A stretch of 64,000 bases of DNA from Erythrobacter sanguineus (GTDB taxonomy: Bacteria; Pseudomonadota; Alphaproteobacteria; Sphingomonadales; Sphingomonadaceae), in NCBI GenBank assembly GCA_945878845.1, contig CAMCUB010000011.1, forward strand, positions 1 to 64,000, given 5' to 3'. Below, one piece after another: positions 1-64,000 of the stretch; position 1 is the stretch's first letter; every line of letters begins with the position of its first letter. The notes beneath the pieces are model-generated. The model did not search any database. It was not told the DNA's origin and saw only the letters and a list, made by a program, of their open reading frames with translations. A program made the translations under genes and the position numbers.

Positions 1-213
1 CCTCGGTGCTGTTCCTCCGCTACGCTCCGGGCACCTGCGGATGCGCGTTCGCGCTTGCGGCCCGCCTTTCAGCGGGCCGGATCAGCGCCATCGATATCGG
101 TTTGTGCTGGTTCGGGCGCGAAGCGACCGCAAGGCCGAACGGCCGCCGCGCCTTATGGCGCGAAAGCCAAGCGGGCCGGATGGCCGGCGCCCGGCGCTTG
201 AGGGCGCAACAAA

Positions 214-1803
214 CTACGCCCGTTCCGCTGCCATCACGAAGTCGGCGCACCTTTCGCCGATCATAATGCTCGGCGCGTTGGTGTTGCCGCTGACGAGTTT
301 GGGCATGATGCTCGCGTCCGCCACCCATAGGCCCTCGAGCCCGTTGAGCTTGAGCGTCGGATCGACCACCGCGTCCGCGTCCGCGCCCATGCGGCAAGTG
401 CCGACGGGGTGGTAGACGGTGTCGGCGCGGCTGCGGATGAGTTGGTCGAGCGCCGCGTCGTCATGGAGGTCGACGGGGTGGCGATCCTTCGGCCCGAAGG
501 CCTGCATCGGCGGGGCCTCGGCGATGCGGTGTGACAGGCGCACGCCCGCGCGCAAGACCGCCATGTCGCGCTCGTCATCGAGGAAGTTGGGGTCGATCAC
601 CGGCGCGGCCGCCGCATCATTGCTCCCCAGCCGCACCGTCCCCCGGCTCTCGGGCCGCAGCACGCAGGCGTGGAGCGAGAAGCCGTGCGCCGTCACCTTC
701 TCGCGCCCATGATCCTCGAGCACCGCGGGGACGAAGTGCCACTGCACATCGGGCGCAGGGCTATCGGGCATGACGGTCCAGAAGCCTCCCGCCTCGGCAT
801 AGGGCGTGGTCATCACGCCGGTGCGCTTGCGGCGGTGCTCGACGATCGCGGCGGCCATGCGCAGCGTGCCCTTGAGGGTGCTGCCGATGGGGACGTCGCT
901 CTCGGTCTCCCAGCCGGAGACGTAGTCGATATGGTCCTGGAGATTGCCGCCGACCGCGGGGCGATCGAGCACCACGTCGATCCCGTGCTCCTTGAGATGC
1001 GCGGCCGGGCCGATGCCGGAGAGCATCAGGATCTGAGGGCTATTGAACGCGCCTGCGCTCAGTACCACGCCGCGCCGCGCCAACAGCGTTTCGCGCTTGC
1101 CGCCGCGCTTGATCTGCACGCCGGTGACGCGCCCGGCCTCGATCACCAGCTTCTCGACCAGCGTATCGGTGCGCACTGCAAAGTTGCCGAGCTCGCGAAT
1201 CGGCTCCACGTAAGCGCGCGCCGCCGACCAGCGTTCGCCCTTGCGCTGGGTGACCTGGTAGAGCCCGAAGCCGTCCTGCCGCTCGCCGTTGAAATCGGCG
1301 TTGGTGCGCAGCTGCAACGCGGCTGCGGCATCGACGAAGGCGTGGCTGGTGGGGTTGGCGTGCTTCTGGTCGGAGACGAACAACGGCCCGCCCGCGCCGT
1401 GGAAGTCGTCACCCCCGCGCTCGTTCGCCTCGGCGCGCTTGAAATAGGGGAGCACGTCGTCATAGCCCCAGCCGGTGCAGCCCTCGGCCGCCCAGTTGTC
1501 GTAATCCCAGCGGTTGCCGCGGATATAGACCATCGCGTTGATCGCCGAGGAACCGCCCAGGCCCCTCCCGCGCGGCTGATAGCCGGTGCGCCCGTTCAGC
1601 CCCTTCTGCGGCACCGTCTCGTAGCGATAGTTCGCGTTCTTGAGTAGGAAGGGCATGAAGCCCGGCGTTTTCACAAGGATGTTATCGTTGCGCCCGCCCG
1701 CTTCGAGCAGGCACACCCGGCGCGTGCCGTCCACCGCGAGACGCCCCGCGACAGCGCTGCCCGCGCTGCCACCGCCGATGACGATGTAGTCGAAATTTTC
1801 CAT
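214..1803 (-). CDS. GMC family oxidoreductase (choline dehydrogenase-like)
   Basis: N-terminal FDYIVIGGGSAGSAVAGRL dinucleotide-binding motif, GLGGSSAINAMVYIRG GMC signature, C-terminal HPVGTCRMG. Confidence 0.95.
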   Translation of the reverse strand: MENFDYIVIGGGSAGSAVAGRLAVDGTRRVCLLEAGGRNDNILVKTPGFMPFLLKNANYRYETVPQKGLNGRTGYQPRGRGLGGSSAINAMVYIRGNRWDYDNWAAEGCTGWGYDDVLPYFKRAEANERGGDDFHGAGGPLFVSDQKHANPTSHAFVDAAAALQLRTNADFNGERQDGFGLYQVTQRKGERWSAARAYVEPIRELGNFAVRTDTLVEKLVIEAGRVTGVQIKRGGKRETLLARRGVVLSAGAFNSPQILMLSGIGPAAHLKEHGIDVVLDRPAVGGNLQDHIDYVSGWETESDVPIGSTLKGTLRMAAAIVEHRRKRTGVMTTPYAEAGGFWTVMPDSPAPDVQWHFVPAVLEDHGREKVTAHGFSLHACVLRPESRGTVRLGSNDAAAAPVIDPNFLDDERDMAVLRAGVRLSHRIAEAPPMQAFGPKDRHPVDLHDDAALDQLIRSRADTVYHPVGTCRMGADADAVVDPTLKLNGLEGLWVADASIMPKLVSGNTNAPSIMIGERCADFVMAAERA

Positions 1804-1827
1804 GATCTCTCCCTTTGGGCGGGGAGA

Positions 1828-2787
1828 TTAGGCAGCTTCTTGCGCGCCCGCAATCGGGTTTCGATCCGCCACTGAAGTTGCTTGCGGCGCAACAGTGCCG
1901 AGGCGTGCTTGCCACTTCGCTCGAATCATGTCGCTGGTCTCGCGGCTGCCGTCATGGCTCCAGCCGGGTTCGCGCAGGAGATAGGCAAGCTTGTGCTTCC
2001 ACGGCGCGCGCCAGATGTCGCTCAGCATGCCGATCCATTCGTGGAACACTGACCACAGCAGGTTGAAGCTGCCGAGCTGCTTGACGATCCCGTAGCGGAT
2101 TGTCTCGTCATCCACTTCCGGGGTGAAAGTGCCGAACATCTTGTCCCAGACGATGAACACGCCCGCGTAATTTGTGTCGAGATAGCGCGGGTTGGTCGCA
2201 TGGTGGACGCGGTGGTGCGAGGGCGTGTTCATCACCGCCTCGAACCACGCCGGCATGCGCTTGATCGCCTCGGTGTGGATCCAGAATTGGTAGATGAGGT
2301 TGAACCCGCCGCAGATCGCGATCATCGCCGGGTGGAAGCCCAAGAGCACCAGCGGCACCGCGAACAGGAAGCCGAAGGTGAACATCCCCGTCCACGTCTG
2401 CCGCAAGGCGGTGGAGAGGTTGTAGTGCTGCGAGGAATGGTGGTTCACATGGCTCGCCCACATCCAGCGGATGCGGTGCCCGGCGCGGTGAACCCAGTAA
2501 TATTTGAGATCGTCGAGCACGAAGCACAGCGGCCAGGCCCACCACACCGCCCACCACTCGGGGCCGAAATCGAAGATGCGGTAGTCGTAGGTCCGGATGA
2601 ACAGCGTCAGAGCAAAGCCGCCCAGCAGCGCGCCCGCCACGGTCGACCCCAGCCCGAACATGAGGCTGACGAGGGTGTCCGTGGGCTCATAGGCCTCGGG
2701 CGCGCGGAATTTCGCCCAGATCATCTCGGCGAGCACCGCCACCACGAACAGCGGCACGGCATATTGGGTGGGGTTGAAATCAGGCAT
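1828..2787 (-). CDS. sterol desaturase / fatty acid hydroxylase family protein
   Basis: Histidine boxes HRAGH, HVNHHSSQH, HRVHH with multiple TM segments. Confidence 0.9.
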   Translation of the reverse strand: MPDFNPTQYAVPLFVVAVLAEMIWAKFRAPEAYEPTDTLVSLMFGLGSTVAGALLGGFALTLFIRTYDYRIFDFGPEWWAVWWAWPLCFVLDDLKYYWVHRAGHRIRWMWASHVNHHSSQHYNLSTALRQTWTGMFTFGFLFAVPLVLLGFHPAMIAICGGFNLIYQFWIHTEAIKRMPAWFEAVMNTPSHHRVHHATNPRYLDTNYAGVFIVWDKMFGTFTPEVDDETIRYGIVKQLGSFNLLWSVFHEWIGMLSDIWRAPWKHKLAYLLREPGWSHDGSRETSDMIRAKWQARLGTVAPQATSVADRNPIAGAQEAA

Positions 2788-3199
2788 GTTGCGCCACGTT
2801 TAGCCCATTGATCGCGTCGGCCCAAGCCTCGGGATCGGGGAGAGTGAGGAAGACCGTGCCGAAGCGAGGTTCGCCCGGATCGACGACGAGATTGAATTCG
2901 CCCGGCTGGTCGTCCAGCCGCGCCGTGGCTCCGGGGCCGAGCACGCGGCCGGCGAAGCGGTTGCCGTGGCGCTTGATGACCATGATCCGCCCCGCGCCGT
3001 CACGGGCGAGCGCGCTTGCCCCCTCGGCATCGTAGGCGGCGGTGACTGGCGCGAACCCATCCTCGATCTCGCCAGCGGCGCGGCGCACGGCTTCGTCGCT
3101 ATCCAGCCGCGGGGTGCCGCCGAGCTTCAGCCACCACGCGAGCCCCGCCAGCGCGAGAATCGCGACCAGCGAGCCGGCGGTCTGGACGAGCAGTGCCAT
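2780..3199 (-). CDS. hypothetical protein with N-terminal TM helix
   Basis: 139 aa ORF, 8-bp overlap with downstream desaturase gene, hydrophobic N-terminus. Confidence 0.7.
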   Translation of the reverse strand: MALLVQTAGSLVAILALAGLAWWLKLGGTPRLDSDEAVRRAAGEIEDGFAPVTAAYDAEGASALARDGAGRIMVIKRHGNRFAGRVLGPGATARLDDQPGEFNLVVDPGEPRFGTVFLTLPDPEAWADAINGLNVAQHA

Positions 3200-3211
3200 G
3201 CGAGGAGCGCC

Positions 3212-3643
3212 TCAGCGCGCGGCTAGCATGTCGATCATCGCGCGAATCGGGCTGACATCATAGCCTGCCTGCGCGGCGGTGCGGGCGATGGTCTCGGGGT
3301 TCTCGCCCTGCTTGGCCGAGGCCAGCGCCCACAGCAGGGTCGAGCGCGTGCCCGACCGGCAATAGGCGAGAATCGGCCCTTCGGCCTGCTCCATCGCGGC
3401 GATCATCGCATCGACCTGCGGCTCGCTGAAGCCCGAATGGCCGATGGGAATGGCGACATAGTTCAGCCCTGCCGCGGCCGCCGCCGCTTCGATCGCGTCG
3501 CCCTGCGGTGCCGAGGGCTCCTCTCCGTCGGGGCGATTGTTAACGATGGTGTTGACACCAAGCGCGGCGGCAGCGGCAATATCGTCCAGTGCAAGCTGCG
3601 GGCTCACCAACACATTTTCGTTGAGGCGGCGAAAATCGCTCAT
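3212..3643 (-). CDS. TIGR01244-type sulfurtransferase/phosphatase (DSP-like)
   Basis: MSDFRRLNENVLVSPQL...NNRPDGEEP...AYCRSGTRSTLLWAL; Cys-based phosphatase loop CRSGTRS. Confidence 0.85.
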   Translation of the reverse strand: MSDFRRLNENVLVSPQLALDDIAAAAALGVNTIVNNRPDGEEPSAPQGDAIEAAAAAAGLNYVAIPIGHSGFSEPQVDAMIAAMEQAEGPILAYCRSGTRSTLLWALASAKQGENPETIARTAAQAGYDVSPIRAMIDMLAAR

Positions 3644-3901
3644 GCTGTCGTCCTGCTATTGTGTGAAGTGTGCCGTGCCCTCATGCCCAAAGCCCGGCAT
3701 GCGCACAAGCGTCCGCGCGAGGGCCTGCGGGCGTGCGCCGGGTGTCCGGTTATTTCGTTCGCAAAGCACGCTTTTGTGCGCTATATCGGAAGCTACGCGC
3801 GCTGCCGGACCACAAGCTCGGCGCGCCTGTGTCCGGTGCGGCTCACTGTCCACGACATCGGCGCATTGGAGGACTGGCAGTGGCAAGGTACGTACTGACT
3901 T

Positions 3902-4687
3902 ATGGGTTACGATAGGGGACGCCGGCGCGGCCGCGACAAGCGCGACGGTTTCGGCGAAGATGGCTTCGATCCGTTTGGCGGCGGGAATGACGGTTTCCCG
4001 CCCCGCGACTTTGGCGGTGGCGGTGATCGCTTTGGCGGTGGCGGCGACCGGTTCGGTGGCGGCGGTGGCGGTGATCGCTTCGGCGGCGGCGGCGGCGGCC
4101 CGCGCGGCGGTGGCGGCGGCTTCGGCGGCGGAGGCCCGCGTGGCCCCGGCGGCCCGGGCGGCGGCGGTGCTGGCGGCGGCGGTTTCAGCCGCATGCCCGC
4201 CCAGATCGTCGGCACCGGCAAGGGCACGGTGAAGTTCTTCAATGTCCAGAAAGGCTTCGGCTTCATCCAGCAGGATGGCGGCGGTGAAGATGTCTTCGTC
4301 CACATCAGCGCGGTCGAACGCGCCGGTCTCGAAGGCCTCGCCGAAGGACAGGAGCTCCAGTACAACCTCGTGGATCGCGGCGGCAAAGTGTCGGCGCAGG
4401 ACCTGCAGGTCGTGGGTGACGTGATCGCCGTCGCGGCCAAGCCTGCCGCTCCGAGTCGCGAGCTGACCGGTGAGCGCGCCAAGGGCACGGTCAAGTTCTT
4501 CAACGCGATGAAGGGCTTCGGCTTCCTTGTGCGTGATGACGGCCAGCCGGATGCCTTCGTGCACATCAGCGCAGTCGAACGTTCGGGCCTCACCGCCTTG
4601 AACGAAGGCGAGCGCTACGAATTCGATCTCGAAGTCGATCGACGCGGAAAGTACTCCGCCGTCAATCTGGCACCGATCGAAGGCTGA
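3902..4687 (+). CDS. tandem cold-shock-domain protein with Gly/Arg-rich N-terminus
   Basis: Two CSDs (GTVKFFNVQKGFGFIQQ...DVFVHIS and GTVKFFNAMKGFGFLVRDD...DAFVHIS) after ~100 aa Gly-rich GGGGDRF repeats. Confidence 0.93.
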   Translation: MGYDRGRRRGRDKRDGFGEDGFDPFGGGNDGFPPRDFGGGGDRFGGGGDRFGGGGGGDRFGGGGGGPRGGGGGFGGGGPRGPGGPGGGGAGGGGFSRMPAQIVGTGKGTVKFFNVQKGFGFIQQDGGGEDVFVHISAVERAGLEGLAEGQELQYNLVDRGGKVSAQDLQVVGDVIAVAAKPAAPSRELTGERAKGTVKFFNAMKGFGFLVRDDGQPDAFVHISAVERSGLTALNEGERYEFDLEVDRRGKYSAVNLAPIEG

Positions 4688-4750
4688 CCCGGCCCGGACC
4701 GCTCCCCGCGGTTTGACTGAGGGGAAGCGGAAGATTAAACGGTAAAGCGG

Positions 4751-4789
4751 ATGGCGGCTCTGGTTCAGGGCCGCCATTTGCGTTTCATT
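4751..4789 (+). terminator. putative intrinsic terminator downstream of the CSD gene
   Basis: ATGGCGGC / GCCGCCAT stem followed by T-rich ttgcgtttcattt. Confidence 0.45.
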
Positions 4790-4823
4790 TCCCCGCCTTT
4801 TTCAATTTCAGGATGCAAAGCCC

Positions 4824-6020
4824 ATGTCGATTACACCGCTCATGCCCGTCTATCCGCGTTGCGGTGTCCGGCCGGTGCGCGGCGAGCACTGCCATCTGAT
4901 CGGTGAGGACGGCACCCGCTACCTCGATTTCGCGAGCGGCATCGCGGTCAACCTGCTCGGCCATTCGCATGAAGGCCTGATCGGCGCGATCCAGCAGCAG
5001 GCCGCGACGCTGATGCATGTCTCGAACCTCTACGGCAGCCCGCAGGGCGAGAAACTGGCGCAGTGGCTGGTCGACAAGACCTTCGGCGATACGGTGTTCT
5101 TCACCAATTCGGGCGCCGAGGCGGTCGAGGCAGCGATCAAGACCGCGCGCGCCTATCACCAGAACGGGGAAGGGGGCGACAAGAACCGCTTCGAGCTGAT
5201 CACCTTCCACAACGCCTTCCACGGCCGCACGATGGCGACCATCTCGGCGTCGAATCAGGAAAAGATGCACCACGGCTTCTCGCCGCTGCTCGCCGGGTTC
5301 AAATATGCGCCCTTCGATAATCTCGAAGCGGCCAAGGCGCTGATCGGCCCGAACACCGCGGGCTTCCTGGTCGAGCCGATCCAGGGTGAGGGCGGGATTC
5401 GCCCCGCTTCGCCCGAGTTCATGCACGGCCTGCGCAAGCTCGCCGACGAGCTCGATCTGATGCTGGTGCTGGATGAAGTGCAGTGCGGCGTCGCGCGCAC
5501 GGGCAAGCTCTATGCCTATGAGCATTACGGGATCGAGCCCGACATCCTCGCCACCGCCAAGGGCATCGGCGGCGGCTTCCCGCTCGGCGCCTGCATCGCG
5601 ACCGAAAAGGCCGCGCGCGGGATGACCTTCGGCACCCACGGATCGACCTATGGCGGCAACCCGCTCGCCATGGCAGCGGGAACGGCGGTGATGGAGGCGG
5701 TCGCCAACGACGCGTTCCTCGCCGAGGTCGCCGACAAGGGCGAGCGTCTGCGCGCGCGGCTCGAACAGTTCATCGGCAACTACCCCGAGCTGTTCGAACT
5801 GGTGCGGGGTAAGGGCCTGATGCTCGGCCTCAAGATGAAGATGGAGAGCCGCCCGTTCTACGTCCACCTGCGCGACCATCACCAGCTGCTGACCGTGGCT
5901 GCGGGCGACAACACGATCCGCATCATCCCGCCGCTGGTGATCGGTGACGCGGAGATCGAAGAGTTCTTCGACAAGCTCTCCGCAGGCGCGGCGAGCTTCA
6001 AGGTGCCTGAACCGGCATGA
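4824..6020 (+). CDS. argD: acetylornithine/succinyldiaminopimelate-type aminotransferase
   Basis: Class III PLP aminotransferase ([45 protein letters not shown]), next to argF. Confidence 0.93.
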
Positions 6021-6967
6021 CGGAGGGTGGGGGCACCTATCGCCATTTCATCGACCTCGGCGATGCCGGGGGCGATGCCATCGCGGCGATGATCAATGAT
6101 GCGATCGACCGCAAGGCGGCGCGCGTCGGCTTGCCAAAGGGCGCGCCCGACGCCGACGCGCCGCTCAAGGGCCGCGTGCTGGCGCTGGTGTTCGAGAAAA
6201 ACTCGACCCGCACCCGCGTCAGCTTCGACATTGCGATGCGCCAGCTTGGCGGCACAGTGCTGCTGCTCGATTCGGCCTCGAGCCAGTTGGGGCGCGGCGA
6301 GAGCATCGCCGACACCGCCCGCGTGCTCAGCCGGATGGTCGACGGCATCATGCTGCGGACCGACGATCACGCCAAGATCGAGGAAATGGCGGCCCATGCC
6401 AGCGTGCCGGTGATCAACGGCCTCACCGACATGTCGCACCCCTGCCAGATCGTCGCCGACCTGCTCACCGTGATCGAACACGGCAAGGCGCTCCCGGGCC
6501 TTGAGGTCGCATGGTTCGGGGATGGCAACAACGTGCTGCACTCGATCCTCGAAGCGGCGGGGCTGATGAAGTTCAACGTCCGTGTGGCGGTGCCTGCGGG
6601 CTACGAGCCTGATCCGGCCTTCGTCGCACTGGCGCGCGCGGGCGGGGCGACGGTCACTTTGACTCAGGACGCAGCATCAGCGGCGCGCGGGGCGGACGTG
6701 ATCGTCACCGACACCTGGGTCTCGATGGGCCAAGCCCATGCCGAGGAAAAGCTCGCCGCGATGGCGCCCTATCAGGTGAACGCGGCGCTGATGGCCGAGG
6801 CCAAGCCCGATGCCGTCTTCCTCCACTGCCTGCCCGCGCATGTCGGCGAGGAAGTCAGCGAAGAGGTGTTCGAAGGCCCGCATTCCGTGGTGTTCGACGA
6901 GGCCGAAAACCGCATCCACGCGCAGAAATCGGTGCTGCTGTGGGCCTTCGGAATGCTTGGGCACTGA
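6017..6967 (+). CDS. argF: ornithine carbamoyltransferase
   Basis: [12 protein letters not shown] carbamoyl phosphate motif, [24 protein letters not shown]; 4-bp overlap with argD. Confidence 0.95.
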
Positions 6968-7011
6968 CGGGGGGGTTTCGCGCAAGGGCAAGTGTCCCCA
7001 TATGGCGGCGC

Positions 7012-7911
7012 ATGACTGACACGGCCTACGCACCTGAGACATTTTCCGACACGCTGATGAGCTTCACCCTGCCTGCGCGCCATGCGCGCGGGCGGGTGGT
7101 GCGGATGGAGGGCGTCCTCGAAGAGGTGCTCTCCGCACATGATTATCCCGCCCCGATCACCCACCTTCTGGGCGAGGCGCTGGTGCTGGGCGCGCTGATG
7201 GGCGGGCTGCTCAAGGGCGAGAACGCGCAGATGACCCTGCAGGCGCAGACCCAGGGCGGGATCGTCAAGCTGCTGGTGTGCGATTATCGCGCGGGCGCGG
7301 TGCGCGGCTATGCCGATTTCGACGGCGAGCGGCTGGCTACGCTCGGCGCAAACCCGAGCCTCGCGGCGCTGTTCGGCGAGGGCTATCTCGCGATCACCTT
7401 CGAGACCGAGGGCCGCGAGCGCTATCAGGGCATCGTCCCGCTCGAGGGCGACAGCCTGGCCGAGGCGTGCGAGAGCTATTTCAGCCAGTCCGAACAGATC
7501 CCGACGCTGATCCGCGTCGCCAGCCGCGCCGGCACCGGCGGGCGCATGGCCGCCGGGCTGCTGGTGCAACACCTCCCCGACGGCGAGGAAGGGCGCGAGC
7601 GGCTCCACGTCCGGCTCGAGCACCCCGATTGGGAGCATGTCGCGGTGCTGGCGGGGACGATCAGCCATGACGAGCTGCTCGATGCAGGCCTGTCGCTGGA
7701 AGGAATCGCGTGGCGGCTGTTCCACGAGGAACCCGAAGTGCGCGTCCAGCCCGGCGCTGCCCTGTCGCGCGGGTGCCGCTGTTCCTCGGCGCATTACGAG
7801 ACGATAATCGCTCGCTTCCCGGCAGACGAGCAGGATGCGATGCGCGGCCCCGACGGGATCGTCGCGGTCGACTGCGCGTTCTGTTCCAAGACGTTCGCGC
7901 TGGCGATCTGA
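7012..7911 (+). CDS. hslO: Hsp33 family redox chaperone
   Basis: Hsp33 fold sequence, C-terminal CRC...CAFC zinc motif; start chosen at MTDTAYAPETF. Confidence 0.92.
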   Translation: MTDTAYAPETFSDTLMSFTLPARHARGRVVRMEGVLEEVLSAHDYPAPITHLLGEALVLGALMGGLLKGENAQMTLQAQTQGGIVKLLVCDYRAGAVRGYADFDGERLATLGANPSLAALFGEGYLAITFETEGRERYQGIVPLEGDSLAEACESYFSQSEQIPTLIRVASRAGTGGRMAAGLLVQHLPDGEEGRERLHVRLEHPDWEHVAVLAGTISHDELLDAGLSLEGIAWRLFHEEPEVRVQPGAALSRGCRCSSAHYETIIARFPADEQDAMRGPDGIVAVDCAFCSKTFALAI

Positions 7912-7996
7912 CGCTTGGTCGAAAACTTCGCAACATGCGTGAGGATGCGTCCAATTTTTGCAAGGCGTGGCTGCGCAAAGCTGGCATGAGGGCCGC

Positions 7997-8416
7997 ATGA
8001 TCAAATGGACTGACAGCAGGAAGCGGATCGGGGCGCTGGCGCTCGCCGGGGCTGGCGTGGTGCTCGGTCTTGCCGTGCCGGTGCTGGCACAGGGCAACGG
8101 GCTCGCCATGCTCGGCACGCTCGCCAAGGGCGAATGGACCATCCGCCAGCGCAGCGGCGCGCCCGAACGCAAGATCTGCGTAAAGTCGGGCGCGGAGCTC
8201 ATCCAGCTGATGCACCGCGAAAGCGGGTGCAGCCAGTTCGTGGTCGAGGACGGAGCGGCGCGGGTGACGGTGCAGTATACTTGCCCCGGCAATGGCTATG
8301 GCCGCACCAGCATCCGCCGCGAAACGCCCGCGCTGGTGCAGCTCGAAAGCCAAGGGATCGAGAGCCGCACGCCCTTCCAGCTGACCGCCGAGGCGCGCCG
8401 CACCGGCACGTGCTGA
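7997..8416 (+). CDS. secreted DUF3617-like protein
   Basis: Signal-peptide-like N-terminus; GEWTIRQRSGAPERKICVKSGAELIQLMH pattern. Confidence 0.65.
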   Translation: MIKWTDSRKRIGALALAGAGVVLGLAVPVLAQGNGLAMLGTLAKGEWTIRQRSGAPERKICVKSGAELIQLMHRESGCSQFVVEDGAARVTVQYTCPGNGYGRTSIRRETPALVQLESQGIESRTPFQLTAEARRTGTC

Positions 8417-8475
8417 CAGGGCCAGGCTGATGGGGCCGCATTGCCTTTGCGCGAGCCCATGATAGGGCCGCGAGG

Positions 8476-9168
8476 ATGACTGATCCCGCACAAACCCAGC
8501 CGCTCGCCGTGGTGCTGCTTTCGGGCGGGCTCGATTCGATGGTGACCGCCGCGTTGGCGCAGGAGGCGGGCTTCGCCGTCCACGCGCTGAGCGTCGACTA
8601 TGGCCAACGGCACAAGCTCGAGCTGCAATCGGCCGCGCGCATCGCGCAGAAGCTGGGCCTCGCGCGTCACACCCCGATCGCGCTTGACTTGCGGGCCTTC
8701 GGCGGATCGGCGCTGACCGACAGCATCGATGTGCCCAAGGGCGGCGTCGGCGACGACATCCCGGTGACCTATGTGCCCGCGCGCAATCTCGTGTTCCTTG
8801 CGCTGACGACGGCCTGCGCCGAGGCGGCGGGGGCGCGTGATGTGTTCATCGGGGTCAATGCGCTCGACTATTCGGGCTATCCCGATTGCCGGCCCGAGTT
8901 CATCTCCAGCTTCGCCGAAACCGCGCGGCTCGGCACCAAGGCGGGGGTTGAGGGCGCGCCGTTCACGATCCACGCGCCGCTCCAGCACATGACCAAGGCC
9001 GACATCGCCCGCGAATGCGCGCGGCTGGGGCTCGACCCGGCGTGGAGCTGGTCGTGCTATGATCCGACACCGGACGGTCTGGCCTGCGGGCTGTGCGACT
9101 CATGCCGTCTGCGGAAAAAGGGTTTTGCCGAGGCGGGTATTGTCGATAGCACCCGCTATAACGCCTGA
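8476..9168 (+). CDS. queC: 7-cyano-7-deazaguanine synthase
   Basis: [17 protein letters not shown]-loop, [24 protein letters not shown] zinc motif. Confidence 0.95.
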
Positions 9169-9216
9169 CCGGCCGCGCGCCGTTCTCAGACAAGTATAAG
9201 GGATAGGGGATCGATT

Positions 9217-10776
9217 TTGAGCGAGGACACCACGGCGGCGCCCGTCAGCAGCGAGGCGCCTGCGTCGGCCTACAGCTGGTATGTGCTGGGCGTGCTGGTT
9301 GTGGTCTACATCCTCAACTTCATCGACCGGCAGATTCTCTCGATCCTCGCGGTCGACATCAAGCGCGATCTGGCGCTGACCGACGGGCAGCTGGGCTTTC
9401 TGGGGGGCGCCGCTTTTGCGGTGTTCTACGCGCTGTTCGGGGTTCCGCTCGGCCGGTTGGCGGATCGTTGGCACCGGGTGCGGCTGCTGACCATCGGCCT
9501 GCTGCTGTGGTCAACGATGACCGCGCTGTCGGGCTTTGCGCGCAATTACCTCACCTTGTCGCTCGCACGCATGGGCGTGGGTGTGGGCGAGGCGACGGCG
9601 AGCCCGACCGCCTATTCGCTGATCTCGGACTATTTCCCCTCGCGCCAACGCGCCACCGCGCTCGCGATCTATTCCTCGGGATTGTATCTCGGGGGCGGGG
9701 TGTCGCTGCTGATCGGAGCTAAGATCTCGCAGGTGTGGGACGCGGCCTATCCGGGGGGTGGGATCGCCGGGCTTGTCGGCTGGCAGGCGGCGTTCCTTGC
9801 GGTGGGCGTGCCCGGCGTGATGCTCGCCATGTGGGTCGCCTCGCTGCGCGAGCCCGCGCGTCAGCCCGAAGCCGCGAGCGGGATGCGCCACCCGCTGGCG
9901 GATTTCTTCGTCGACCTGTCGATGCTGCTGCCGCCCTTCACCGTCCTCCACGCACTGCGGCGCGGGCCGATGGCGGCGCTGGTCAATGTCGCGATGGCCG
10001 CGGCGATGATCGGCTTTGCGCTGGTCATGATCAAGCTGACCAAGAACGTGCCCCAATGGTCGGCGATTGCCTTCGGCTATTACGCGGTGTTCTCGTGGGC
10101 CTCGACCCTGCGGCGCCATGATCCGGCGACTTTCCGGCTGATCTGGGGGACGCCGGCCTTCATCTGCACGGCGCTCGGCTACGGGCTGGTCTCGCTCGGC
10201 GCCTATGCGCTGGCGTTCTGGTCGGCGCCCTATGCGGAGACGGTGCTGAAGCTGCCCAAGGCGGAGCTTGCCTTCGTGCTCGGGGGGAGCGGGGCGCTGT
10301 CGGGCTTCCTCGGCGTGATCCTGGGCGGCCGCCTTTCCGACTGGCTGCGCGGGCGCAATCCTGCGGGGCGGATCCTTGTTGTGATGTTCGGGATTATCGC
10401 GCCGGTGGTGCCGATCTGGATCGGCTTCACCACCGAGATCCCCGTGCTGTTCTACGCGATGAACTTCCTTGCGGGGATGTTCGCGGCGACCGCGCTGGGC
10501 GCGGCAGCGGCGACCACGCAGGATCTGGTCCTGCCGCGGATGCGCGGGACGGCGACGGCCTCGTTCTTCCTCGCCACCACGCTCGTCGGGCTGGGGCTTG
10601 GGCCCTACATGGTCGGCGCGATCTCGGAGGTGAGCGGGAGCTTGCGAATCGGGGTGCTGTCGCTGATCGGGGTGGCGCCGATCTCGCTGGCGCTGCTGAT
10701 CTACGCTTACCGGACGCTGCCCAAGGCGGAAGCGACGATCGCCGAGCGCGCCGCGGCGGCAACGCGCGGGGCCTAG
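9217..10776 (+). CDS. MFS transporter (spinster-like), TTG start
   Basis: Multiple TM segments, FIDRQILSILAVDIKRDLALTDGQLGFLGG, GRLADRWHRVRLL. Confidence 0.88.
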   Translation: MSEDTTAAPVSSEAPASAYSWYVLGVLVVVYILNFIDRQILSILAVDIKRDLALTDGQLGFLGGAAFAVFYALFGVPLGRLADRWHRVRLLTIGLLLWSTMTALSGFARNYLTLSLARMGVGVGEATASPTAYSLISDYFPSRQRATALAIYSSGLYLGGGVSLLIGAKISQVWDAAYPGGGIAGLVGWQAAFLAVGVPGVMLAMWVASLREPARQPEAASGMRHPLADFFVDLSMLLPPFTVLHALRRGPMAALVNVAMAAAMIGFALVMIKLTKNVPQWSAIAFGYYAVFSWASTLRRHDPATFRLIWGTPAFICTALGYGLVSLGAYALAFWSAPYAETVLKLPKAELAFVLGGSGALSGFLGVILGGRLSDWLRGRNPAGRILVVMFGIIAPVVPIWIGFTTEIPVLFYAMNFLAGMFAATALGAAAATTQDLVLPRMRGTATASFFLATTLVGLGLGPYMVGAISEVSGSLRIGVLSLIGVAPISLALLIYAYRTLPKAEATIAERAAAATRGA

Positions 10777-11038
10777 AGCGTCGTGCAGCCGGGTGGGTTC
10801 ACCTGGCGAATCGGATAGACGCGTAGAATCAACGACCGCGCGAGCGGCAAGTCTCCAGACACCCAAGAGCGTGCCCGGCCGTGCGGGGTTTTGCCCGCGC
10901 GACGGCGCGCGCTTTAGTTTGCGGGTGGTGGGGATGGCACGACGGCACGCGGTCAGCCGATGATCGCTCACGGCAGTTCGGGCGAGTGGCCCTGGCCGAT
11001 CCGGCTAGCGCAGTGCGCGTGGATCGGCAGCCGGCAAC

Positions 11039-11067
11039 AAAAAAGGGGCCGGATCGCTCCGGCCCCT
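11039..11067 (-). terminator. intrinsic terminator of the ompA-like gene
   Basis: Perfect 9-bp stem ggggccgga-tcgc-tccggcccc flanked by aaaaaa on + (U-tract on the - transcript), 26 bp past the stop. Confidence 0.85.
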
Positions 11068-11092
11068 CTTCGTGTTCCGTAGGAACCCGGAC

Positions 11093-12247
11093 TTACATGC
11101 CCGAACCCGGGCCGTAGGTCACTTCCACGCGGCGGTTCTGCGCTTCGCGCACACCGTCGGCGGTCGGGACGCGCGGCTTGGTTTCGCCGAACGACTGGCC
11201 AGTGATGCGTGCCGAAGGGATGCCGCGACCGCTCAGGTAGGCGGTGACCGCCTTGTTACGACGATCGGCCAGGCCTTCGTTGTACTTGGTGCTGCCCGAA
11301 CGGTCGGTGTGACCGGCCAGCATCACGCTCGCCGTGCCGCAGTTGGCATAGGCGGTGACGGCGCTGTTGAGGATGCCGGCAGCTTCCGACGTGATGTCCG
11401 ACTTATCGAAGTCGAAGAACACGATGTACGGACCCGTGTTGCACGCAACCTTGGGGGGCGGCGGCGGCGGGGGCGGCGGGGGCGGCGGGGGCGGAGGCGG
11501 GGGCGGCGGGGGCGGGGTCACCGCAACCGGATCAACCACCGGCGGCTCTTCGCTACCGAAGTTGTAGGTGATCGAGCCGAGCAGCGAGTGCGAGGCCATG
11601 CTCGTGTTCAGATCGCGGCCGAACGGATCGACGAGGTTGATGTCGGTCGCTCGGAAGTAGCGATACTTCAGGCCGACGTCCCATGCATCGCTGATCGGGG
11701 CGCGGATGCCCGCGAGCAGCTGCCAGGCGAAGCCGGTGTCCGAATCGCTCCAGACGCCCGGGCCGTTGGCGTTCACGCGGCCGTCCATGTCGACGCGGGC
11801 CACACCCACACCGCCACCGACGAAGCCCTGCACGCTGTCGTCATCGCCGAAATCGACGAGGCCGTTGATCATGAAGCTCAGCGCGTTCACTTCACCTAGC
11901 GCGTCGCGCGTGCCGGAGAAACGCGTGAAACCGCCCGGCGCGCTCGCCAGCGGGTTGTTCGCGAGGCCCTGGCTGCCGCCGGTCACTTCCGTGAGGTCGG
12001 CCGCACGGTAGCTGGCTTCGGCTTCGAGGCGGAAGCCGCCGAAGTCATAGCCGACAAGCCCGCCGAAATCGTAGCCGGTGTCATAGTTGGCCGCTGCATC
12101 ATCCGCAGCAGCGTCGACATCGATCGACTGGTCCTGGACCACCATGACGCCGCCATCACCCTGAATATACCACTGGCCGTCGCGGGCCATGGCGGGTGTG
12201 GTCAGCGCGGTCGAGGCCATCGCCATTCCAATGACGAGTTTGCGCAT
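11093..12247 (-). CDS. OmpA family outer membrane protein with polyproline linker
   Basis: Signal peptide MRKLVIGMAMASTALTTPAMA, beta-barrel, ~21 consecutive Pro codons, OmpA C-domain YIVFFDFDKSDIT...GHTDRSGS...NRRVEV. Confidence 0.93.
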   Translation of the reverse strand: MRKLVIGMAMASTALTTPAMARDGQWYIQGDGGVMVVQDQSIDVDAAADDAAANYDTGYDFGGLVGYDFGGFRLEAEASYRAADLTEVTGGSQGLANNPLASAPGGFTRFSGTRDALGEVNALSFMINGLVDFGDDDSVQGFVGGGVGVARVDMDGRVNANGPGVWSDSDTGFAWQLLAGIRAPISDAWDVGLKYRYFRATDINLVDPFGRDLNTSMASHSLLGSITYNFGSEEPPVVDPVAVTPPPPPPPPPPPPPPPPPPPPPKVACNTGPYIVFFDFDKSDITSEAAGILNSAVTAYANCGTASVMLAGHTDRSGSTKYNEGLADRRNKAVTAYLSGRGIPSARITGQSFGETKPRVPTADGVREAQNRRVEVTYGPGSGM

Positions 12248-12416
12248 TTCCGAAATTCCCCTTTGCTTAAACTTGAGGCACGAGCCGTCTCTATCTTTTC
12301 CCCCCGCGCGAGGCAAGCAATCAATGCCCCTCGGGTGTTGCAAGAATGTCGCTGAAAGGGCCTTGTGGAAAAAAATGTATCTGCAAAAAGGTACGGTAAT
12401 CCGCCATTCGTGCTTC

Positions 12417-12827
12417 TCAGGGGGTGGGCGCGGCGAGCACACCCATGGTCTGGAGCGCCGCGATCAGAGCGGTCAGCGCGCTGCGCGCCTGGACGTCAAT
12501 CACCGTGCCGCCGGCCGGCACGGCGACGACTGCGGCCGGCTGCCATTGCGACCGGAAGATGACCAATCTGGTCGCCGCCCGGTCGAACACCACCATTCCT
12601 TCGGCCGGTGCGACGAAATGCCAGGCACCGGCGACACGGACCGCGAGGCAATTCTCCTGCCCTGCCCAGGCCCCCGTAGCGGTCGCGGTCACCCGATAGC
12701 ACGCTCCGTCAGCGGCGCTCGCAGGCGGGGCGGGCTGCGAGGCGGTCACCGCGCGGGCGTGCAGCGCGTCAAGCAGGCACAGCGCCTCGTTGACGAAGAA
12801 CTCCTTCTGGGCCTGCCCGGCAAGCAT
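12417..12827 (-). pseudogene. 3' portion of GTA-type DUF2793 gene (N-terminus missing)
   Basis: GQAQKEFFVNEAL...GACYRV...GAWAGQENCLAV...GAWHFVAPAEGM matches the DUF2793 pattern; lacks the usual upstream residues. Confidence 0.75.
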
Positions 12828-13311
12828 GGCTGTGTTGCGGCCCGCGCAGCGCCTCGGGCTCGGCGGCCGAGAACAGCTGCGCCTGCGCCCCGTTCTCGAA
12901 CCGGACGCGGTGGAGCGAAGGCTCGAAATGCGGCTTGTGGCCCGGACGGCAGATCGCCAGTAGCCCGCTATCGCCCTCGACCATCACCGCGCGCGCCTCC
13001 GCCAGCGAGGAGGAGACGAGTGCGATCCGCGCGTCGGGATTGCTGTCCGCGATCATCCGCACCCATTCGGCACCCGCCCGGGTCTTGCCGAAGCCGCGCC
13101 CGGCCATGATCATCCACACCCGCCAGTCGCCCGGTGGCGGCAGCTGGTTCTCGCGGGCGGCATACTCCCAGAGGTAGGCGAAGCTGTTCTTCTGGTCCTG
13201 ATCCAGTTCCTCGGTCAGCTCGCGGCAAACCCTTTCACCAACGGCTTTCTTGCCTTCGTCCTTCTCCTGATCGACCATCTGGCCGATCATCTCGTCATAG
13301 GGTCCGCTCAT
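12828..13311 (-). pseudogene. 5' fragment of phage/GTA large terminase gene
   Basis: Walker A MAGRGFGKTRAGAEWVRMIA, LVSSSLAEARAVMVEG, SAAEPEALRGPQHSHA; then shifts into another frame and ends. Confidence 0.85.
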
Positions 13312-13784
13312 CCGCCTTGCCCTTCGGCAGCGGCCTTCTCGCGGGCGATGCGGCGGCGGATGTCCTCGATCTTGCGGTCGATCGAGGCGCGGACCTCGGC
13401 GGCGCTGACGTCGCGCACCTGGCTGGCCACGCGCCCCGCGCTGTCGCGGTGGGCGGCGAGCAGGCGGATGGCGTTGGCAAAGTCGAACTTCTCGCCGTCA
13501 CCGGTCTTGGCGTCGCCTTCGCGAAGGCGGCGGATGACTTCCATTTCGAGGCCAAGATAGCCATCGGCGAGCGCTGCCTGCCAAGCGCGGGCAAAATCAG
13601 GCTCGTCGCGGCGGGCCTGACAGGCCTCGGCGATGCTCACCCCGGCATTGCCCGCAGCGCGCTCGAGGTTCGAGGTCGCGCTCAGGGTGTCGAGGAACCG
13701 CTTCTGCCAGTGCTTTCCGGAGGCGGTGCTTTCGCTGCGGGAACGGGCAGGCACGTTGCTGGCCATCGGCACCACTCCTTGCAC
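13308..13784 (-). CDS. GTA/phage small-terminase-like protein (start likely MASNVP, 13766)
   Basis: FLDTLSATSNLERAAGNAGVSIAEACQARRDEPDFARAW...FDFANAIRLLAAHRD pattern; 4-bp overlap with terL start. Confidence 0.7.
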   Translation of the reverse strand: MQGVVPMASNVPARSRSESTASGKHWQKRFLDTLSATSNLERAAGNAGVSIAEACQARRDEPDFARAWQAALADGYLGLEMEVIRRLREGDAKTGDGEKFDFANAIRLLAAHRDSAGRVASQVRDVSAAEVRASIDRKIEDIRRRIAREKAAAEGQGG

Positions 13785-13990
13785 GAACGGAAGCGGGCGG
13801 CGCTTCCCGGGGGAAGGCCGCCCGCTGGCGACTCGCTATTCCTGGATGATGCCTTCTGATAACCAAAGAGCGTGACGATGTCAAGGAAAATAACCATTCA
13901 GGTTAATTAACACTGCCACCGGACGCGCGAGAACAAGCGGCATGGGCTGTAGAAGCGCCAAGCCGCAGCAATGCCCGATTGTATCTGAGC

Positions 13991-15229
13991 CTAGATAATC
14001 CCGATCGCCCTGCCGGCGCGTTCGAACATGCCGAGGATGGTCTGGACCTGCTCGGCCGAATGCTCCGCGCACAGCGAGCAGCGCAGCAGTGTCATGCCTG
14101 CCGGGGTCGCCGGAGGACGGGCGAGGTTGACGTAGAGGCCCTCCTTCAAAAGTGCCTCCCACATCATCGCGCCTTTCTCAAGATCGGGCATGATCACCGC
14201 GATGATCGCGCTCTGGGGGGTTTCGGTGCCGAGCTGGAAGCCCAGCGCCTTGAGGCCGCCATGCAGCGTGCGGCTGTTCTCCCACAGGTGCGCGCGCTTG
14301 TTGCTGCCGTGCATCAGCTTGCGGATCGAGGTCGCCGAGCTCGCCATCACGCTCGGCGGCAGCGCGGCGGTGAACACGTACGGCCGGCACACCAGCCGCA
14401 GCACTTCGAACTTGGGGTGGTTGGAGACACAGAAGCCGCCAACAGTCCCGACGCTCTTAGAGAAGGTGCCGATGATGAAATCGACGTCGTCGATGACGCC
14501 CTGTTCCTCAGCCACGCCGCGGCCATGTTCGCCGATGAAGCCCATCGAGTGCGCCTCGTCGACCAGCACCATCGCGCCGTGGGCCTTGGAGATGCGCACC
14601 ATTTCCTTGAGCGGCGCGACATCGCCCATCATCGAATAGACGCCCTCAAGCACCACCAGCTTGCCCGCGCCTTCTGGGACACGCTTCAACCGCTTTTCGA
14701 GCGCCTCGACGTCATTGTGCTTGAACGGCACCACCTCGGCGTTGCCCATCGCGCAGCCGTCCCAGATCGAGGCGTGGCTGTCGATGTCGAGGATGATGTA
14801 ATCGCCCTTGCCCGCCAGCGTCGAGATGATCCCGAGGTTCGCCTGATAGCCGGTCGAGAAGACCATCGCGTGGTCCATCGCGTAGAATTCGCGCAAGGCC
14901 GCTTCGACATCGCGGTGATCGCGGAAGGTGCCGTTGAGCACGCGGCTGCCGGTCGTCCCAGCGCCAAAATCCTGCATCGCCGCCTGCCCCGCCGCGATCA
15001 CGTCCGGGTCGAAGGTCATGCCCATGTAGTTGTAGGTGCCAAGCAAAATGGTATCGCGCCCGTTGCAGATCGCGCGTGTGGGCGACAGCACCTGCTCCAT
15101 CACGAGGTTGAACGGATCCTCCACCCCGGCAGCGAGCAGCTGCTCGCGGGTCTGGATGATCGGATCGAACTTGGCGAGCAGGTCGACAGGTTCGGCGGCG
15201 GTCGTCGTTTCGTTCATGGCCGTTGCCAT
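13991..15229 (-). CDS. spt: serine palmitoyltransferase (alpha-oxoamine synthase)
   Basis: ILLGTYNYMGMTFDP, GTTGSRVLNGT, LVDEAHSMGFIGEHGRG, GTFSKSVGTVGGF (PLP Lys). Confidence 0.9.
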   Translation of the reverse strand: MATAMNETTTAAEPVDLLAKFDPIIQTREQLLAAGVEDPFNLVMEQVLSPTRAICNGRDTILLGTYNYMGMTFDPDVIAAGQAAMQDFGAGTTGSRVLNGTFRDHRDVEAALREFYAMDHAMVFSTGYQANLGIISTLAGKGDYIILDIDSHASIWDGCAMGNAEVVPFKHNDVEALEKRLKRVPEGAGKLVVLEGVYSMMGDVAPLKEMVRISKAHGAMVLVDEAHSMGFIGEHGRGVAEEQGVIDDVDFIIGTFSKSVGTVGGFCVSNHPKFEVLRLVCRPYVFTAALPPSVMASSATSIRKLMHGSNKRAHLWENSRTLHGGLKALGFQLGTETPQSAIIAVIMPDLEKGAMMWEALLKEGLYVNLARPPATPAGMTLLRCSLCAEHSAEQVQTILGMFERAGRAIGII

Positions 15230-15231
15230 TA

Positions 15232-15474
15232 TCAGCTATCCTGCAGCTTGTGGACTGCCGCCACCAATTGGCCCCAGTTTTCGATCTCGGCCTGCTGGTT
15301 CATCGAGATGATCACGTCGAACTCGTCCTCGATCTCGGCGACGAAATCCATCACGGTGAGGCTGTCGAACTCGAGATCGCCGGCAAAGGTGGTCGCGTCC
15401 TCGATGGCAACGCCCTTCTTGTTGAAGGGTTCGATCAGGGTGCGGATCTTGGCGTCGACGTCTGCGGGGCTCAT
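15232..15474 (-). CDS. acyl carrier protein paired with serine palmitoyltransferase
   Basis: 80 aa; phosphopantetheine-attachment LEFDSLTVMDFVAEIEDEFD; 2 bp upstream of spt. Confidence 0.9.
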   Translation of the reverse strand: MSPADVDAKIRTLIEPFNKKGVAIEDATTFAGDLEFDSLTVMDFVAEIEDEFDVIISMNQQAEIENWGQLVAAVHKLQDS

Positions 15475-15623
15475 GGTTGCGTGCTCTTGTTGGACCGGGT
15501 GGGCGGCGTATTGGTTGTCGGGCGGGCTGTAGCCCTCTATTACGGCTGCAAAGCGGCGGATGATGCAGCTTGTCAAGCTTTGGCGGGGCCGCAGCGGGCC
15601 GCGAGGCCTTTCTGGGGGGAAGT

Positions 15624-16199
15624 ATGAGTAACATTCCGGCCAAGGCCGATCCGCCAAAGGCCGCGCCTTCGCTGCCCTCGCCGTCCGGCTATTCCAACCA
15701 CGCGATCCATCTGGTGCGCACCACGCAGCAGATCAACCTGTCGCTCAGCCAGATGGCCGACCAGAAGGCCTCGATCCTGATGGGGGCGACCTTCCTCGTC
15801 TTCACCATCACCGTCGGGCAGGCCCGCAACGGCGCTTTGCCGTACTCCCTCGGGGTGCTGGCGCTGTTCGCCTTCATCTCGGCGATGTGCGCGGTCTTCG
15901 CGGTCTTGCCTTCGGTCAGCAGTCCGGCGGCGGCCAGGCTCAATGATGGCAAGGTCAACACGCTGTTCTTCGGCACCTTCACTGCGATGGACGAGGACGA
16001 ATGGACCGACAGCATCCTCGCCGATCTGCGCGCCGACGAGACGGTGTTTCGCGCGATGCTCCACGACATCTACCAGAACGGGCAGGTGCTCCAGCGCAAG
16101 AAGTACAAATACCTCGCCTATGCCTACAAGAGCTTCATGGTCGGCATGTGCCTGACCGCAATCACCTTCATCGTCGAGATCGCGACGCGCTACGGCTGA
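15624..16199 (+). CDS. Pycsar effector-like (PycTM/DUF5706-type) membrane protein
   Basis: HLVRTTQQINLSLSQMADQKASILMGATFLVFTITV, two central TM helices, Y-rich segment then C-terminal TM. Confidence 0.7.
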   Translation: MSNIPAKADPPKAAPSLPSPSGYSNHAIHLVRTTQQINLSLSQMADQKASILMGATFLVFTITVGQARNGALPYSLGVLALFAFISAMCAVFAVLPSVSSPAAARLNDGKVNTLFFGTFTAMDEDEWTDSILADLRADETVFRAMLHDIYQNGQVLQRKKYKYLAYAYKSFMVGMCLTAITFIVEIATRYG

Positions 16200-16205
16200 G
16201 GCCGG

Positions 16206-16568
16206 TCAGACCAGCGCGTTGACCGCGTTCATGAACGGGCCGATCGAGACCGGCTTGGAGAGATAGCCTTCGGCCCCCGCCGCGCGGATCCGCTCTTCAT
16301 CGGCCTTGGCGGCGAAGGCGGTCACCGCCAGCACCGGAATGCCCGCCAGCCGCCGGTCGCGCTTGGCCGCCTCGATCAGGTCGACGCCCGAGATGCCGCC
16401 GAGCTGGATGTCCATGATGATGAGATCGGGCATCGCTGCCAGCGCGGTGTCGAGCACCTTGTCGCCCTCCGCCACGGGTTCGACCTCGAAGCCGTTCGCA
16501 CGAAGCACATCGCAGAACAATTTCCGGTTGAGGTCATTGTCCTCGACAACCATGATCCGCTTTGTCAC
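16206..16568 (-). CDS. divK: single-domain response regulator (DivK-like), GTG start
   Basis: KRIMVVEDNDLNRKLF...DLIIMDIQLGGISG...VTAFA...GYLSKPV receiver motifs. Confidence 0.85.
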   Translation of the reverse strand: MTKRIMVVEDNDLNRKLFCDVLRANGFEVEPVAEGDKVLDTALAAMPDLIIMDIQLGGISGVDLIEAAKRDRRLAGIPVLAVTAFAAKADEERIRAAGAEGYLSKPVSIGPFMNAVNALV

Positions 16569-16663
16569 TGAACGCCCCGCTTTCGCCCTCGTCTCTAAAC
16601 TAACCCTACCTAAAGGACAGGACAATCCCGCTTCGTTCCTCATCCGAGCCCGAGAGCCCGCAA

Positions 16664-16900
16664 GTGCTGGCGCTGGCTGCGCTCGGCTGGGTGCTGGAAT
16701 GCGAAGATCGCGCCGGGCGATATCTTGAACTGACCGGGCTCGATCCCGATTCTCTGAGGGGCGGGCTGGGCGATCCGATGATCCTCGCCTCGGCGCTCGA
16801 ATTTCTCGCCAATCACGAACCCGACCTGCTCCGCGCCGCCGAGGCCCTCGCCGTCACGCCGGAGGAACTGATCGCCGCCAAGGACGCTCTGCAACAATGA
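16664..16900 (+). CDS. DUF3572 family protein
   Basis: ALAALGWVLECEDRAGRYLELTGLDPDSLR pattern; 4-bp overlap with next gene. Confidence 0.75.
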   Translation: MLALAALGWVLECEDRAGRYLELTGLDPDSLRGGLGDPMILASALEFLANHEPDLLRAAEALAVTPEELIAAKDALQQ

Positions 16901-17517
16901 CCCGCCCCCTGATAATCTCCGACTGTGACGAAGTGCTGCTGCACATGGTCGCGCCCTTCAAGGACTGGCTGGAGGCGAGCCAAGGCGTCAGCTTCCACCT
17001 CGAAGGCCACAATTTCGCCGAAGCGCTGCGCTGGCAGGAGAGCGGCGAGCTGCTCGCCCCGCCCGATATCTGGAAGATGCTCCGCCTCTTCTTCGACAAC
17101 GAGATGGACTCGCAAATGCCGATCGCCGGCGCGGTCGAGGGGATCAACACGCTTGCCGAGAAGGCCGACGTGGTGATCCTGACGAACCTCATCGACCACC
17201 ACCGCGACGCCCGCGCCGAACAGCTCGCCAAGGTCGGGATCAATGCCCGCGTCTTCACCAACCAGGGCCCCAAGGGTCCGGCGCTGAAGGCGATCATCGA
17301 CGAATATGCGCCCACCCGCGCGCTGTTCATCGACGATCTTGCCCAGCACCATGCGAGCGTGGCCGAGATCACCCCCGACGTCACCCGCCTGCACCTGTGC
17401 GGCGAGCCGATGATCGCCCACGCCATTGATTGCGCCCACAAGGCCGGCCACGCCCATTCGCGGATCGACCGCTGGGACGAGGCGCTGCCGTGGCTGCTTG
17501 CCAAACTGGAGGACTGA
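16897..17517 (+). CDS. HAD family hydrolase
   Basis: ISDCDEVLLHMV motif I, VILTNL motif II, ALFIDDL motif IV. Confidence 0.8.
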   Translation: MTRPLIISDCDEVLLHMVAPFKDWLEASQGVSFHLEGHNFAEALRWQESGELLAPPDIWKMLRLFFDNEMDSQMPIAGAVEGINTLAEKADVVILTNLIDHHRDARAEQLAKVGINARVFTNQGPKGPALKAIIDEYAPTRALFIDDLAQHHASVAEITPDVTRLHLCGEPMIAHAIDCAHKAGHAHSRIDRWDEALPWLLAKLED

Positions 17518-17520
17518 CGA

Positions 17521-17976
17521 ATGACCATCGCTGCAAAGCTCGCCGAACTCGGCATCACCCTGCCCAAGGCCGCCGCACCGGTGGCCAGCTATGTGCCCGT
17601 GGTGGTGCATGGCGGCTTCGCGCATGTCTCGGGCCAGTTGCCGTTTGTCGACGGGCAGGTGGTGAAGGGCCGGCTGGGCGATGACGTGTCGGTCGAGGCC
17701 GGACAGGCCGCGGCGCGCGCCTGCGCGCTGATGATCGTCGCACAGCTGGAGGCCGCGGGGCTGCTCGAACAGGTTGAGCGGATCGTCAAACTGGGTGCGT
17801 TCATCAACTGCACTCCCGACTTCACCCAGCAGCCCGAGGTGGCCAATGGCGCCTCGGATCTGATGGAGCAGGTGTTCGGCGGCGCTGGCCAGCATGCCCG
17901 CGCGGCCGTCGGCGTGCCCGCCCTGCCGCGCGGCGCGGCGGTCGAGGTCGATGCGGTGGTCGCATTGCGGACATGA
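17521..17976 (+). CDS. RidA family protein
   Basis: YVPVVVHGGFAHVSGQLPF...GVPALPRGAAVEVDAVVAL. Confidence 0.88.
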   Translation: MTIAAKLAELGITLPKAAAPVASYVPVVVHGGFAHVSGQLPFVDGQVVKGRLGDDVSVEAGQAAARACALMIVAQLEAAGLLEQVERIVKLGAFINCTPDFTQQPEVANGASDLMEQVFGGAGQHARAAVGVPALPRGAAVEVDAVVALRT

Positions 17977-18701
17977 GCGTTCGCGCCGCTCCCGGCTGGC
18001 TGACCGCCTGGGTATTCGCCCACCGCGGGCTGCACGGCTCGGGTGTGCCCGAGAACTCGCTCGCCGCAGCCGAGGGCGCGATCGCGCGCGGGCTGGGGAT
18101 CGAGTGCGACATCCAGCGCAGCCGTGACGATCACCCGATCGTGTTCCACGACTGGGACCTCGCGCGGCTGACCGGCGCGACCGGCGTGGCGCAGGAGCTT
18201 ACCGCTGATGCGCTCGAGGCGCTGTCCCTGCTCGGTACCGACCAGCACCCGGTGCGGCTTGCGACCTTCCTCGAGGCGGTGGCCGGGCGGGTGCCCCTGC
18301 TGATCGAGATCAAATCGCTCCCCGGCTACGATGTCGAGTGGACCTGCGCTTCGGTGGCATGGCTGCTGGACTCCTACAAGCATGACGTTGCGGTTATGAG
18401 CTTCGATCCTCGCGTGCCGATCTGGTTCGCAGCCGAGACGCCTACTATCACCCGCGGACTGGTCGGCACCGACAGCTACGAGAACGGCTTCGAGGGCGTG
18501 TGGCGCGACCCCGATGCCATTGCCGCAGCGCAGCCCGACTTCCTCGCCATCGACGTGCGCGACCTTGCCCGGCCCGAGGCGGCGGCGTGGCGTGCGGCGG
18601 GCGGTCCGCTGCTCACCTGGACCGTCCGTTCGCCCGAGACTCGCACCACCGGCCTCGCCCTCGCCGACGCGCTGATCGCCGAAGGGGGCGGGCTGGCGTG
18701 A
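17973..18701 (+). CDS. glycerophosphodiester phosphodiesterase family protein
   Basis: AHRGLHGSGVPENSLAA...IECDIQRSRDDHPIVFHDWDL GDPD motifs. Confidence 0.9.
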   Translation: MSVRAAPGWLTAWVFAHRGLHGSGVPENSLAAAEGAIARGLGIECDIQRSRDDHPIVFHDWDLARLTGATGVAQELTADALEALSLLGTDQHPVRLATFLEAVAGRVPLLIEIKSLPGYDVEWTCASVAWLLDSYKHDVAVMSFDPRVPIWFAAETPTITRGLVGTDSYENGFEGVWRDPDAIAAAQPDFLAIDVRDLARPEAAAWRAAGGPLLTWTVRSPETRTTGLALADALIAEGGGLA

Positions 18702-19849
18702 GTGCCGAGGAACAGGGCCCCGAACTCACTGTCCGCATCGCCTCCTCGGTCGGCGCCTTCGACGCGCACCAGTGGGACGCGCTGGGCGGTGAGGACAACC
18801 CCTTCGTTTCCCACGCCTTCCTCACCGCGATGGAGGACTCCGGCAGCGTCGGCCCCGGCACCGGCTGGGAGCCTGCGCCCATCGCCATCACCGCCGACGA
18901 CGGCACCCTGCTCGCCGCCATGCCCTCCTATGCCAAGGGCCACAGCCAGGGCGAGTATGTCTTCGACCACGCCTGGGCCGATGCCTGGCACCGGGCAGGG
19001 GGACGCTACTACCCCAAGCTCCAGATCGCCGCGCCCTTCACCCCTGCGACCGGCCCGCGGCTGCTGCTCTCCGACCCCGCGCTTGCCCCGCACCTCCTCA
19101 AGGGCGCCGAGGCGGTGTGCTTGCAGAACAAGCTGTCGAGCGCCCACGCCACCTTCATCGACCCCGCCCAGCTCCCCCTGTTCGAGGCGGCCGGCTGGAT
19201 GCCCCGCGCTGACATCCAGTTCCACTGGTTCAACCGCGGCTATGCCACCTTCGACGACTTCCTCGCCGAGTTGTCCTCGCGCAAGCGCAAGGACCTGCGC
19301 AAGGAGCGAGCGGCAGCGGTCGAGGGCCTCACGATCCGCCACCTGACCGGCTCCGAGATCCGCGAGGAGCACTGGGACGCCTTCTGGGTGTTCTATCAGG
19401 ACACGGGCGCGCGCAAATGGGGGAGCCCCTATCTGACGCGCGAGGCCTTCTCGCTGCTCGGGCAACGGATGGGGGAGCGGATCGTTCTGATCCTCGCCTA
19501 TGACGGCGACGAGGCGATTGCAGGGGCGCTGAACTTCGTGGGCAAGGACGCGCTCTACGGCCGCTACTGGGGCTGCACCCGCGAAGTGCGCTTCCTCCAC
19601 TTCGAGCTGTGCTACTATCAGGCGATCGACATTGCGATCGCGCGCGGCCTCGCGACGGTAGAGGCGGGCGCACAGGGCGGGCATAAGCTCGCGAGGGGTT
19701 ATGAGCCGGTGCAGACCTGGTCAGCACACTGGATAGCCGATCCGGGCTTGCGCGCCGCAATCGCCGACTTCCTCGAGCGTGAGCGGGCGGGCGTTGCCAG
19801 CGACCAGCTCTACCTCGGCAGCCGCACCCCGTTCCGCAAGGGCCAGTGA
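18698..19849 (+). CDS. GNAT/FemAB-like N-acetyltransferase (peptidogalycan biosynthesis family), GTG start
   Basis: SSRKRKDLRKERAA...RYWGCTREVRFLHFELCYYQAIDIAI...EAGAQGGHKLARGYEP pattern. Confidence 0.88.
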   Translation: MSAEEQGPELTVRIASSVGAFDAHQWDALGGEDNPFVSHAFLTAMEDSGSVGPGTGWEPAPIAITADDGTLLAAMPSYAKGHSQGEYVFDHAWADAWHRAGGRYYPKLQIAAPFTPATGPRLLLSDPALAPHLLKGAEAVCLQNKLSSAHATFIDPAQLPLFEAAGWMPRADIQFHWFNRGYATFDDFLAELSSRKRKDLRKERAAAVEGLTIRHLTGSEIREEHWDAFWVFYQDTGARKWGSPYLTREAFSLLGQRMGERIVLILAYDGDEAIAGALNFVGKDALYGRYWGCTREVRFLHFELCYYQAIDIAIARGLATVEAGAQGGHKLARGYEPVQTWSAHWIADPGLRAAIADFLERERAGVASDQLYLGSRTPFRKGQ

Positions 19850-19884
19850 GCCCCGTCTCCTAACCGCATTGCGCGCGCCAGTAG

Positions 19885-19911
19885 GAGACACATGAGACAC
19901 ATGAGACACAG
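19885..19911. repeat. short tandem repeat, ~3 x GAGACACAT
   Basis: ggagacacatgagacacatgagacacag read directly. Confidence 0.8.
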
Positions 19912-20048
19912 TATAAACGCGAAAAACAGTCCCCGCGCATCGCCGGTTCAATAGCGCAGAAAAAATCCTCGCGGCGGGTCATTCGCTGACGGTGCCGCAT
20001 GAATCGCGAGTAGGAAAACCCTTTCAATCCAACCGCAGGCGAAAACCC

Positions 20049-20369
20049 TCAGGCAGCGCGCAGACGCCCCTCGGCCAGCCACTGGCGCGCGCGGCGCTGG
20101 GCTTCGGCGATCTCGCGGGCGGTCATTTCCTCGGAGATGTCGGCGCGGCAATGGGCGGCTTCCTCGTGCCCGCGTGCAGCGGCCAAGTTGAACCACTTGT
20201 GCGCTTCGATCAGATCGCACGGCTCCCCGTTGCTGCCCGTCGAGAAGGCAACGCCAAGATCGTAGCACGCCCCCGCATCGCCGCGACCGGCACCGGCCAG
20301 CCATCCGCCGATCAGCCCTCCACTGGTAGTCTCGGGGCGCGCATTTGCTCCGATTGCGATGATGTGCAT
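20049..20369 (-). CDS. Sel1-like repeat protein
   Basis: GDAGACYDLGVAFSTGSNGEPCDLIEAHKWFNLAAARGHEEAA. Confidence 0.75.
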   Translation of the reverse strand: MHIIAIGANARPETTSGGLIGGWLAGAGRGDAGACYDLGVAFSTGSNGEPCDLIEAHKWFNLAAARGHEEAAHCRADISEEMTAREIAEAQRRARQWLAEGRLRAA

Positions 20370-20647
20370 TTCCAGTCCCCTTCACCCGGTCACCCCCCTC
20401 GGCGACCTTCCGTGAAAACGAAGGTGCGGCACTTATGGTCAAAAAATAGTTAACGCGTTTTTCGTCCCTCGCTGGCCCGCCATTTTTTGCCCCCATTTTG
20501 CGTGCCAAAGCCGCTTGTGTGCCCTCGGGCGCTTGCCTATAGGGCGCGCATTGCCTTCCGCTTGCTGGGACCAAGTGAGCCAATGAAAAAATTCATGGTG
20601 TCAGGACGCGACGGTCTCCCCGGCGGCTCACGAAATGAGAGTGCGTG

Positions 20648-21106
20648 ATGCCATCCACCGCGTCTGACGACATTGATGTTCTCGAAAAGGCCAAGCGTCT
20701 CTTGGCGCCGGACTACGTTCCGAGCGAGGACGAGGAATACATGAACGATCGCCAGCAGGCCTATTTCCGGATGCTGCTGATCGAATGGAAGCGCTCGATC
20801 CACTCCGCCGCTGGTCAGACCCTGCAATCGCTGCAAGATGGCCCGATCCGCGAGGCCGACCTCACCGACCGCGCCTCGAGCGAGACCGACTGGGGCATCG
20901 AACTGCGCACCCGTGACCGGCAGCGCAAGCTGGTCTCCAAGATCGATTCCGCGCTGCGGCGCATTGATTCGGGCGAATATGGCTATTGCGAGGTCACCGG
21001 CGATCCGATCGGCCTCAGGCGTCTCATCGCGCGCCCCGTGGCGACGATGACGGTCGAGGCGCAGGAAGCCCATGAACGGCGCGAGAAGGTCTCGCGCGAC
21101 GATTGA
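20648..21106 (+). CDS. dksA: DksA-type RNA polymerase-binding factor
   Basis: DRASSETDWGIELRTRDRQRKLVSKIDSALRRIDSGEYGYCEVTGDPIGLRRLIARPVA. Confidence 0.92.
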   Translation: MPSTASDDIDVLEKAKRLLAPDYVPSEDEEYMNDRQQAYFRMLLIEWKRSIHSAAGQTLQSLQDGPIREADLTDRASSETDWGIELRTRDRQRKLVSKIDSALRRIDSGEYGYCEVTGDPIGLRRLIARPVATMTVEAQEAHERREKVSRDD

Positions 21107-21320
21107 TCCCGGTGACAGACCGCAGTGCCGGCTATTCAAGAGCACCGATCAACCTGTTCCGACTTGGGACACATACCAAGAGCAACGGTCCACGGGGGTC
21201 AGGCTTTACTGCCCGTTAACTGCAAATGCCCCACCAGCAGTGCCGCAAACGGGCGGGATCGCAAATCGCAGCCTGACGGACATGCGGTGCTATTATTCGA
21301 TGTAGGAGGTTATCCGGAAG

Positions 21321-21698
21321 ATGACGGGGGTTGAGACACGCAGTGTCGCACGCGACAGCCTGTTTCTGCTGGCTGACATTCGTGTCGAACAGAGCGCGGA
21401 AATCTGCCGCGTGCGCGTCCGCAATCTGTCGGACGGCGGCATGATGGGCGAAGGCCAGCTGCGCGTGCAGCGCGGGCACCGCGTGTCGGTCGAACTGCGC
21501 AACATCGGCGCGGTCGGCGGGACGGTCGCCTGGGTGCAGGACAACCGCTTCGGGGTTGCCTTCGACGAGGAAATCGATTCGCAAAAGGCACGCCGCCCGC
21601 TTCAGGGCCCGGAAGATGCGGCCACGTTCATGGCCGCGCCCTCGCGGGCCCACCGCGCTCCGCCTCCGCCCGAGCCGACCACGCTGCGCAAGATCTGA
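21321..21698 (+). CDS. PilZ domain protein
   Basis: VRVRNLSDGGMMGEG...VELRNIGAVGGTVAWVQDNRFGVAFDEEID. Confidence 0.75.
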   Translation: MTGVETRSVARDSLFLLADIRVEQSAEICRVRVRNLSDGGMMGEGQLRVQRGHRVSVELRNIGAVGGTVAWVQDNRFGVAFDEEIDSQKARRPLQGPEDAATFMAAPSRAHRAPPPPEPTTLRKI

Positions 21699-21777
21699 AC
21701 TGATTTCGGGGCACTATCCGGCACCTTCTCCATCCCCAAGCTGACCCGCGCCTCGCAACCTGCTAGGCACAGCGACG

Positions 21778-23256
21778 ATGCGAATCTGCCTGCTTCCGTT
21801 GGCTGTGCTGGCCCTCTCGTCCTGCGGCTCCTCGGCGGGCGACGGGGCGGTAGAGGTCGCGATCATCGGCACGCCTGCCGCGATGTTCGAAGATGGCGTG
21901 CGTCTGGCGCCCGCGGCCCAGCTGCTGCGCGGCGCCACGCATGAAGGGCTTGTCGCGCTGGATGCTTCCGGTCAGGTCGTCCCTGCGGTCGCCGAGCGCT
22001 GGATCGTCACCGATGACGGCCTTAGCTACATCTTCCGCCTGCGCGACAGCACGTGGCCGGGCGGCGAGGAGATCGAGGCGAGCGAGGTGCGCGATCAGCT
22101 GCGCCGCACGATCGCGCGGCTGGAGGGCACATCGCTCGGGCTCGATCTTGCCAATATCCGCGAGGTCCGCGCCATGACGGGGCGGGTGATCGAGGTGCAG
22201 CTCAACGCGCCGATGCCCGATTTTCTGCGCCTGCTTGCTCAGAGCGAGCTGGGCCTCACCCGCGGCGGCAGCGGCGCGGGGCCGATGGCGATGTCGCGCG
22301 GGGATGGCGATAACGGTGCGGGCAGCGCCCGGCTCTCCGCGCTGCCGCCCGAATCGCGCGGTCTGCCCGCGCGTCAGGACTGGGAGGATGTCGCGCGCCC
22401 GATCGCGGTGCGCGCGCTGGCGGCCGACAAGGCGGTTGCGGCCTTCGCGGCGGGCGATGTCGATCTGGTGCTGGGCGGGAGCATCGTCGATTTCCCCGAG
22501 GCCACCGCTGCGGCCGGGCCGCTCTCGCGCGGGACGATCCAGGTCGATCCGGCGCTCGGCCTGCTCGGGCTGACCGTGCGGCGCGAGGCGGGACTGCTCG
22601 CCGACCCGTCGCGGCGCGAGGCGCTGTCGATGGCGATCGACCGGCCTGCGCTGATCCAGGCCTTCGGGCTTGGCGGCTGGCGCGAGAACAGCTGGATCGT
22701 CCCGCCCGAGGCCTTCACCGCGCCCGGCTACAGCCAGGACCGCTGGGCCGGCACCTCGATTGCCAAGCGCCGCCAGATCGCTGCCGGCCGCATTCAGGCG
22801 TGGGCGGGCGCGGAACGCGAGCCGGTCGTGCGTGTGGCGCTGCCGCGCGGCAAAGGCAGCGACCTGTTGCTGCGCCAGCTGGCCGAGGCATGGGCAACCA
22901 TCGGCGTGACCACCCGCCGCGCCGCTCCCGGCGAGGCCGCCGACCTCGAGCTGCGCGACGTGCTGGCGCGCTATGTCTCGCCCTTGTGGTATCTCAACCA
23001 GTTCAACTGCCGGCTCGGCGCAGGCCTGTGCGCGCCCGCGGCCGATGCGCTGGTCAAGCAGGCGCAGGCGACCCGCGATCCGGCGCAGCGCGAAGTGCTG
23101 CTCGCCGAAGCCCATAAGGCGCTCGTCGATAGCGAGGTCTATATTCCGCTCGGCGTCCCCGTGCGCTGGTCGCTGGTGCGCGGGACCTTGGGCAATTACC
23201 TGCCCAACGCCTTCGCCTTCCACCCCTTGTTCCCGCTCTCGCAGCCCACCACATAA
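21778..23256 (+). CDS. ABC transporter substrate-binding lipoprotein (SBP family 5)
   Basis: Lipobox LALSSC; AERWIVTDDGLSYIFRLRDSTWPGGEEIEASEVRDQLRR; SRREALSMAIDRPALI. Confidence 0.85.
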   Translation: MRICLLPLAVLALSSCGSSAGDGAVEVAIIGTPAAMFEDGVRLAPAAQLLRGATHEGLVALDASGQVVPAVAERWIVTDDGLSYIFRLRDSTWPGGEEIEASEVRDQLRRTIARLEGTSLGLDLANIREVRAMTGRVIEVQLNAPMPDFLRLLAQSELGLTRGGSGAGPMAMSRGDGDNGAGSARLSALPPESRGLPARQDWEDVARPIAVRALAADKAVAAFAAGDVDLVLGGSIVDFPEATAAAGPLSRGTIQVDPALGLLGLTVRREAGLLADPSRREALSMAIDRPALIQAFGLGGWRENSWIVPPEAFTAPGYSQDRWAGTSIAKRRQIAAGRIQAWAGAEREPVVRVALPRGKGSDLLLRQLAEAWATIGVTTRRAAPGEAADLELRDVLARYVSPLWYLNQFNCRLGAGLCAPAADALVKQAQATRDPAQREVLLAEAHKALVDSEVYIPLGVPVRWSLVRGTLGNYLPNAFAFHPLFPLSQPTT

Positions 23257-23262
23257 AGGCGT

Positions 23263-23685
23263 ATGGAAAAGCCCATGCCCCGCCGCCCCGAACCGATGCG
23301 CTTCTCGCTCCCTGCCGGCACCGACCCCGCGTCGGTGCGCGCGCGGGTGGTGATGCTGGAGCGGCTGCTCGAGCGCAGTTTTACCATTCCCGGCGTCAAC
23401 GTGCCGGTGGGGCTCGACGCGATCATCGGCCTCGTGCCGGTGCTGGGCGAAGTGGTGACCACCGCCTTGGGCGCCTATGTCGTGTGGGAGGCGCGCAACC
23501 TCGGCCTGCCCAAGTGGAAGCTGGCACGGATGGGGGCCAATGTGCTGCTCGACACCGCGATCGGCGCTATCCCTGTGGTCGGCGATGCGGCGGACATCCT
23601 GTTCCGCTCGAATAGCAAGAACCTCAAGATCCTGACGCGGCACTTGGATAAGCACCATCCCGAGACGCGGGTGATCGAGGGCTAG
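23263..23685 (+). CDS. DUF4112 family membrane protein
   Basis: GLDAIIGLVPVLGEVVTTALGAYVVWEAR...LLDTAIGAIPVVGDAADILFRSN. Confidence 0.85.
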   Translation: MEKPMPRRPEPMRFSLPAGTDPASVRARVVMLERLLERSFTIPGVNVPVGLDAIIGLVPVLGEVVTTALGAYVVWEARNLGLPKWKLARMGANVLLDTAIGAIPVVGDAADILFRSNSKNLKILTRHLDKHHPETRVIEG

Positions 23686-23721
23686 TTTCCTCAGGCGCCC
23701 GGGCGCGCTAGGGACGTGCGC

Positions 23722-24513
23722 ATGAGCGCCGATGTCACCTACGCGAGCTATCTCGATCTTGGCCGTATCCTCGAGGCGCAGCACCCTGCCTCGCAGGCGC
23801 ATGACGAGCTGCTGTTCATCATCGTCCACCAGGCGAGCGAGCTGTGGCTCAAGCTGTGCCTGCACGAGTTGACCGCCGCGCGCGAGTGCATCGAGGCGGA
23901 CGATCTGCGCCCCGCCTTCAAGATGCTGGCCCGAGTGGCGCGGGCGCAGCAGCAGCTGATCCAGAGCTGGGACGTGCTCAGCACCATGACCCCGCATGAT
24001 TACTCGGCGATCCGGCCCCATCTGGGCGCGTCCAGCGGGTTCCAGTCGGCGCAGTACCGGATGATGGAATTCATGCTCGGCGGGCGCGATGGAAAGCACG
24101 TGCGGCTCCACAAGTCGAACGCCGATTGGGCCGGGCGGCTGGAGGCGGAGACCGGGCGGGCGAGCCTCTATGGCGCGGCGATCCGGTTGCTGGCGCGGCG
24201 CGGGCTGGCGATCGATCCGGCGGTGCTGGCGCGCGATCCGGCTGCGGCTTACGTTGCCGACCCCAGTGTCGAGGCGGCTTGGGCAGCGATCTACCGCGAT
24301 CCGCAGGCGCATTGGGATCTGTATGAACTCGCCGAGAAGCTGGTCGATCTCGAATACCACTTCCAGCGCTGGCGCTTCGGGCATTTGAAGACGGTCGAGC
24401 GCATCATCGGCTTCAAGCGCGGCACCGGCGGCACGCCGGGGGTGCCCTATCTTGAGGGGGTGCTGAAGCAGGCCTTCTTCCCCGAGCTGCTCAGCGTCAG
24501 GACCGCCATATGA
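23722..24513 (+). CDS. kynA: tryptophan 2,3-dioxygenase
   Basis: TYASYLDLGRILEAQ...HDELLFIIVHQASELWLKLCLHEL...SGFQSAQYRMMEFMLG. Confidence 0.95.
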   Translation: MSADVTYASYLDLGRILEAQHPASQAHDELLFIIVHQASELWLKLCLHELTAARECIEADDLRPAFKMLARVARAQQQLIQSWDVLSTMTPHDYSAIRPHLGASSGFQSAQYRMMEFMLGGRDGKHVRLHKSNADWAGRLEAETGRASLYGAAIRLLARRGLAIDPAVLARDPAAAYVADPSVEAAWAAIYRDPQAHWDLYELAEKLVDLEYHFQRWRFGHLKTVERIIGFKRGTGGTPGVPYLEGVLKQAFFPELLSVRTAI

Positions 24514-25733
24514 CCCCTGAAGCGCGCGCCGCCGACTTCGACGCCGCGGACCCGCTGGCGGGGTTTCGCGACCGCTTCACTCTGCCCGAGGGCGTGATCT
24601 ATCTCGACGGCAATTCCTTGGGCGCGCTGCCCAAGGCGACCTCGGCGGCTTTGGCGCGGGTGGTGGAGCAGGAGTGGGGCGAGGGCCTGATCCGCTCGTG
24701 GAACAGCGCAGGCTGGTTCGACATGGCGACCCGCATCGGCGCCAAGATCGCGCCCCTGATCGGTGCCGCCCCGCACGAAGTGATCGCCTGCGATTCCACC
24801 TCGGTGAACCTGTTCAAGCTGATTGCAGCGGCGCTCCAGATGCGGCCCGGCCGGAAGGTGGTGCTGTCCGAGCCCGGCAACTTCCCGACCGATCTCTACA
24901 TGATCGCCGGGCTGGAGGCGCAAGGCCTCGCCACGCGGCGGCTGGCGGAGCGGGGTCGGATCGCTGAGGCGCTGGATGGCGATGTCGCGCTGCTGATGCT
25001 CACCCACGCCCACTACAAGACCGGCGCGCTGCACGACATGGCCGCGCTCACCCGCGCTGCGCATGAGGCTGGCGCGCTGGTGCTGTGGGACCTGTCGCAT
25101 TCGGCCGGCGCGCTGCCGGTCGATTTGAACGGCGCGGGTGCGGACTTCGCGGTCGGCTGCGGCTACAAGTACCTGTGCGGCGGGCCGGGCGCGCCCGCCT
25201 TTGCCTTCGTTGCCGCGCGGCATCAGGCGGAGTTGCAACAGCCGCTCACCGGCTGGTTCGGCCACGCCGCGCCCTTCGCCTTCTCCGACGACTACGCGGG
25301 CGCGCCGGGGATCGAGCGGCTGCAATGCGGCACGCCCCCGGTGCTGGGGCTGGCAGCGCTGGAGGTCGGGGTCGATCTGATTGCCGAGATCGGGGTCGAC
25401 CGGCTCTACGCCAAGTCGCAGGCGCTTTCGGAGTTCTTCCTCGAAAGCCTGATGGCGCATGATGTGCACCTCGAGCTGGTCAGCCCGCCGCGCGCCGCCG
25501 ATCGCGGGAGCCAGCTCTCCTTCCGCCACCCGGAGGCTTATGCCATCTGTCAGGCGCTGATCGCGCGCGGCGTGATCGGCGATTTCCGCGCGCCCGACGT
25601 GCTGCGGCTGGGCTTCGCGCCCGCTTATCTCAGCTTTGCGGACATGGCCGCCGCCGCGCGGCACCTCGCCGAAGTTCTGGCGAGCGGCGAATGGCAGCGC
25701 GCGGAGTTCAACCAGCGCGCTGCGGTGACCTGA
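24510..25733 (+). CDS. kynU: kynureninase
   Basis: YLDGNSLGALPKA...WDLSHSAGALPVDLNG...VGCGYKYLCGGPGAPAF. Confidence 0.95.
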   Translation: MTPEARAADFDAADPLAGFRDRFTLPEGVIYLDGNSLGALPKATSAALARVVEQEWGEGLIRSWNSAGWFDMATRIGAKIAPLIGAAPHEVIACDSTSVNLFKLIAAALQMRPGRKVVLSEPGNFPTDLYMIAGLEAQGLATRRLAERGRIAEALDGDVALLMLTHAHYKTGALHDMAALTRAAHEAGALVLWDLSHSAGALPVDLNGAGADFAVGCGYKYLCGGPGAPAFAFVAARHQAELQQPLTGWFGHAAPFAFSDDYAGAPGIERLQCGTPPVLGLAALEVGVDLIAEIGVDRLYAKSQALSEFFLESLMAHDVHLELVSPPRAADRGSQLSFRHPEAYAICQALIARGVIGDFRAPDVLRLGFAPAYLSFADMAAAARHLAEVLASGEWQRAEFNQRAAVT

Positions 25734-25767
25734 GTGCCCGCACTAGCAAAGCTGATCGGCGCGCAGC

Positions 25768-25789
25768 GCCGCAAGGCCGAACGGCCGCC
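25768..25789. repeat. dispersed intergenic repeat core gccgcaaggccgaacggccgcc (second copy at 127-147)
   Basis: 21-bp identity ccgcaaggccgaacggccgcc with the intergenic sequence at ~127-147. Confidence 0.7.
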
Positions 25790-25826
25790 CGCAGCGTGCG
25801 CAGCTTTGCTGCGCGTCTAGCGAGGA

Positions 25827-25848
25827 CGAAGGCGCGGAGGCGCCTTCG
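25827..25848. terminator. hairpin between convergent kynU and SDR
   Basis: Perfect 9-bp stem cgaaggcgc-ggag-gcgccttcg; no clear U-tract. Confidence 0.5.
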
Positions 25849-25851
25849 CAA

Positions 25852-26751
25852 TCAAACAGTCCGCTCAGCCTTGTCCTTCTCGTTGGTACCCTTGATCATC
25901 GCGCGCATCTGATCCCACTCGGCATCGCCGAGCGCGCTGAGCATCGGGTAGAAGGTGCCGCCATTGGCCTGGAAGCCCGCGCCGTCGATCGCGATGGTCT
26001 GGCCGTTCACGTACTCCGCGCCCGGCCCCATCAGGAACACGGCAAGGTTGGCAAGCTCGTGCATCTCGCCCGCGCGGCCCATCGGGTTCAGCGAATTGCC
26101 CGAATTGCCGCCCGCGCCGCCCGGATGCAGCCGCGCGCTCATGCCCTTGGTCGGGAAGAGGCCTGGGGCGATGGCGTTGAAGCGCAGCCCATAGCGGCCC
26201 CACTCGGTCGCAAGGCTCTGGGTCATAGCGTTGATCGCGGTCTTGCTCATGGCGCTCGGCACCACGAAGGCACTGCCCGACCACACCCAGGTGGTGAGGA
26301 TCGAGAGGAAGCTCGCCTTCTTCTTCTCCGCGATCAGCCGCTTGCCGATGTCGAGCGTGACGTAGAAGGTCCCGCGCATCACGATGTCGGCGATGGCATT
26401 GAAGCCGTTGACCGAGAGGTCTTCGGTGCGGCTGATGAAGTTGCCCGCGGCGTTGTTGACCACCCCGGTCAGCGCGCCCCCGTCCGCCCAAATCGCGTCT
26501 ACCATCTCGTGGATCGCGTTCGCATCGCGGATGTCGCAGGCCATGCCGACGATTTTGCCGCCATGCAGCGCGGTCAGTTCGGCGGCGGTTTCGTCCAGCT
26601 TGTTCTGGCGGCGGCCGCAAATGTAGACGGTCGCGCCCAGCTTGAGGAACGCCTCGGCCATCTCGCGCCCGAGGCCGGTCCCCCCGCCGGTGACGAGAAT
26701 TCGCTCGCCCGCCATCAGGCCATCGCGGAACATCAGTTTCGAAGCGTCCAT
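25852..26751 (-). CDS. SDR family oxidoreductase (2,4-dienoyl-CoA reductase-like)
   Basis: ILVTGGGTGLGREMAE, NNAAGNF, AIAPGLFPTKG; start at MDASKLMFRDGLM. Confidence 0.9.
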   Translation of the reverse strand: MDASKLMFRDGLMAGERILVTGGGTGLGREMAEAFLKLGATVYICGRRQNKLDETAAELTALHGGKIVGMACDIRDANAIHEMVDAIWADGGALTGVVNNAAGNFISRTEDLSVNGFNAIADIVMRGTFYVTLDIGKRLIAEKKKASFLSILTTWVWSGSAFVVPSAMSKTAINAMTQSLATEWGRYGLRFNAIAPGLFPTKGMSARLHPGGAGGNSGNSLNPMGRAGEMHELANLAVFLMGPGAEYVNGQTIAIDGAGFQANGGTFYPMLSALGDAEWDQMRAMIKGTNEKDKAERTV

Positions 26752-26761
26752 TTCGGTTTCC

Positions 26762-27970
26762 TCAGAGACCGAGAACGGTCTTCGCAATAATGTTCTTCTG
26801 CACCTCGTCCGAGCCGCCGAAGATCGTCGAGGCGCGGTTGTTGAGGTATTTGCCCATCGCGGTCTGGGCATATTCGCTGCCCACCGGCTCGGGTGCTTCA
26901 TTGCCATAGAGCGGGCGTTCGAGCGGGAGTTGCAGCGCGTCCGGCCCGAGCAGTTCGAGCCGCAGCACATCGACCTGCTGGCCAATGTTGGAGCCGAGCA
27001 GCTTCACCAGCGAAGTCTGCGGCCCCGGCGCGCGGCCCTTGGCGAGCTGGGCGAGGATGCGCAGCTCGGTCACTTCCAGCGCCTCGGCCTCGAGCCGCAC
27101 GCGGGCGAGCCGGTCGCGGAAACGCGGGTCATGCGCAATCGCGCCGTTGACGCCCGAGGGCTGGGTCTGGGCGAGGTTCTCGAGCCGGTCGATGCTCTGG
27201 AGCAGGCGCGGGGCATAGCACGATCCGCCGCGCTCGTTCTCGAGCAGGAACTTGGCGATGGTCCACCCGGCGCCCTCGGCGCCGATGCGGTTTTCCTGCC
27301 CGGTGCGCGCATCGGTGAAGAACACCGCGTTGACCTCGTGATCGCCCGACATCGAGTAGATCGGGGTCACGGCCACCCCCGGCTGGTCCATCGGCACCAG
27401 CAGGAAGCTGATCCCGGCCTGCTTCTTCACGGTCGCATCGGTGCGGACGAGCGCGAAGATCCAGTCGGCGTGGTGGGCGTGGGTGGTCCAGATCTTGGAG
27501 CCGTTGATGACATATTCGTCGCCGTCGAGCCGTGCGCTGGTCTTGAGGCTGGCAAGGTCCGAACCGCTGCCGGGCTCGGAATAGCCCTGGCACCAGTAGT
27601 CGTCGCCCGACAGGATGCCGGGCAGGAAGCGCGCCTTTTGTTCGGGCGTGCCGAATTCGCAGATGACCGGGCCGACAAGGCGCAGGCCAAGGATCGCGAG
27701 CGAGGGTGCACCGGCGAGCGCGCATTCCTTTTCGAAGATGAACTTCTGCGTCGGGGTCCAGCCGGTGCCGCCATCCGCCTTGGGCCAGTGCGGGGCGACC
27801 CAGCCTTGGCGGTAGAGGATGCGGTGCCACTCCATCCCGATATCCGGCTCGACGAACACGCCGGGCGTCCGGCGCGCGCCGTCGCGCAGCCGTTCGGGCA
27901 GGTTGTCCGCAAGGAAGCTGCGCACTTCCTCACGGAAAGCCAGATCCTCGGGCGAGAAGTCCATATCCAT
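26762..27970 (-). CDS. acyl-CoA dehydrogenase family protein
   Basis: CQGYSEPGSGSDLASLKT, ENERGGSCYAP, GGSDEVQKNIIAKTVLGL. Confidence 0.93.
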   Translation of the reverse strand: MDMDFSPEDLAFREEVRSFLADNLPERLRDGARRTPGVFVEPDIGMEWHRILYRQGWVAPHWPKADGGTGWTPTQKFIFEKECALAGAPSLAILGLRLVGPVICEFGTPEQKARFLPGILSGDDYWCQGYSEPGSGSDLASLKTSARLDGDEYVINGSKIWTTHAHHADWIFALVRTDATVKKQAGISFLLVPMDQPGVAVTPIYSMSGDHEVNAVFFTDARTGQENRIGAEGAGWTIAKFLLENERGGSCYAPRLLQSIDRLENLAQTQPSGVNGAIAHDPRFRDRLARVRLEAEALEVTELRILAQLAKGRAPGPQTSLVKLLGSNIGQQVDVLRLELLGPDALQLPLERPLYGNEAPEPVGSEYAQTAMGKYLNNRASTIFGGSDEVQKNIIAKTVLGL

Positions 27971-28025
27971 CGCAATCAGTCCCAATCTCGATCCCGCAAG
28001 CTACGCAATTGCGGGCTCGCCAGCT

Positions 28026-28781
28026 TCATTCTCCGTCCCGCATCGCCCAGGCAATCGTGCGCCGCAGCAGGTCGTAATAGACGTCGTAGTTCCACGCGCA
28101 CATTTCCTTGTGCGGGTAGAAATCGGCCATGCCGGGAAGATCATAGTGCCCGCGGCAATGGCCAAGCGCATTGTATACTATCCGCCCCGCGCCGAGATCC
28201 CTCGTATAAACGATAGGAACCGTGGTCTTTTCCCACGTACTGTGGGTGAAGCCGGTCGCCTCGCCTTCGAAAGTCGTCTGCATCAGCGTGTCGATCGGCG
28301 CGGTGGTCTTGGAGAGGTAGAGCTCGTCCACCACCTCGAAATCCTCGATGCCTTTGGTGAGCTCGTGGTCCTTGTTGACCACCTCAACCGGGAACTTGTC
28401 GATCGGCGGGTGGGCCACAAACTGCGTGCCGAGCATCTCCATCACGTCGGGGCGATCATCGGGCGCATGGACCAGACCCTCGGCGGTGAAGACGAGGATC
28501 GAGTTGGTGCCGTGGAGCGCCATCCACTTGCCGCCCTTTTCCATCCACGCTTTCAGCTGCGCAGCCTGCTCGGGGGTCGGCATCAGGTCGCAGGTGTAGG
28601 TGATGAGGAAGCGGCACTGGTCGAGCCGCTCCAGCCCCGAATAGTCCGCCGCCACCGTGGTGCGGATCTGCGGGTGTTCGGCCAGCAGCTTGAGGATCTC
28701 GAGCCGGGGGTAGTCGATATCGTGATACTTGCCCGCGGCGATGAAATGCGCGTCGATCCGGGTTGCGGGTTGCTGTGCCAT
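28026..28781 (-). CDS. ThuA-like domain protein
   Basis: HFIAAGKYHDIDYPRLEIL...LKAWMEKGGKWMALHGTNS...TVPIVYTRDLGAGRIVYNALGHCRGHYD. Confidence 0.85.
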   Translation of the reverse strand: MAQQPATRIDAHFIAAGKYHDIDYPRLEILKLLAEHPQIRTTVAADYSGLERLDQCRFLITYTCDLMPTPEQAAQLKAWMEKGGKWMALHGTNSILVFTAEGLVHAPDDRPDVMEMLGTQFVAHPPIDKFPVEVVNKDHELTKGIEDFEVVDELYLSKTTAPIDTLMQTTFEGEATGFTHSTWEKTTVPIVYTRDLGAGRIVYNALGHCRGHYDLPGMADFYPHKEMCAWNYDVYYDLLRRTIAWAMRDGE

Positions 28782-28782
28782 G

Positions 28783-29556
28783 CTAGCTCCTGATGCTGCC
28801 GCCGCCGTCGACGGTGAGGTCGCAGCCGGTGGTGAAACTCGCGTCGTCAGAGGCGAGGAAGACCACCGCGCGGGCGACTTCCTCGGGCTCGCCGATGCGG
28901 TTCATCGGGTGGGTGGCGGCGAAGTTGGTCTCGATGTTTTCGGGCGTGTCGGCGCCCGAGAACTTGTAGCGGTTGTACATCGGCGTGCGGATCGCGCCGG
29001 GGTGGACCATGTTGACGCGGATCGGCAGACCGCGTTCGGCAAGGTCGAGCGCGACGGACTGGGTGAGGCCTCTGAGGCCGGTCTTGGACGCTGAGTAGGC
29101 CGCCACGAAGCTCGCCGGGCGCAGCGCGATCATCGAACCGATGTTGACGATGGCGCAGGCCTCGCCGCTCGCTTCCATCGCCGGGATCGCGGCGCGCATG
29201 CCGTAGAAGGGGCCGTGGAGGTTGATGTCGATGGTGCGCTCCCACACGTCGAGCGCGCCTTCGGGGACGTTGCCGGGTTCCGAGATGCCGGCGATATTGC
29301 ACAGCACGGTGAGCTTGCCGAAGCGCGAGAGGGTGGCGGCGACCGCCGCCTCCCATTGCGCGAGGTGGCGCACGTCGAGGTGGGTCGCGGCCGCCCGCTC
29401 GCCCAGTTCGGCGGCGAGTTCCTGCGCCTTCTCCAGCTGCACATCGCCGAGCATTACGCTGCCGCCCTCGGCGATGATCAACTGCGCGACCGCAGCCCCG
29501 ATCCCTTCAGCGCCGCCCGAGATCAGCGCGACCTTGCCTTGCATCCGCGTGCTCAT
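28783..29556 (-). CDS. SDR family oxidoreductase
   Basis: VALISGGAEGIGAAVA, NIAGISEPG, YSASKTGLRGLTQ, C-terminal TVDGG. Confidence 0.9.
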   Translation of the reverse strand: MSTRMQGKVALISGGAEGIGAAVAQLIIAEGGSVMLGDVQLEKAQELAAELGERAAATHLDVRHLAQWEAAVAATLSRFGKLTVLCNIAGISEPGNVPEGALDVWERTIDINLHGPFYGMRAAIPAMEASGEACAIVNIGSMIALRPASFVAAYSASKTGLRGLTQSVALDLAERGLPIRVNMVHPGAIRTPMYNRYKFSGADTPENIETNFAATHPMNRIGEPEEVARAVVFLASDDASFTTGCDLTVDGGGSIRS

Positions 29557-30707
29557 TCGCGTTCCAGAATCGCGACGCCGGACAGGCCGGGCGCGCCATA
29601 GACGTGGGAGTAGCCGAAGCGCGGGGTGCCAGGCACCTGCCGCTCGCCCGCGCGGCCGCGCAGCTGGGTCACGTTTTCGTAGACCTGCCTCAGGCCCGAG
29701 GCGCCGACCGGCTCCCCGCAGGCGAGGCAACCGCCGTCGGTGTTGACCGGCAGCTTCCCGCCGCCGATCTCGGTCCAGCCATTGGCGAGCCATTCTTCCT
29801 GCTCGCCGTCCTTGCAGAAGCCGTTCTCGGCCATGTGCATGATTTCCGCGCCGCTTTCGGTGTCCTGCAATTGCGCGACGCTGATGTCCTCAGGCCCGAT
29901 CCCCGCCTTCTCGAAGGCAGCCTTGCTGGCGAGGACGGTGGGCTTGCCGCCTTCCTCGATGCTGATGCCGGCCTGGAACACCTCGAAGGAGTTGGGCGGG
30001 CGGGTCTTCACCGAAACCGCGCGGATCTTCACCCCGTCGGCGCCCAGCTCCTTCATCTTCTTCTCCGAAGCGAGGATCAGCGCGACCGCACCCTCGGCGG
30101 GCGAGCAGAACATATACTTGGTCAGCGGGTCGTTGATCATCGGCGCGTTCATGATCGTGTCGAGATCGACCGGGCTGCGCCGCCATGCGTGCGGCGTGAT
30201 CGTGCCGTTGCGGAAGGCCTTTTCCGCCACCCGGCCCAGCGTCGTGCGGCTGATGCCGTGAAGCTGCATATAGCGCTGGATCTTCAAAGCGAAGAACTGC
30301 GTGGTCAGCATCATGCCGGTCTGGCCGTACCATTCGGGCAGGCCGTAATCGGCAGGCTTCGCATTGAACGCCCCGCGAGGGTGCTTGTCGAAACCGACTG
30401 CCAGCGCGAGGTCATACATCCCGCTCGCGATCGCCTGCTGCGATGCGGCGAGCGCGCTGCCCCCCGTGGCGCAGCCATTGGCGACATTGGTGAAGGGGAG
30501 CGAGGTCAAACCCAGCTCGTTGACCATGATGTCGGCATTGCCCGCCGCAGCCGAGCCGCCATAGGCGCACTCGATGTCGGGCCATTCGAGGCCTGCGTCG
30601 GTGAGTGCCTCGCGCACGGCATAGACGCCCTGTTCGCGGCCCGAGCGGCTGTCGGTGCGGCCGAAGGGATGGATCCCCGCGCCGATGATATAGACGTTCT
30701 CGCTCAT
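29553..30707 (-). CDS. thiolase-like / lipid-transfer (SCP2-thiolase-like) protein
   Basis: VANGCATGGSAL nucleophile region; NTDGGCLACGEPVGASGLRQVYENVTQLRG. Confidence 0.88.
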   Translation of the reverse strand: MSENVYIIGAGIHPFGRTDSRSGREQGVYAVREALTDAGLEWPDIECAYGGSAAAGNADIMVNELGLTSLPFTNVANGCATGGSALAASQQAIASGMYDLALAVGFDKHPRGAFNAKPADYGLPEWYGQTGMMLTTQFFALKIQRYMQLHGISRTTLGRVAEKAFRNGTITPHAWRRSPVDLDTIMNAPMINDPLTKYMFCSPAEGAVALILASEKKMKELGADGVKIRAVSVKTRPPNSFEVFQAGISIEEGGKPTVLASKAAFEKAGIGPEDISVAQLQDTESGAEIMHMAENGFCKDGEQEEWLANGWTEIGGGKLPVNTDGGCLACGEPVGASGLRQVYENVTQLRGRAGERQVPGTPRFGYSHVYGAPGLSGVAILERE

Positions 30708-31129
30708 GCGGCTTTGCTTTCTGATGCGGCGACGGGGCGGAAGGCGAAGGTGTCGTAGCGCGCGTTGAACGGCACGATGCAGAATTCGAGCTCCATGCCG
30801 AGGTGCAGGTCTTCGAGCCGAGCATCGACGATCCGGCTTTCGACGATCACCTCGCCGGGCAGCTCGACATAGCCGAGGAGGAAAGCCTGGAAATCGGGCG
30901 GGCCCTCGCCGGGGCCGGAGCCGGGGCCTTCATAGGGCTCCTTGGGCAGGAAACCCTGCGAGGTCCACGACCACAGCTTGCCGCGGCGCGAGAGCTTGTA
31001 GGGCTCAACGCCTTCCGCCGCGTCGCCGGTGGGCATCGGGAAGACGATCTGCCCCGAGGGCAGCCGTCCACCCATCAGGTGCGGCGTAGCCCCGTCACTC
31101 CACAGGTTCGGGTCGATCTTTTCGCCCAT
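30704..31129 (-). CDS. OB-fold (DUF35-type) protein lacking zinc-ribbon cysteines
   Basis: PSGQIVFPMP...LWSWTSQGFLPKEPYEGP...LGYVELPGEVIVESRIVD...LHLGMELEF; 4-bp overlap with thiolase-like gene. Confidence 0.75.
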   Translation of the reverse strand: MGEKIDPNLWSDGATPHLMGGRLPSGQIVFPMPTGDAAEGVEPYKLSRRGKLWSWTSQGFLPKEPYEGPGSGPGEGPPDFQAFLLGYVELPGEVIVESRIVDARLEDLHLGMELEFCIVPFNARYDTFAFRPVAASESKAA

Positions 31130-31169
31130 GTCTCTTGTCCCCTCCAGCGCGCGCATCAGGCCGCGCCAA

Positions 31170-32252
31170 TCATGCTGCTAACGCGTATTCCGCCAGCACG
31201 GTGTCGACGTCGCCGAACAGGCGGGCGAGCACCAGCACGCGCTTCAAAGCGTGGCCGATGGCAAGCTCGTCGGTGATCCCCATGCCGCCATGCATCTGCA
31301 CCGCCTCGCGCGCGACGGAATCGACGTTCTCGCCGATAAAGGCCTTGGCACCGGCGGCGGCGCGCTGCCACTTTGCTGCGTCCCCTCGGTCGGTCAATGC
31401 TGCGCGGTAAAGCATTGAACGGGCTTGCTCTTCCTTCGCATAGCAATCGACCAGCCGGTGCTGCAAAGCCTGGAAAGAACCGATTGCCACCCCGAACTGC
31501 TCGCGCTCCTTCACGTAGGTGAGCGTGTCGTCCAGCAACCGCTGGCCGAGCCCGACCATTTCGGCGGCGGCATAGAGGCGCATGTCTGCGACGATGGCAT
31601 CGAGCGCCGCTGGGTCGAGCGTCAGCTTGGCGGCGGCGGGCGTGCGGGTGAGCTTGATCTCGCCCGCGATGCTGCCGTCCGCGAGGCGATAGGCGCGCAC
31701 CTCCAGCCCGGGCGCGTCCTTGGGCACGAGGAAGCACGCGGTCTCCCCGCCAAACTCGGCGGTGACGATGAACAGATCCGCCATCAGCGCGCCCATCACC
31801 ATCGTCTTCTCGCCGGTCAGGGTGAAGCCGTCTGCGGCGCTCTCCGCCTTCATGCCCTTGGCCTTGAGGCTGTAACGCTGGCCGCGCTCGGTCCAGGCGA
31901 AGGTAGCGAGGGTCTCGCCCGACAATACGCCGCCCAGCACATCGCCCGCACCGCCGCGTTCGAGCAACAGGGCCGGCAGGATGCCGTGTTCGAGCAGCGG
32001 GTCGGGCGCATTGGTCTTGCCGATCGCCTCCAGCACCAGCGCCAGATCAACCGCCGATCCGCCCATGCCGCCCGCATCCTCGCTCGCTGCAAGCGCGATC
32101 AGGCCCATCTCTGCCAACTGCTGCCAGCGCGCGCGGTCATAGCTGGTCGGCGAGAGGCGCAGCTTGCGCCGTGCCTCGACATCGATGGGCGCAGCGAAGC
32201 GCTCCACCGACGAAACGAACATTTCCTGTTCTTCGGACAGGTCGAAATTCAT
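31170..32252 (-). CDS. acyl-CoA dehydrogenase family protein
   Basis: MNFDLSEEQEMFVSSVERF..., YVKEREQFGVAIGSFQALQHRLVD, AVQMHGGMGITDELAIG. Confidence 0.92.
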   Translation of the reverse strand: MNFDLSEEQEMFVSSVERFAAPIDVEARRKLRLSPTSYDRARWQQLAEMGLIALAASEDAGGMGGSAVDLALVLEAIGKTNAPDPLLEHGILPALLLERGGAGDVLGGVLSGETLATFAWTERGQRYSLKAKGMKAESAADGFTLTGEKTMVMGALMADLFIVTAEFGGETACFLVPKDAPGLEVRAYRLADGSIAGEIKLTRTPAAAKLTLDPAALDAIVADMRLYAAAEMVGLGQRLLDDTLTYVKEREQFGVAIGSFQALQHRLVDCYAKEEQARSMLYRAALTDRGDAAKWQRAAAGAKAFIGENVDSVAREAVQMHGGMGITDELAIGHALKRVLVLARLFGDVDTVLAEYALAA

Positions 32253-32257
32253 GGGCC

Positions 32258-33499
32258 TCAGGCTTTCCGCGTAAAGGTAATCGGCAGGTGGGTGACGCCG
32301 CGCAGCAGGATGTTGGGCAGAATGCGGATCGCGCTGTCATCAGGCACCGCAAAGTTATCGAGCCGCTCGAGCAGTTCGTCGAAGGCGACCAGCATTTCCT
32401 TGCGGCTGAGCATATTGCCCACGCACATATGCGGCCCCTTGCCGAAGCTGAGATGCGTGCGGGCGTTGGCGCGCTCGATGTCGAACTTGTCGGGATCGGG
32501 GAATTTGGACGGATCGCGGTTGGCCGCGGCATAGCGCAGCTGCACCACGCTGCCCGCCGGGATCGCCATGCCGCCAAGTTCGGTATCCTGCTTGACGATC
32601 CGCCACATCCCCGCGGTCGGCGTTTCGTAGCGCAGCGCTTCCTCGACGAGGTTCATGATCACCTTGGGATCGCGCCCGCCCGCCGCCGCCTTGGCCTTGG
32701 CCATCTGGTCGGGGTTGCGGATCAACTGGAGCAGGCCGCCCGCCAGCGTCGAGGTGGTGGTCTCGTTCCCCGCCACCATGAACTGCTGCATCAGCGACAT
32801 GATCTCGGGGTCTTTGAGCGGGGTTTCGCCCTCGATGCGCGCCTCGACGAGATCGGTGAGGAGGTCATTGCCGCCGTTCGCCTTTCGGTCGTCGATCAGG
32901 CCCTTGATGTAGTGCTGGAACTCGACGAGGCTGCGCGCGCATTCAAGCTTGCGCTCGTGATCGACCATCTGGCTGAAGCGGTCGACCGCCGCGTCCGACC
33001 AGCGCTTCACGCGGCCCGGATCATCGTCGAGCCCGATCTGCCCGGCGATCATCGCCACGGGCAGCGGCACGCCGAACTCCTCGACGAACTCGCAAGAGCC
33101 CCGGTCGGCGAAGGCCTCGATCAGGTCGATCGACTTGGTGCGCATATCGGCCTCGATCGCGTTCACGCGCGGGGCCGAGAAGGCGAGGTTGACGAGCTTG
33201 CGGTTGCGGGTGTGGACCGGGTGATCGGCGGTCAGCAGGGTGGGCAGATCCGGCCAGCCCTCGGCGAGGATCGCCTGAATGTCCTCGTCCGCTTCGCGCC
33301 CCATGAGCGCGGTAAAGTCGTTAGAGAACACCTCGGGCTTGGCCGCGGCCTCGCTGCACAGGTCGTAGGAATAGACGACCCAGGTGTTCATGCCGTCGAG
33401 ATGCTCGATTGCCACCCCCGCCTCGTGGACGGCGCGGTAGTAATCGAACGGATCGATCAGCGTTTCGGGCGCAAAGACATTGCCTTCGGGCTTGTTCAT
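32258..33499 (-). CDS. cytochrome P450
   Basis: VAGNETTTS I-helix, EALRYETP, heme loop FGKGPHMCVGNMLSRKE. Confidence 0.95.
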   Translation of the reverse strand: MNKPEGNVFAPETLIDPFDYYRAVHEAGVAIEHLDGMNTWVVYSYDLCSEAAAKPEVFSNDFTALMGREADEDIQAILAEGWPDLPTLLTADHPVHTRNRKLVNLAFSAPRVNAIEADMRTKSIDLIEAFADRGSCEFVEEFGVPLPVAMIAGQIGLDDDPGRVKRWSDAAVDRFSQMVDHERKLECARSLVEFQHYIKGLIDDRKANGGNDLLTDLVEARIEGETPLKDPEIMSLMQQFMVAGNETTTSTLAGGLLQLIRNPDQMAKAKAAAGGRDPKVIMNLVEEALRYETPTAGMWRIVKQDTELGGMAIPAGSVVQLRYAAANRDPSKFPDPDKFDIERANARTHLSFGKGPHMCVGNMLSRKEMLVAFDELLERLDNFAVPDDSAIRILPNILLRGVTHLPITFTRKA

Positions 33500-33598
33500 G
33501 TGATGCGGCTCCAGACCCTTACCAGCTTATGGCGAGAGCCTAGCCAACCCTGCGCCCCCGATGCGATGCGCGAATGTGTTAGGGTTGCAGTGCGCGCG

Positions 33599-33976
33599 TC
33601 ATCCGCCGGCAAATTCGCGCTGGAATTCAAGCATGTCGAAATAGTCGCGCCATCCGGTGATGCGGCCATCCGCGCCGATGTCGAAGGTGCCCATCACGCG
33701 GATCGCGGCGCGGCGGCCGTCCTTGAAGTGGAAGATGTCGGTGCGCTCGGTCAGGACGGTGTTGCCATTGGCGGCGATGGCATGGGTCTGCCAGTCGCAC
33801 TTTTCGATATCGCCGAGGAAGCCTTCGACCATTGCGCGCATCTGCGCGGTGCCTACGACCGGCTCCATCGGGATGTTGTGGTAGACGATATCCTCGGCGC
33901 ACAGGGCGAGCATCGCGTCGATGTCGCAGGCGTTCCAATGGGTGATGAAAGCCTCGACGGTTTCTTGCGGGGTCAT
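33599..33976 (-). CDS. NTF2/SnoaL-like protein
   Basis: VEAFITHWNACDIDAMLALCAEDIVYHNIPMEPVVG...DIFHFKDGRRAAIRVMGTFDIG.DGRITGWRDYFDM. Confidence 0.85.
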   Translation of the reverse strand: MTPQETVEAFITHWNACDIDAMLALCAEDIVYHNIPMEPVVGTAQMRAMVEGFLGDIEKCDWQTHAIAANGNTVLTERTDIFHFKDGRRAAIRVMGTFDIGADGRITGWRDYFDMLEFQREFAGG

Positions 33977-34743
33977 GCGGCGTTTCCTCCTGAAGTGTAG
34001 TCGAGCGCCTGGGCGAGCATCTGTCGGACTTGGGGGTTGGCGTAGGTCGCAGGGCCGTCGCCGAATTGCAGGTAGATGAGCGGGGCAGGGCAGGTGCGGC
34101 TCTCCCAGGCGATGCAGTTGCTGCCCTCGGGGTGCTCCCAGCCCGCATTGCTGAACATCGCGCCCGCGACAGCCTGCGCGGCGGAGTAGAAGTTGGCGGC
34201 CGTGAAGGCGAAGCCCTCGGCGCGGGCGAGGGGGGTGAGGGCGGTCTCGTCGATGGGGCAGAGATAGAGCTCGTCGGTGACCGGGAAGGCCTGTGGGAGG
34301 CCGCGCGTCACCGGATGGTCGGCAAGGATGCGTGCCTCGTAGGTGATGTCGTGGCGGTACCCGGAATCGAGGCCATGCGTGCCCGGCTGGTAGTGGAACT
34401 GCCCGCCGAGCCAGTCATGCCACTCCGGCCACTCGGCCCACCCGGCAAGCGCATGGTGCATCGCCACCGCCCCTTTGCCGCTGGCAAAGCGGGCGGTGAT
34501 CGCCTCGCGGAAGGCGGACGAGGGCGCGCGCGTGGTCACCTTGCCCTCGCCGAAGCTGTAGCCTGCCATGTCGTAGAACAGCAGCGCGTCGGCGGCGAGG
34601 ATGGCTTCTGCCGCGTCAGCCTCGCCGCCTTCGGAGTGGATCAGGTGGGTGATCTCCCAATCGCCCAGCGCGGCGAGCAGTTCGTCAAAGGGGCCAGCCT
34701 CGTAAGGATGGCCCCCTGACAGCACGAGCAGTGAGCGGGCCAT
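33973..34743 (-). CDS. ThuA-like domain protein
   Basis: LLVLSGGHPYEAGPFDELLAAL...GKGAVAMHHALAGWAEWPEWHDWLGG. Confidence 0.8.
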   Translation of the reverse strand: MARSLLVLSGGHPYEAGPFDELLAALGDWEITHLIHSEGGEADAAEAILAADALLFYDMAGYSFGEGKVTTRAPSSAFREAITARFASGKGAVAMHHALAGWAEWPEWHDWLGGQFHYQPGTHGLDSGYRHDITYEARILADHPVTRGLPQAFPVTDELYLCPIDETALTPLARAEGFAFTAANFYSAAQAVAGAMFSNAGWEHPEGSNCIAWESRTCPAPLIYLQFGDGPATYANPQVRQMLAQALDYTSGGNAA

Positions 34744-34748
34744 CGGTC

Positions 34749-35759
34749 TCAGGCGATCTTGAGGATCATCTTGCCGTCATTCGTCCCCGCGAACAGCCGC
34801 ATGAAGCTGTCGAAGGCGTGCTCCAGCCCCTCGTCGATATGCTCGTCGATGGTGAGCTGCCCTTGCGCGGCCCACACGCCCATCGCCTGCGCGCCCTCGC
34901 CGAAGCGCGGGACGTAGTCGGCCACGAGCAGCCCGCGGATGTGCGCGCGCTTGACGATCAGCTGCCACAGGTTGCGGATGCCGCGCGGCTCGGTGTTGTA
35001 TTCGCTGATGAGGCCGCAAAGTCCCACGCGCGAGTGCAGATTGAGGTTCATCAGGCCGGCATCGAGGATGATCCCGCCGACATTCTCGAAAATCACGTCG
35101 ACCCCGTCCGGGCAGGCCTCGGCGATGGCGGCGGTGAGCGCGGCTTCATTCTTGCCGCGATAGTCGATAGCGGCGTCGAAGCCGTATTTCTCGGTCAGCC
35201 GCGCGCACTTGGCAGGGCCGCCCGCGATCCCGACCGCCCGGCAGCCGTGGATTTTCGCCAGTTGTCCGACAAGGCTGCCGACCGCACCCGCCGCGCCGGT
35301 CACCAGCACGGTCTCGCCCGGCTTGGGCTCGCACACTTCCAGAAAACCGAAATAGGCGGTCATCCCCACCGCGCCGAAGATCGAGAGGTAGTTGGTGACG
35401 CTCGGCACCAGCGAGGGGTCGATCGGCTGGGTGAACCCGCCGACGGTGCCGATCGAATAGTCCTCGAGCGCGTTCAGGCCCATCACCCACTGACCCGGCG
35501 CGAAACCTTCCGCGCGGCTTTCCTCGACCACGCCGATGGTGCTGGCGCGCACCGGATCGCCCAAGGGGATCGGCGGCATGTAATTCCCTTCCGCATCCAT
35601 CCACCCGCGCATCGCCGGATCGAGCGAGGCGTAGTGGTTGCGGATCAGGAACTGGCCCTCTTCCAGCGCGGGGGTCTCGACGGTGACGAGCTCGAAATCC
35701 TCGGGCACCGGCGTGCCATCGGGGCGGCGCTGGAGGAGAAAGCGACGGTTGTGGGGCAT
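34749..35759 (-). CDS. NADP-dependent MDR oxidoreductase (curcumin/LTB4 reductase-like)
   Basis: NHYASLDPAMRGWM, VLVTGAAGAVGSLVGQLAKIHGCRAVGIAGG, VDVIFENVGG. Confidence 0.92.
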   Translation of the reverse strand: MPHNRRFLLQRRPDGTPVPEDFELVTVETPALEEGQFLIRNHYASLDPAMRGWMDAEGNYMPPIPLGDPVRASTIGVVEESRAEGFAPGQWVMGLNALEDYSIGTVGGFTQPIDPSLVPSVTNYLSIFGAVGMTAYFGFLEVCEPKPGETVLVTGAAGAVGSLVGQLAKIHGCRAVGIAGGPAKCARLTEKYGFDAAIDYRGKNEAALTAAIAEACPDGVDVIFENVGGIILDAGLMNLNLHSRVGLCGLISEYNTEPRGIRNLWQLIVKRAHIRGLLVADYVPRFGEGAQAMGVWAAQGQLTIDEHIDEGLEHAFDSFMRLFAGTNDGKMILKIA

Positions 35760-35784
35760 GTTGGTCTTTCGGTTATGAAGAAAT

Positions 35785-37923
35785 TCAGGCCGGTTCCAGC
35801 TTCACCGGAATGGCGCTCTGCAAGCTCTGGCCGGTGATCGGATCGTAATCGACCACCTCGCTCACCAGCCGGTTGGTGGAGGAACCTCGCTCGCGCACGT
35901 CGTCCTTGCCCGCATCGGCATCGCCATAGGCATGCGCCATCGAGACGATCCCGCGCCGCACCTTGTCGCTCGCCTTGACCACGCCGTGGATCGTGGCGTG
36001 GGGGCTGGTAATCGCGACGAGGCCGCCCTCTTCCAGACCCAGCGCCGCGATGTCATCGGGGTGGATGAAGGCGGGGTTGGTGGTGGTCTTCTCCTGCAAC
36101 TTCTTGAGCGGGTGGCCGATGGAATTGAACCGGGTCTTGGAGCGCCGCGAGATCAGGCGGAAGTCGAAGCCTTCGCGCGCCGCGTTGCTCCCGGCATATT
36201 TGCCGATCTCGGACGGCATCGCGCCGACCGCCAGATCGAAGCGGTGGAACTCGCCCTCGTCGACCGGCTCCACGACCGGGTGACGCTCGGGATACAGCAC
36301 CGCAGCGCCGCCATTGGCCGCGCAATCGGCGCGCACCTGGCTGGGAGGCACAAGGCAGCCGGTCACCGCGAGGTCGAGAAATTCCTGCTTGGTCGGCTTG
36401 CGATCCATCGGCAGCAGGCCGCCGTTGAGGTTCATCTGGATGCCGAGGTGGTGCGCCAGCGTCCAGAACATCTCGTATTCGTCGATCACATCGCCCGGCG
36501 CTTCGACCACCGCTTCGGTGTAGCGGGCATAGGGTTCCTCGTGCCACCATTCGGAGAGGCTGGTGATGTCCTCGCGTTCCAAGCATTGCGAGGGCGCGAG
36601 CACCACATCGGCGCGCTTGGCGCTGGCGCTCATCCACGGGTCGATCTGCACGAACAGCTCGAGATCATCGAGCGCGCGGACCATCTTGGCCTGATCGGGG
36701 AAGCCGACCACCGGATTGCCGCCGACCGAAATCAGCGCGCGCACCTGACCTTCGCCGGGGGTGAGGATCTCGTCGGCGAGCACGTTGCAGGGCATCTCCC
36801 AGCCGAGGTGACCGAGGCCGCGGAAGCGCGACTTGGGCATCCCTTCGGCGCCGAACATCGGCACGGGCGGTGCGACCTGCGCGCGGCGGGCGGTCTGGTA
36901 GGGGCTGAACACGCCGGGGATCGCGGCCTTCTCGCCCTCCTGCTTGAAGCGCGCGCAGATGGTGTTGAGGCACACGACGAGGTATTCGGTGAGCGTACCG
37001 TTGCCCGCCATTTCAGGGCCGGTGCCGGTGACCGCGCAGCCCTTGGAGCCGGTCGCGAACATCCGCGCGGCCGCGACGAGCTGGTCCTTGTCCAGTCCCG
37101 CGCGCTCCGCCGCGACCTCGGGCGGGAAGGCCTTCACTGCCTCTGCGAGTTCGTCGAAACCGTCGACATGCGCGGCGACGAAATTGCGGTCGTAGAGGCC
37201 TTCCGAGATGATCACATTGAGCATCCCCGCCAGCATCGCCGGATCCTCGCCCGGTTTCACGGGGAGGTAGATATCGGCGAGCCGCGCCACATCACTCTCG
37301 CGCGGGTCGGCGACAATCAGCTTGAGGCCCGCCGCCTGCTGGTCGCGGATGCGGCGCGAGGGGCTGAAGGGCGGCACGCCGCCGACGGGCGAATAGTGCG
37401 AGACGATCGGGTTGTTGCCGATGAAGAAGGCGACGTCGCTCTCCGAGAACGTATTCGGCCCCGCCATCCACTTGCCGTAACGCGCGGTAGTGAAGACCTT
37501 GGCGGGCTGGTCGAGCGTCACCGAGGTGTAGAAATTGCGGCTCCCCACGGCGTTGGCGAAGCTCAATGAGGCCGACATGGCGGCGGAGTTCTGGAAGCCG
37601 CCCGAGCCCATGAAGACGGCAACCGAATGCGGCCCATAGGTGTCGATGATGCGGCGCAACTCGCTCGCCACATGGGCCAGCGCCTCGGGCATCGGGGTCG
37701 AAACGAATTCGCCCTCGGCGTTGCGCACAAGGCTGTGATGCAGGCGGTTTTCGGAGTTGTGGCTGTCGGGCAGCTCGCGGCCCTTCATGCAGGTGTAGCC
37801 GCCATAGGCCGGATCATCAGGATCGCCGCGCACCTCGACGACCTTCCCGTCGGCGACATCCACTTCCATCGCGCAATTGGCGTGGCAGAAGCGGCAGAAG
37901 GTCTTGTGAGTCTGAATGCCCAT
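35785..37923 (-). CDS. molybdopterin-dependent oxidoreductase with N-terminal [4Fe-4S] motif
   Basis: FCRFCHANCAMEV...YTCMKGRELPDSHNSENRL; GNGTLTEYLVVCLNTICARF; C-terminal molydopterin dinucleotide-binding region. Confidence 0.92.
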   Translation of the reverse strand: MGIQTHKTFCRFCHANCAMEVDVADGKVVEVRGDPDDPAYGGYTCMKGRELPDSHNSENRLHHSLVRNAEGEFVSTPMPEALAHVASELRRIIDTYGPHSVAVFMGSGGFQNSAAMSASLSFANAVGSRNFYTSVTLDQPAKVFTTARYGKWMAGPNTFSESDVAFFIGNNPIVSHYSPVGGVPPFSPSRRIRDQQAAGLKLIVADPRESDVARLADIYLPVKPGEDPAMLAGMLNVIISEGLYDRNFVAAHVDGFDELAEAVKAFPPEVAAERAGLDKDQLVAAARMFATGSKGCAVTGTGPEMAGNGTLTEYLVVCLNTICARFKQEGEKAAIPGVFSPYQTARRAQVAPPVPMFGAEGMPKSRFRGLGHLGWEMPCNVLADEILTPGEGQVRALISVGGNPVVGFPDQAKMVRALDDLELFVQIDPWMSASAKRADVVLAPSQCLEREDITSLSEWWHEEPYARYTEAVVEAPGDVIDEYEMFWTLAHHLGIQMNLNGGLLPMDRKPTKQEFLDLAVTGCLVPPSQVRADCAANGGAAVLYPERHPVVEPVDEGEFHRFDLAVGAMPSEIGKYAGSNAAREGFDFRLISRRSKTRFNSIGHPLKKLQEKTTTNPAFIHPDDIAALGLEEGGLVAITSPHATIHGVVKASDKVRRGIVSMAHAYGDADAGKDDVRERGSSTNRLVSEVVDYDPITGQSLQSAIPVKLEPA

Positions 37924-38042
37924 CGTCTCTCTCCCTTTGGGTGGAGACTACCACAGGGGCAGGGGCGCTCGACTGATACTTTTGTCCGTGGAGGGTGGCG
38001 CGCCGCGCCCGCAATAGGGCAGCCAGGAAGAGGAGACACCAG

Positions 38043-39047
38043 ATGCCCACCACCACCCGCCAATGGCTTCTTAACGGCCACCCGCGCGGCCGCGGGATCG
38101 AGATCGACAATGATTTCAAGCTGGTGGAGGCCCAGCTCCCCGATCCCGCCCCGGGCGAGATGCTGCTCAAGACCCACTACCTCGGCTTCGATCCGGCGCA
38201 GAAGGGCTGGATGGAGAACATCGCCGACTACGTCGCGCCGATGAACATCGGTGACGTGATGCGCGGCAGCGGGATCGCCGAGGTGGTGGCGAGCAATGGC
38301 GGGCGCTTCGCGGTCGGCGACATGCTCTTCGGCACCACCGGCTGGACCGAGTTTCTGGTGACTGACGGCAAGGAGCTCACCAAGGTCGAAACCGACCTGT
38401 CGCCCACTGCCGTTTTGTCCGTGCTGGGGACGACCGGGCTCACCGCCTATTGCGGGCTGTTCAAGGTCGGCAAGCCGGTGGCGGGCGACACCGTGCTGGT
38501 CAGCGGCGCGGCAGGTGCGACGGGCAGCATCGTCGGCCAGCTCGCGAAGATCGCCGGCTGCCGCGTGGTCGGCATCGCGGGCGGCCAGGACAAGTGCGAC
38601 TGGCTGGTGCGCGAGGCGGGCTACGACGCCGCGATCGACTACAAGGCCGATAATGTGAAGGCGCAGATCCGCGAGCTTTGCCCGCGCGGCGTCGACGTGA
38701 TCTATGACAATGTTGGCGGCAAGATCCTCAATGACATGCTCGCCTGCATCGCCACCAACGCCCGCGTGGTGATCTGCGGCGGGATCAGCCGCTACGAGAC
38801 GGGCTCGCTCCCTGCTGGCCCCGAAAACTACTTCAACCTCGTGTTCCGGCGCGGGACGATGGCGGGCTTCATCGTGCTCGACTGGGCGAGCGAATTCCCC
38901 GGCATCCGGAAGCGGCTGGAGGGCTTCGTCAAGGATGGCTCGCTGAGGTATCAGGAGGACATCCAGCACGGCTTCGAGAATGCGCCGACGACCTTGCAGC
39001 GGCTGTTCTCGGGGCAGAACCGGGGTAAGCAATTGCTAAAGCTCTAA
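38043..39047 (+). CDS. NADP-dependent MDR oxidoreductase
   Basis: THYLGFDPAQKGWM, VLVSGAAGATGSIVGQLAKIAGCRVVGIAGG, VDVIYDNVGG. Confidence 0.92.
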   Translation: MPTTTRQWLLNGHPRGRGIEIDNDFKLVEAQLPDPAPGEMLLKTHYLGFDPAQKGWMENIADYVAPMNIGDVMRGSGIAEVVASNGGRFAVGDMLFGTTGWTEFLVTDGKELTKVETDLSPTAVLSVLGTTGLTAYCGLFKVGKPVAGDTVLVSGAAGATGSIVGQLAKIAGCRVVGIAGGQDKCDWLVREAGYDAAIDYKADNVKAQIRELCPRGVDVIYDNVGGKILNDMLACIATNARVVICGGISRYETGSLPAGPENYFNLVFRRGTMAGFIVLDWASEFPGIRKRLEGFVKDGSLRYQEDIQHGFENAPTTLQRLFSGQNRGKQLLKL

Positions 39048-39048
39048 C

Positions 39049-39156
39049 CCTCGTCATTGCGAGGAGCGTAGCGACGCGGCAACCCATAGACCAAGGTTGC
39101 GCCCGAGGGACCGGGCGGACCATGGATTGCTTCGCCTGCGGCTCGCAATGACGAGG
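39049..39156. repeat. palindromic intergenic repeat, family A copy 1
   Basis: cctcgtcattgcgag ... ctcgcaatgacgagg 15-bp perfect terminal inverted repeats. Confidence 0.9.
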
Positions 39157-39666
39157 CTAGGTTAGATCCTCCGGCCGATTGACGTTCATGAGAGGCGTGC
39201 CCAGTTCCACCCGCCGCGCCCCCACATGGTCGGCGAAGCGGTAGAGCGAGCGGCCTCCGCTCTCCAGAAACCCCTCCAGCACGGGGCCGACGCTGACCGG
39301 CCACAGCCCGACGACCGGTTGGCTCTCGACGATCGCGCCGCCCTCGCCCGCCAGCATCGCAGCAAGATCGAAGGGCAGATCGGGCACATCCACCCCGGCG
39401 CTCAATATGTGAGTGAAGCCGCGCTCCCCCGCACGGCGCAGCGCCGCCGCTAGCCCGCCGAGCGGGCCGAGCCCTGCCTCCGGCCAATCAGGGATGCAGG
39501 TGAAGCCCGCCTCCTGACGCCCACACACCACGACAGCCTCGCACTGCGCGGCGAGCGCGGCGGCGACGCGGTCGATCAACCGTGCGCCCTCATAGAGCGC
39601 CTGCGCCTTGTCGCTGCCAAAGCGCCGCGCCTGTCCGCCGGCAAGGATCGCACCGAGAAGGATCAG
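39157..39666 (-). CDS. mobA: molybdenum cofactor guanylyltransferase (likely CTG start)
   Basis: LLGAILAGGQARRFGSDKAQ is encoded upstream of the ORF-track start; GPLGGLAAAL, NVNRPEDL. Confidence 0.85.
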   Translation of the reverse strand: MILLGAILAGGQARRFGSDKAQALYEGARLIDRVAAALAAQCEAVVVCGRQEAGFTCIPDWPEAGLGPLGGLAAALRRAGERGFTHILSAGVDVPDLPFDLAAMLAGEGGAIVESQPVVGLWPVSVGPVLEGFLESGGRSLYRFADHVGARRVELGTPLMNVNRPEDLT

Positions 39667-40004
39667 TCAAACGCCTCGGTCGCATTGCCCTCGGCGTTGT
39701 AGACCGGGCCTTCCGCGTCGACGCGATACTTCGCGCTGACCGCCCCGGTGATCCCGAACTGGCCGATGTGATCGCGCATGCCGGTATAGGCCGGGTCCTT
39801 GAAATGGGCGGCGAGGGCCTCTTCGCTCTCCCACTCCTCGAACACGTTCACGCGCGCCGGGTTCATTGAGCAGGCGCTCCAGTCGTAGTGGATGCAGCCC
39901 TTCTCGGCCAATGCCGCCTCGATATGCGGGCGGGCGGTGCGCAGGGCCTCTTCGCGCTGGGCAGGGTCGAGGTCGATCTGCGCGGAGATGAGAATCTTTG
40001 CCAT
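39663..40004 (-). CDS. antibiotic biosynthesis monooxygenase (ABM) domain protein
   Basis: AKILISAQIDLDPAQREEALRTARPHIEAALAEKGCIHYDWS...VFEEWESEEALAAHF. Confidence 0.85.
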   Translation of the reverse strand: MAKILISAQIDLDPAQREEALRTARPHIEAALAEKGCIHYDWSACSMNPARVNVFEEWESEEALAAHFKDPAYTGMRDHIGQFGITGAVSAKYRVDAEGPVYNAEGNATEAFD

Positions 40005-40009
40005 GGTTT

Positions 40010-40420
40010 TCAGCCTTCCACGCCGAATTCGGCGATGATCTTGAATTTGCGCGAAGTGAACAGCCACTGCCCGTCAATCTTCGCCAACTCGTCTTCATAA
40101 AGCCCGCCGACATGGCGCGCCTTGCCGTCCTTGGGCTTGAGGATCTCCTGCGTCTGCACGCGGGCGCGGGCGGTGTCGCCGGTGACTTCGATCATGCAGG
40201 GCACGCAGTGGAAGCTCACCGCCTCCAAGCCGCTCATTGCCCCGTTCCAGAAGGTGACGATCGCGTCCTTGCCGTGGGTCTGGTGGCCCATCAGGTCCCA
40301 GTCGGCATCCTCGGCCCAGACGCTCGCCCAGGTGTCGCTGTCGATCCGCACCACGCCGTCTGCATAGGTGCCATTGAGTTCCTGAATCGCCACGCGATCC
40401 TCGAGGGGTCCGGTAAACAT
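40010..40420 (-). CDS. NTF2/SnoaL-like protein
   Basis: LEDRVAIQELNGTYADGVVRIDSDTWASVWAEDADWDL...GLYEDELAKIDGQWLFTSRKF. Confidence 0.88.
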   Translation of the reverse strand: MFTGPLEDRVAIQELNGTYADGVVRIDSDTWASVWAEDADWDLMGHQTHGKDAIVTFWNGAMSGLEAVSFHCVPCMIEVTGDTARARVQTQEILKPKDGKARHVGGLYEDELAKIDGQWLFTSRKFKIIAEFGVEG

Positions 40421-40473
40421 GGTTCTCTCTCCCAGTGTTGCAGTCGGCTATCGGCCCCGAGGACACCCAGCGA

Positions 40474-40491
40474 CAATGCCCACTTTTGGGA
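40474..40491 (-). promoter_or_regulatory. putative shared promoter/operator motif, copy 1
   Basis: caatgcccacttttggga, 17/18 identical to 58271-58288; 54 bp upstream of the 40420 start. Confidence 0.45.
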
Positions 40492-40544
40492 AGGGTGGGG
40501 ACGGGGCGGGGCGTGTTACTCCCCCGCCTTGAGAGAGGAGACAC

Positions 40545-41357
40545 ATGATGGGACAACTCGAGGGCAAGACTGCCGTCATTCTGGGCGCGGCGTCGGAGGG
40601 CAATATGGGCCAGACCATCGCCCGCCTGTTCGCGAAAGAGGGCGCGAAGGTGATGGTGGCGGGCCGCAAGGAAGCCCCGCTCGCCGCGCTGGCAGAGGAG
40701 ATCGGCGGGGCCTACGCCCTGTGCGATATCGCCAAGAAGCCGGAAGTGAACGCCATGGCCGACAAGGCCGCTGCCACCTTCGGCCGGGTCGATATCGCGA
40801 TCAACACCACCGGCTGGGGCCTGCTCGCCAGCCTCGAGGAGATCACCGACGAACAGCTCGACCAGATCGTCGACTTGCAGTTCAAGGGCGTGCACCACTT
40901 CCTCCAGGCCTTCGTGCGGGTGATGAGCGCGCAGGCGCCCACGGGCGGCTCGCTGATCTCGCTGTCCTCGGCCACCACCAAGGCGATCATCACCAACCAC
41001 GCGGCTTACATCGGCACCAAGCGCGGCTCGGAGGCGCTGATCGAGTGTGTCGCCAATGATTACGGGCACCTTGGGATCAAGGCCAACACGGTCTCCCCCG
41101 CCTTCACTGACAGCCCGATGACGCACGAGAGCTTCCAGGTCCCGGGGCTCACCGATGCTTTCCTTCCGCGCTACCCGATGGGGCGGCTGAACACGGTCGA
41201 GGATGTCGCTCACGCATGCCTGTGGCTGAGCACCGATCAGGCCTATGTGACCGGCGCGAATATCCAGCCCAATGGCGGCCTCATTATGCGCGGCAACCCG
41301 CAGGCCGGGGATGTCGCCGCAGCGATCGGGGCGGCGATGGCGAAGCTGCAGGGGTGA
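40545..41357 (+). CDS. SDR family oxidoreductase
   Basis: AVILGAASEGNMGQTIARLFA, HAAYIGTKRGSEALIECVA. Confidence 0.88.
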   Translation: MMGQLEGKTAVILGAASEGNMGQTIARLFAKEGAKVMVAGRKEAPLAALAEEIGGAYALCDIAKKPEVNAMADKAAATFGRVDIAINTTGWGLLASLEEITDEQLDQIVDLQFKGVHHFLQAFVRVMSAQAPTGGSLISLSSATTKAIITNHAAYIGTKRGSEALIECVANDYGHLGIKANTVSPAFTDSPMTHESFQVPGLTDAFLPRYPMGRLNTVEDVAHACLWLSTDQAYVTGANIQPNGGLIMRGNPQAGDVAAAIGAAMAKLQG

Positions 41358-41362
41358 AATGT

Positions 41363-41466
41363 TCGTCGTCCCGGGCTTGACCCGGGATCGCTCAGAGCGT
41401 GGCACCAAGTCTCGAGCGGTCCCGGATCCCCGGCCTGCGCCGGGGCAGGCAAGTCCGGGACGACGA
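41363..41466. repeat. palindromic intergenic repeat, family B
   Basis: tcgtcgtcccgg ... ccgggacgacga inverted termini plus internal inverted repeats. Confidence 0.8.
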
Positions 41467-41471
41467 TAGGC

Positions 41472-42248
41472 TCAATACTGCGCCGTCCCGCCGTCGACGC
41501 TGATTTGCTGGCCGGTGATCCCGCCGCCCGCCTCGCTGGCGAGCAGCACCGCCACGGCAGCGACCTCCTCGACCGTGTTCGGACGCTTGATCGCCGAATC
41601 CGCCGCGAACATGTCGATCATCTCCTGAAACTCCAGCCCCATCGCCTTGGCGGTCGCGGGGCCGTTGTTCTTGATGATGTCGGTGATGACGATGCCGGGG
41701 CAGATCGCGTTGACCGTGACGCCTGCCGCGCCGACTTCGCGCGCGAGGCTCTTGGTCATGCCGTTCACCGCGTGCTTGGCGGCGCTGTAGGCGGTCAGCA
41801 CCGCCTTGCCGTGCTTGCCCTCCATCGAGGAGATGTTGATCACCCGGCCATGCTCCTTCGCCAGCATCACCGGCAGGGCGCGGCGGGTGGCCCAGAAGGT
41901 CGAATAGACGTTCCACTTCATCGCCTCGTCAAAGGCGTGGTCGGAGAGGTTGACGAGCGGCTGGAGGTCGCCCGCCCCGCCGGCATTGTTCACCAGAATG
42001 TCGAGCGTGCCGAAATGCGCGATCACGGCATCGACGAAGCCCTCGAGATCGCCTTGCGCCATCACGTCGCCCGCAACGAAGATCGCCCGGTCACCTGCCC
42101 CGAGTTCTTCGAGCACCTTCGCGCCCTTTTCGGCATTGCGCGCGAACAGCGCGACGCTGGCGCCTTCGGCCAGAAACGCCTCGGCGATCCCGCGCCCCAT
42201 GCCTGCCGTGCCCCCGGTGATCGCGGCGATTTTTCCTACGAGTTTCAT
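41472..42248 (-). CDS. SDR family oxidoreductase
   Basis: AAITGGTAGMGRGIAEAFL, NNAGGAGD, YSAAKHAVNGMTKSLA. Confidence 0.9.
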   Translation of the reverse strand: MKLVGKIAAITGGTAGMGRGIAEAFLAEGASVALFARNAEKGAKVLEELGAGDRAIFVAGDVMAQGDLEGFVDAVIAHFGTLDILVNNAGGAGDLQPLVNLSDHAFDEAMKWNVYSTFWATRRALPVMLAKEHGRVINISSMEGKHGKAVLTAYSAAKHAVNGMTKSLAREVGAAGVTVNAICPGIVITDIIKNNGPATAKAMGLEFQEMIDMFAADSAIKRPNTVEEVAAVAVLLASEAGGGITGQQISVDGGTAQY

Positions 42249-42262
42249 GTATTTGCACCCTT

Positions 42263-42366
42263 CCTCGTCATTGCGAGCGTAGCGAAGCAACCCATCGACC
42301 GAGCGCGCTATCGCAGAGCAAGGGCCATGGGTTGCCGCGTCGCCTGCGGCTCCTCGCAATGACGAG
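42263..42366. repeat. palindromic intergenic repeat, family A copy 2
   Basis: cctcgtcattgcgag ... ctcgcaatgacgag. Confidence 0.9.
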
Positions 42367-42445
42367 TAGGGCAGGGGCGAGCGCAGCGCACCTTGCCAAA
42401 ATGACGGGTTGCCGCCGGGGCCTCGCGAGGCGTCTAATCCAAGGC

Positions 42446-44065
42446 ATGAACGAAGTGGACGTCATCATTCTGGGCACCGGTGCCGCCGGCATGGCCGCCG
42501 CGCTCGCCGCGCACGAGGCTGGCGCGCGCGTCGCGCTGGTCGAGCGCTGGGACCGCATCGGCGGCACCTCGGCGATCTCGGGCGGGGTGATCTGGGTCGC
42601 CGACAACCCGCGGATGCGCGCCGCCGGGATGGCCGACAGCCGCGCCGACGCGCTGGCCTATTTCCGCAGCCTCGATCACGGCGATCTGGTGGACGAGACG
42701 CTCGAGGCCTTTGTCGACAAGGGGCCCGAGGCGTTGGCCTTTCTGGAAGAGGCGGGGGCGCTCAGCGTCTCGGTGCTGCCGGGCTATCCCGACTATTACC
42801 TCGACCGCCCGGGCGCCAAGCCCGAAGGCAGCCGCGCGCTCGACCATGATCTGTTTGCGCTGGGCGAGTTGGGGGACTGGGCGGCGAAGATCTACGCCAT
42901 CGAGGAGCCCAAGCCGCTGATGCTGCGCGAGACGCCCTTGGGCGGCGCGAGTGCGATGCCGCCGATGGAAGTGCTGGGACAGCGAATGGCCGAGCGGCAA
43001 TGCGGTTTTGGGCAGGCGATGGTGGCGCGCTTGCTCAAGGCCTGCCTCGACCGGGGGATCGAGCCGATTCTCGGCGTTGAGACGAAGCGGCTGGTCAGGG
43101 ACGGTGAGCGGATCGCGGGGATTGAGGGTGTGCGGGACGGTCAGCCTTTCGCGCTGGCCGCAAGGCGCGGCGTCATCATCACCACCGGCGGCTTCGAGTG
43201 GGACACCGAGCTGCGCCAGACCTTCCTGCGCGGCCCCGTCACCGCGCCCGCCAGCCCGCCCACGGGCACCGGCGGCGGGTTGAGGTTGGCGATGGCGGCA
43301 GGTGCGAAGCTCGGCAATATGACCAGCGCGTGGTGGGCACCGACCCTCGTCACTCCCGACGCACCATGGGCCAGCGGCGAGCAGCGCGCGCAGATCATCC
43401 TGATCGAGCGCACCGTGCCGCACTCGATCATGGTCAACCGGAGCGGGCGGCGGTTCTGCAACGAGGCGGCGAATTACTCGGCGCTTGGGGGCGTGTTCCA
43501 CCAGTTCGACCCGGCCAATTACGACTACCTCAACCTGCCCGCCTATCTCATCTTCGACGCGCAATATGCCGAGCGCTATCCGCTGGGGACGCGCCAGCCG
43601 GGGCAGCCGATGCCGAAGTGGGTGAAGCGCGCTGATACGCTCGAAGAGCTAGCGGGGCAGATCGGGGTGGATGCGGCTGCGCTGACTGAGGCCGTCGCGC
43701 GCTTCAACGTTCATGCCGACGCGGGACATGATCCGGACTTCGGGCGGGGCACATCCGCTTACGATCACTTCTATGGCGACCGCTCGCGTGAGGGCACCGC
43801 CGTCACGCTAGGAGCGATCCGCGAGGCGCCGTTCTATGCGGTGGAGATCGCCTCGGGGCTACTCGGCACCAACGGCGGGCCGCGAACCGATGGTCAGGCG
43901 CGCATCCTCGGCCATGACGGCGCGCCGATTCCGGGGCTGCTGGGCGCGGGCAATGCCATCGCCTGTCCGACGGGCGGGATCTATGCCGGCGCGGGCGGGA
44001 CGCTCGGCCCTGCGCTGACCTTCGGTTACATTGCGGGGCGGACGGCGGCGCTCGCCAACCTCTAG
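42446..44065 (+). CDS. FAD-dependent oxidoreductase (3-ketosteroid dehydrogenase/fumarate reductase-like)
   Basis: VDVIILGTGAAGMAAALAAHEAGARVALVER, GGTSAISGGVIWV, ITTGGFEWD, C-terminal GNAIACPTGGIYAGAGGTLGPALTFGYIAGR. Confidence 0.9.
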   Translation: MNEVDVIILGTGAAGMAAALAAHEAGARVALVERWDRIGGTSAISGGVIWVADNPRMRAAGMADSRADALAYFRSLDHGDLVDETLEAFVDKGPEALAFLEEAGALSVSVLPGYPDYYLDRPGAKPEGSRALDHDLFALGELGDWAAKIYAIEEPKPLMLRETPLGGASAMPPMEVLGQRMAERQCGFGQAMVARLLKACLDRGIEPILGVETKRLVRDGERIAGIEGVRDGQPFALAARRGVIITTGGFEWDTELRQTFLRGPVTAPASPPTGTGGGLRLAMAAGAKLGNMTSAWWAPTLVTPDAPWASGEQRAQIILIERTVPHSIMVNRSGRRFCNEAANYSALGGVFHQFDPANYDYLNLPAYLIFDAQYAERYPLGTRQPGQPMPKWVKRADTLEELAGQIGVDAAALTEAVARFNVHADAGHDPDFGRGTSAYDHFYGDRSREGTAVTLGAIREAPFYAVEIASGLLGTNGGPRTDGQARILGHDGAPIPGLLGAGNAIACPTGGIYAGAGGTLGPALTFGYIAGRTAALANL

Positions 44066-45393
44066 CTCTCCACCCAGCGATCAATCGTATCGTGGAAGAA
44101 CCGCACCCGCGCCTCTTGCCCGGCGAGGTGTCCACCCTTGTAGCCGCGCGATCTGAGGCCGAGCTGCTGCTCGCTCCAGATGCTCACGTCCTGATCGATG
44201 CCGGGGCCGCAGCTGAGTTCGCCCACCACCCCGCGCTGGTGCGGGACGGGGACGGTGCGGTCGACCTCCTGACCCATCGAATAGGCGTAGTAGCGATCCA
44301 CGCCTTCGGGGAACCAGGTGAAATACCACATGTCGAAATAGCACCGTTCGGGGTCGGTCGGGTGCGGGTCGGCGCGCAGCCAGATGCAGCCGTCGGGCTT
44401 GAGGCTGAAGCTGATATTGGGGAAGATCGTGTAGTGGAAGTGGTCGGTCAGCTGCGCATCGTGGAAGTGGCTGAAGTCATAGCCCTTCTCCGCGCCCTTC
44501 TCGCGCTTGGCCTGCTGGAGCGCCTCGCGGGTGGCGAGGGGATCATCGCGGAAGTCCTCGGGGTCGAGGCCCCAATAGGTGAGCTCCGTCCGCATCATGT
44601 CGAGCACGGTGTCGGTGTGGCCCCGCAGCGAGCGTGACGGCCGCGAGCCCGGCATGAACATCCGCGCATGGCCGTGCGGGGCGTAGAGGTCGAATTGGCA
44701 GTCCTTGTAGCTTTGCTCCATCACGAAGCGGGTCTGGGGGTGGACGAAGGGCAGGTGGTAGCTCTCGTTGAAATTGTCCTGCACGCACTTCCAGTTCCAG
44801 TCGCCCTCGAGCGTCACCCAGTGGGTGCGGTGCATCGCCTCCATGTTGTAGAGCGCGAGCTGCGGGCCGATGGGGCCGAGGTGCTCGGCAAGCGGCGTGG
44901 CGGCGGGATCGAGATTGACCCAGACGAAGCCCGCGAAGACCTCGGATCGCACTTCCTCAAGCCTGACTTTGCCGCAGGGGGTGCCGCCCGAGAAATCCTC
45001 GGGGCAGGGGACGAAATTGAGCTCGCCCTCCGGGGTGAAGCGCCAGCCATGGTAGGAGCAGGCGATGCGCTTGGAATGGCCCGCTTCCTCCATGACGAGG
45101 CGTTTCCCGCGGTGGGGGCAGACATTGTAGAACGCGCGCACCACGCCGTCCTCACCGTGGGTGACGAGGATGCTTTCACGCCCGATGTCGTAGGTGAAGA
45201 AGTCGCCGGGATTGGCGACTTGGCTGGCGAGTCCGCCGATCAGCCACGCCTTGGTCCAGATACCGTCCCACTCGGCTTGCATGAAGTCGCGCGACCAGTA
45301 GCGGCTGCCGTCGATCGGCTTGTCCGACAGGCGCGGCATGGGCTGGGGCATGACATCGATCCGCGCCGGGGCGGGCTTGAGCAGGGTCGCCAT
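44062..45393 (-). CDS. Rieske aromatic-ring-hydroxylating oxygenase alpha subunit
   Basis: Rieske CPHRGKRL-x-CSYHGWRF; catalytic domain DNFNESYHLPFVH. Confidence 0.92.
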   Translation of the reverse strand: MATLLKPAPARIDVMPQPMPRLSDKPIDGSRYWSRDFMQAEWDGIWTKAWLIGGLASQVANPGDFFTYDIGRESILVTHGEDGVVRAFYNVCPHRGKRLVMEEAGHSKRIACSYHGWRFTPEGELNFVPCPEDFSGGTPCGKVRLEEVRSEVFAGFVWVNLDPAATPLAEHLGPIGPQLALYNMEAMHRTHWVTLEGDWNWKCVQDNFNESYHLPFVHPQTRFVMEQSYKDCQFDLYAPHGHARMFMPGSRPSRSLRGHTDTVLDMMRTELTYWGLDPEDFRDDPLATREALQQAKREKGAEKGYDFSHFHDAQLTDHFHYTIFPNISFSLKPDGCIWLRADPHPTDPERCYFDMWYFTWFPEGVDRYYAYSMGQEVDRTVPVPHQRGVVGELSCGPGIDQDVSIWSEQQLGLRSRGYKGGHLAGQEARVRFFHDTIDRWVES

Positions 45394-46676
45394 CAGCGCT
45401 TCTTCGCTTCGAAGGTGATGTTGAGCTGCTTCAGGCTCCTGAGCAAAAAGTGCGGATGGTAGCTGAAGTCGTTCTCGCCTTCGGCAAAGTCCATGTCCTC
45501 GAACCGGTCGACCACCGCCTGAAAGCCCCAGGTCAGTTCGCGCCGGGCAAGCGGGGCACCGAGGCAGTGGTGCGTGCCCGAACCGAAGGCCATGTGCGCG
45601 CCAGCCTTGGGCCGCTCGAGATCGAGCTTCTCGGGGCATTCGAAGAAGCGTTCATCGCGGTTCGCCGCGCCATAGCGGACGTTGACGACCGAGCCTGCGG
45701 GGATCGTAACTCCGTCAAGCTCGACGTCGGCATGGGTGAACCGCATCAGCGACTGCACCGGGCTTTCCAGCCTGAGCACCTCCTCGACGAAGTTGCGCAT
45801 ATACTTGTCGGGATCGGCCTTGAGCTTGTGCCACACATCCTTGTTCTCAATGAGTAACTTCATCCCCGCCGCCAGCGCATTGGTGGTGGTCTCGCTGCCG
45901 CCGACGAAGGTGTCGGCCATCATCTCGGCGTGGAGTTCCTCGTTGTTGAGCGGGCGGCCCCAGCCTTCTATCACGGTGTTGACCAGCACCGAGATCAGCG
46001 AGCCATCGGGATGCTCCCGCAGGCGTTCGAAGATCGGCTGAAAGTAATGCTGCGCCTCGATCTCGCGGTCGACCATTTCGAGGTGTTTGTCCTCTGGCAG
46101 CATCAGCGAGATGCGGTGGAAGAAGGCGTCGGTCCAGCTCTTGATCCGCCACATATCCTCGCGCGCGGCGCCCATCTGTTCGCCGATGATGAACAGCGGG
46201 AGCGGCACGCAGAACTGGCGCACCCAGTCGCAGCGGCCTTCATCGACAAATTCGTCGATCAGCTCATAGGCCAGCGTTTCGACGCGCGGGTCGATTTCCT
46301 TGATGCGGCTGGGCTTGAACGCCTCGTTGAACATGGCGCGCATCTGCTTGTGGTTGGGATCATCGCGGCCCGCCAGCGTCGGCGCGGGCAGCCAGCCCTT
46401 TTCCTTGAACCGCTCGGCCACCTTCCGCCCGCGCTCCATGTCGACCGGTGATGCGCGCATCAGCTCGCTCAAGGCGGTGGAGGGGAAGCGCGCTGGGTCC
46501 ATCAGCACCTCGCGCACATGGTCATAGCGGCTCACCACATAGATCTGCGTGCCGGGAATGTTGTAGACAGGGGCCTCGTCACGCAGCTGCTTGTAGGCGT
46601 CATAGGGGCACTGCTGGAGCGCGGGGTCGAACAGGTTGATCTGGGGCTGCCCCGAAACTTCCTTCTGGACGTTCAT
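45393..46676 (-). CDS. cytochrome P450
   Basis: FVGGSETTTNAL, heme loop FGSGTHHCLGAPLARREL; ATGA overlaps on both sides. Confidence 0.95.
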   Translation of the reverse strand: MNVQKEVSGQPQINLFDPALQQCPYDAYKQLRDEAPVYNIPGTQIYVVSRYDHVREVLMDPARFPSTALSELMRASPVDMERGRKVAERFKEKGWLPAPTLAGRDDPNHKQMRAMFNEAFKPSRIKEIDPRVETLAYELIDEFVDEGRCDWVRQFCVPLPLFIIGEQMGAAREDMWRIKSWTDAFFHRISLMLPEDKHLEMVDREIEAQHYFQPIFERLREHPDGSLISVLVNTVIEGWGRPLNNEELHAEMMADTFVGGSETTTNALAAGMKLLIENKDVWHKLKADPDKYMRNFVEEVLRLESPVQSLMRFTHADVELDGVTIPAGSVVNVRYGAANRDERFFECPEKLDLERPKAGAHMAFGSGTHHCLGAPLARRELTWGFQAVVDRFEDMDFAEGENDFSYHPHFLLRSLKQLNITFEAKKR

Positions 46677-47263
46677 CAGCGCACCTCGATCTTGTCGGCG
46701 CCCCAGGGCGCAATCGTCTCGGCAGTCTTGAACGCCTCGGGCAGTTCCTCGACCATGTGATACGTCGCGGCGAGCCTGCCGAAGCCCACGAAGAAGGCGA
46801 CCGTCATGCCGAGTTCCACGATCTGCGCTTCGCTGAAGTGCTGGCGCAGGTCGGCATAGACCTTGTCGTCGATCGCCAAGTGATCGGTCGCCATCAGCTC
46901 GCCATACCGGATCGCGGCTTTCTCGGCCGCCGAGAGGTTCTCGGCCTCCTGCGGGCGTTCGAGCGAGCACACCAGCCCCTCTGTCACGCCGTCGGCAACC
47001 GCGTCGGAATAGCGGATCGCCATGCAGGAGCGGCACTGGTTGAAGAAGGCAACGCGCAGGCGCACCAGCTCCACCAGCCGGTCGGGCAGGGTGCGATTGC
47101 GCTTCAAGGCCCCGCCAAAGCCCATCAGGCCCAGTGCCTGCTCCGGGCAATGCGCGAAGTAGCGGGTGAGGCCCTGTTCGAGATCGGTCAGGTTGTCGGG
47201 TTGGATCGCTGCGACAAGGCGCGCGTCCCATTGCTCAGGTGCCAGTTTGGCGATGCGGCTCAC
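46676..47263 (-). CDS. carboxymuconolactone decarboxylase/AhpD-like protein, GTG start
   Basis: LVRLRVAFFNQCRSCMAIRYSDA CxxC motif. Confidence 0.85.
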   Translation of the reverse strand: MSRIAKLAPEQWDARLVAAIQPDNLTDLEQGLTRYFAHCPEQALGLMGFGGALKRNRTLPDRLVELVRLRVAFFNQCRSCMAIRYSDAVADGVTEGLVCSLERPQEAENLSAAEKAAIRYGELMATDHLAIDDKVYADLRQHFSEAQIVELGMTVAFFVGFGRLAATYHMVEELPEAFKTAETIAPWGADKIEVR

Positions 47264-47395
47264 GGCTCTCTCTCCCCATGGACGGCACTGGCAAATTAGC
47301 CCGTTTCCGTAGGGTCGAGGCTGGGGGACAACCCCTGCATCAGCAATTGGCGGATTCGCTAACAACGGCGAGGCGCCCCGCATGGGAGAGCGGAC

Positions 47396-48706
47396 TTGCA
47401 GGCGGAAGCACCGCGCAGTTTGGCCGAGGTCGATCTGTTCGCCCCGGGCGCGCAGGAGCACTGGTATGCGGCCTATGCGATCCTCCACGAGGAGGCTCCG
47501 GTGCAGCGCCTTGCGGGCGAGGGGCTGACCCCCGGCAGCGATGCTTACGTGCTCACCAAATATGCGGACATTTCCCGCGTGGTGAAGGACTGGGAGCGCT
47601 TCCCGCCGACGCTCTCGCTGCTGGTCGCGCATATCCAGGCCTCTGGCGAGATGCCTACCCACATCCCCGATCTCGACGCGATGATCGCCTCGATCGTGAC
47701 GCTGCGCCCCGATCCGGAGCTGTGGCGCGCGCATCGCAAGGAACTGACCGATCCGTGGGTGGGGCCGGGGTGCACGCGGCACGCGGGGATGATCGCGGGC
47801 CATGTCGATGATCTGATCGCCGGGATGCTGGCCAAGGCGCGTGCGGGCGAGGTGGTCGACTTCGTCGCCGATTTTGCCCGGCCCCTGCCGCAGCGGGTGA
47901 TGGCGAGCGTGCTCGGCTTTCCGATGGAGGACATCCCGCGCCTCGAGCAATGGGGCAATGCGCAGGTCATGTCCTACGTGATCGGGACGACCCACAAGAA
48001 CATCCTCACACCCGAGCAGACCGCCGAGAAATTCCGGCTGCTGGCGGGGATGAAGGAATATGTCGCCGAGCAAACCCGCGAGAAGCGCGCCCGCCCGCAG
48101 GACGACATGATCAGCTTTCTGACGCAGGTCGAGTATGCCGCGCTGGGCCGCAAGCTCACTGACGACGAGATCAATGGCGTGGTCTACGCGATGGTGATCG
48201 GCGGGCTGGAGACCACGCAATATGCGCTCGCCGAGCAGGCGCAATTGCTGTGCGAGCGGCCGGGGATGTTCGCCACCCTGCGCGGTGACCGCAGCGCGAT
48301 CCGCACCTTCATCGAGGAAGGGATGCGGCTGCGCTCGCCGACGCAGGGGCTTTCGACCCGCATCTGTGCGCGCGACGAGGTGTTCCAGGGGGTGGAGATG
48401 CCCGCCGGATCAATGCTCCACCTCCGATGGGCGGCCGCGAATATCGACGCGGATGAGTTCGAAGACCCGCTCGACCCGAAGCTCGACCGCAAGGCTGCCA
48501 CCCGCCACTTGGCCTTCAGCCAGGGGCCGCGTTCGTGCCCGGGCTCGAACATCTCGCGGCTCGAACAGATGATCGCGTGGGAGAAGCTCTGCGACGCCTT
48601 CGCCGACCTCGCCTACGCGCCGGGCAATGATTTCCGCCATCAGGGCGGGATCATGCTCGGCATCCACCGGCTGTTGCTCAACCTCACACCCACGGAGACA
48701 CTCTGA
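47396..48706 (+). CDS. cytochrome P450, TTG start
   Basis: VIGGLETTQYALAEQ, EEGMRLRSP, heme loop FSQGPRSCPGSNISRLE. Confidence 0.92.
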   Translation: MQAEAPRSLAEVDLFAPGAQEHWYAAYAILHEEAPVQRLAGEGLTPGSDAYVLTKYADISRVVKDWERFPPTLSLLVAHIQASGEMPTHIPDLDAMIASIVTLRPDPELWRAHRKELTDPWVGPGCTRHAGMIAGHVDDLIAGMLAKARAGEVVDFVADFARPLPQRVMASVLGFPMEDIPRLEQWGNAQVMSYVIGTTHKNILTPEQTAEKFRLLAGMKEYVAEQTREKRARPQDDMISFLTQVEYAALGRKLTDDEINGVVYAMVIGGLETTQYALAEQAQLLCERPGMFATLRGDRSAIRTFIEEGMRLRSPTQGLSTRICARDEVFQGVEMPAGSMLHLRWAAANIDADEFEDPLDPKLDRKAATRHLAFSQGPRSCPGSNISRLEQMIAWEKLCDAFADLAYAPGNDFRHQGGIMLGIHRLLLNLTPTETL

Positions 48707-49107
48707 TGGCCAGTCTGCTCGCGCACATAAAGATCCAGCCCGGCAAGGAGGACAAGTGGGAGGCGATCATGCACGACATGGTCCACCACACCTTCGGCAC
48801 CGAGGAAGGCGTGCTGCGCTACGAATACTGGAAGGGGCAGGAGCCGCTGAGCTACTACTGCCTGCTGTGCTTCAAGGACAAGTGGGCCTTCTATCACCAC
48901 CAGATGTCCGACCACCACGAGGGCCATGATTTTGCCGACGTGCTCGCCGGAATCACGCTCGAATATATCGACCCCGTGGAGGGCGCGGGCGGGGGGTTGC
49001 CGCATACGGCGGACCCGGCGCTGCCCGATGATGCGAGCGAGGCGATGAAGACCGCGCAGGAGCGCTTCCCGCTGGCGATCCCGGCATGGTGGGGGGGACG
49101 CGCATGA
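48706..49107 (+). CDS. ABM-like small protein
   Basis: LLAHIKIQPGKEDKWEAIMHDMVHHTFGTEEGVLRYEYWKGQEPLSYYCLLCFKDKWAFYHHQMSDHH. Confidence 0.75.
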   Translation: MASLLAHIKIQPGKEDKWEAIMHDMVHHTFGTEEGVLRYEYWKGQEPLSYYCLLCFKDKWAFYHHQMSDHHEGHDFADVLAGITLEYIDPVEGAGGGLPHTADPALPDDASEAMKTAQERFPLAIPAWWGGRA

Positions 49108-49622
49108 CCCTCGAGGAGCAGGTGCAACAGCTGCTCGACCGGCAGGCGATCAACGATCTCATCGCGCGTTATTCGCGCACCTTGGACTGGCTCGACGATG
49201 AGGGGCAGGCGGGATGCTATTGGCCCGATGCCGCGATCGACTACGGCTTCTTCACCGGCACCGCGGCGGAGTTCGTGCCGGTGGTGATGGCGGTGGAGCG
49301 CTCGACGGGGCGCCGCTGGCATATGCTGGCACCGCTCAGCGTGAAGCTGACCAGCGCGACTACGGCGGAGGGCGAATGCTACGGCGTGGCGCTCGGCTTC
49401 CGGCGTGAGGGCGAGGAGCCCTACAAGGGCAACATGTACGGTGGGCGCTATCTCGACCGGTACGAAAAGCGCGGCGACGAGTGGCGAATTTCAAGCCGCC
49501 GCTACATCATGGACTGGACCATGGCGATGCCCGACCAGCCCGATGCCAGCCCCAACGCGGCGTTTCCGTTGCCGATGCTCGACCTGCGCGAGAGCGGGCA
49601 CCCGGATTATCGGGTGATCTAG
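49104..49622 (+). CDS. NTF2/SnoaL-like protein
   Basis: LLDRQAINDLIARYSRTLDWLDDEG...GGRYLDRYEKRGDEWRISSRRYIMDW. Confidence 0.88.
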   Translation: MTLEEQVQQLLDRQAINDLIARYSRTLDWLDDEGQAGCYWPDAAIDYGFFTGTAAEFVPVVMAVERSTGRRWHMLAPLSVKLTSATTAEGECYGVALGFRREGEEPYKGNMYGGRYLDRYEKRGDEWRISSRRYIMDWTMAMPDQPDASPNAAFPLPMLDLRESGHPDYRVI

Positions 49623-49627
49623 CTTCA

Positions 49628-49751
49628 CTCGTCATTGCGAGGAGCCGAAGGCGGAAGCGAAGCTGTTTCGCAGAAACACCCGGCAACCCATGGACCGACC
49701 GCTTGCCGCACGCTCAGGCCATGGGTTGCTTCGCTACGCTCGCAATGACGA
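49628..49751. repeat. palindromic intergenic repeat, family A copy 3
   Basis: ctcgtcattgcgag ... gctcgcaatgacga. Confidence 0.88.
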
Positions 49752-49753
49752 AG

Positions 49754-50107
49754 TCATTCCGCCGCCGGGTCCATGTAGTCGCGGTAATAGGTGAGCTTGC
49801 CGCCCTCGACCTTGTAAATGCCAACGCCGCCGCGGGGCGCGTGGCCCTCCATGTGCATCGTCCAGCGCGCCCACACGGCGTGATCATCACCGCAGATTTC
49901 GTCGACGGTGAAGTGGACCTTCCGCTCGCCCATCTCCGCGACCATCGTGGTCATGAAGCCCATGATCGCCTCGCGGCCCCGGTATTGCCCCCAGATCGGG
50001 TCTTCGAGGAAAGCGTCCTCGGCGAAGAGATCGACCAGCTTGGTGTAGTCGCCGCTGTCCTGGATGCGCCAGAAGTCCTCGATCACGCGTTGTGCTTGGC
50101 CAGCCAT
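49754..50107 (-). CDS. NTF2/SnoaL-like protein
   Basis: VIEDFWRIQDSGDYTKLVDLFAEDAFLEDPIWGQYRGREAIMGFM. Confidence 0.85.
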   Translation of the reverse strand: MAGQAQRVIEDFWRIQDSGDYTKLVDLFAEDAFLEDPIWGQYRGREAIMGFMTTMVAEMGERKVHFTVDEICGDDHAVWARWTMHMEGHAPRGGVGIYKVEGGKLTYYRDYMDPAAE

Positions 50108-50228
50108 TGCTCTCTCCCTCGATGTTTCGCGCAATCTGCCATGCAGGCCCGCGCCCTCGCCCCTGCGAAAATGGCGAGGCTGTCGTAGCGGCACCCCCTG
50201 TTATCCTCGCGCGCAAAGGAGAGCCCTC

Positions 50229-50762
50229 ATGTCGACCATCCCCCGCGTATCCTCAGGCGTTGCCGGAGAGCCTGCGCATTTCGGCAGCGTGCTCGCCCAC
50301 CAGCCGGAGATCGCGGAGAGCTTCTTCGCACTCTACGGGCACTTCTGGGGCTCCGACGTGCTGGCGGCGCGGATCAAGGAGGTCGCGCGGATGCGCAATG
50401 CGCGGGTCACGGAGTGCGGGTTCTGCCGCAACGTGCGCTTCGAGAAGGCGGTGGCGCAGGGGCTGGGTGAGGAGGTGGTGGACGACATCACTGATGGCTA
50501 CGAGACCTCGGCTAAGCTGACCGATGCCGAGAAGGCAGCGCTCAAGTTCACCGACGCGTTGATTCACGATCCTGAACTGCTGACCGGCGATGCGCGCGCG
50601 GCCTTGCAGCGCCACCTCACGCCTGCGCAGATCGCCGAACTTGGCCTCGGCGTGACGTTGTTCCTCGCGCTTGCCAAGGCGCTGATCACGATGGGGCTGG
50701 AGCCGGAGGTGATGGACCGCACCGTGCTGCCCACGCCCGCCGTGCTGGAGGCGGCAGAATGA
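50229..50762 (+). CDS. carboxymuconolactone decarboxylase/AhpD-like protein
   Basis: IKEVARMRNARVTECGFCRNVRFEKA CxxC; LTDAEKAALKFTDALIHDP. Confidence 0.85.
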   Translation: MSTIPRVSSGVAGEPAHFGSVLAHQPEIAESFFALYGHFWGSDVLAARIKEVARMRNARVTECGFCRNVRFEKAVAQGLGEEVVDDITDGYETSAKLTDAEKAALKFTDALIHDPELLTGDARAALQRHLTPAQIAELGLGVTLFLALAKALITMGLEPEVMDRTVLPTPAVLEAAE

Positions 50763-51130
50763 GCGCCGTCTGCGCCGCGCTGGCCGCCGATCCGGTTCTG
50801 GCAACCCACTACGCCGATTTCAGCGCGAAGACCGAAGCCGCACTCGACCCCGCACTGGTGGCGCTGGTTCGCGAGGCGGTGGCGGCGGTCCACGGCATGG
50901 GCGCGGCGCCTGACGAGGCTACGCTCGACGCGGGGACCCGCACTTGCCTAGCCTACGCGCGGCGGATGCCGTTCGAGCATACTGCGATCACCGATGAAGA
51001 GGCTGCGACGGTCGTCGCGCATCTTGGCGAGGCGGGGTTTGTCGCCTTCTCGGTGCTGGCGGCGTTGGCGGATGCTGAATGCCGGGCTGAGTCGGTGGGC
51101 CTGCCGGAGCTGGCGGGGGAGGGGAGTTAG
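50759..51130 (+). CDS. hypothetical protein, possibly degenerate CMD-like partner
   Basis: 4-bp overlap with upstream CMD gene; helical C-terminal half resembling its neighbour but without CxxC. Confidence 0.6.
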   Translation: MSAVCAALAADPVLATHYADFSAKTEAALDPALVALVREAVAAVHGMGAAPDEATLDAGTRTCLAYARRMPFEHTAITDEEAATVVAHLGEAGFVAFSVLAALADAECRAESVGLPELAGEGS

Positions 51131-51663
51131 CCCAGTTCCCGGATCGGATCGGTCCCGTCCCAGCCCATCGCAGCGGCGGCGACAAAATCGTAGAACCCCG
51201 CCAGCTGCGCGGTCGGCTCGTACAATTCCAGCATGTGCCCCAGTGTCGCCCGCGTATCGACGAAGGCGAAGGCCGTGCCGCCGCTTGTCACCGACAGCTG
51301 GGCAAGCGGCGCACCGTCGCGCTCGAACCGCGCGATCTCGCCTTCCAGATCTTCCACGAACAGCGCCGCATGGTGCAGCCCCTCGCGGCCCGAGCCCCAG
51401 GGGAACATCTCGTGCAGCGCAGAATCGTCGGGATTGTGCTGCACCACCAGCTCCACCATCACGCTGCCCCATTGGCCATAGGCGCTGGAGTGGTCGAAGG
51501 GGCGCGCCGTCCCGCGATGCACCGAGGACGCCAACGCAACGTGCCGCAAGACAAAGAATGGCCCCGAACCGAACTGCCGGTGATGCGCCTCGGCCGCCGC
51601 CGCCAGATCATTGACCTTGTAGGCCAGCTGGCGGACCGCCAAAGCCCCGGTCGACCCGATCAA
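51127..51663 (-). CDS. VOC/glyoxalase-like protein, TTG start
   Basis: AVRQLAYKVNDLAAAAEAH...GREGLHHAALFVEDLEGEIARFERDG...GHMLELYEPT. Confidence 0.8.
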   Translation of the reverse strand: MIGSTGALAVRQLAYKVNDLAAAAEAHHRQFGSGPFFVLRHVALASSVHRGTARPFDHSSAYGQWGSVMVELVVQHNPDDSALHEMFPWGSGREGLHHAALFVEDLEGEIARFERDGAPLAQLSVTSGGTAFAFVDTRATLGHMLELYEPTAQLAGFYDFVAAAAMGWDGTDPIRELG

Positions 51664-53252
51664 TTGACCGCCCGGTCCTTGCCCACCCAATAGGGCGCGC
51701 GCAGTTCCCGTCGGAGGATTTTCCCCGAAGGGTTCCTCGGCAGGGCGGGGATGAAATCGACCGACTTGGGGCACTTGTAGCCCGCGATCAGCGTGCGGGC
51801 GTGGGCGATCAACTCGACCTCGGTCAGTTCCTCGCCGGCCTTCACCACCACGCAGGCCTTGACCGCCTCGCCCCACTTGGGGTCGGGCACGCCGATCACC
51901 GCCACATCCGCGACCTTGGGGTGCGAATAGAGCGCGTTCTCGACCTCGGCGGGGTAGACGTTCTCGCCGCCCGAGATGATCATGTCCTTCACCCGGTCGT
52001 GGATGTAGAGATAGCCGTCCTCGTCGAGGTATCCCGCGTCTCCCGTCCGCAGCCAGCCCTCGGCGTCGACGGTCGAGGCGGTGGCATCGGGGTTGTTCCA
52101 GTAGCCGCGCATGTTCTTGCTCGAGCGCGTCGCGATCTCGCCCACGGCGCCGGCGGGGACGGGGTTGCCCGCCTCGTCGATCACTTTGATCTCGACACCC
52201 GCGAGCGGCTTGCCGACGCTGCGCATCCGCACCGAGCCTTCGGGCACGTGGTCCTCAGGATCGAGCGCGACGATCGTCCCGCTGGTCTCGGTCATCCCGT
52301 ACATCTGCACGAAGCCGCAGCCCATCACCCGCATCGCCTCGCGCATCAGTTCGAGTGGGATCGGCGAGGCGCCGTAGGTGACGTATTTCAACCGGCTGAA
52401 ATCGACCTCGCCGACCTTCGGGTGGTTGAGCAGGATCTGCAGCGCGGCCGGCACGAGGAAGATCTTCGAGATATTGTAGTTCTGGATCAGGTCCAAAGCC
52501 TTGGTCGGATCATACTCGGGCAAGACGATCGAATTCGTCCCCGCCACCAGCGTCCCGATGCCGGTGCCGGTGCCGCTGATGTGGAAGCAGGGCATGGCGA
52601 GCAGCGTGACATCGCCCGGGATCGGCTCCTGCCAGCTGCGCATCTCCTCGGCCGCGGCGGTGGCGTCGCGGCTGGAGAGGATCGAGCCGTGGGTGATGAC
52701 CGCGCCCTTGGGCTTGCCGGTGGTGCCCGAAGTGTAGAGCTGGAGCGCGTCGTCCTCGGCCTTCACGCTGTGCGCCGGGGGCGTCGCCGAAAAGCCGTCG
52801 CGCCAGATGCGGTAATCGGTGCCGGGGTAATCGGGCGCGTCGATGCCGATCACCTGTTCGACATGGGGGCAGGTCGGGCGGATGGCGCTGAGCACCTCTG
52901 CAAAGCCCTCGCCCACGAAAACCACGCGCGCCTGCGAGTTGTCGAGCACATAGGCGACTTCGGGCGCGGCCAGGCGCCAGTTCACCGGAGTCATCACCGC
53001 GCCGATGCGGTTCGCGCCGAGGAAGGCCTCGAAATAGAGCGGGTGGTTCTTGCCGAGGAAGCCGACGCGGTCGCCCGGCTTCACTCCCAGCGCGAGCAGG
53101 CCGTTCGCCACGCGGTCGGCGCCCTCGTCGATCTCGGCGAAGCTGATGTCTTCGCCCGCATAGCTGAACGCGATCACCTGCCCTTGCGCCCGGGCGTGTT
53201 CGCGGACGACGTCGCAGAAGCTTTCTGCGGCCAGTGCTGTTGTCTCTCCCAT
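51660..53252 (-). CDS. AMP-dependent acyl-CoA synthetase/ligase
   Basis: LYTSGTTGKPKGAVITH, YGMTETSG, GWLRTGDAGYLDEDGYLYIHDRVKDMI, PRNPSGKILRREL. Confidence 0.95.
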   Translation of the reverse strand: MGETTALAAESFCDVVREHARAQGQVIAFSYAGEDISFAEIDEGADRVANGLLALGVKPGDRVGFLGKNHPLYFEAFLGANRIGAVMTPVNWRLAAPEVAYVLDNSQARVVFVGEGFAEVLSAIRPTCPHVEQVIGIDAPDYPGTDYRIWRDGFSATPPAHSVKAEDDALQLYTSGTTGKPKGAVITHGSILSSRDATAAAEEMRSWQEPIPGDVTLLAMPCFHISGTGTGIGTLVAGTNSIVLPEYDPTKALDLIQNYNISKIFLVPAALQILLNHPKVGEVDFSRLKYVTYGASPIPLELMREAMRVMGCGFVQMYGMTETSGTIVALDPEDHVPEGSVRMRSVGKPLAGVEIKVIDEAGNPVPAGAVGEIATRSSKNMRGYWNNPDATASTVDAEGWLRTGDAGYLDEDGYLYIHDRVKDMIISGGENVYPAEVENALYSHPKVADVAVIGVPDPKWGEAVKACVVVKAGEELTEVELIAHARTLIAGYKCPKSVDFIPALPRNPSGKILRRELRAPYWVGKDRAVN

Positions 53253-53339
53253 GCCTGCGGGGATACCCCGCGCCGCGCGCTGTGTCATTGGCACATTTCA
53301 TAGCGGGCGCGGGCGCGCGCGGCGGGGTAAGGTGGAGGG

Positions 53340-53747
53340 ATGGCGATACCCTCAGGCTTCGAACCCGCCGGCTTCACGCCGGGCTTTCTCGACCACGGCG
53401 GGCCCTATTATCTGGGGCCTGCGGTGGAGGGCGTGCGTGTGGTGGGGCTGCTGATTTGTCCGCATCACATCAACTACCAGGACGCGGCGCATGGCGGGGT
53501 GATCTCGACCTTCGCGGATGTGGCGCTGTCTCATGCCGTCTATGACGCCGAGCGGCCCCGGCTCGCGCCCTCGACCGTAACGCTGACGGTTAATTATCTG
53601 GCGGGCGCGAAGCTGGGCGATTGGCTCGAGGCGCGCGTGCGGATCGATCGGCTCGGCGGGCGCACGGCCTATACCTCGGGCGGAGTGTGGCGCGGCGAGG
53701 AGCAGATTGCGACGATGTCGGGCGTGTTTGCCTTCAAGCGACCCTAG
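53340..53747 (+). CDS. PaaI-like hotdog thioesterase
   Basis: DAAHGGVISTFADVALSHAVY...TVTLTVNYLAGAKLGDWLEARVRIDRLGGRTAYTSG. Confidence 0.85.
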   Translation: MAIPSGFEPAGFTPGFLDHGGPYYLGPAVEGVRVVGLLICPHHINYQDAAHGGVISTFADVALSHAVYDAERPRLAPSTVTLTVNYLAGAKLGDWLEARVRIDRLGGRTAYTSGGVWRGEEQIATMSGVFAFKRP

Positions 53748-54283
53748 CCCAACCACCCGCGGACAGCCGCCGTCGAGGGATCGCGCTCGTCGTGGTATCC
53801 TGCCGCGCCCTCGGGGGTGTCGGAGAGGTCGACGCCCTCCACCACCCGGAACTCGCGCCAGTCATACAAGCCCGTGCGCTGGGCGAGACGCCATTCGCCG
53901 CCGCGCTTCTCGAACCGGTCCACGTAACGCCCCGCGACGATCGCCGAATAGATCACGCCCTTGTCCGGGAACACCGCCGCCAGCGGGTAGCCGGGGGGGA
54001 TGGTGTGCATCGCGGTCATGTAGGTTTCGGTGTGGCAGACATCACCGCCCTCGAAGCCGAAGATCGTCTGACCAAGCTGATGCTGGGTGGCGAGGCACGG
54101 GTCGATCACCGCGCGCGCCTGTTCGACAAAACCGCGCCAGTCGCCCTCGATCGTACCGAAGCGGAAGGTCGCGTCAGGGTGGAACAGTCGCTCCATCATC
54201 CCCCAGCGCCGCCGGTCGATGGCATGGGCATAGGCGGCGAGGATGTCGCGGATCGCCTCGCGGTCTTCGAGTGTCCCGGTCAT
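53744..54283 (-). CDS. NTF2/SnoaL-like protein
   Basis: LEDREAIRDILAAYAHAIDRRRWGMMERLFHPDATFRFG...GRYVDRFEKRGGEWRLAQRTGLYDW. Confidence 0.9.
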   Translation of the reverse strand: MTGTLEDREAIRDILAAYAHAIDRRRWGMMERLFHPDATFRFGTIEGDWRGFVEQARAVIDPCLATQHQLGQTIFGFEGGDVCHTETYMTAMHTIPPGYPLAAVFPDKGVIYSAIVAGRYVDRFEKRGGEWRLAQRTGLYDWREFRVVEGVDLSDTPEGAAGYHDERDPSTAAVRGWLG

Positions 54284-55281
54284 GGTTCAAGCTCCACGAT
54301 CACCTTGCCGATATTCGCGCCGGTGAAGAGTTTGGCATAGGCGGTGAGAGTGTTCTCGAGGCCGCGCGTTACGTCATAGGGCATGACAAGCGCGCCCTCC
54401 TCGGCCCATTCCCGCAACCGGCGGGTGAGGGCGGGGCCTTCATGCATGAAGTCTGGCGAGAAGAAGCCCTCGATCCGCAGGCGGCGCATCAGCACCTGAT
54501 CGAACTCTTTCGGCGCAGTCCGGGTGCCTGCCGTGTAATCCGCCAGCAGGCCGCACACCGCAATCCGGCCATAGTGGTTCATGCGGGTGAGCACCTGATC
54601 CAGCAGCGGCCCGCCGACATTGTCGAAATAGACGTCGAAGCCCCCGGCTGCGTCGAGCTGCGCGCCAACATCGGCTGCCTTGTAATCGACCGCCCCTGCG
54701 ATCCCCAGTTCGCCGGTCAGGTAACCGCACTTCGCCGCCCCGCCCGCGATGCCCCAGGCTTCGCAGCCGAGCAATTTGGCGATCTGCACCGCGAGGATCC
54801 CCGTCGCCCCCGCCGCCGCCGAGACCAGCACCCGCTCGCCCGGCTTGGCCGCGCCGGTCTGCTCGATCCCCCACAGCGCGGTCCACCCGTTCATGCCGAG
54901 CGGGCCGAACCATGCGCGCCGGTCGGCGACGGTGGGATCGAGCAGCAGCGCGCCCGACATCACCGCATCGACTGTGCTGATATCGGCCCACTGCCCGAAG
55001 GCGCGCACCAGATCGCCGGTGGCAAAGCCCTCGGCGCGGCTCTCGATCACCTCGCCCAGCACAAGGCCGGTCATCGGCCCGCCCACCGGGAGCGGCGGCT
55101 GGTAACCGTCCTCGCGGTCCGAGAGCCACATGCGCGTGCCCGCGTCCATCGACAGGTGGCTGTTGCGGATGCGGATCTGGCCGTCGGCGAGGGGGGCAAA
55201 ATCCTCCTCCTCCAGCTCCAGCGCGGCGGCAAAATCAGTGCCCTCGGGGCGGCGCGCGATGCGCCAGATGCGGTTGTCCAT
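54280..55281 (-). CDS. NADP-dependent MDR oxidoreductase
   Basis: VLVSAAAGATGILAVQIAKLLGCEAWGIAGG, FDVYFDNVGG. Confidence 0.92.
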   Translation of the reverse strand: MDNRIWRIARRPEGTDFAAALELEEEDFAPLADGQIRIRNSHLSMDAGTRMWLSDREDGYQPPLPVGGPMTGLVLGEVIESRAEGFATGDLVRAFGQWADISTVDAVMSGALLLDPTVADRRAWFGPLGMNGWTALWGIEQTGAAKPGERVLVSAAAGATGILAVQIAKLLGCEAWGIAGGAAKCGYLTGELGIAGAVDYKAADVGAQLDAAGGFDVYFDNVGGPLLDQVLTRMNHYGRIAVCGLLADYTAGTRTAPKEFDQVLMRRLRIEGFFSPDFMHEGPALTRRLREWAEEGALVMPYDVTRGLENTLTAYAKLFTGANIGKVIVELEP

Positions 55282-55439
55282 GGGGCGGTTTGTCCGGTGG
55301 CGAGGCCGCTACGGCAACCCCGCCTTTTCGCTAGGGCCGCGCCGGCAGTTCTGGCCCCTCGGCTATCACTTTGGCGCGGTGCGTGAGCGGGGGGCGCTTC
55401 CTAGTCTTCCCCCCATAAAAACACGAGGGAGAGAGACCA

Positions 55440-56387
55440 ATGGCACTTATCACGGTGATCGGCGCAAGCGGACGGCAGGGGCTTGCGCAAGTGCGTCAGG
55501 CGCTGGCCGCAGGGTATGACGTGCGCGCGATCTCGCGCCGCCCGGATGCGCTGGAAGGCGCGCCGGTCGAGGGGGTGGAGCGGGTCGAGGTGCGGCCGAT
55601 GGACCTCTACGACACCTCGACCTTCGAGGCTGCGCTCGAGGGCTCGGACTACATCTTCTACACCCACCCGCTCCAGGCCCGCGCCGACCGCGCTTACCTC
55701 GTCGGCGAGGTCGGCAAGGTCGCCGCGCATCTGGGCGTCAAGCGCGTCGTCTGGAACACCTCGAGCTGGATCCCCGACAAGCCCGGCGATGCCTTCACCT
55801 ATGCCGGCAACACCGCCGGGATCAACGCGCTGTGGCGCTCGGGCGCGCCGGGGACGGTGTTCGGCTCGGTGCTGTTCATGGACAACCTGCTGACCAACTG
55901 GGCGCGGCCCTTCATCATCAATGAGGGGCGCTACGTCTATCCGCACAACCCCACGCTGGAAGCCAACTGGATCAGCCTCGACGACGTCGCGCGCTTCATG
56001 CTTGCCAGCCTCGAGCGGCCCGACATGGAAGGCGCCTGGCTCAATATCGGCGGGCCTGAGCGGCTGGTCGGCAAGCAGGTGACCCAGTGCCTCAGCGAGG
56101 CGCTCGGCAAGGAGATCAAGTATGATCCCTGCACCCCGGCTGAGTTCGGCCGCTACCTCGTCGAAGCGGCGGGGGACACGATGCCCGAGGCCATGCGCGC
56201 CGACTTCGCCAAGGGGATCGAGGACTTCTACGAATATAACAACAACGCGCCCACCCGGCCCTTCGCGGTCGATATGGACCACGTCTACGAGCGCTTCCCC
56301 GAACTGGAAGGCAAGCTCGAGCCGCTCGGCGACTGGACCAAGCGGCAGGACTGGGGCGAGTCGAATTATCGCCCTGCTTTCGGGTAA
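55440..56387 (+). CDS. NmrA-like NAD(P)-binding protein
   Basis: MALITVIGASGRQGLAQVRQALAAGYDVRAISR; SWIPDKPG; DDVARFMLASL. Confidence 0.88.
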   Translation: MALITVIGASGRQGLAQVRQALAAGYDVRAISRRPDALEGAPVEGVERVEVRPMDLYDTSTFEAALEGSDYIFYTHPLQARADRAYLVGEVGKVAAHLGVKRVVWNTSSWIPDKPGDAFTYAGNTAGINALWRSGAPGTVFGSVLFMDNLLTNWARPFIINEGRYVYPHNPTLEANWISLDDVARFMLASLERPDMEGAWLNIGGPERLVGKQVTQCLSEALGKEIKYDPCTPAEFGRYLVEAAGDTMPEAMRADFAKGIEDFYEYNNNAPTRPFAVDMDHVYERFPELEGKLEPLGDWTKRQDWGESNYRPAFG

Positions 56388-56391
56388 GCCC

Positions 56392-56856
56392 GTGAGCGAA
56401 CTTCGCGCGGCCAATATTGCGCTCGCAACGGCGTTCTACGAAGCACTGGCGGCGGGCGATTTCGATGCGCTCGCCGCCCTGCATTCGGACGACATCGTGT
56501 TCAATCTGGTCGGCAGTACACCGGTTTCGGGCCGCTGGGAGGGCAAGGCCGTGTGCTTTGGCCCGATCGTGGCGGACGGCGTGATCGGCAAGCTGGTGCC
56601 CGAAAGCATCCGCTTCTCGCGCGAATGGCGGATCATGTGCGCGGACGAGAATTGCGTCGTCGGCCTGATGCGCGGGGGTGGCCTGGCCAAGAACGGCCAC
56701 GATTATTCGCAGACCTACTGCCAGATCATGACGATCCGGGACGGGCTGATCGTGGAACTCCACGAGTTCTTCGACACCGCGCTGGTGGAGTTGGCGCTCA
56801 ACGACAACCCGACGGTGAAGGGGCCGAGTGTGCAGGATCGGCCTTTTTCGTTTTGA
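56392..56856 (+). CDS. NTF2/SnoaL-like protein, GTG start
   Basis: ATAFYEALAAGDFDALAALHSDDIVFNLVGSTPVSGRWEGK...IRDGLIVELHEFFDTALVE. Confidence 0.85.
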   Translation: MSELRAANIALATAFYEALAAGDFDALAALHSDDIVFNLVGSTPVSGRWEGKAVCFGPIVADGVIGKLVPESIRFSREWRIMCADENCVVGLMRGGGLAKNGHDYSQTYCQIMTIRDGLIVELHEFFDTALVELALNDNPTVKGPSVQDRPFSF

Positions 56857-56867
56857 TGCTCAACAAT

Positions 56868-56974
56868 TCGTCATTGCGAGCCGGAGGCGAAGCAACCCAT
56901 GGCCCTGTCTAACGCCTTTGCGCCAAGGTCGGTCATGGATTGCCGCGTCGCCTTCGGCTCCTCGCAATGACGAG
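56868..56974. repeat. palindromic intergenic repeat, family A copy 4
   Basis: tcgtcattgcgag ... ctcctcgcaatgacga. Confidence 0.9.
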
Positions 56975-56982
56975 GTAGAGGC

Positions 56983-58212
56983 TTACTCCGCCGCCTGCCG
57001 CTGCTCTCCTGCGAAAATCCCCACCAGATCATCGTCGCTCGCCGCCACCAGCCGCTTCACCCACTCGTGGAAGACCTGTCCGCCCTTCTCGTTGCGGCCG
57101 AACAGCACCTCTTTCATCAGGCCTGATGCCAGCGCCTGCTGCTGGCGCTTGCCGGTGGCGTAATCCTCGTCGCGGACCACGACTTCGAGGAAATTGAACT
57201 GATCGTGCGCGGCCTGGACCTGTTCGGGGGTCTCGGGCTGGTTTTCCATCACGTAGAACTGGGTGGTGAAGCTCTCGCCCACGGCAGCGCCGGGGAACAG
57301 CTGGCTGATCATCGCCCCGCGCTGCCCGCCGCCGTAGAAGCTGGCGATCGAGATGTGCGGGAAGATCGTCCATACGCCTTGCACGAGCACTTCCTGCGGC
57401 AAGTCATCGTCGCTCATCGCTTCGAGGTCGATCGCCTGGTCGTCATCGCCCTGCACCTTGATCGCGAACTTCGACGGGGTCGAGAGGCGCTGGTGCGGCC
57501 CGAAGGCGAAGTAATTGGCGCGGTTGTAGAAATCGGCGCCAAACGTGTCCTTGTGGAGCACCGGCAGGTGGTAGAAATCGAGATAGCCGTCATAGGCCGT
57601 CTTCCAGTTCGGCCCCGCCAGCGTGCGCTGCGCGAACAGCGTCCAGCCTTCGAACTCGAAGGCTTTGAGCAGCGCGTCATAGCCGCACAGGTAATCGGCG
57701 ATGCTGAGCTTGGAATGCGGGTCGAGCGTCACCCAGATCAGGCCCGCGCTTTCGTAGACCGGGAACTTGGTCAGGCAATGCTGGCTCTTGTCGATCTTGC
57801 CGAAGTCCTTCGCGTCCGCCACGCCGATCAGGTCGCCATCGGCCTTGAAGGTCCAGCCGTGATAGCCGCAAGTGAAGCGGCTGGCATTGCCGCAGCCGGC
57901 CGCCAGCGGATTGCCGCGGTGGGTGCACATGTTGAGGAAGGCGCCCATGCTGCCGTCCTTTTGGCGGCTGAGCAGCAGCGGCACGCCGCAGATGTCCATC
58001 GCCTTGAAGTCGCCGGGGTTCGGAAGCTCGCACGAGGGCGCGACCATGAGCGGCAGGCGGCGGAAGATCTGCTTCTTCTCGATCTCGAACAGCTCAGGGT
58101 CGGTGTAGGCGCTTGCCGGAACGCGCACGACCTCATCGGCATATTCCATCGTATCGGCCGCGCCGTGGGCGACCAAATTGCGGGTCATTTCGACCAGCGT
58201 TTCGCGTGACAT
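56983..58212 (-). CDS. Rieske aromatic-ring-hydroxylating oxygenase alpha subunit
   Basis: Rieske CTHRGNPL-x-CGYHGWTFKADGDL; catalytic AYDGYLDFYHLPVLH. Confidence 0.92.
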   Translation of the reverse strand: MSRETLVEMTRNLVAHGAADTMEYADEVVRVPASAYTDPELFEIEKKQIFRRLPLMVAPSCELPNPGDFKAMDICGVPLLLSRQKDGSMGAFLNMCTHRGNPLAAGCGNASRFTCGYHGWTFKADGDLIGVADAKDFGKIDKSQHCLTKFPVYESAGLIWVTLDPHSKLSIADYLCGYDALLKAFEFEGWTLFAQRTLAGPNWKTAYDGYLDFYHLPVLHKDTFGADFYNRANYFAFGPHQRLSTPSKFAIKVQGDDDQAIDLEAMSDDDLPQEVLVQGVWTIFPHISIASFYGGGQRGAMISQLFPGAAVGESFTTQFYVMENQPETPEQVQAAHDQFNFLEVVVRDEDYATGKRQQQALASGLMKEVLFGRNEKGGQVFHEWVKRLVAASDDDLVGIFAGEQRQAAE

Positions 58213-58270
58213 TGCCGTTCCTCCCAGTGGTGCTTTTGCGGCCGAGCATCCGCCTTGCGGGCCGCGGCGG

Positions 58271-58288
58271 CAATGCTCACTTTTGGGA
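58271..58288 (-). promoter_or_regulatory. putative shared promoter/operator motif, copy 2
   Basis: caatgctcacttttggga, 17/18 identical to 40474-40491; 59 bp upstream of the 58212 start. Confidence 0.45.
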
Positions 58289-58353
58289 GAAGGCCAAAAG
58301 GAAAGGGGCGAGCCATTGCTGGCCCGCCCCCCGTCCCCCTGCTTATGCGCGGA

Positions 58354-60801
58354 TCAGAACCGGACGCTGACTTCCGCGAAGACCTGACGCCCACGGTTCT
58401 GGGTCATCACGAAATCGTCGCCGCCCGGGGGCAGGAACGGACGCCCGCCGGTGGTGATCGTGAAGATCTTGTCGGTGAGGTTCTGCGCGATCAGCGACAG
58501 CTTCCAGTCACCATCGGGGTGACCGATGGCGATGTTGGTATCCACCGTCCAGAAGCTCGGCTGCACAAAGTCGTTCAGCGTCGCTTCGTCGGTGATGTAG
58601 CCATCATTGTAGGCAGCGTTGCCCGACAGGAACAGCTCGAGGCTGTCGCTGAGCGGGATCGTCCAGTCAGCCGCGATGTTGCCCGCCCATTCCGGCGCCT
58701 GGCTGCCGCGGCGACCATTGAGGTCGATCGTGCCGCCGGCGCCGCCCGGCTGCAGGAACTGCGCGGTGTATTGCGCATCGAGGTAGGACAGGTTGGCGCT
58801 GAAGCGCAGACCGTCGACCGGGGTGCGCCAGACGGCTTCAAGGTCGACGCCCTTGGTGGTCAGCTCGCCGGCATTGCTGGTGATGAACTGGATGGTCGAA
58901 GCGTTGAAGTTCTGGACCTGCAGATCCTTGAACACGTACTGGTACGCGGTCGCATTCAAGGTGAACGTCCGGTCAGCCCATTGCGACTTAATCCCGACTT
59001 CACCGCCGATTGCCTCTTCCGACTGGAAGATCAGGGCGCTGAAATCGCCCGTGGTCGCAGCCTGGCTGAGGCTGTTCGACGGCAGCGCCGAGTTGTCGAT
59101 CCCGCCCGACTTGAAGCCGGTCTTGAACGAGGCGAAGACGTTGATGTCGTCGGTCGCCTTGTAGCGCAGCGTGACTTCGGGCGAGAAGTTGTCGTCGCTG
59201 AAGGGGATCGGGCCCGAGAAGAAGCCCGGCCGCACGAAGTTCGGCCCCTGTAGGAAGGTGTGCACATAGGGCACAGAGATCGTCTGGATCTTGGATTCGT
59301 CGGTCCAGCGCACACCGCCCGACAGTTCGAGCTGTTCGGTGATGTCGAAGTTGACGCTGCCGAACAGCGAGAGCGCCTCGGTCTTGGTGGTGTGGGTCTT
59401 GTCCCAGTCATAGGTGAAGCCGGTCACCGGGTCGGGCCCGAGGAACGAGATGTTCACGCCCTGTTGCGAGGTGTCGAAGATGAAGGTGCGGTCTTCGTAG
59501 AACGCGCCGAGCATGAAGTTGAAGGCGCCATCGAAGTCCGACGCAAGGCGGATTTCCTGACTGTATTGCTCCAGCTTGTTGATCGGGTCCGACGAACCCG
59601 CGCCGCCCGGCAGGCGGGTGCCGTTCGGGCCGGGGAAGAACCCGCCGTAGGAATAGGCGTCGTAATCGATCGCATCCATGTTGAGGAGGCCGGTGACCGA
59701 GGTCAGGGTCAGGGTCTCGGACAGGTCGAGCTCGAACTGCAGACGGCTGAACCACACTTCGGTCTCGCCGAAAGGCACGCCGTTGCGGCCATCGGCGGGC
59801 GAATTGCCCGGCACCGGCCCGGCCAGCGGCCCGGCGGCATCGGTCAGGTAATAGCGCTGGTCGCTGGTGTTGCAGTCATAGCCCGCCGGGATCTGCACGC
59901 CCCCGCCCAGCAGGAAGATCGAGTCCGCCACGCCATTGGCGCCGCAGTTGATTTCCGCCGTGCCGATGGCGCCGTCGTTCTCGTTCTTGGTGTACTGCAG
60001 CTTGAAGTTGGCGCGGAACGTGTCGGTCGGGTTCCAGTCCAGCGTGACGCGGCCGATGAAGTCGGTGAGACCGCGCTTCTGGTTGACCGCCGGGGTGTTC
60101 GCCTGCAGCAGCTGGAACTCGTCGATGTCGTTGAACTGCGCGGCAATGCGGATGCCGAGCGTATCGGTGATCGGGCCCGAAATGTAACCCGAGACAAGGT
60201 AGCCCTTCTCCTCGAACTCGTAGCTGCCGCGCGCGCCGAACTGCCAGGTCGCGGTCGGGTTGGCCGAACGCAGCGAGAGCACGCCGGCGGTCGCCGACTT
60301 ACCGAAGAACAGCGACTGCGGCCCGCGCAGCACGTCCACCTGCTCCACATCGAAGAAGCCGGCCTGCACGAGGCGCATGGTCGAGACGACGACGCCGTCA
60401 TATTCAAAGGCGACCGCCGAATCGAACGCCGCCGAGATGTTCGAGGAGCCGACGCCGCGAAGCGAGAGCTGGCCGCCCGAGCCCGAGCCGCCGACCTGCA
60501 CGTTGAGGGTCGGCACGCGGCTGGTGAAGTCGGCGACCTGGTCGATCGAGTAACGCTCAAGCGTCTCGCCGCCGATCGCGGTGACGGTAACGGGCACTTC
60601 CTGAAGAGTTTCGCTCTGGCGGCGGGCCTGAACGACGATCACCGGAATATCGTCATCGGCATCTGCGCTGTCCGCCGAATCCTGCGCCAAGGCGGCAGTA
60701 GGCATGGCGGCGACGCCGCTCAGCGCAGCCCCGCACAGCAACGCACGGCGCAAGCCGTCGGTGCCGACGCCGGATGCAATTCGGGCACGAAAATTGTTCA
60801 T
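58354..60801 (-). CDS. TonB-dependent receptor
   Basis: Signal peptide; IVVQARRQSETLQEVPVTVTAIGGETLERYSIDQVADFTSRVPTLNV plug; GRQVFAEVSVRF C-terminus. Confidence 0.96.
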   Translation of the reverse strand: MNNFRARIASGVGTDGLRRALLCGAALSGVAAMPTAALAQDSADSADADDDIPVIVVQARRQSETLQEVPVTVTAIGGETLERYSIDQVADFTSRVPTLNVQVGGSGSGGQLSLRGVGSSNISAAFDSAVAFEYDGVVVSTMRLVQAGFFDVEQVDVLRGPQSLFFGKSATAGVLSLRSANPTATWQFGARGSYEFEEKGYLVSGYISGPITDTLGIRIAAQFNDIDEFQLLQANTPAVNQKRGLTDFIGRVTLDWNPTDTFRANFKLQYTKNENDGAIGTAEINCGANGVADSIFLLGGGVQIPAGYDCNTSDQRYYLTDAAGPLAGPVPGNSPADGRNGVPFGETEVWFSRLQFELDLSETLTLTSVTGLLNMDAIDYDAYSYGGFFPGPNGTRLPGGAGSSDPINKLEQYSQEIRLASDFDGAFNFMLGAFYEDRTFIFDTSQQGVNISFLGPDPVTGFTYDWDKTHTTKTEALSLFGSVNFDITEQLELSGGVRWTDESKIQTISVPYVHTFLQGPNFVRPGFFSGPIPFSDDNFSPEVTLRYKATDDINVFASFKTGFKSGGIDNSALPSNSLSQAATTGDFSALIFQSEEAIGGEVGIKSQWADRTFTLNATAYQYVFKDLQVQNFNASTIQFITSNAGELTTKGVDLEAVWRTPVDGLRFSANLSYLDAQYTAQFLQPGGAGGTIDLNGRRGSQAPEWAGNIAADWTIPLSDSLELFLSGNAAYNDGYITDEATLNDFVQPSFWTVDTNIAIGHPDGDWKLSLIAQNLTDKIFTITTGGRPFLPPGGDDFVMTQNRGRQVFAEVSVRF

Positions 60802-61125
60802 GGCTCTCTCTCCCCATCGGGCCGCGGCTTGCCCGCGCACCCTGTTTTTCCCAACCCGCAGGCATGTCTCCTCATGCCCTTTAGCCGAAGCCTTCGGATA
60901 CCCTTGCATGTGTATGGTGCGCCCGCGTGCGCGCTATCAGCAAAAGCGATAGTGACCGCACCAAACTGCGACAAAAACGTCACATGCCTGTGTGAAAGCT
61001 AGATTCCGTAACGTCATTGGCCCTGCCTTGCGCGGGCCGCTGCGCCCTCGCGCTTTCGACAGTGGCGGGGGTTGTCGCGCCCGATAGGCTGGCGACACAG
61101 AAAAAAGCGTTTTGGGAGAAGGACG

Positions 61126-61905
61126 ATGGCGGGACGGGTAGCGGGCAGGATTGCGCTCGTGACGGGCGGGGCAATGGGGCTGGGGAAGGCCGATTGCGAG
61201 GCGCTGGCGCGCGAGGGCGCGAAAGTGATCGTCACTGACCGCGATGCCGAGCTCGCGCATCAGGTGGCCGACTCCATCGGCGGCGACGCGATGGCGCTCG
61301 ATGTGACCAGCGAAGAGCAATGGATCGAAGTGATGCGCGCGGTGCAGGAACGCCACGGCGGGCTCGACATCCTCGTCAACAATGCCGGCAACGTGATCTT
61401 CGAGAGCATCGAGGATTGCAGCCTCGCGCATTTCAAACTGCACCTTGATATCCACGTGGTCGGGACCTTCCTCGGCTGCAAATACGCCGTGCCGCTGATG
61501 AAGAACCGGCACGAGACCGTGGGCGGGGGCGGCTCCTCGATCATCAACATGGCCTCGACCGCGGCGCTGATGGGCTATGGCAACATCCCCGCCTATGCAG
61601 CGTGCAAGGCCGGGATCGCGGGGATGACCCGCAGCCTTGCGGTCGATTTCCAGGACCGGGGCTACGGCATCCGCGTCAACGCGCTCGCGCCCGGCGGGAT
61701 CGAGACGCCGATGGTGATGGGCATTTCGGGCCGCGCGGGGCAGGCGCCGATGGAGATTCCGGCAGGCCCGCTCCCCGCCGACGCGCTCGGCCATCCGAGC
61801 GACGTGGCAGGCTGCGTGCTGTTCCTCGCTTCGGACGAGGCGCGCTTCCTCAATGGCCTGACCATTCCGGTGGACAATGGCCTTTACGCAAGGCCCCATC
61901 ATTAA
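61126..61905 (+). CDS. SDR family oxidoreductase
   Basis: IALVTGGAMGLGKADCEALA, NNAGNVIFE, YAACKAGIAGMTRSLAVDF. Confidence 0.92.
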   Translation: MAGRVAGRIALVTGGAMGLGKADCEALAREGAKVIVTDRDAELAHQVADSIGGDAMALDVTSEEQWIEVMRAVQERHGGLDILVNNAGNVIFESIEDCSLAHFKLHLDIHVVGTFLGCKYAVPLMKNRHETVGGGGSSIINMASTAALMGYGNIPAYAACKAGIAGMTRSLAVDFQDRGYGIRVNALAPGGIETPMVMGISGRAGQAPMEIPAGPLPADALGHPSDVAGCVLFLASDEARFLNGLTIPVDNGLYARPHH

Positions 61906-63211
61906 GGGGTCTGCCACTGACGAAAAGCCGGGCGCGTACCGCTGGTACGTGCTCGCACTGCTTACGCTGACAAGCGCGTTCAGCGTCGCCGACCGGCTGG
62001 TGTTCGGCATTCTGGTGCAGGACATCAAGGCCGAGTTCAAACTGTCGGACTTCGAGCTTGGCTTGCTGGGCGGGGTGGCGTTTTCGATCGTCTATGTGCT
62101 GGCGGGCTTTCCGGCAGCGCGGCTCGCAGACCGCTCAACCCGCAAGAACATCGTGGCCAGTGCGATCAGTTTCTGGAGTCTGATGACGGCGGCCTGCGGG
62201 ATGGCGACCGGGTTCTGGACGCTGTTCGTCGCACGCACCGGGGTGGGGGTGGGCGAAGGCTGCTCTGGCCCTTCATCGCAGAGCCTAGTCGCCGACTTTT
62301 TCGAGCGTCACGAACTGGCCAAGGCGATGGGCTACCTGACGCTCGGCTCCACCGTCGGCACCGCCACCGGGCTGGTGTTCGGCGGGCAGCTGGCCGAGAT
62401 GTTCAACTGGCGTTGGGCCTTTATCCTGATGGGCCTACCCGGCCTGCTGCTCGGCGCGGTGCTTTTTTTCACCGTGCGCGAGCCGCCGCGCGGGCGCTAT
62501 GCCCCGGCGGGAACCGACATGACACAGCTGCCGCTGGGGCGCACGATCATGAGCCTCGTCACAAACCGCGTGTTCATGGGTCTGGCGCTGGGCTGGGCGG
62601 TGCAGATCATGATCGGCTATGCGCTCGCCTTCTGGATGGCGGCGGTGATGCTGCGGCAATTCCCGATCTCGACCGGGGATGTCGGGCTCTATCTTGGCCT
62701 GACCTTCCTCCTCGGCGGGATTCCCGGCCCGCTCATCGGCGGATACCTTACCCATTGGCTCACCTTGCGCGATGAACGCTGGCGCGCGTGGCTGCCCGGC
62801 TTGGTGAGCCTGGGCTGCGTGGTGCCGCTGGCGCTGAGCCTGTCATCGAGCAGCTTTGTCGGTTTCCTCTGCTGGTTCGGCGTGGCTTACGGCATCTATG
62901 TTGCCAGTCAGGCCGGGATCATGTCGGGCATTCAGGCGGCGGTCGAACCGGCCAGCCGGGGCTTTGCCGTGGCAATCGCGCTGTTCTTCAACAATCTCGT
63001 CGGGCAGGCGCTGGGGCTGATGGTGATTGGCGCAGTGAGCGACTGGTTGACCGCCACCCAGGGGACAAGCGCGCTGGCGGTAGCGGTGTTTGGGGTGTGC
63101 CTGGTGTCAGGCGTGCTCTCACTCGCGATCTTCGTGTGGACCGCTGCGCAGATGGGGCCAAGCGGCTATCTTGAGAAGATGCGCGGGGGCGTGACCGAAA
63201 CGTTTGCCTAG
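61877..63211 (+). CDS. MFS transporter (spinster-like)
   Basis: YRWYVLALLTLTSAFSVADRLVFGILVQDIKAEFKLSDFELGLLGG, ARTGVGVGEG. Confidence 0.92.
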   Translation: MAFTQGPIIKGSATDEKPGAYRWYVLALLTLTSAFSVADRLVFGILVQDIKAEFKLSDFELGLLGGVAFSIVYVLAGFPAARLADRSTRKNIVASAISFWSLMTAACGMATGFWTLFVARTGVGVGEGCSGPSSQSLVADFFERHELAKAMGYLTLGSTVGTATGLVFGGQLAEMFNWRWAFILMGLPGLLLGAVLFFTVREPPRGRYAPAGTDMTQLPLGRTIMSLVTNRVFMGLALGWAVQIMIGYALAFWMAAVMLRQFPISTGDVGLYLGLTFLLGGIPGPLIGGYLTHWLTLRDERWRAWLPGLVSLGCVVPLALSLSSSSFVGFLCWFGVAYGIYVASQAGIMSGIQAAVEPASRGFAVAIALFFNNLVGQALGLMVIGAVSDWLTATQGTSALAVAVFGVCLVSGVLSLAIFVWTAAQMGPSGYLEKMRGGVTETFA

Positions 63212-63224
63212 CAGGCCGGGGTCC

Positions 63225-64000
63225 TCAAAACCCCGGATGGATCGAAAGCGCTGCGCCGTCGACCAGCATCTCCGCGCCGGTCATGAAGGGGCACTCGTCG
63301 CTCGCGAGGAAAGCTATGGCGGCGGCGGTTTCGGACGGGTCGGCGAGGCGGTTCAGCGGCGATGTCTTGGCGACCGCAGCGATCAGCCCCGGCATCTGCA
63401 CCTCGGCCGCCGCGAGAATGCCGGTCATGGTCGCACCCGGGATCACCGTGTTGCAGCGGATCGCCAAACCGGCTTGCGCGCACCACGTGGCGACGGATTT
63501 GGAGAGCACTCGCACCGCCGCCTTGCTCGCCGAATAGCCGACATCGGTCGGCAGCGGTGCAATTGCGGTGGTCGAGGCGATATTGACGATCGCGCCCTTG
63601 GGGCCGCCCGGATTGGCGCGCATCGCCGCAATGGCGGCGCGGCATCCTGCCATCGCGCCGGTGAGGTTCACGGCCAGCACCTTATCCCAAGCGGCGAACA
63701 TCGCCTCGTCATCAAGGTCGCCGATCCCTGCGCCCGACACCATCCCGGCATTGTTGACCAGAATGTCGAGCCGTCCGAAGGTCTCGACCGCGCGGCCCAC
63801 GATCTGCGTCCACAACGCGCGGTCGGACACGTCCTGCACCGCGAACCGCGCGCCGGCTTCCTCGCACAGCGCTTGGCCGCGCGCTGCATCGAGATCGGTG
63901 CCGAGCACCTCGGCCCCGTCCGCCCGCAGCCGCCGCACCGTCGCCGCGCCGATCCCAGAGGCGCAGCCGGTGACGATCGCGACCTTGCCGCTGAGGTCCG
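63225..64000 (-). CDS. SDR family oxidoreductase (5' end beyond the window)
   Basis: Frame stays open to 64000 encoding DLSGKVAIVTGCASGIGAATVRRLRADGAEVLGTDLD; NNAGMVSG; YSASKAAVRVLSKS. Confidence 0.92.
   Translation of the reverse strand, partial: DLSGKVAIVTGCASGIGAATVRRLRADGAEVLGTDLDAARGQALCEEAGARFAVQDVSDRALWTQIVGRAVETFGRLDILVNNAGMVSGAGIGDLDDEAMFAAWDKVLAVNLTGAMAGCRAAIAAMRANPGGPKGAIVNIASTTAIAPLPTDVGYSASKAAVRVLSKSVATWCAQAGLAIRCNTVIPGATMTGILAAAEVQMPGLIAAVAKTSPLNRLADPSETAAAIAFLASDECPFMTGAEMLVDGAALSIHPGF

Follow-up and report, generated by a model that had tools for sequence, protein, structure and literature searches.

Alphaproteobacterial gene transfer agents (GTAs) of the RcGTA type are encoded by head-tail clusters that begin with terS and terL. 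GTA production is lethal and not self-transmissible, and its survival against non-producers is an open question (PMC10883770, PMC6209664). The DNA fragments carried are approximately 4-4.5 kb in size (PMC11841831), and non-producers make no particles (PMC6209664). Both GTA loss and cheater lineages have been discussed before: pseudogenised or lost GTAs occur in many lineages beside GTA-plus relatives, and it has been conjectured that such GTA-minus lineages are cheaters (Kogay and Zhaxybayeva 2024, PMC10883770). A related phenomenon is "chromosomal curing", that is, deletion by recombination, in which a shorter allele spreads via homologous recombination between shared flanks (Croucher et al. 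2016, PMC4774983), transformation being biased toward shorter alleles.

The locus considered here lies in a window of 64,000 nt of Erythrobacter sanguineus (contig CAMCUB010000011.1). It resembles the RcGTA-type cluster in its terS, terL 5' end and DUF2793 genes, and the full cluster is found at the same site in intact relatives. Unlike that cluster, it has lost everything between terL codon 163 and DUF2793, and no particle could be built from it. Below, the deleted form is called collapsed and the undeleted form intact. The collapsed form differs from the lineages of Kogay and Zhaxybayeva in that the deletion is register-identical across genera, coexists with the intact form within species and is not accompanied by decay. 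It differs from the targets of chromosomal curing in that the deleted region is a domesticated GTA cluster, and the transfer of the shorter allele is inferred. No description of a register-identical deletion across genera coexisting with the intact form was found in the open-licence literature searched.

Structure of the locus

Table 1. Features of the collapsed GTA locus and its flanks (coordinates in the window)
Feature	Coordinates	Strand	Evidence
terS (GTA small terminase), complete, 158 aa	13308..13784	-	match to PHROG terminase small subunit (1.3e-8); synteny with both intact and collapsed relatives
terL-derived part, codons 1-163, Walker A retained, truncated within the Walker B region (..GPQHSHA)	12823..13311	-	Terminase_6N, 3.3e-9; alignment to collapsed and intact relatives
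terL ORF overall	12769..13311	-	Terminase_6N, E 3.3e-9, profile positions 1-99 of 215 only
Deletion junction, exact base ambiguous inside the stretch	12820..12826	-	register identical in all collapsed loci
Out-of-frame tail of the terL ORF, 17 codons from DUF2793 DNA plus stop	12769..12822	-	
DUF2793 ORF (GTA tail fibre family), without about 20 N-terminal residues	12417..12827	-	PF10983, 8.3e-24; intact copy in G055
Left flank: gene for a PLP enzyme of the class I/II aminotransferase fold, conserved beside the locus	13991..15229	-	PF00155, 1.4e-50; synteny
Right flank: gene for an outer-membrane protein of the OmpA family, likewise conserved beside the locus	11093..12268	-	PF00691, 2.1e-16; synteny

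As in RcGTA-type clusters, terS and a GTA-type terL stand at the 5' end, in synteny with intact clusters. Their reading frames overlap by 4 bp (ATGA), and the Walker A motif GRGFGKTRAG of terL is intact; this part of the original prediction is confirmed by the PHROG and Terminase_6N matches. The 5' end of terL is indeed retained, but it extends to residue 163 (codon 12825-12823) and not to approximately codon 155 as had been estimated. The last 17 residues of the terL ORF (CRAGPEGVLRQRGAVPA) result from out-of-frame reading of DUF2793 DNA. The DUF2793 sequence follows in an offset frame, as expected, which is +1 relative to terL, and its ATG is provided by terL DNA (C-ATG-C). The suggestion that only the 3' end of this gene is left was wrong, as the match to PF10983 (83.7 bits, curated cut-off 27) covers positions 1-86 of 87, that is, nearly the whole domain. 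The intact protein in the relative G055 has 154 aa.

Compared with G055, the locus lacks everything from terL codon 164 to gp15 together with the N-terminus of DUF2793, and the full head-tail set (portal, capsid, tail, gp13-gp15) is absent between terL and DUF2793. Neither an intact terL of the GTA type nor gp15 occurs elsewhere in the genome. A second, unrelated large terminase of 452 aa is encoded outside the window, on contig C32 of the same genome. It adjoins an integrase and a primase/helicase-like gene, and this region (L049, positions 8282-14876) looks like a prophage.

Distribution of the junction and of the two forms

A first search covered 41 relatives and revealed several congeners with matches beyond residue 163; a wider search of 114 genomes of the genus yielded many more matches. 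In the locus-by-locus comparison, which leaves aside approximately 16 further terL-bearing genomes of the genus, the same junction in an identical register was found in 30 genomes (species) of Erythrobacter/Porphyrobacter. At the junction the terL part ends in CAY GCN T; a DUF2793 codon, usually for A, S or P, and GGN CAG follow, and the spacing is constant. Three genomes (G003, G053, G101) have substituted bases at unchanged spacing, and G064 has the same junction sequence with a frameshift deeper in DUF2793. In 30 other genomes of the genus terL is intact and the two sites are 12.55-13.9 kb apart, in agreement with the predicted loss of more than 10 kb. The flanks are alike in both forms (aminotransferase-terS-terL ... 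DUF2793-ompA-MFS), and intact clusters of other species occupy the same syntenic site. The gp15 gene was found in 0 of 30 collapsed genomes and in all six sister intact genomes tested, whereas GTA_TIM (PF13547) could not be used as a marker, since it is missing from intact relatives too.

The same register was observed at loci of Qipengyuania, Croceicoccus, Novosphingobium and Altererythrobacter; the GTDB genomes with species names include Qipengyuania intermedia and aquimaris, Croceicoccus ponticola, and Novosphingobium aquimarinum and aerophilum. In N. taihuense the junction occurs at spacing 9. Among 401 genomes of the order, which represent 85 genera, a degenerate junction pattern matched 33 genomes from 10 genera of a single family, and the reversed control pattern matched none. 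Since the junction recurs in dozens of genomes, many of them complete, it is neither an assembly error nor a chance effect, nor is it an event private to one lineage. It had been proposed that natural adjacency of terL and DUF2793 in relatives would speak against a deletion. Such relatives exist, but they carry the same deletion, and the adjacency is derived, as sister species and outgroup families have intact clusters at this site. The collapsed form is the intact form from which approximately 12.6 kb, reaching from terL codon 163 to DUF2793, has been lost in one register.

The two forms coexist within species, the intact one being known as a gene cluster from its sequence and not by particle production. 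The intact IMG/VR contig 3300043466_004587 (G473) is 100% identical to the collapsed genome G095 over 2728 bp on the left and 407 bp on the right. The G095 coordinates flanking the deletion are contiguous (4769/4770), and the two alleles differ by a clean 12,592 bp, in accordance with the prediction that a single deletion took the rest of terL and the portal, capsid, tail and baseplate genes. In a second pair, the intact contig 3300037462_000507 (G474) is 97.0% and 98.5% identical to the collapsed genome G014 on the two sides. Further scans of IMG/VR gave no additional conspecific pair. A third case is the metagenome-assembled genome (MAG) G109, where one contig ends at ..CATGCCTG, the final base being common to the collapsed and the usual intact sequence, and overlaps the collapsed contig by exactly 141 nt, like a de Bruijn graph fork at the junction. 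A further MAG contig (L139) stops at this base, too. The intact branch is not in the G109 bin, so this case is a fork at the junction base and not the intact sequence itself. On the evidence of the two pairs and of the fork in G109, the collapsed allele shares a population with candidate producers, defined by the intact gene cluster only. Many "viral" contigs of 13-17 kb in IMG/VR (L316-L420) are intact Sphingomonadales GTA clusters, some of which exactly match a GTA locus on the chromosome of a sequenced isolate.

Phylogeny of the two forms and the proposed exchange of alleles

The collapsed and intact forms are scattered in the trees of terS, the terL 5' part, DUF2793, the aminotransferase and ompA. 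The same holds for rpoB, which is at least 70 kb from the locus in the checked genomes having both on one contig. The rpoB tree requires 15 changes between the forms, at least nine of them forced by supported branches, and contains collapsed/intact sister pairs such as G021/G059, G088/G024, G126/G113, G074/G048 and G061/G011. A single vertically inherited clade of collapsed genomes is rejected on this tree (p-AU 5e-75). In both the linked trees and rpoB, the collapsed form sits scattered near the tips. Distances in interior regions of the intact clusters track those of the aminotransferase, of ompA and of each other (Spearman 0.72-0.87). Thus the intact form is the vertical state, and a genus that was ancestrally collapsed and later regained the interior is the less favoured reading.

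Near the junction the collapsed sequences follow their own sisters, odd motifs included: EPFINH is common to G088, G053 and the intact G024, and SGQ to G021 and the intact G059. After allowing for species distance, no consistent similarity specific to the collapsed form was found in 45-bp windows, the last 42 bp of terL lying outside these windows. The last shared alanine codon is GCT in 21 of 54 collapsed and 4 of 80 intact loci; however, this excess is not decisive as a mark of single origin, because the T can derive from the DUF2793 side.

Some loci appear to be mosaic. In G076, G001 and G056 (L102, L037, L118) terS and the terL 5' part disagree with the rest of the locus, as if this block had been exchanged by recombination; at the aminotransferase, DUF2793, the terL 3' part and mid cluster G076 differs from G001 by 6-13%, but its terS and terL 5' part are nearest to other species. 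On contig C177 of the MAG G093 (L108), identity to the window is 98% at the terL end and approximately 80% in DUF2793, which may be a mosaic collapsed allele or a chimeric bin.

On balance we favour the explanation that the GTA locus is dimorphic and that the window carries its collapsed form, a non-producing "cheater" allele whose flanks are refreshed by recombination and which is itself exchanged as a polymorphism. Rather than a one-off accident, the collapsed form appears to be a non-producer that is long-lived or arises again and again. Its putative non-producer and cheater role is suggested by the missing genes and by the literature (PMC10883770). Cells with this form would be unable to make GTA particles and would escape the lysis of producers. 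The 12.6-kb deletion would be beyond repair by one GTA fragment. Fragments from intact cells could nevertheless replace flanking sequence as far as the border of the deleted DNA. In this way terS, the terL 5' part and DUF2793 would stay typical of the species and free of decay, and the junction would remain. Carriage of the deletion allele by GTA particles themselves was considered and dropped: non-producers make none (PMC6209664), and so the allele must travel by other routes. Its passage from cell to cell probably relies on homologous recombination of another kind, such as transformation, with its bias toward shorter alleles. The allele would persist as a polymorphism, and the fixed register would reflect one old deletion.

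Two observations speak against such exchange: there is no sequence specific to the collapsed form beside the junction, and in the G095 pair the local intact allele can supply all junction bases, an outcome equally expected of direct re-excision. Moreover, persistence of one allele across genera would require long balancing selection or repeated introgression, which counts against the favoured explanation.

Breakpoints, constraint and alternative explanations

A tentative alternative, to which we give clearly less weight, is recurrent excision in a precise register, in which a recombinase or a break-and-join process repeatedly deletes the 12.6 kb from the local intact allele in independent lineages. 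The register is fixed, the G095 allele is an exact join of local intact flanks, and the scatter of undecayed collapsed loci near the tree tips also fits this reading. The crossover lies left of the Ala wobble position in the G095/G473 pair and right of it in the G014/G474 pair; such a difference of a few nucleotides in the same register is compatible with both excision and allele exchange. However, the two end sites are dissimilar. In 30 intact relatives the parental sites at the junction register match at 4.7 of 20 positions (background 5.3). They vary at wobble positions, with no DNA site conserved beyond the coding motifs, and no recombinase gene was found among the conserved neighbours of the locus. 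The unlike sites and the lack of a recombinase among these neighbours lead us to prefer allele exchange. It is possible, if doubtful, that the GTA cluster of this family is repeatedly removed by dedicated register-exact excision, or by template-directed conversion from deleted alleles, with producers continually shedding non-producers of a fixed genotype.

The same comparison contradicts the microhomology that had been suggested for the breakpoint. The exact overlap of the parental sites is 0.93 nt versus a background of 0.75 nt, and the suggestion that both parents could contain the heptamer ATGCTTG fails, as the intact sister reads CACGCCTGG and CTGTTTGCCGG.

Repeat homology is observed in a second, rarer deletion class, found in two distant lineages, G119 (L120) and G075 (L119). 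Here terL is cut at the same place as in the collapsed form and continues in frame into the C-terminal half of gp13 (..HACRAEFCGPGC..). An imperfect codon-phased repeat, GCCTGGTGCGACGAGATC / ACCTGCCGCGCCGAGTTC, is common to the two sites, with 10.6 of 20 matching positions (background 5.5). Deletions with other endpoints occur in G117, G019 and G049 and, judging by distance, in G100 and G106. Eight congeners (G050, G020, G090, G120, G127, G129, G062, G015) have a DUF2793 match and no strong match to this terL, and probably carry further deletion forms of the locus.

The name "collapsed", taken from the original prediction, suggests decay, but the retained genes are as constrained as in intact clusters. 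The frames of terS, the terL 5' part and DUF2793 are open in nearly all collapsed loci, and their dN/dS is as low in pairs of collapsed loci as in pairs of intact ones, although dS approaches saturation in several pairs. The two forms do not differ in how often conserved columns are violated, and Walker A is kept in all 28 collapsed loci compared. The frameshifts, stops and relaxed constraint of decaying pseudogenes are not observed, except in the broken loci G064, G088 and G004.

This constraint could also mean that TerS, the TerL ATPase fragment and DUF2793 form a functional mini-locus selected for a new role, for example interference with GTA or phage packaging. We consider this improbable. 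About half of the collapsed loci have ACG instead of the ATG closest to DUF2793, which speaks against translation of DUF2793 being generally required. Past the junction the terL frame runs on for random lengths, and three loci are disrupted. Furthermore, recombination with intact alleles yields the same low dN/dS, and a new role alone would leave the shared register and the lineage-specific flanks unexplained. Finally, the deletion itself is real, but a private, one-off, microhomology-mediated origin in this lineage is refuted by the junction shared among dozens of species and by the lack of excess microhomology, with the absence of decay also against it, and we regard it as highly implausible.

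The locus provides a defined and widespread putative non-producer genotype beside candidate producers, once with identical flanks. This makes the survival of GTA production against non-producers measurable, by the frequency of the junction in PCR, by fitness in competition, and by de novo formation or transfer in culture. A possible size rule follows as well, according to which GTA-minus defects shorter than the particle DNA would be repairable by the GTA itself, and a 12.6-kb deletion would not.
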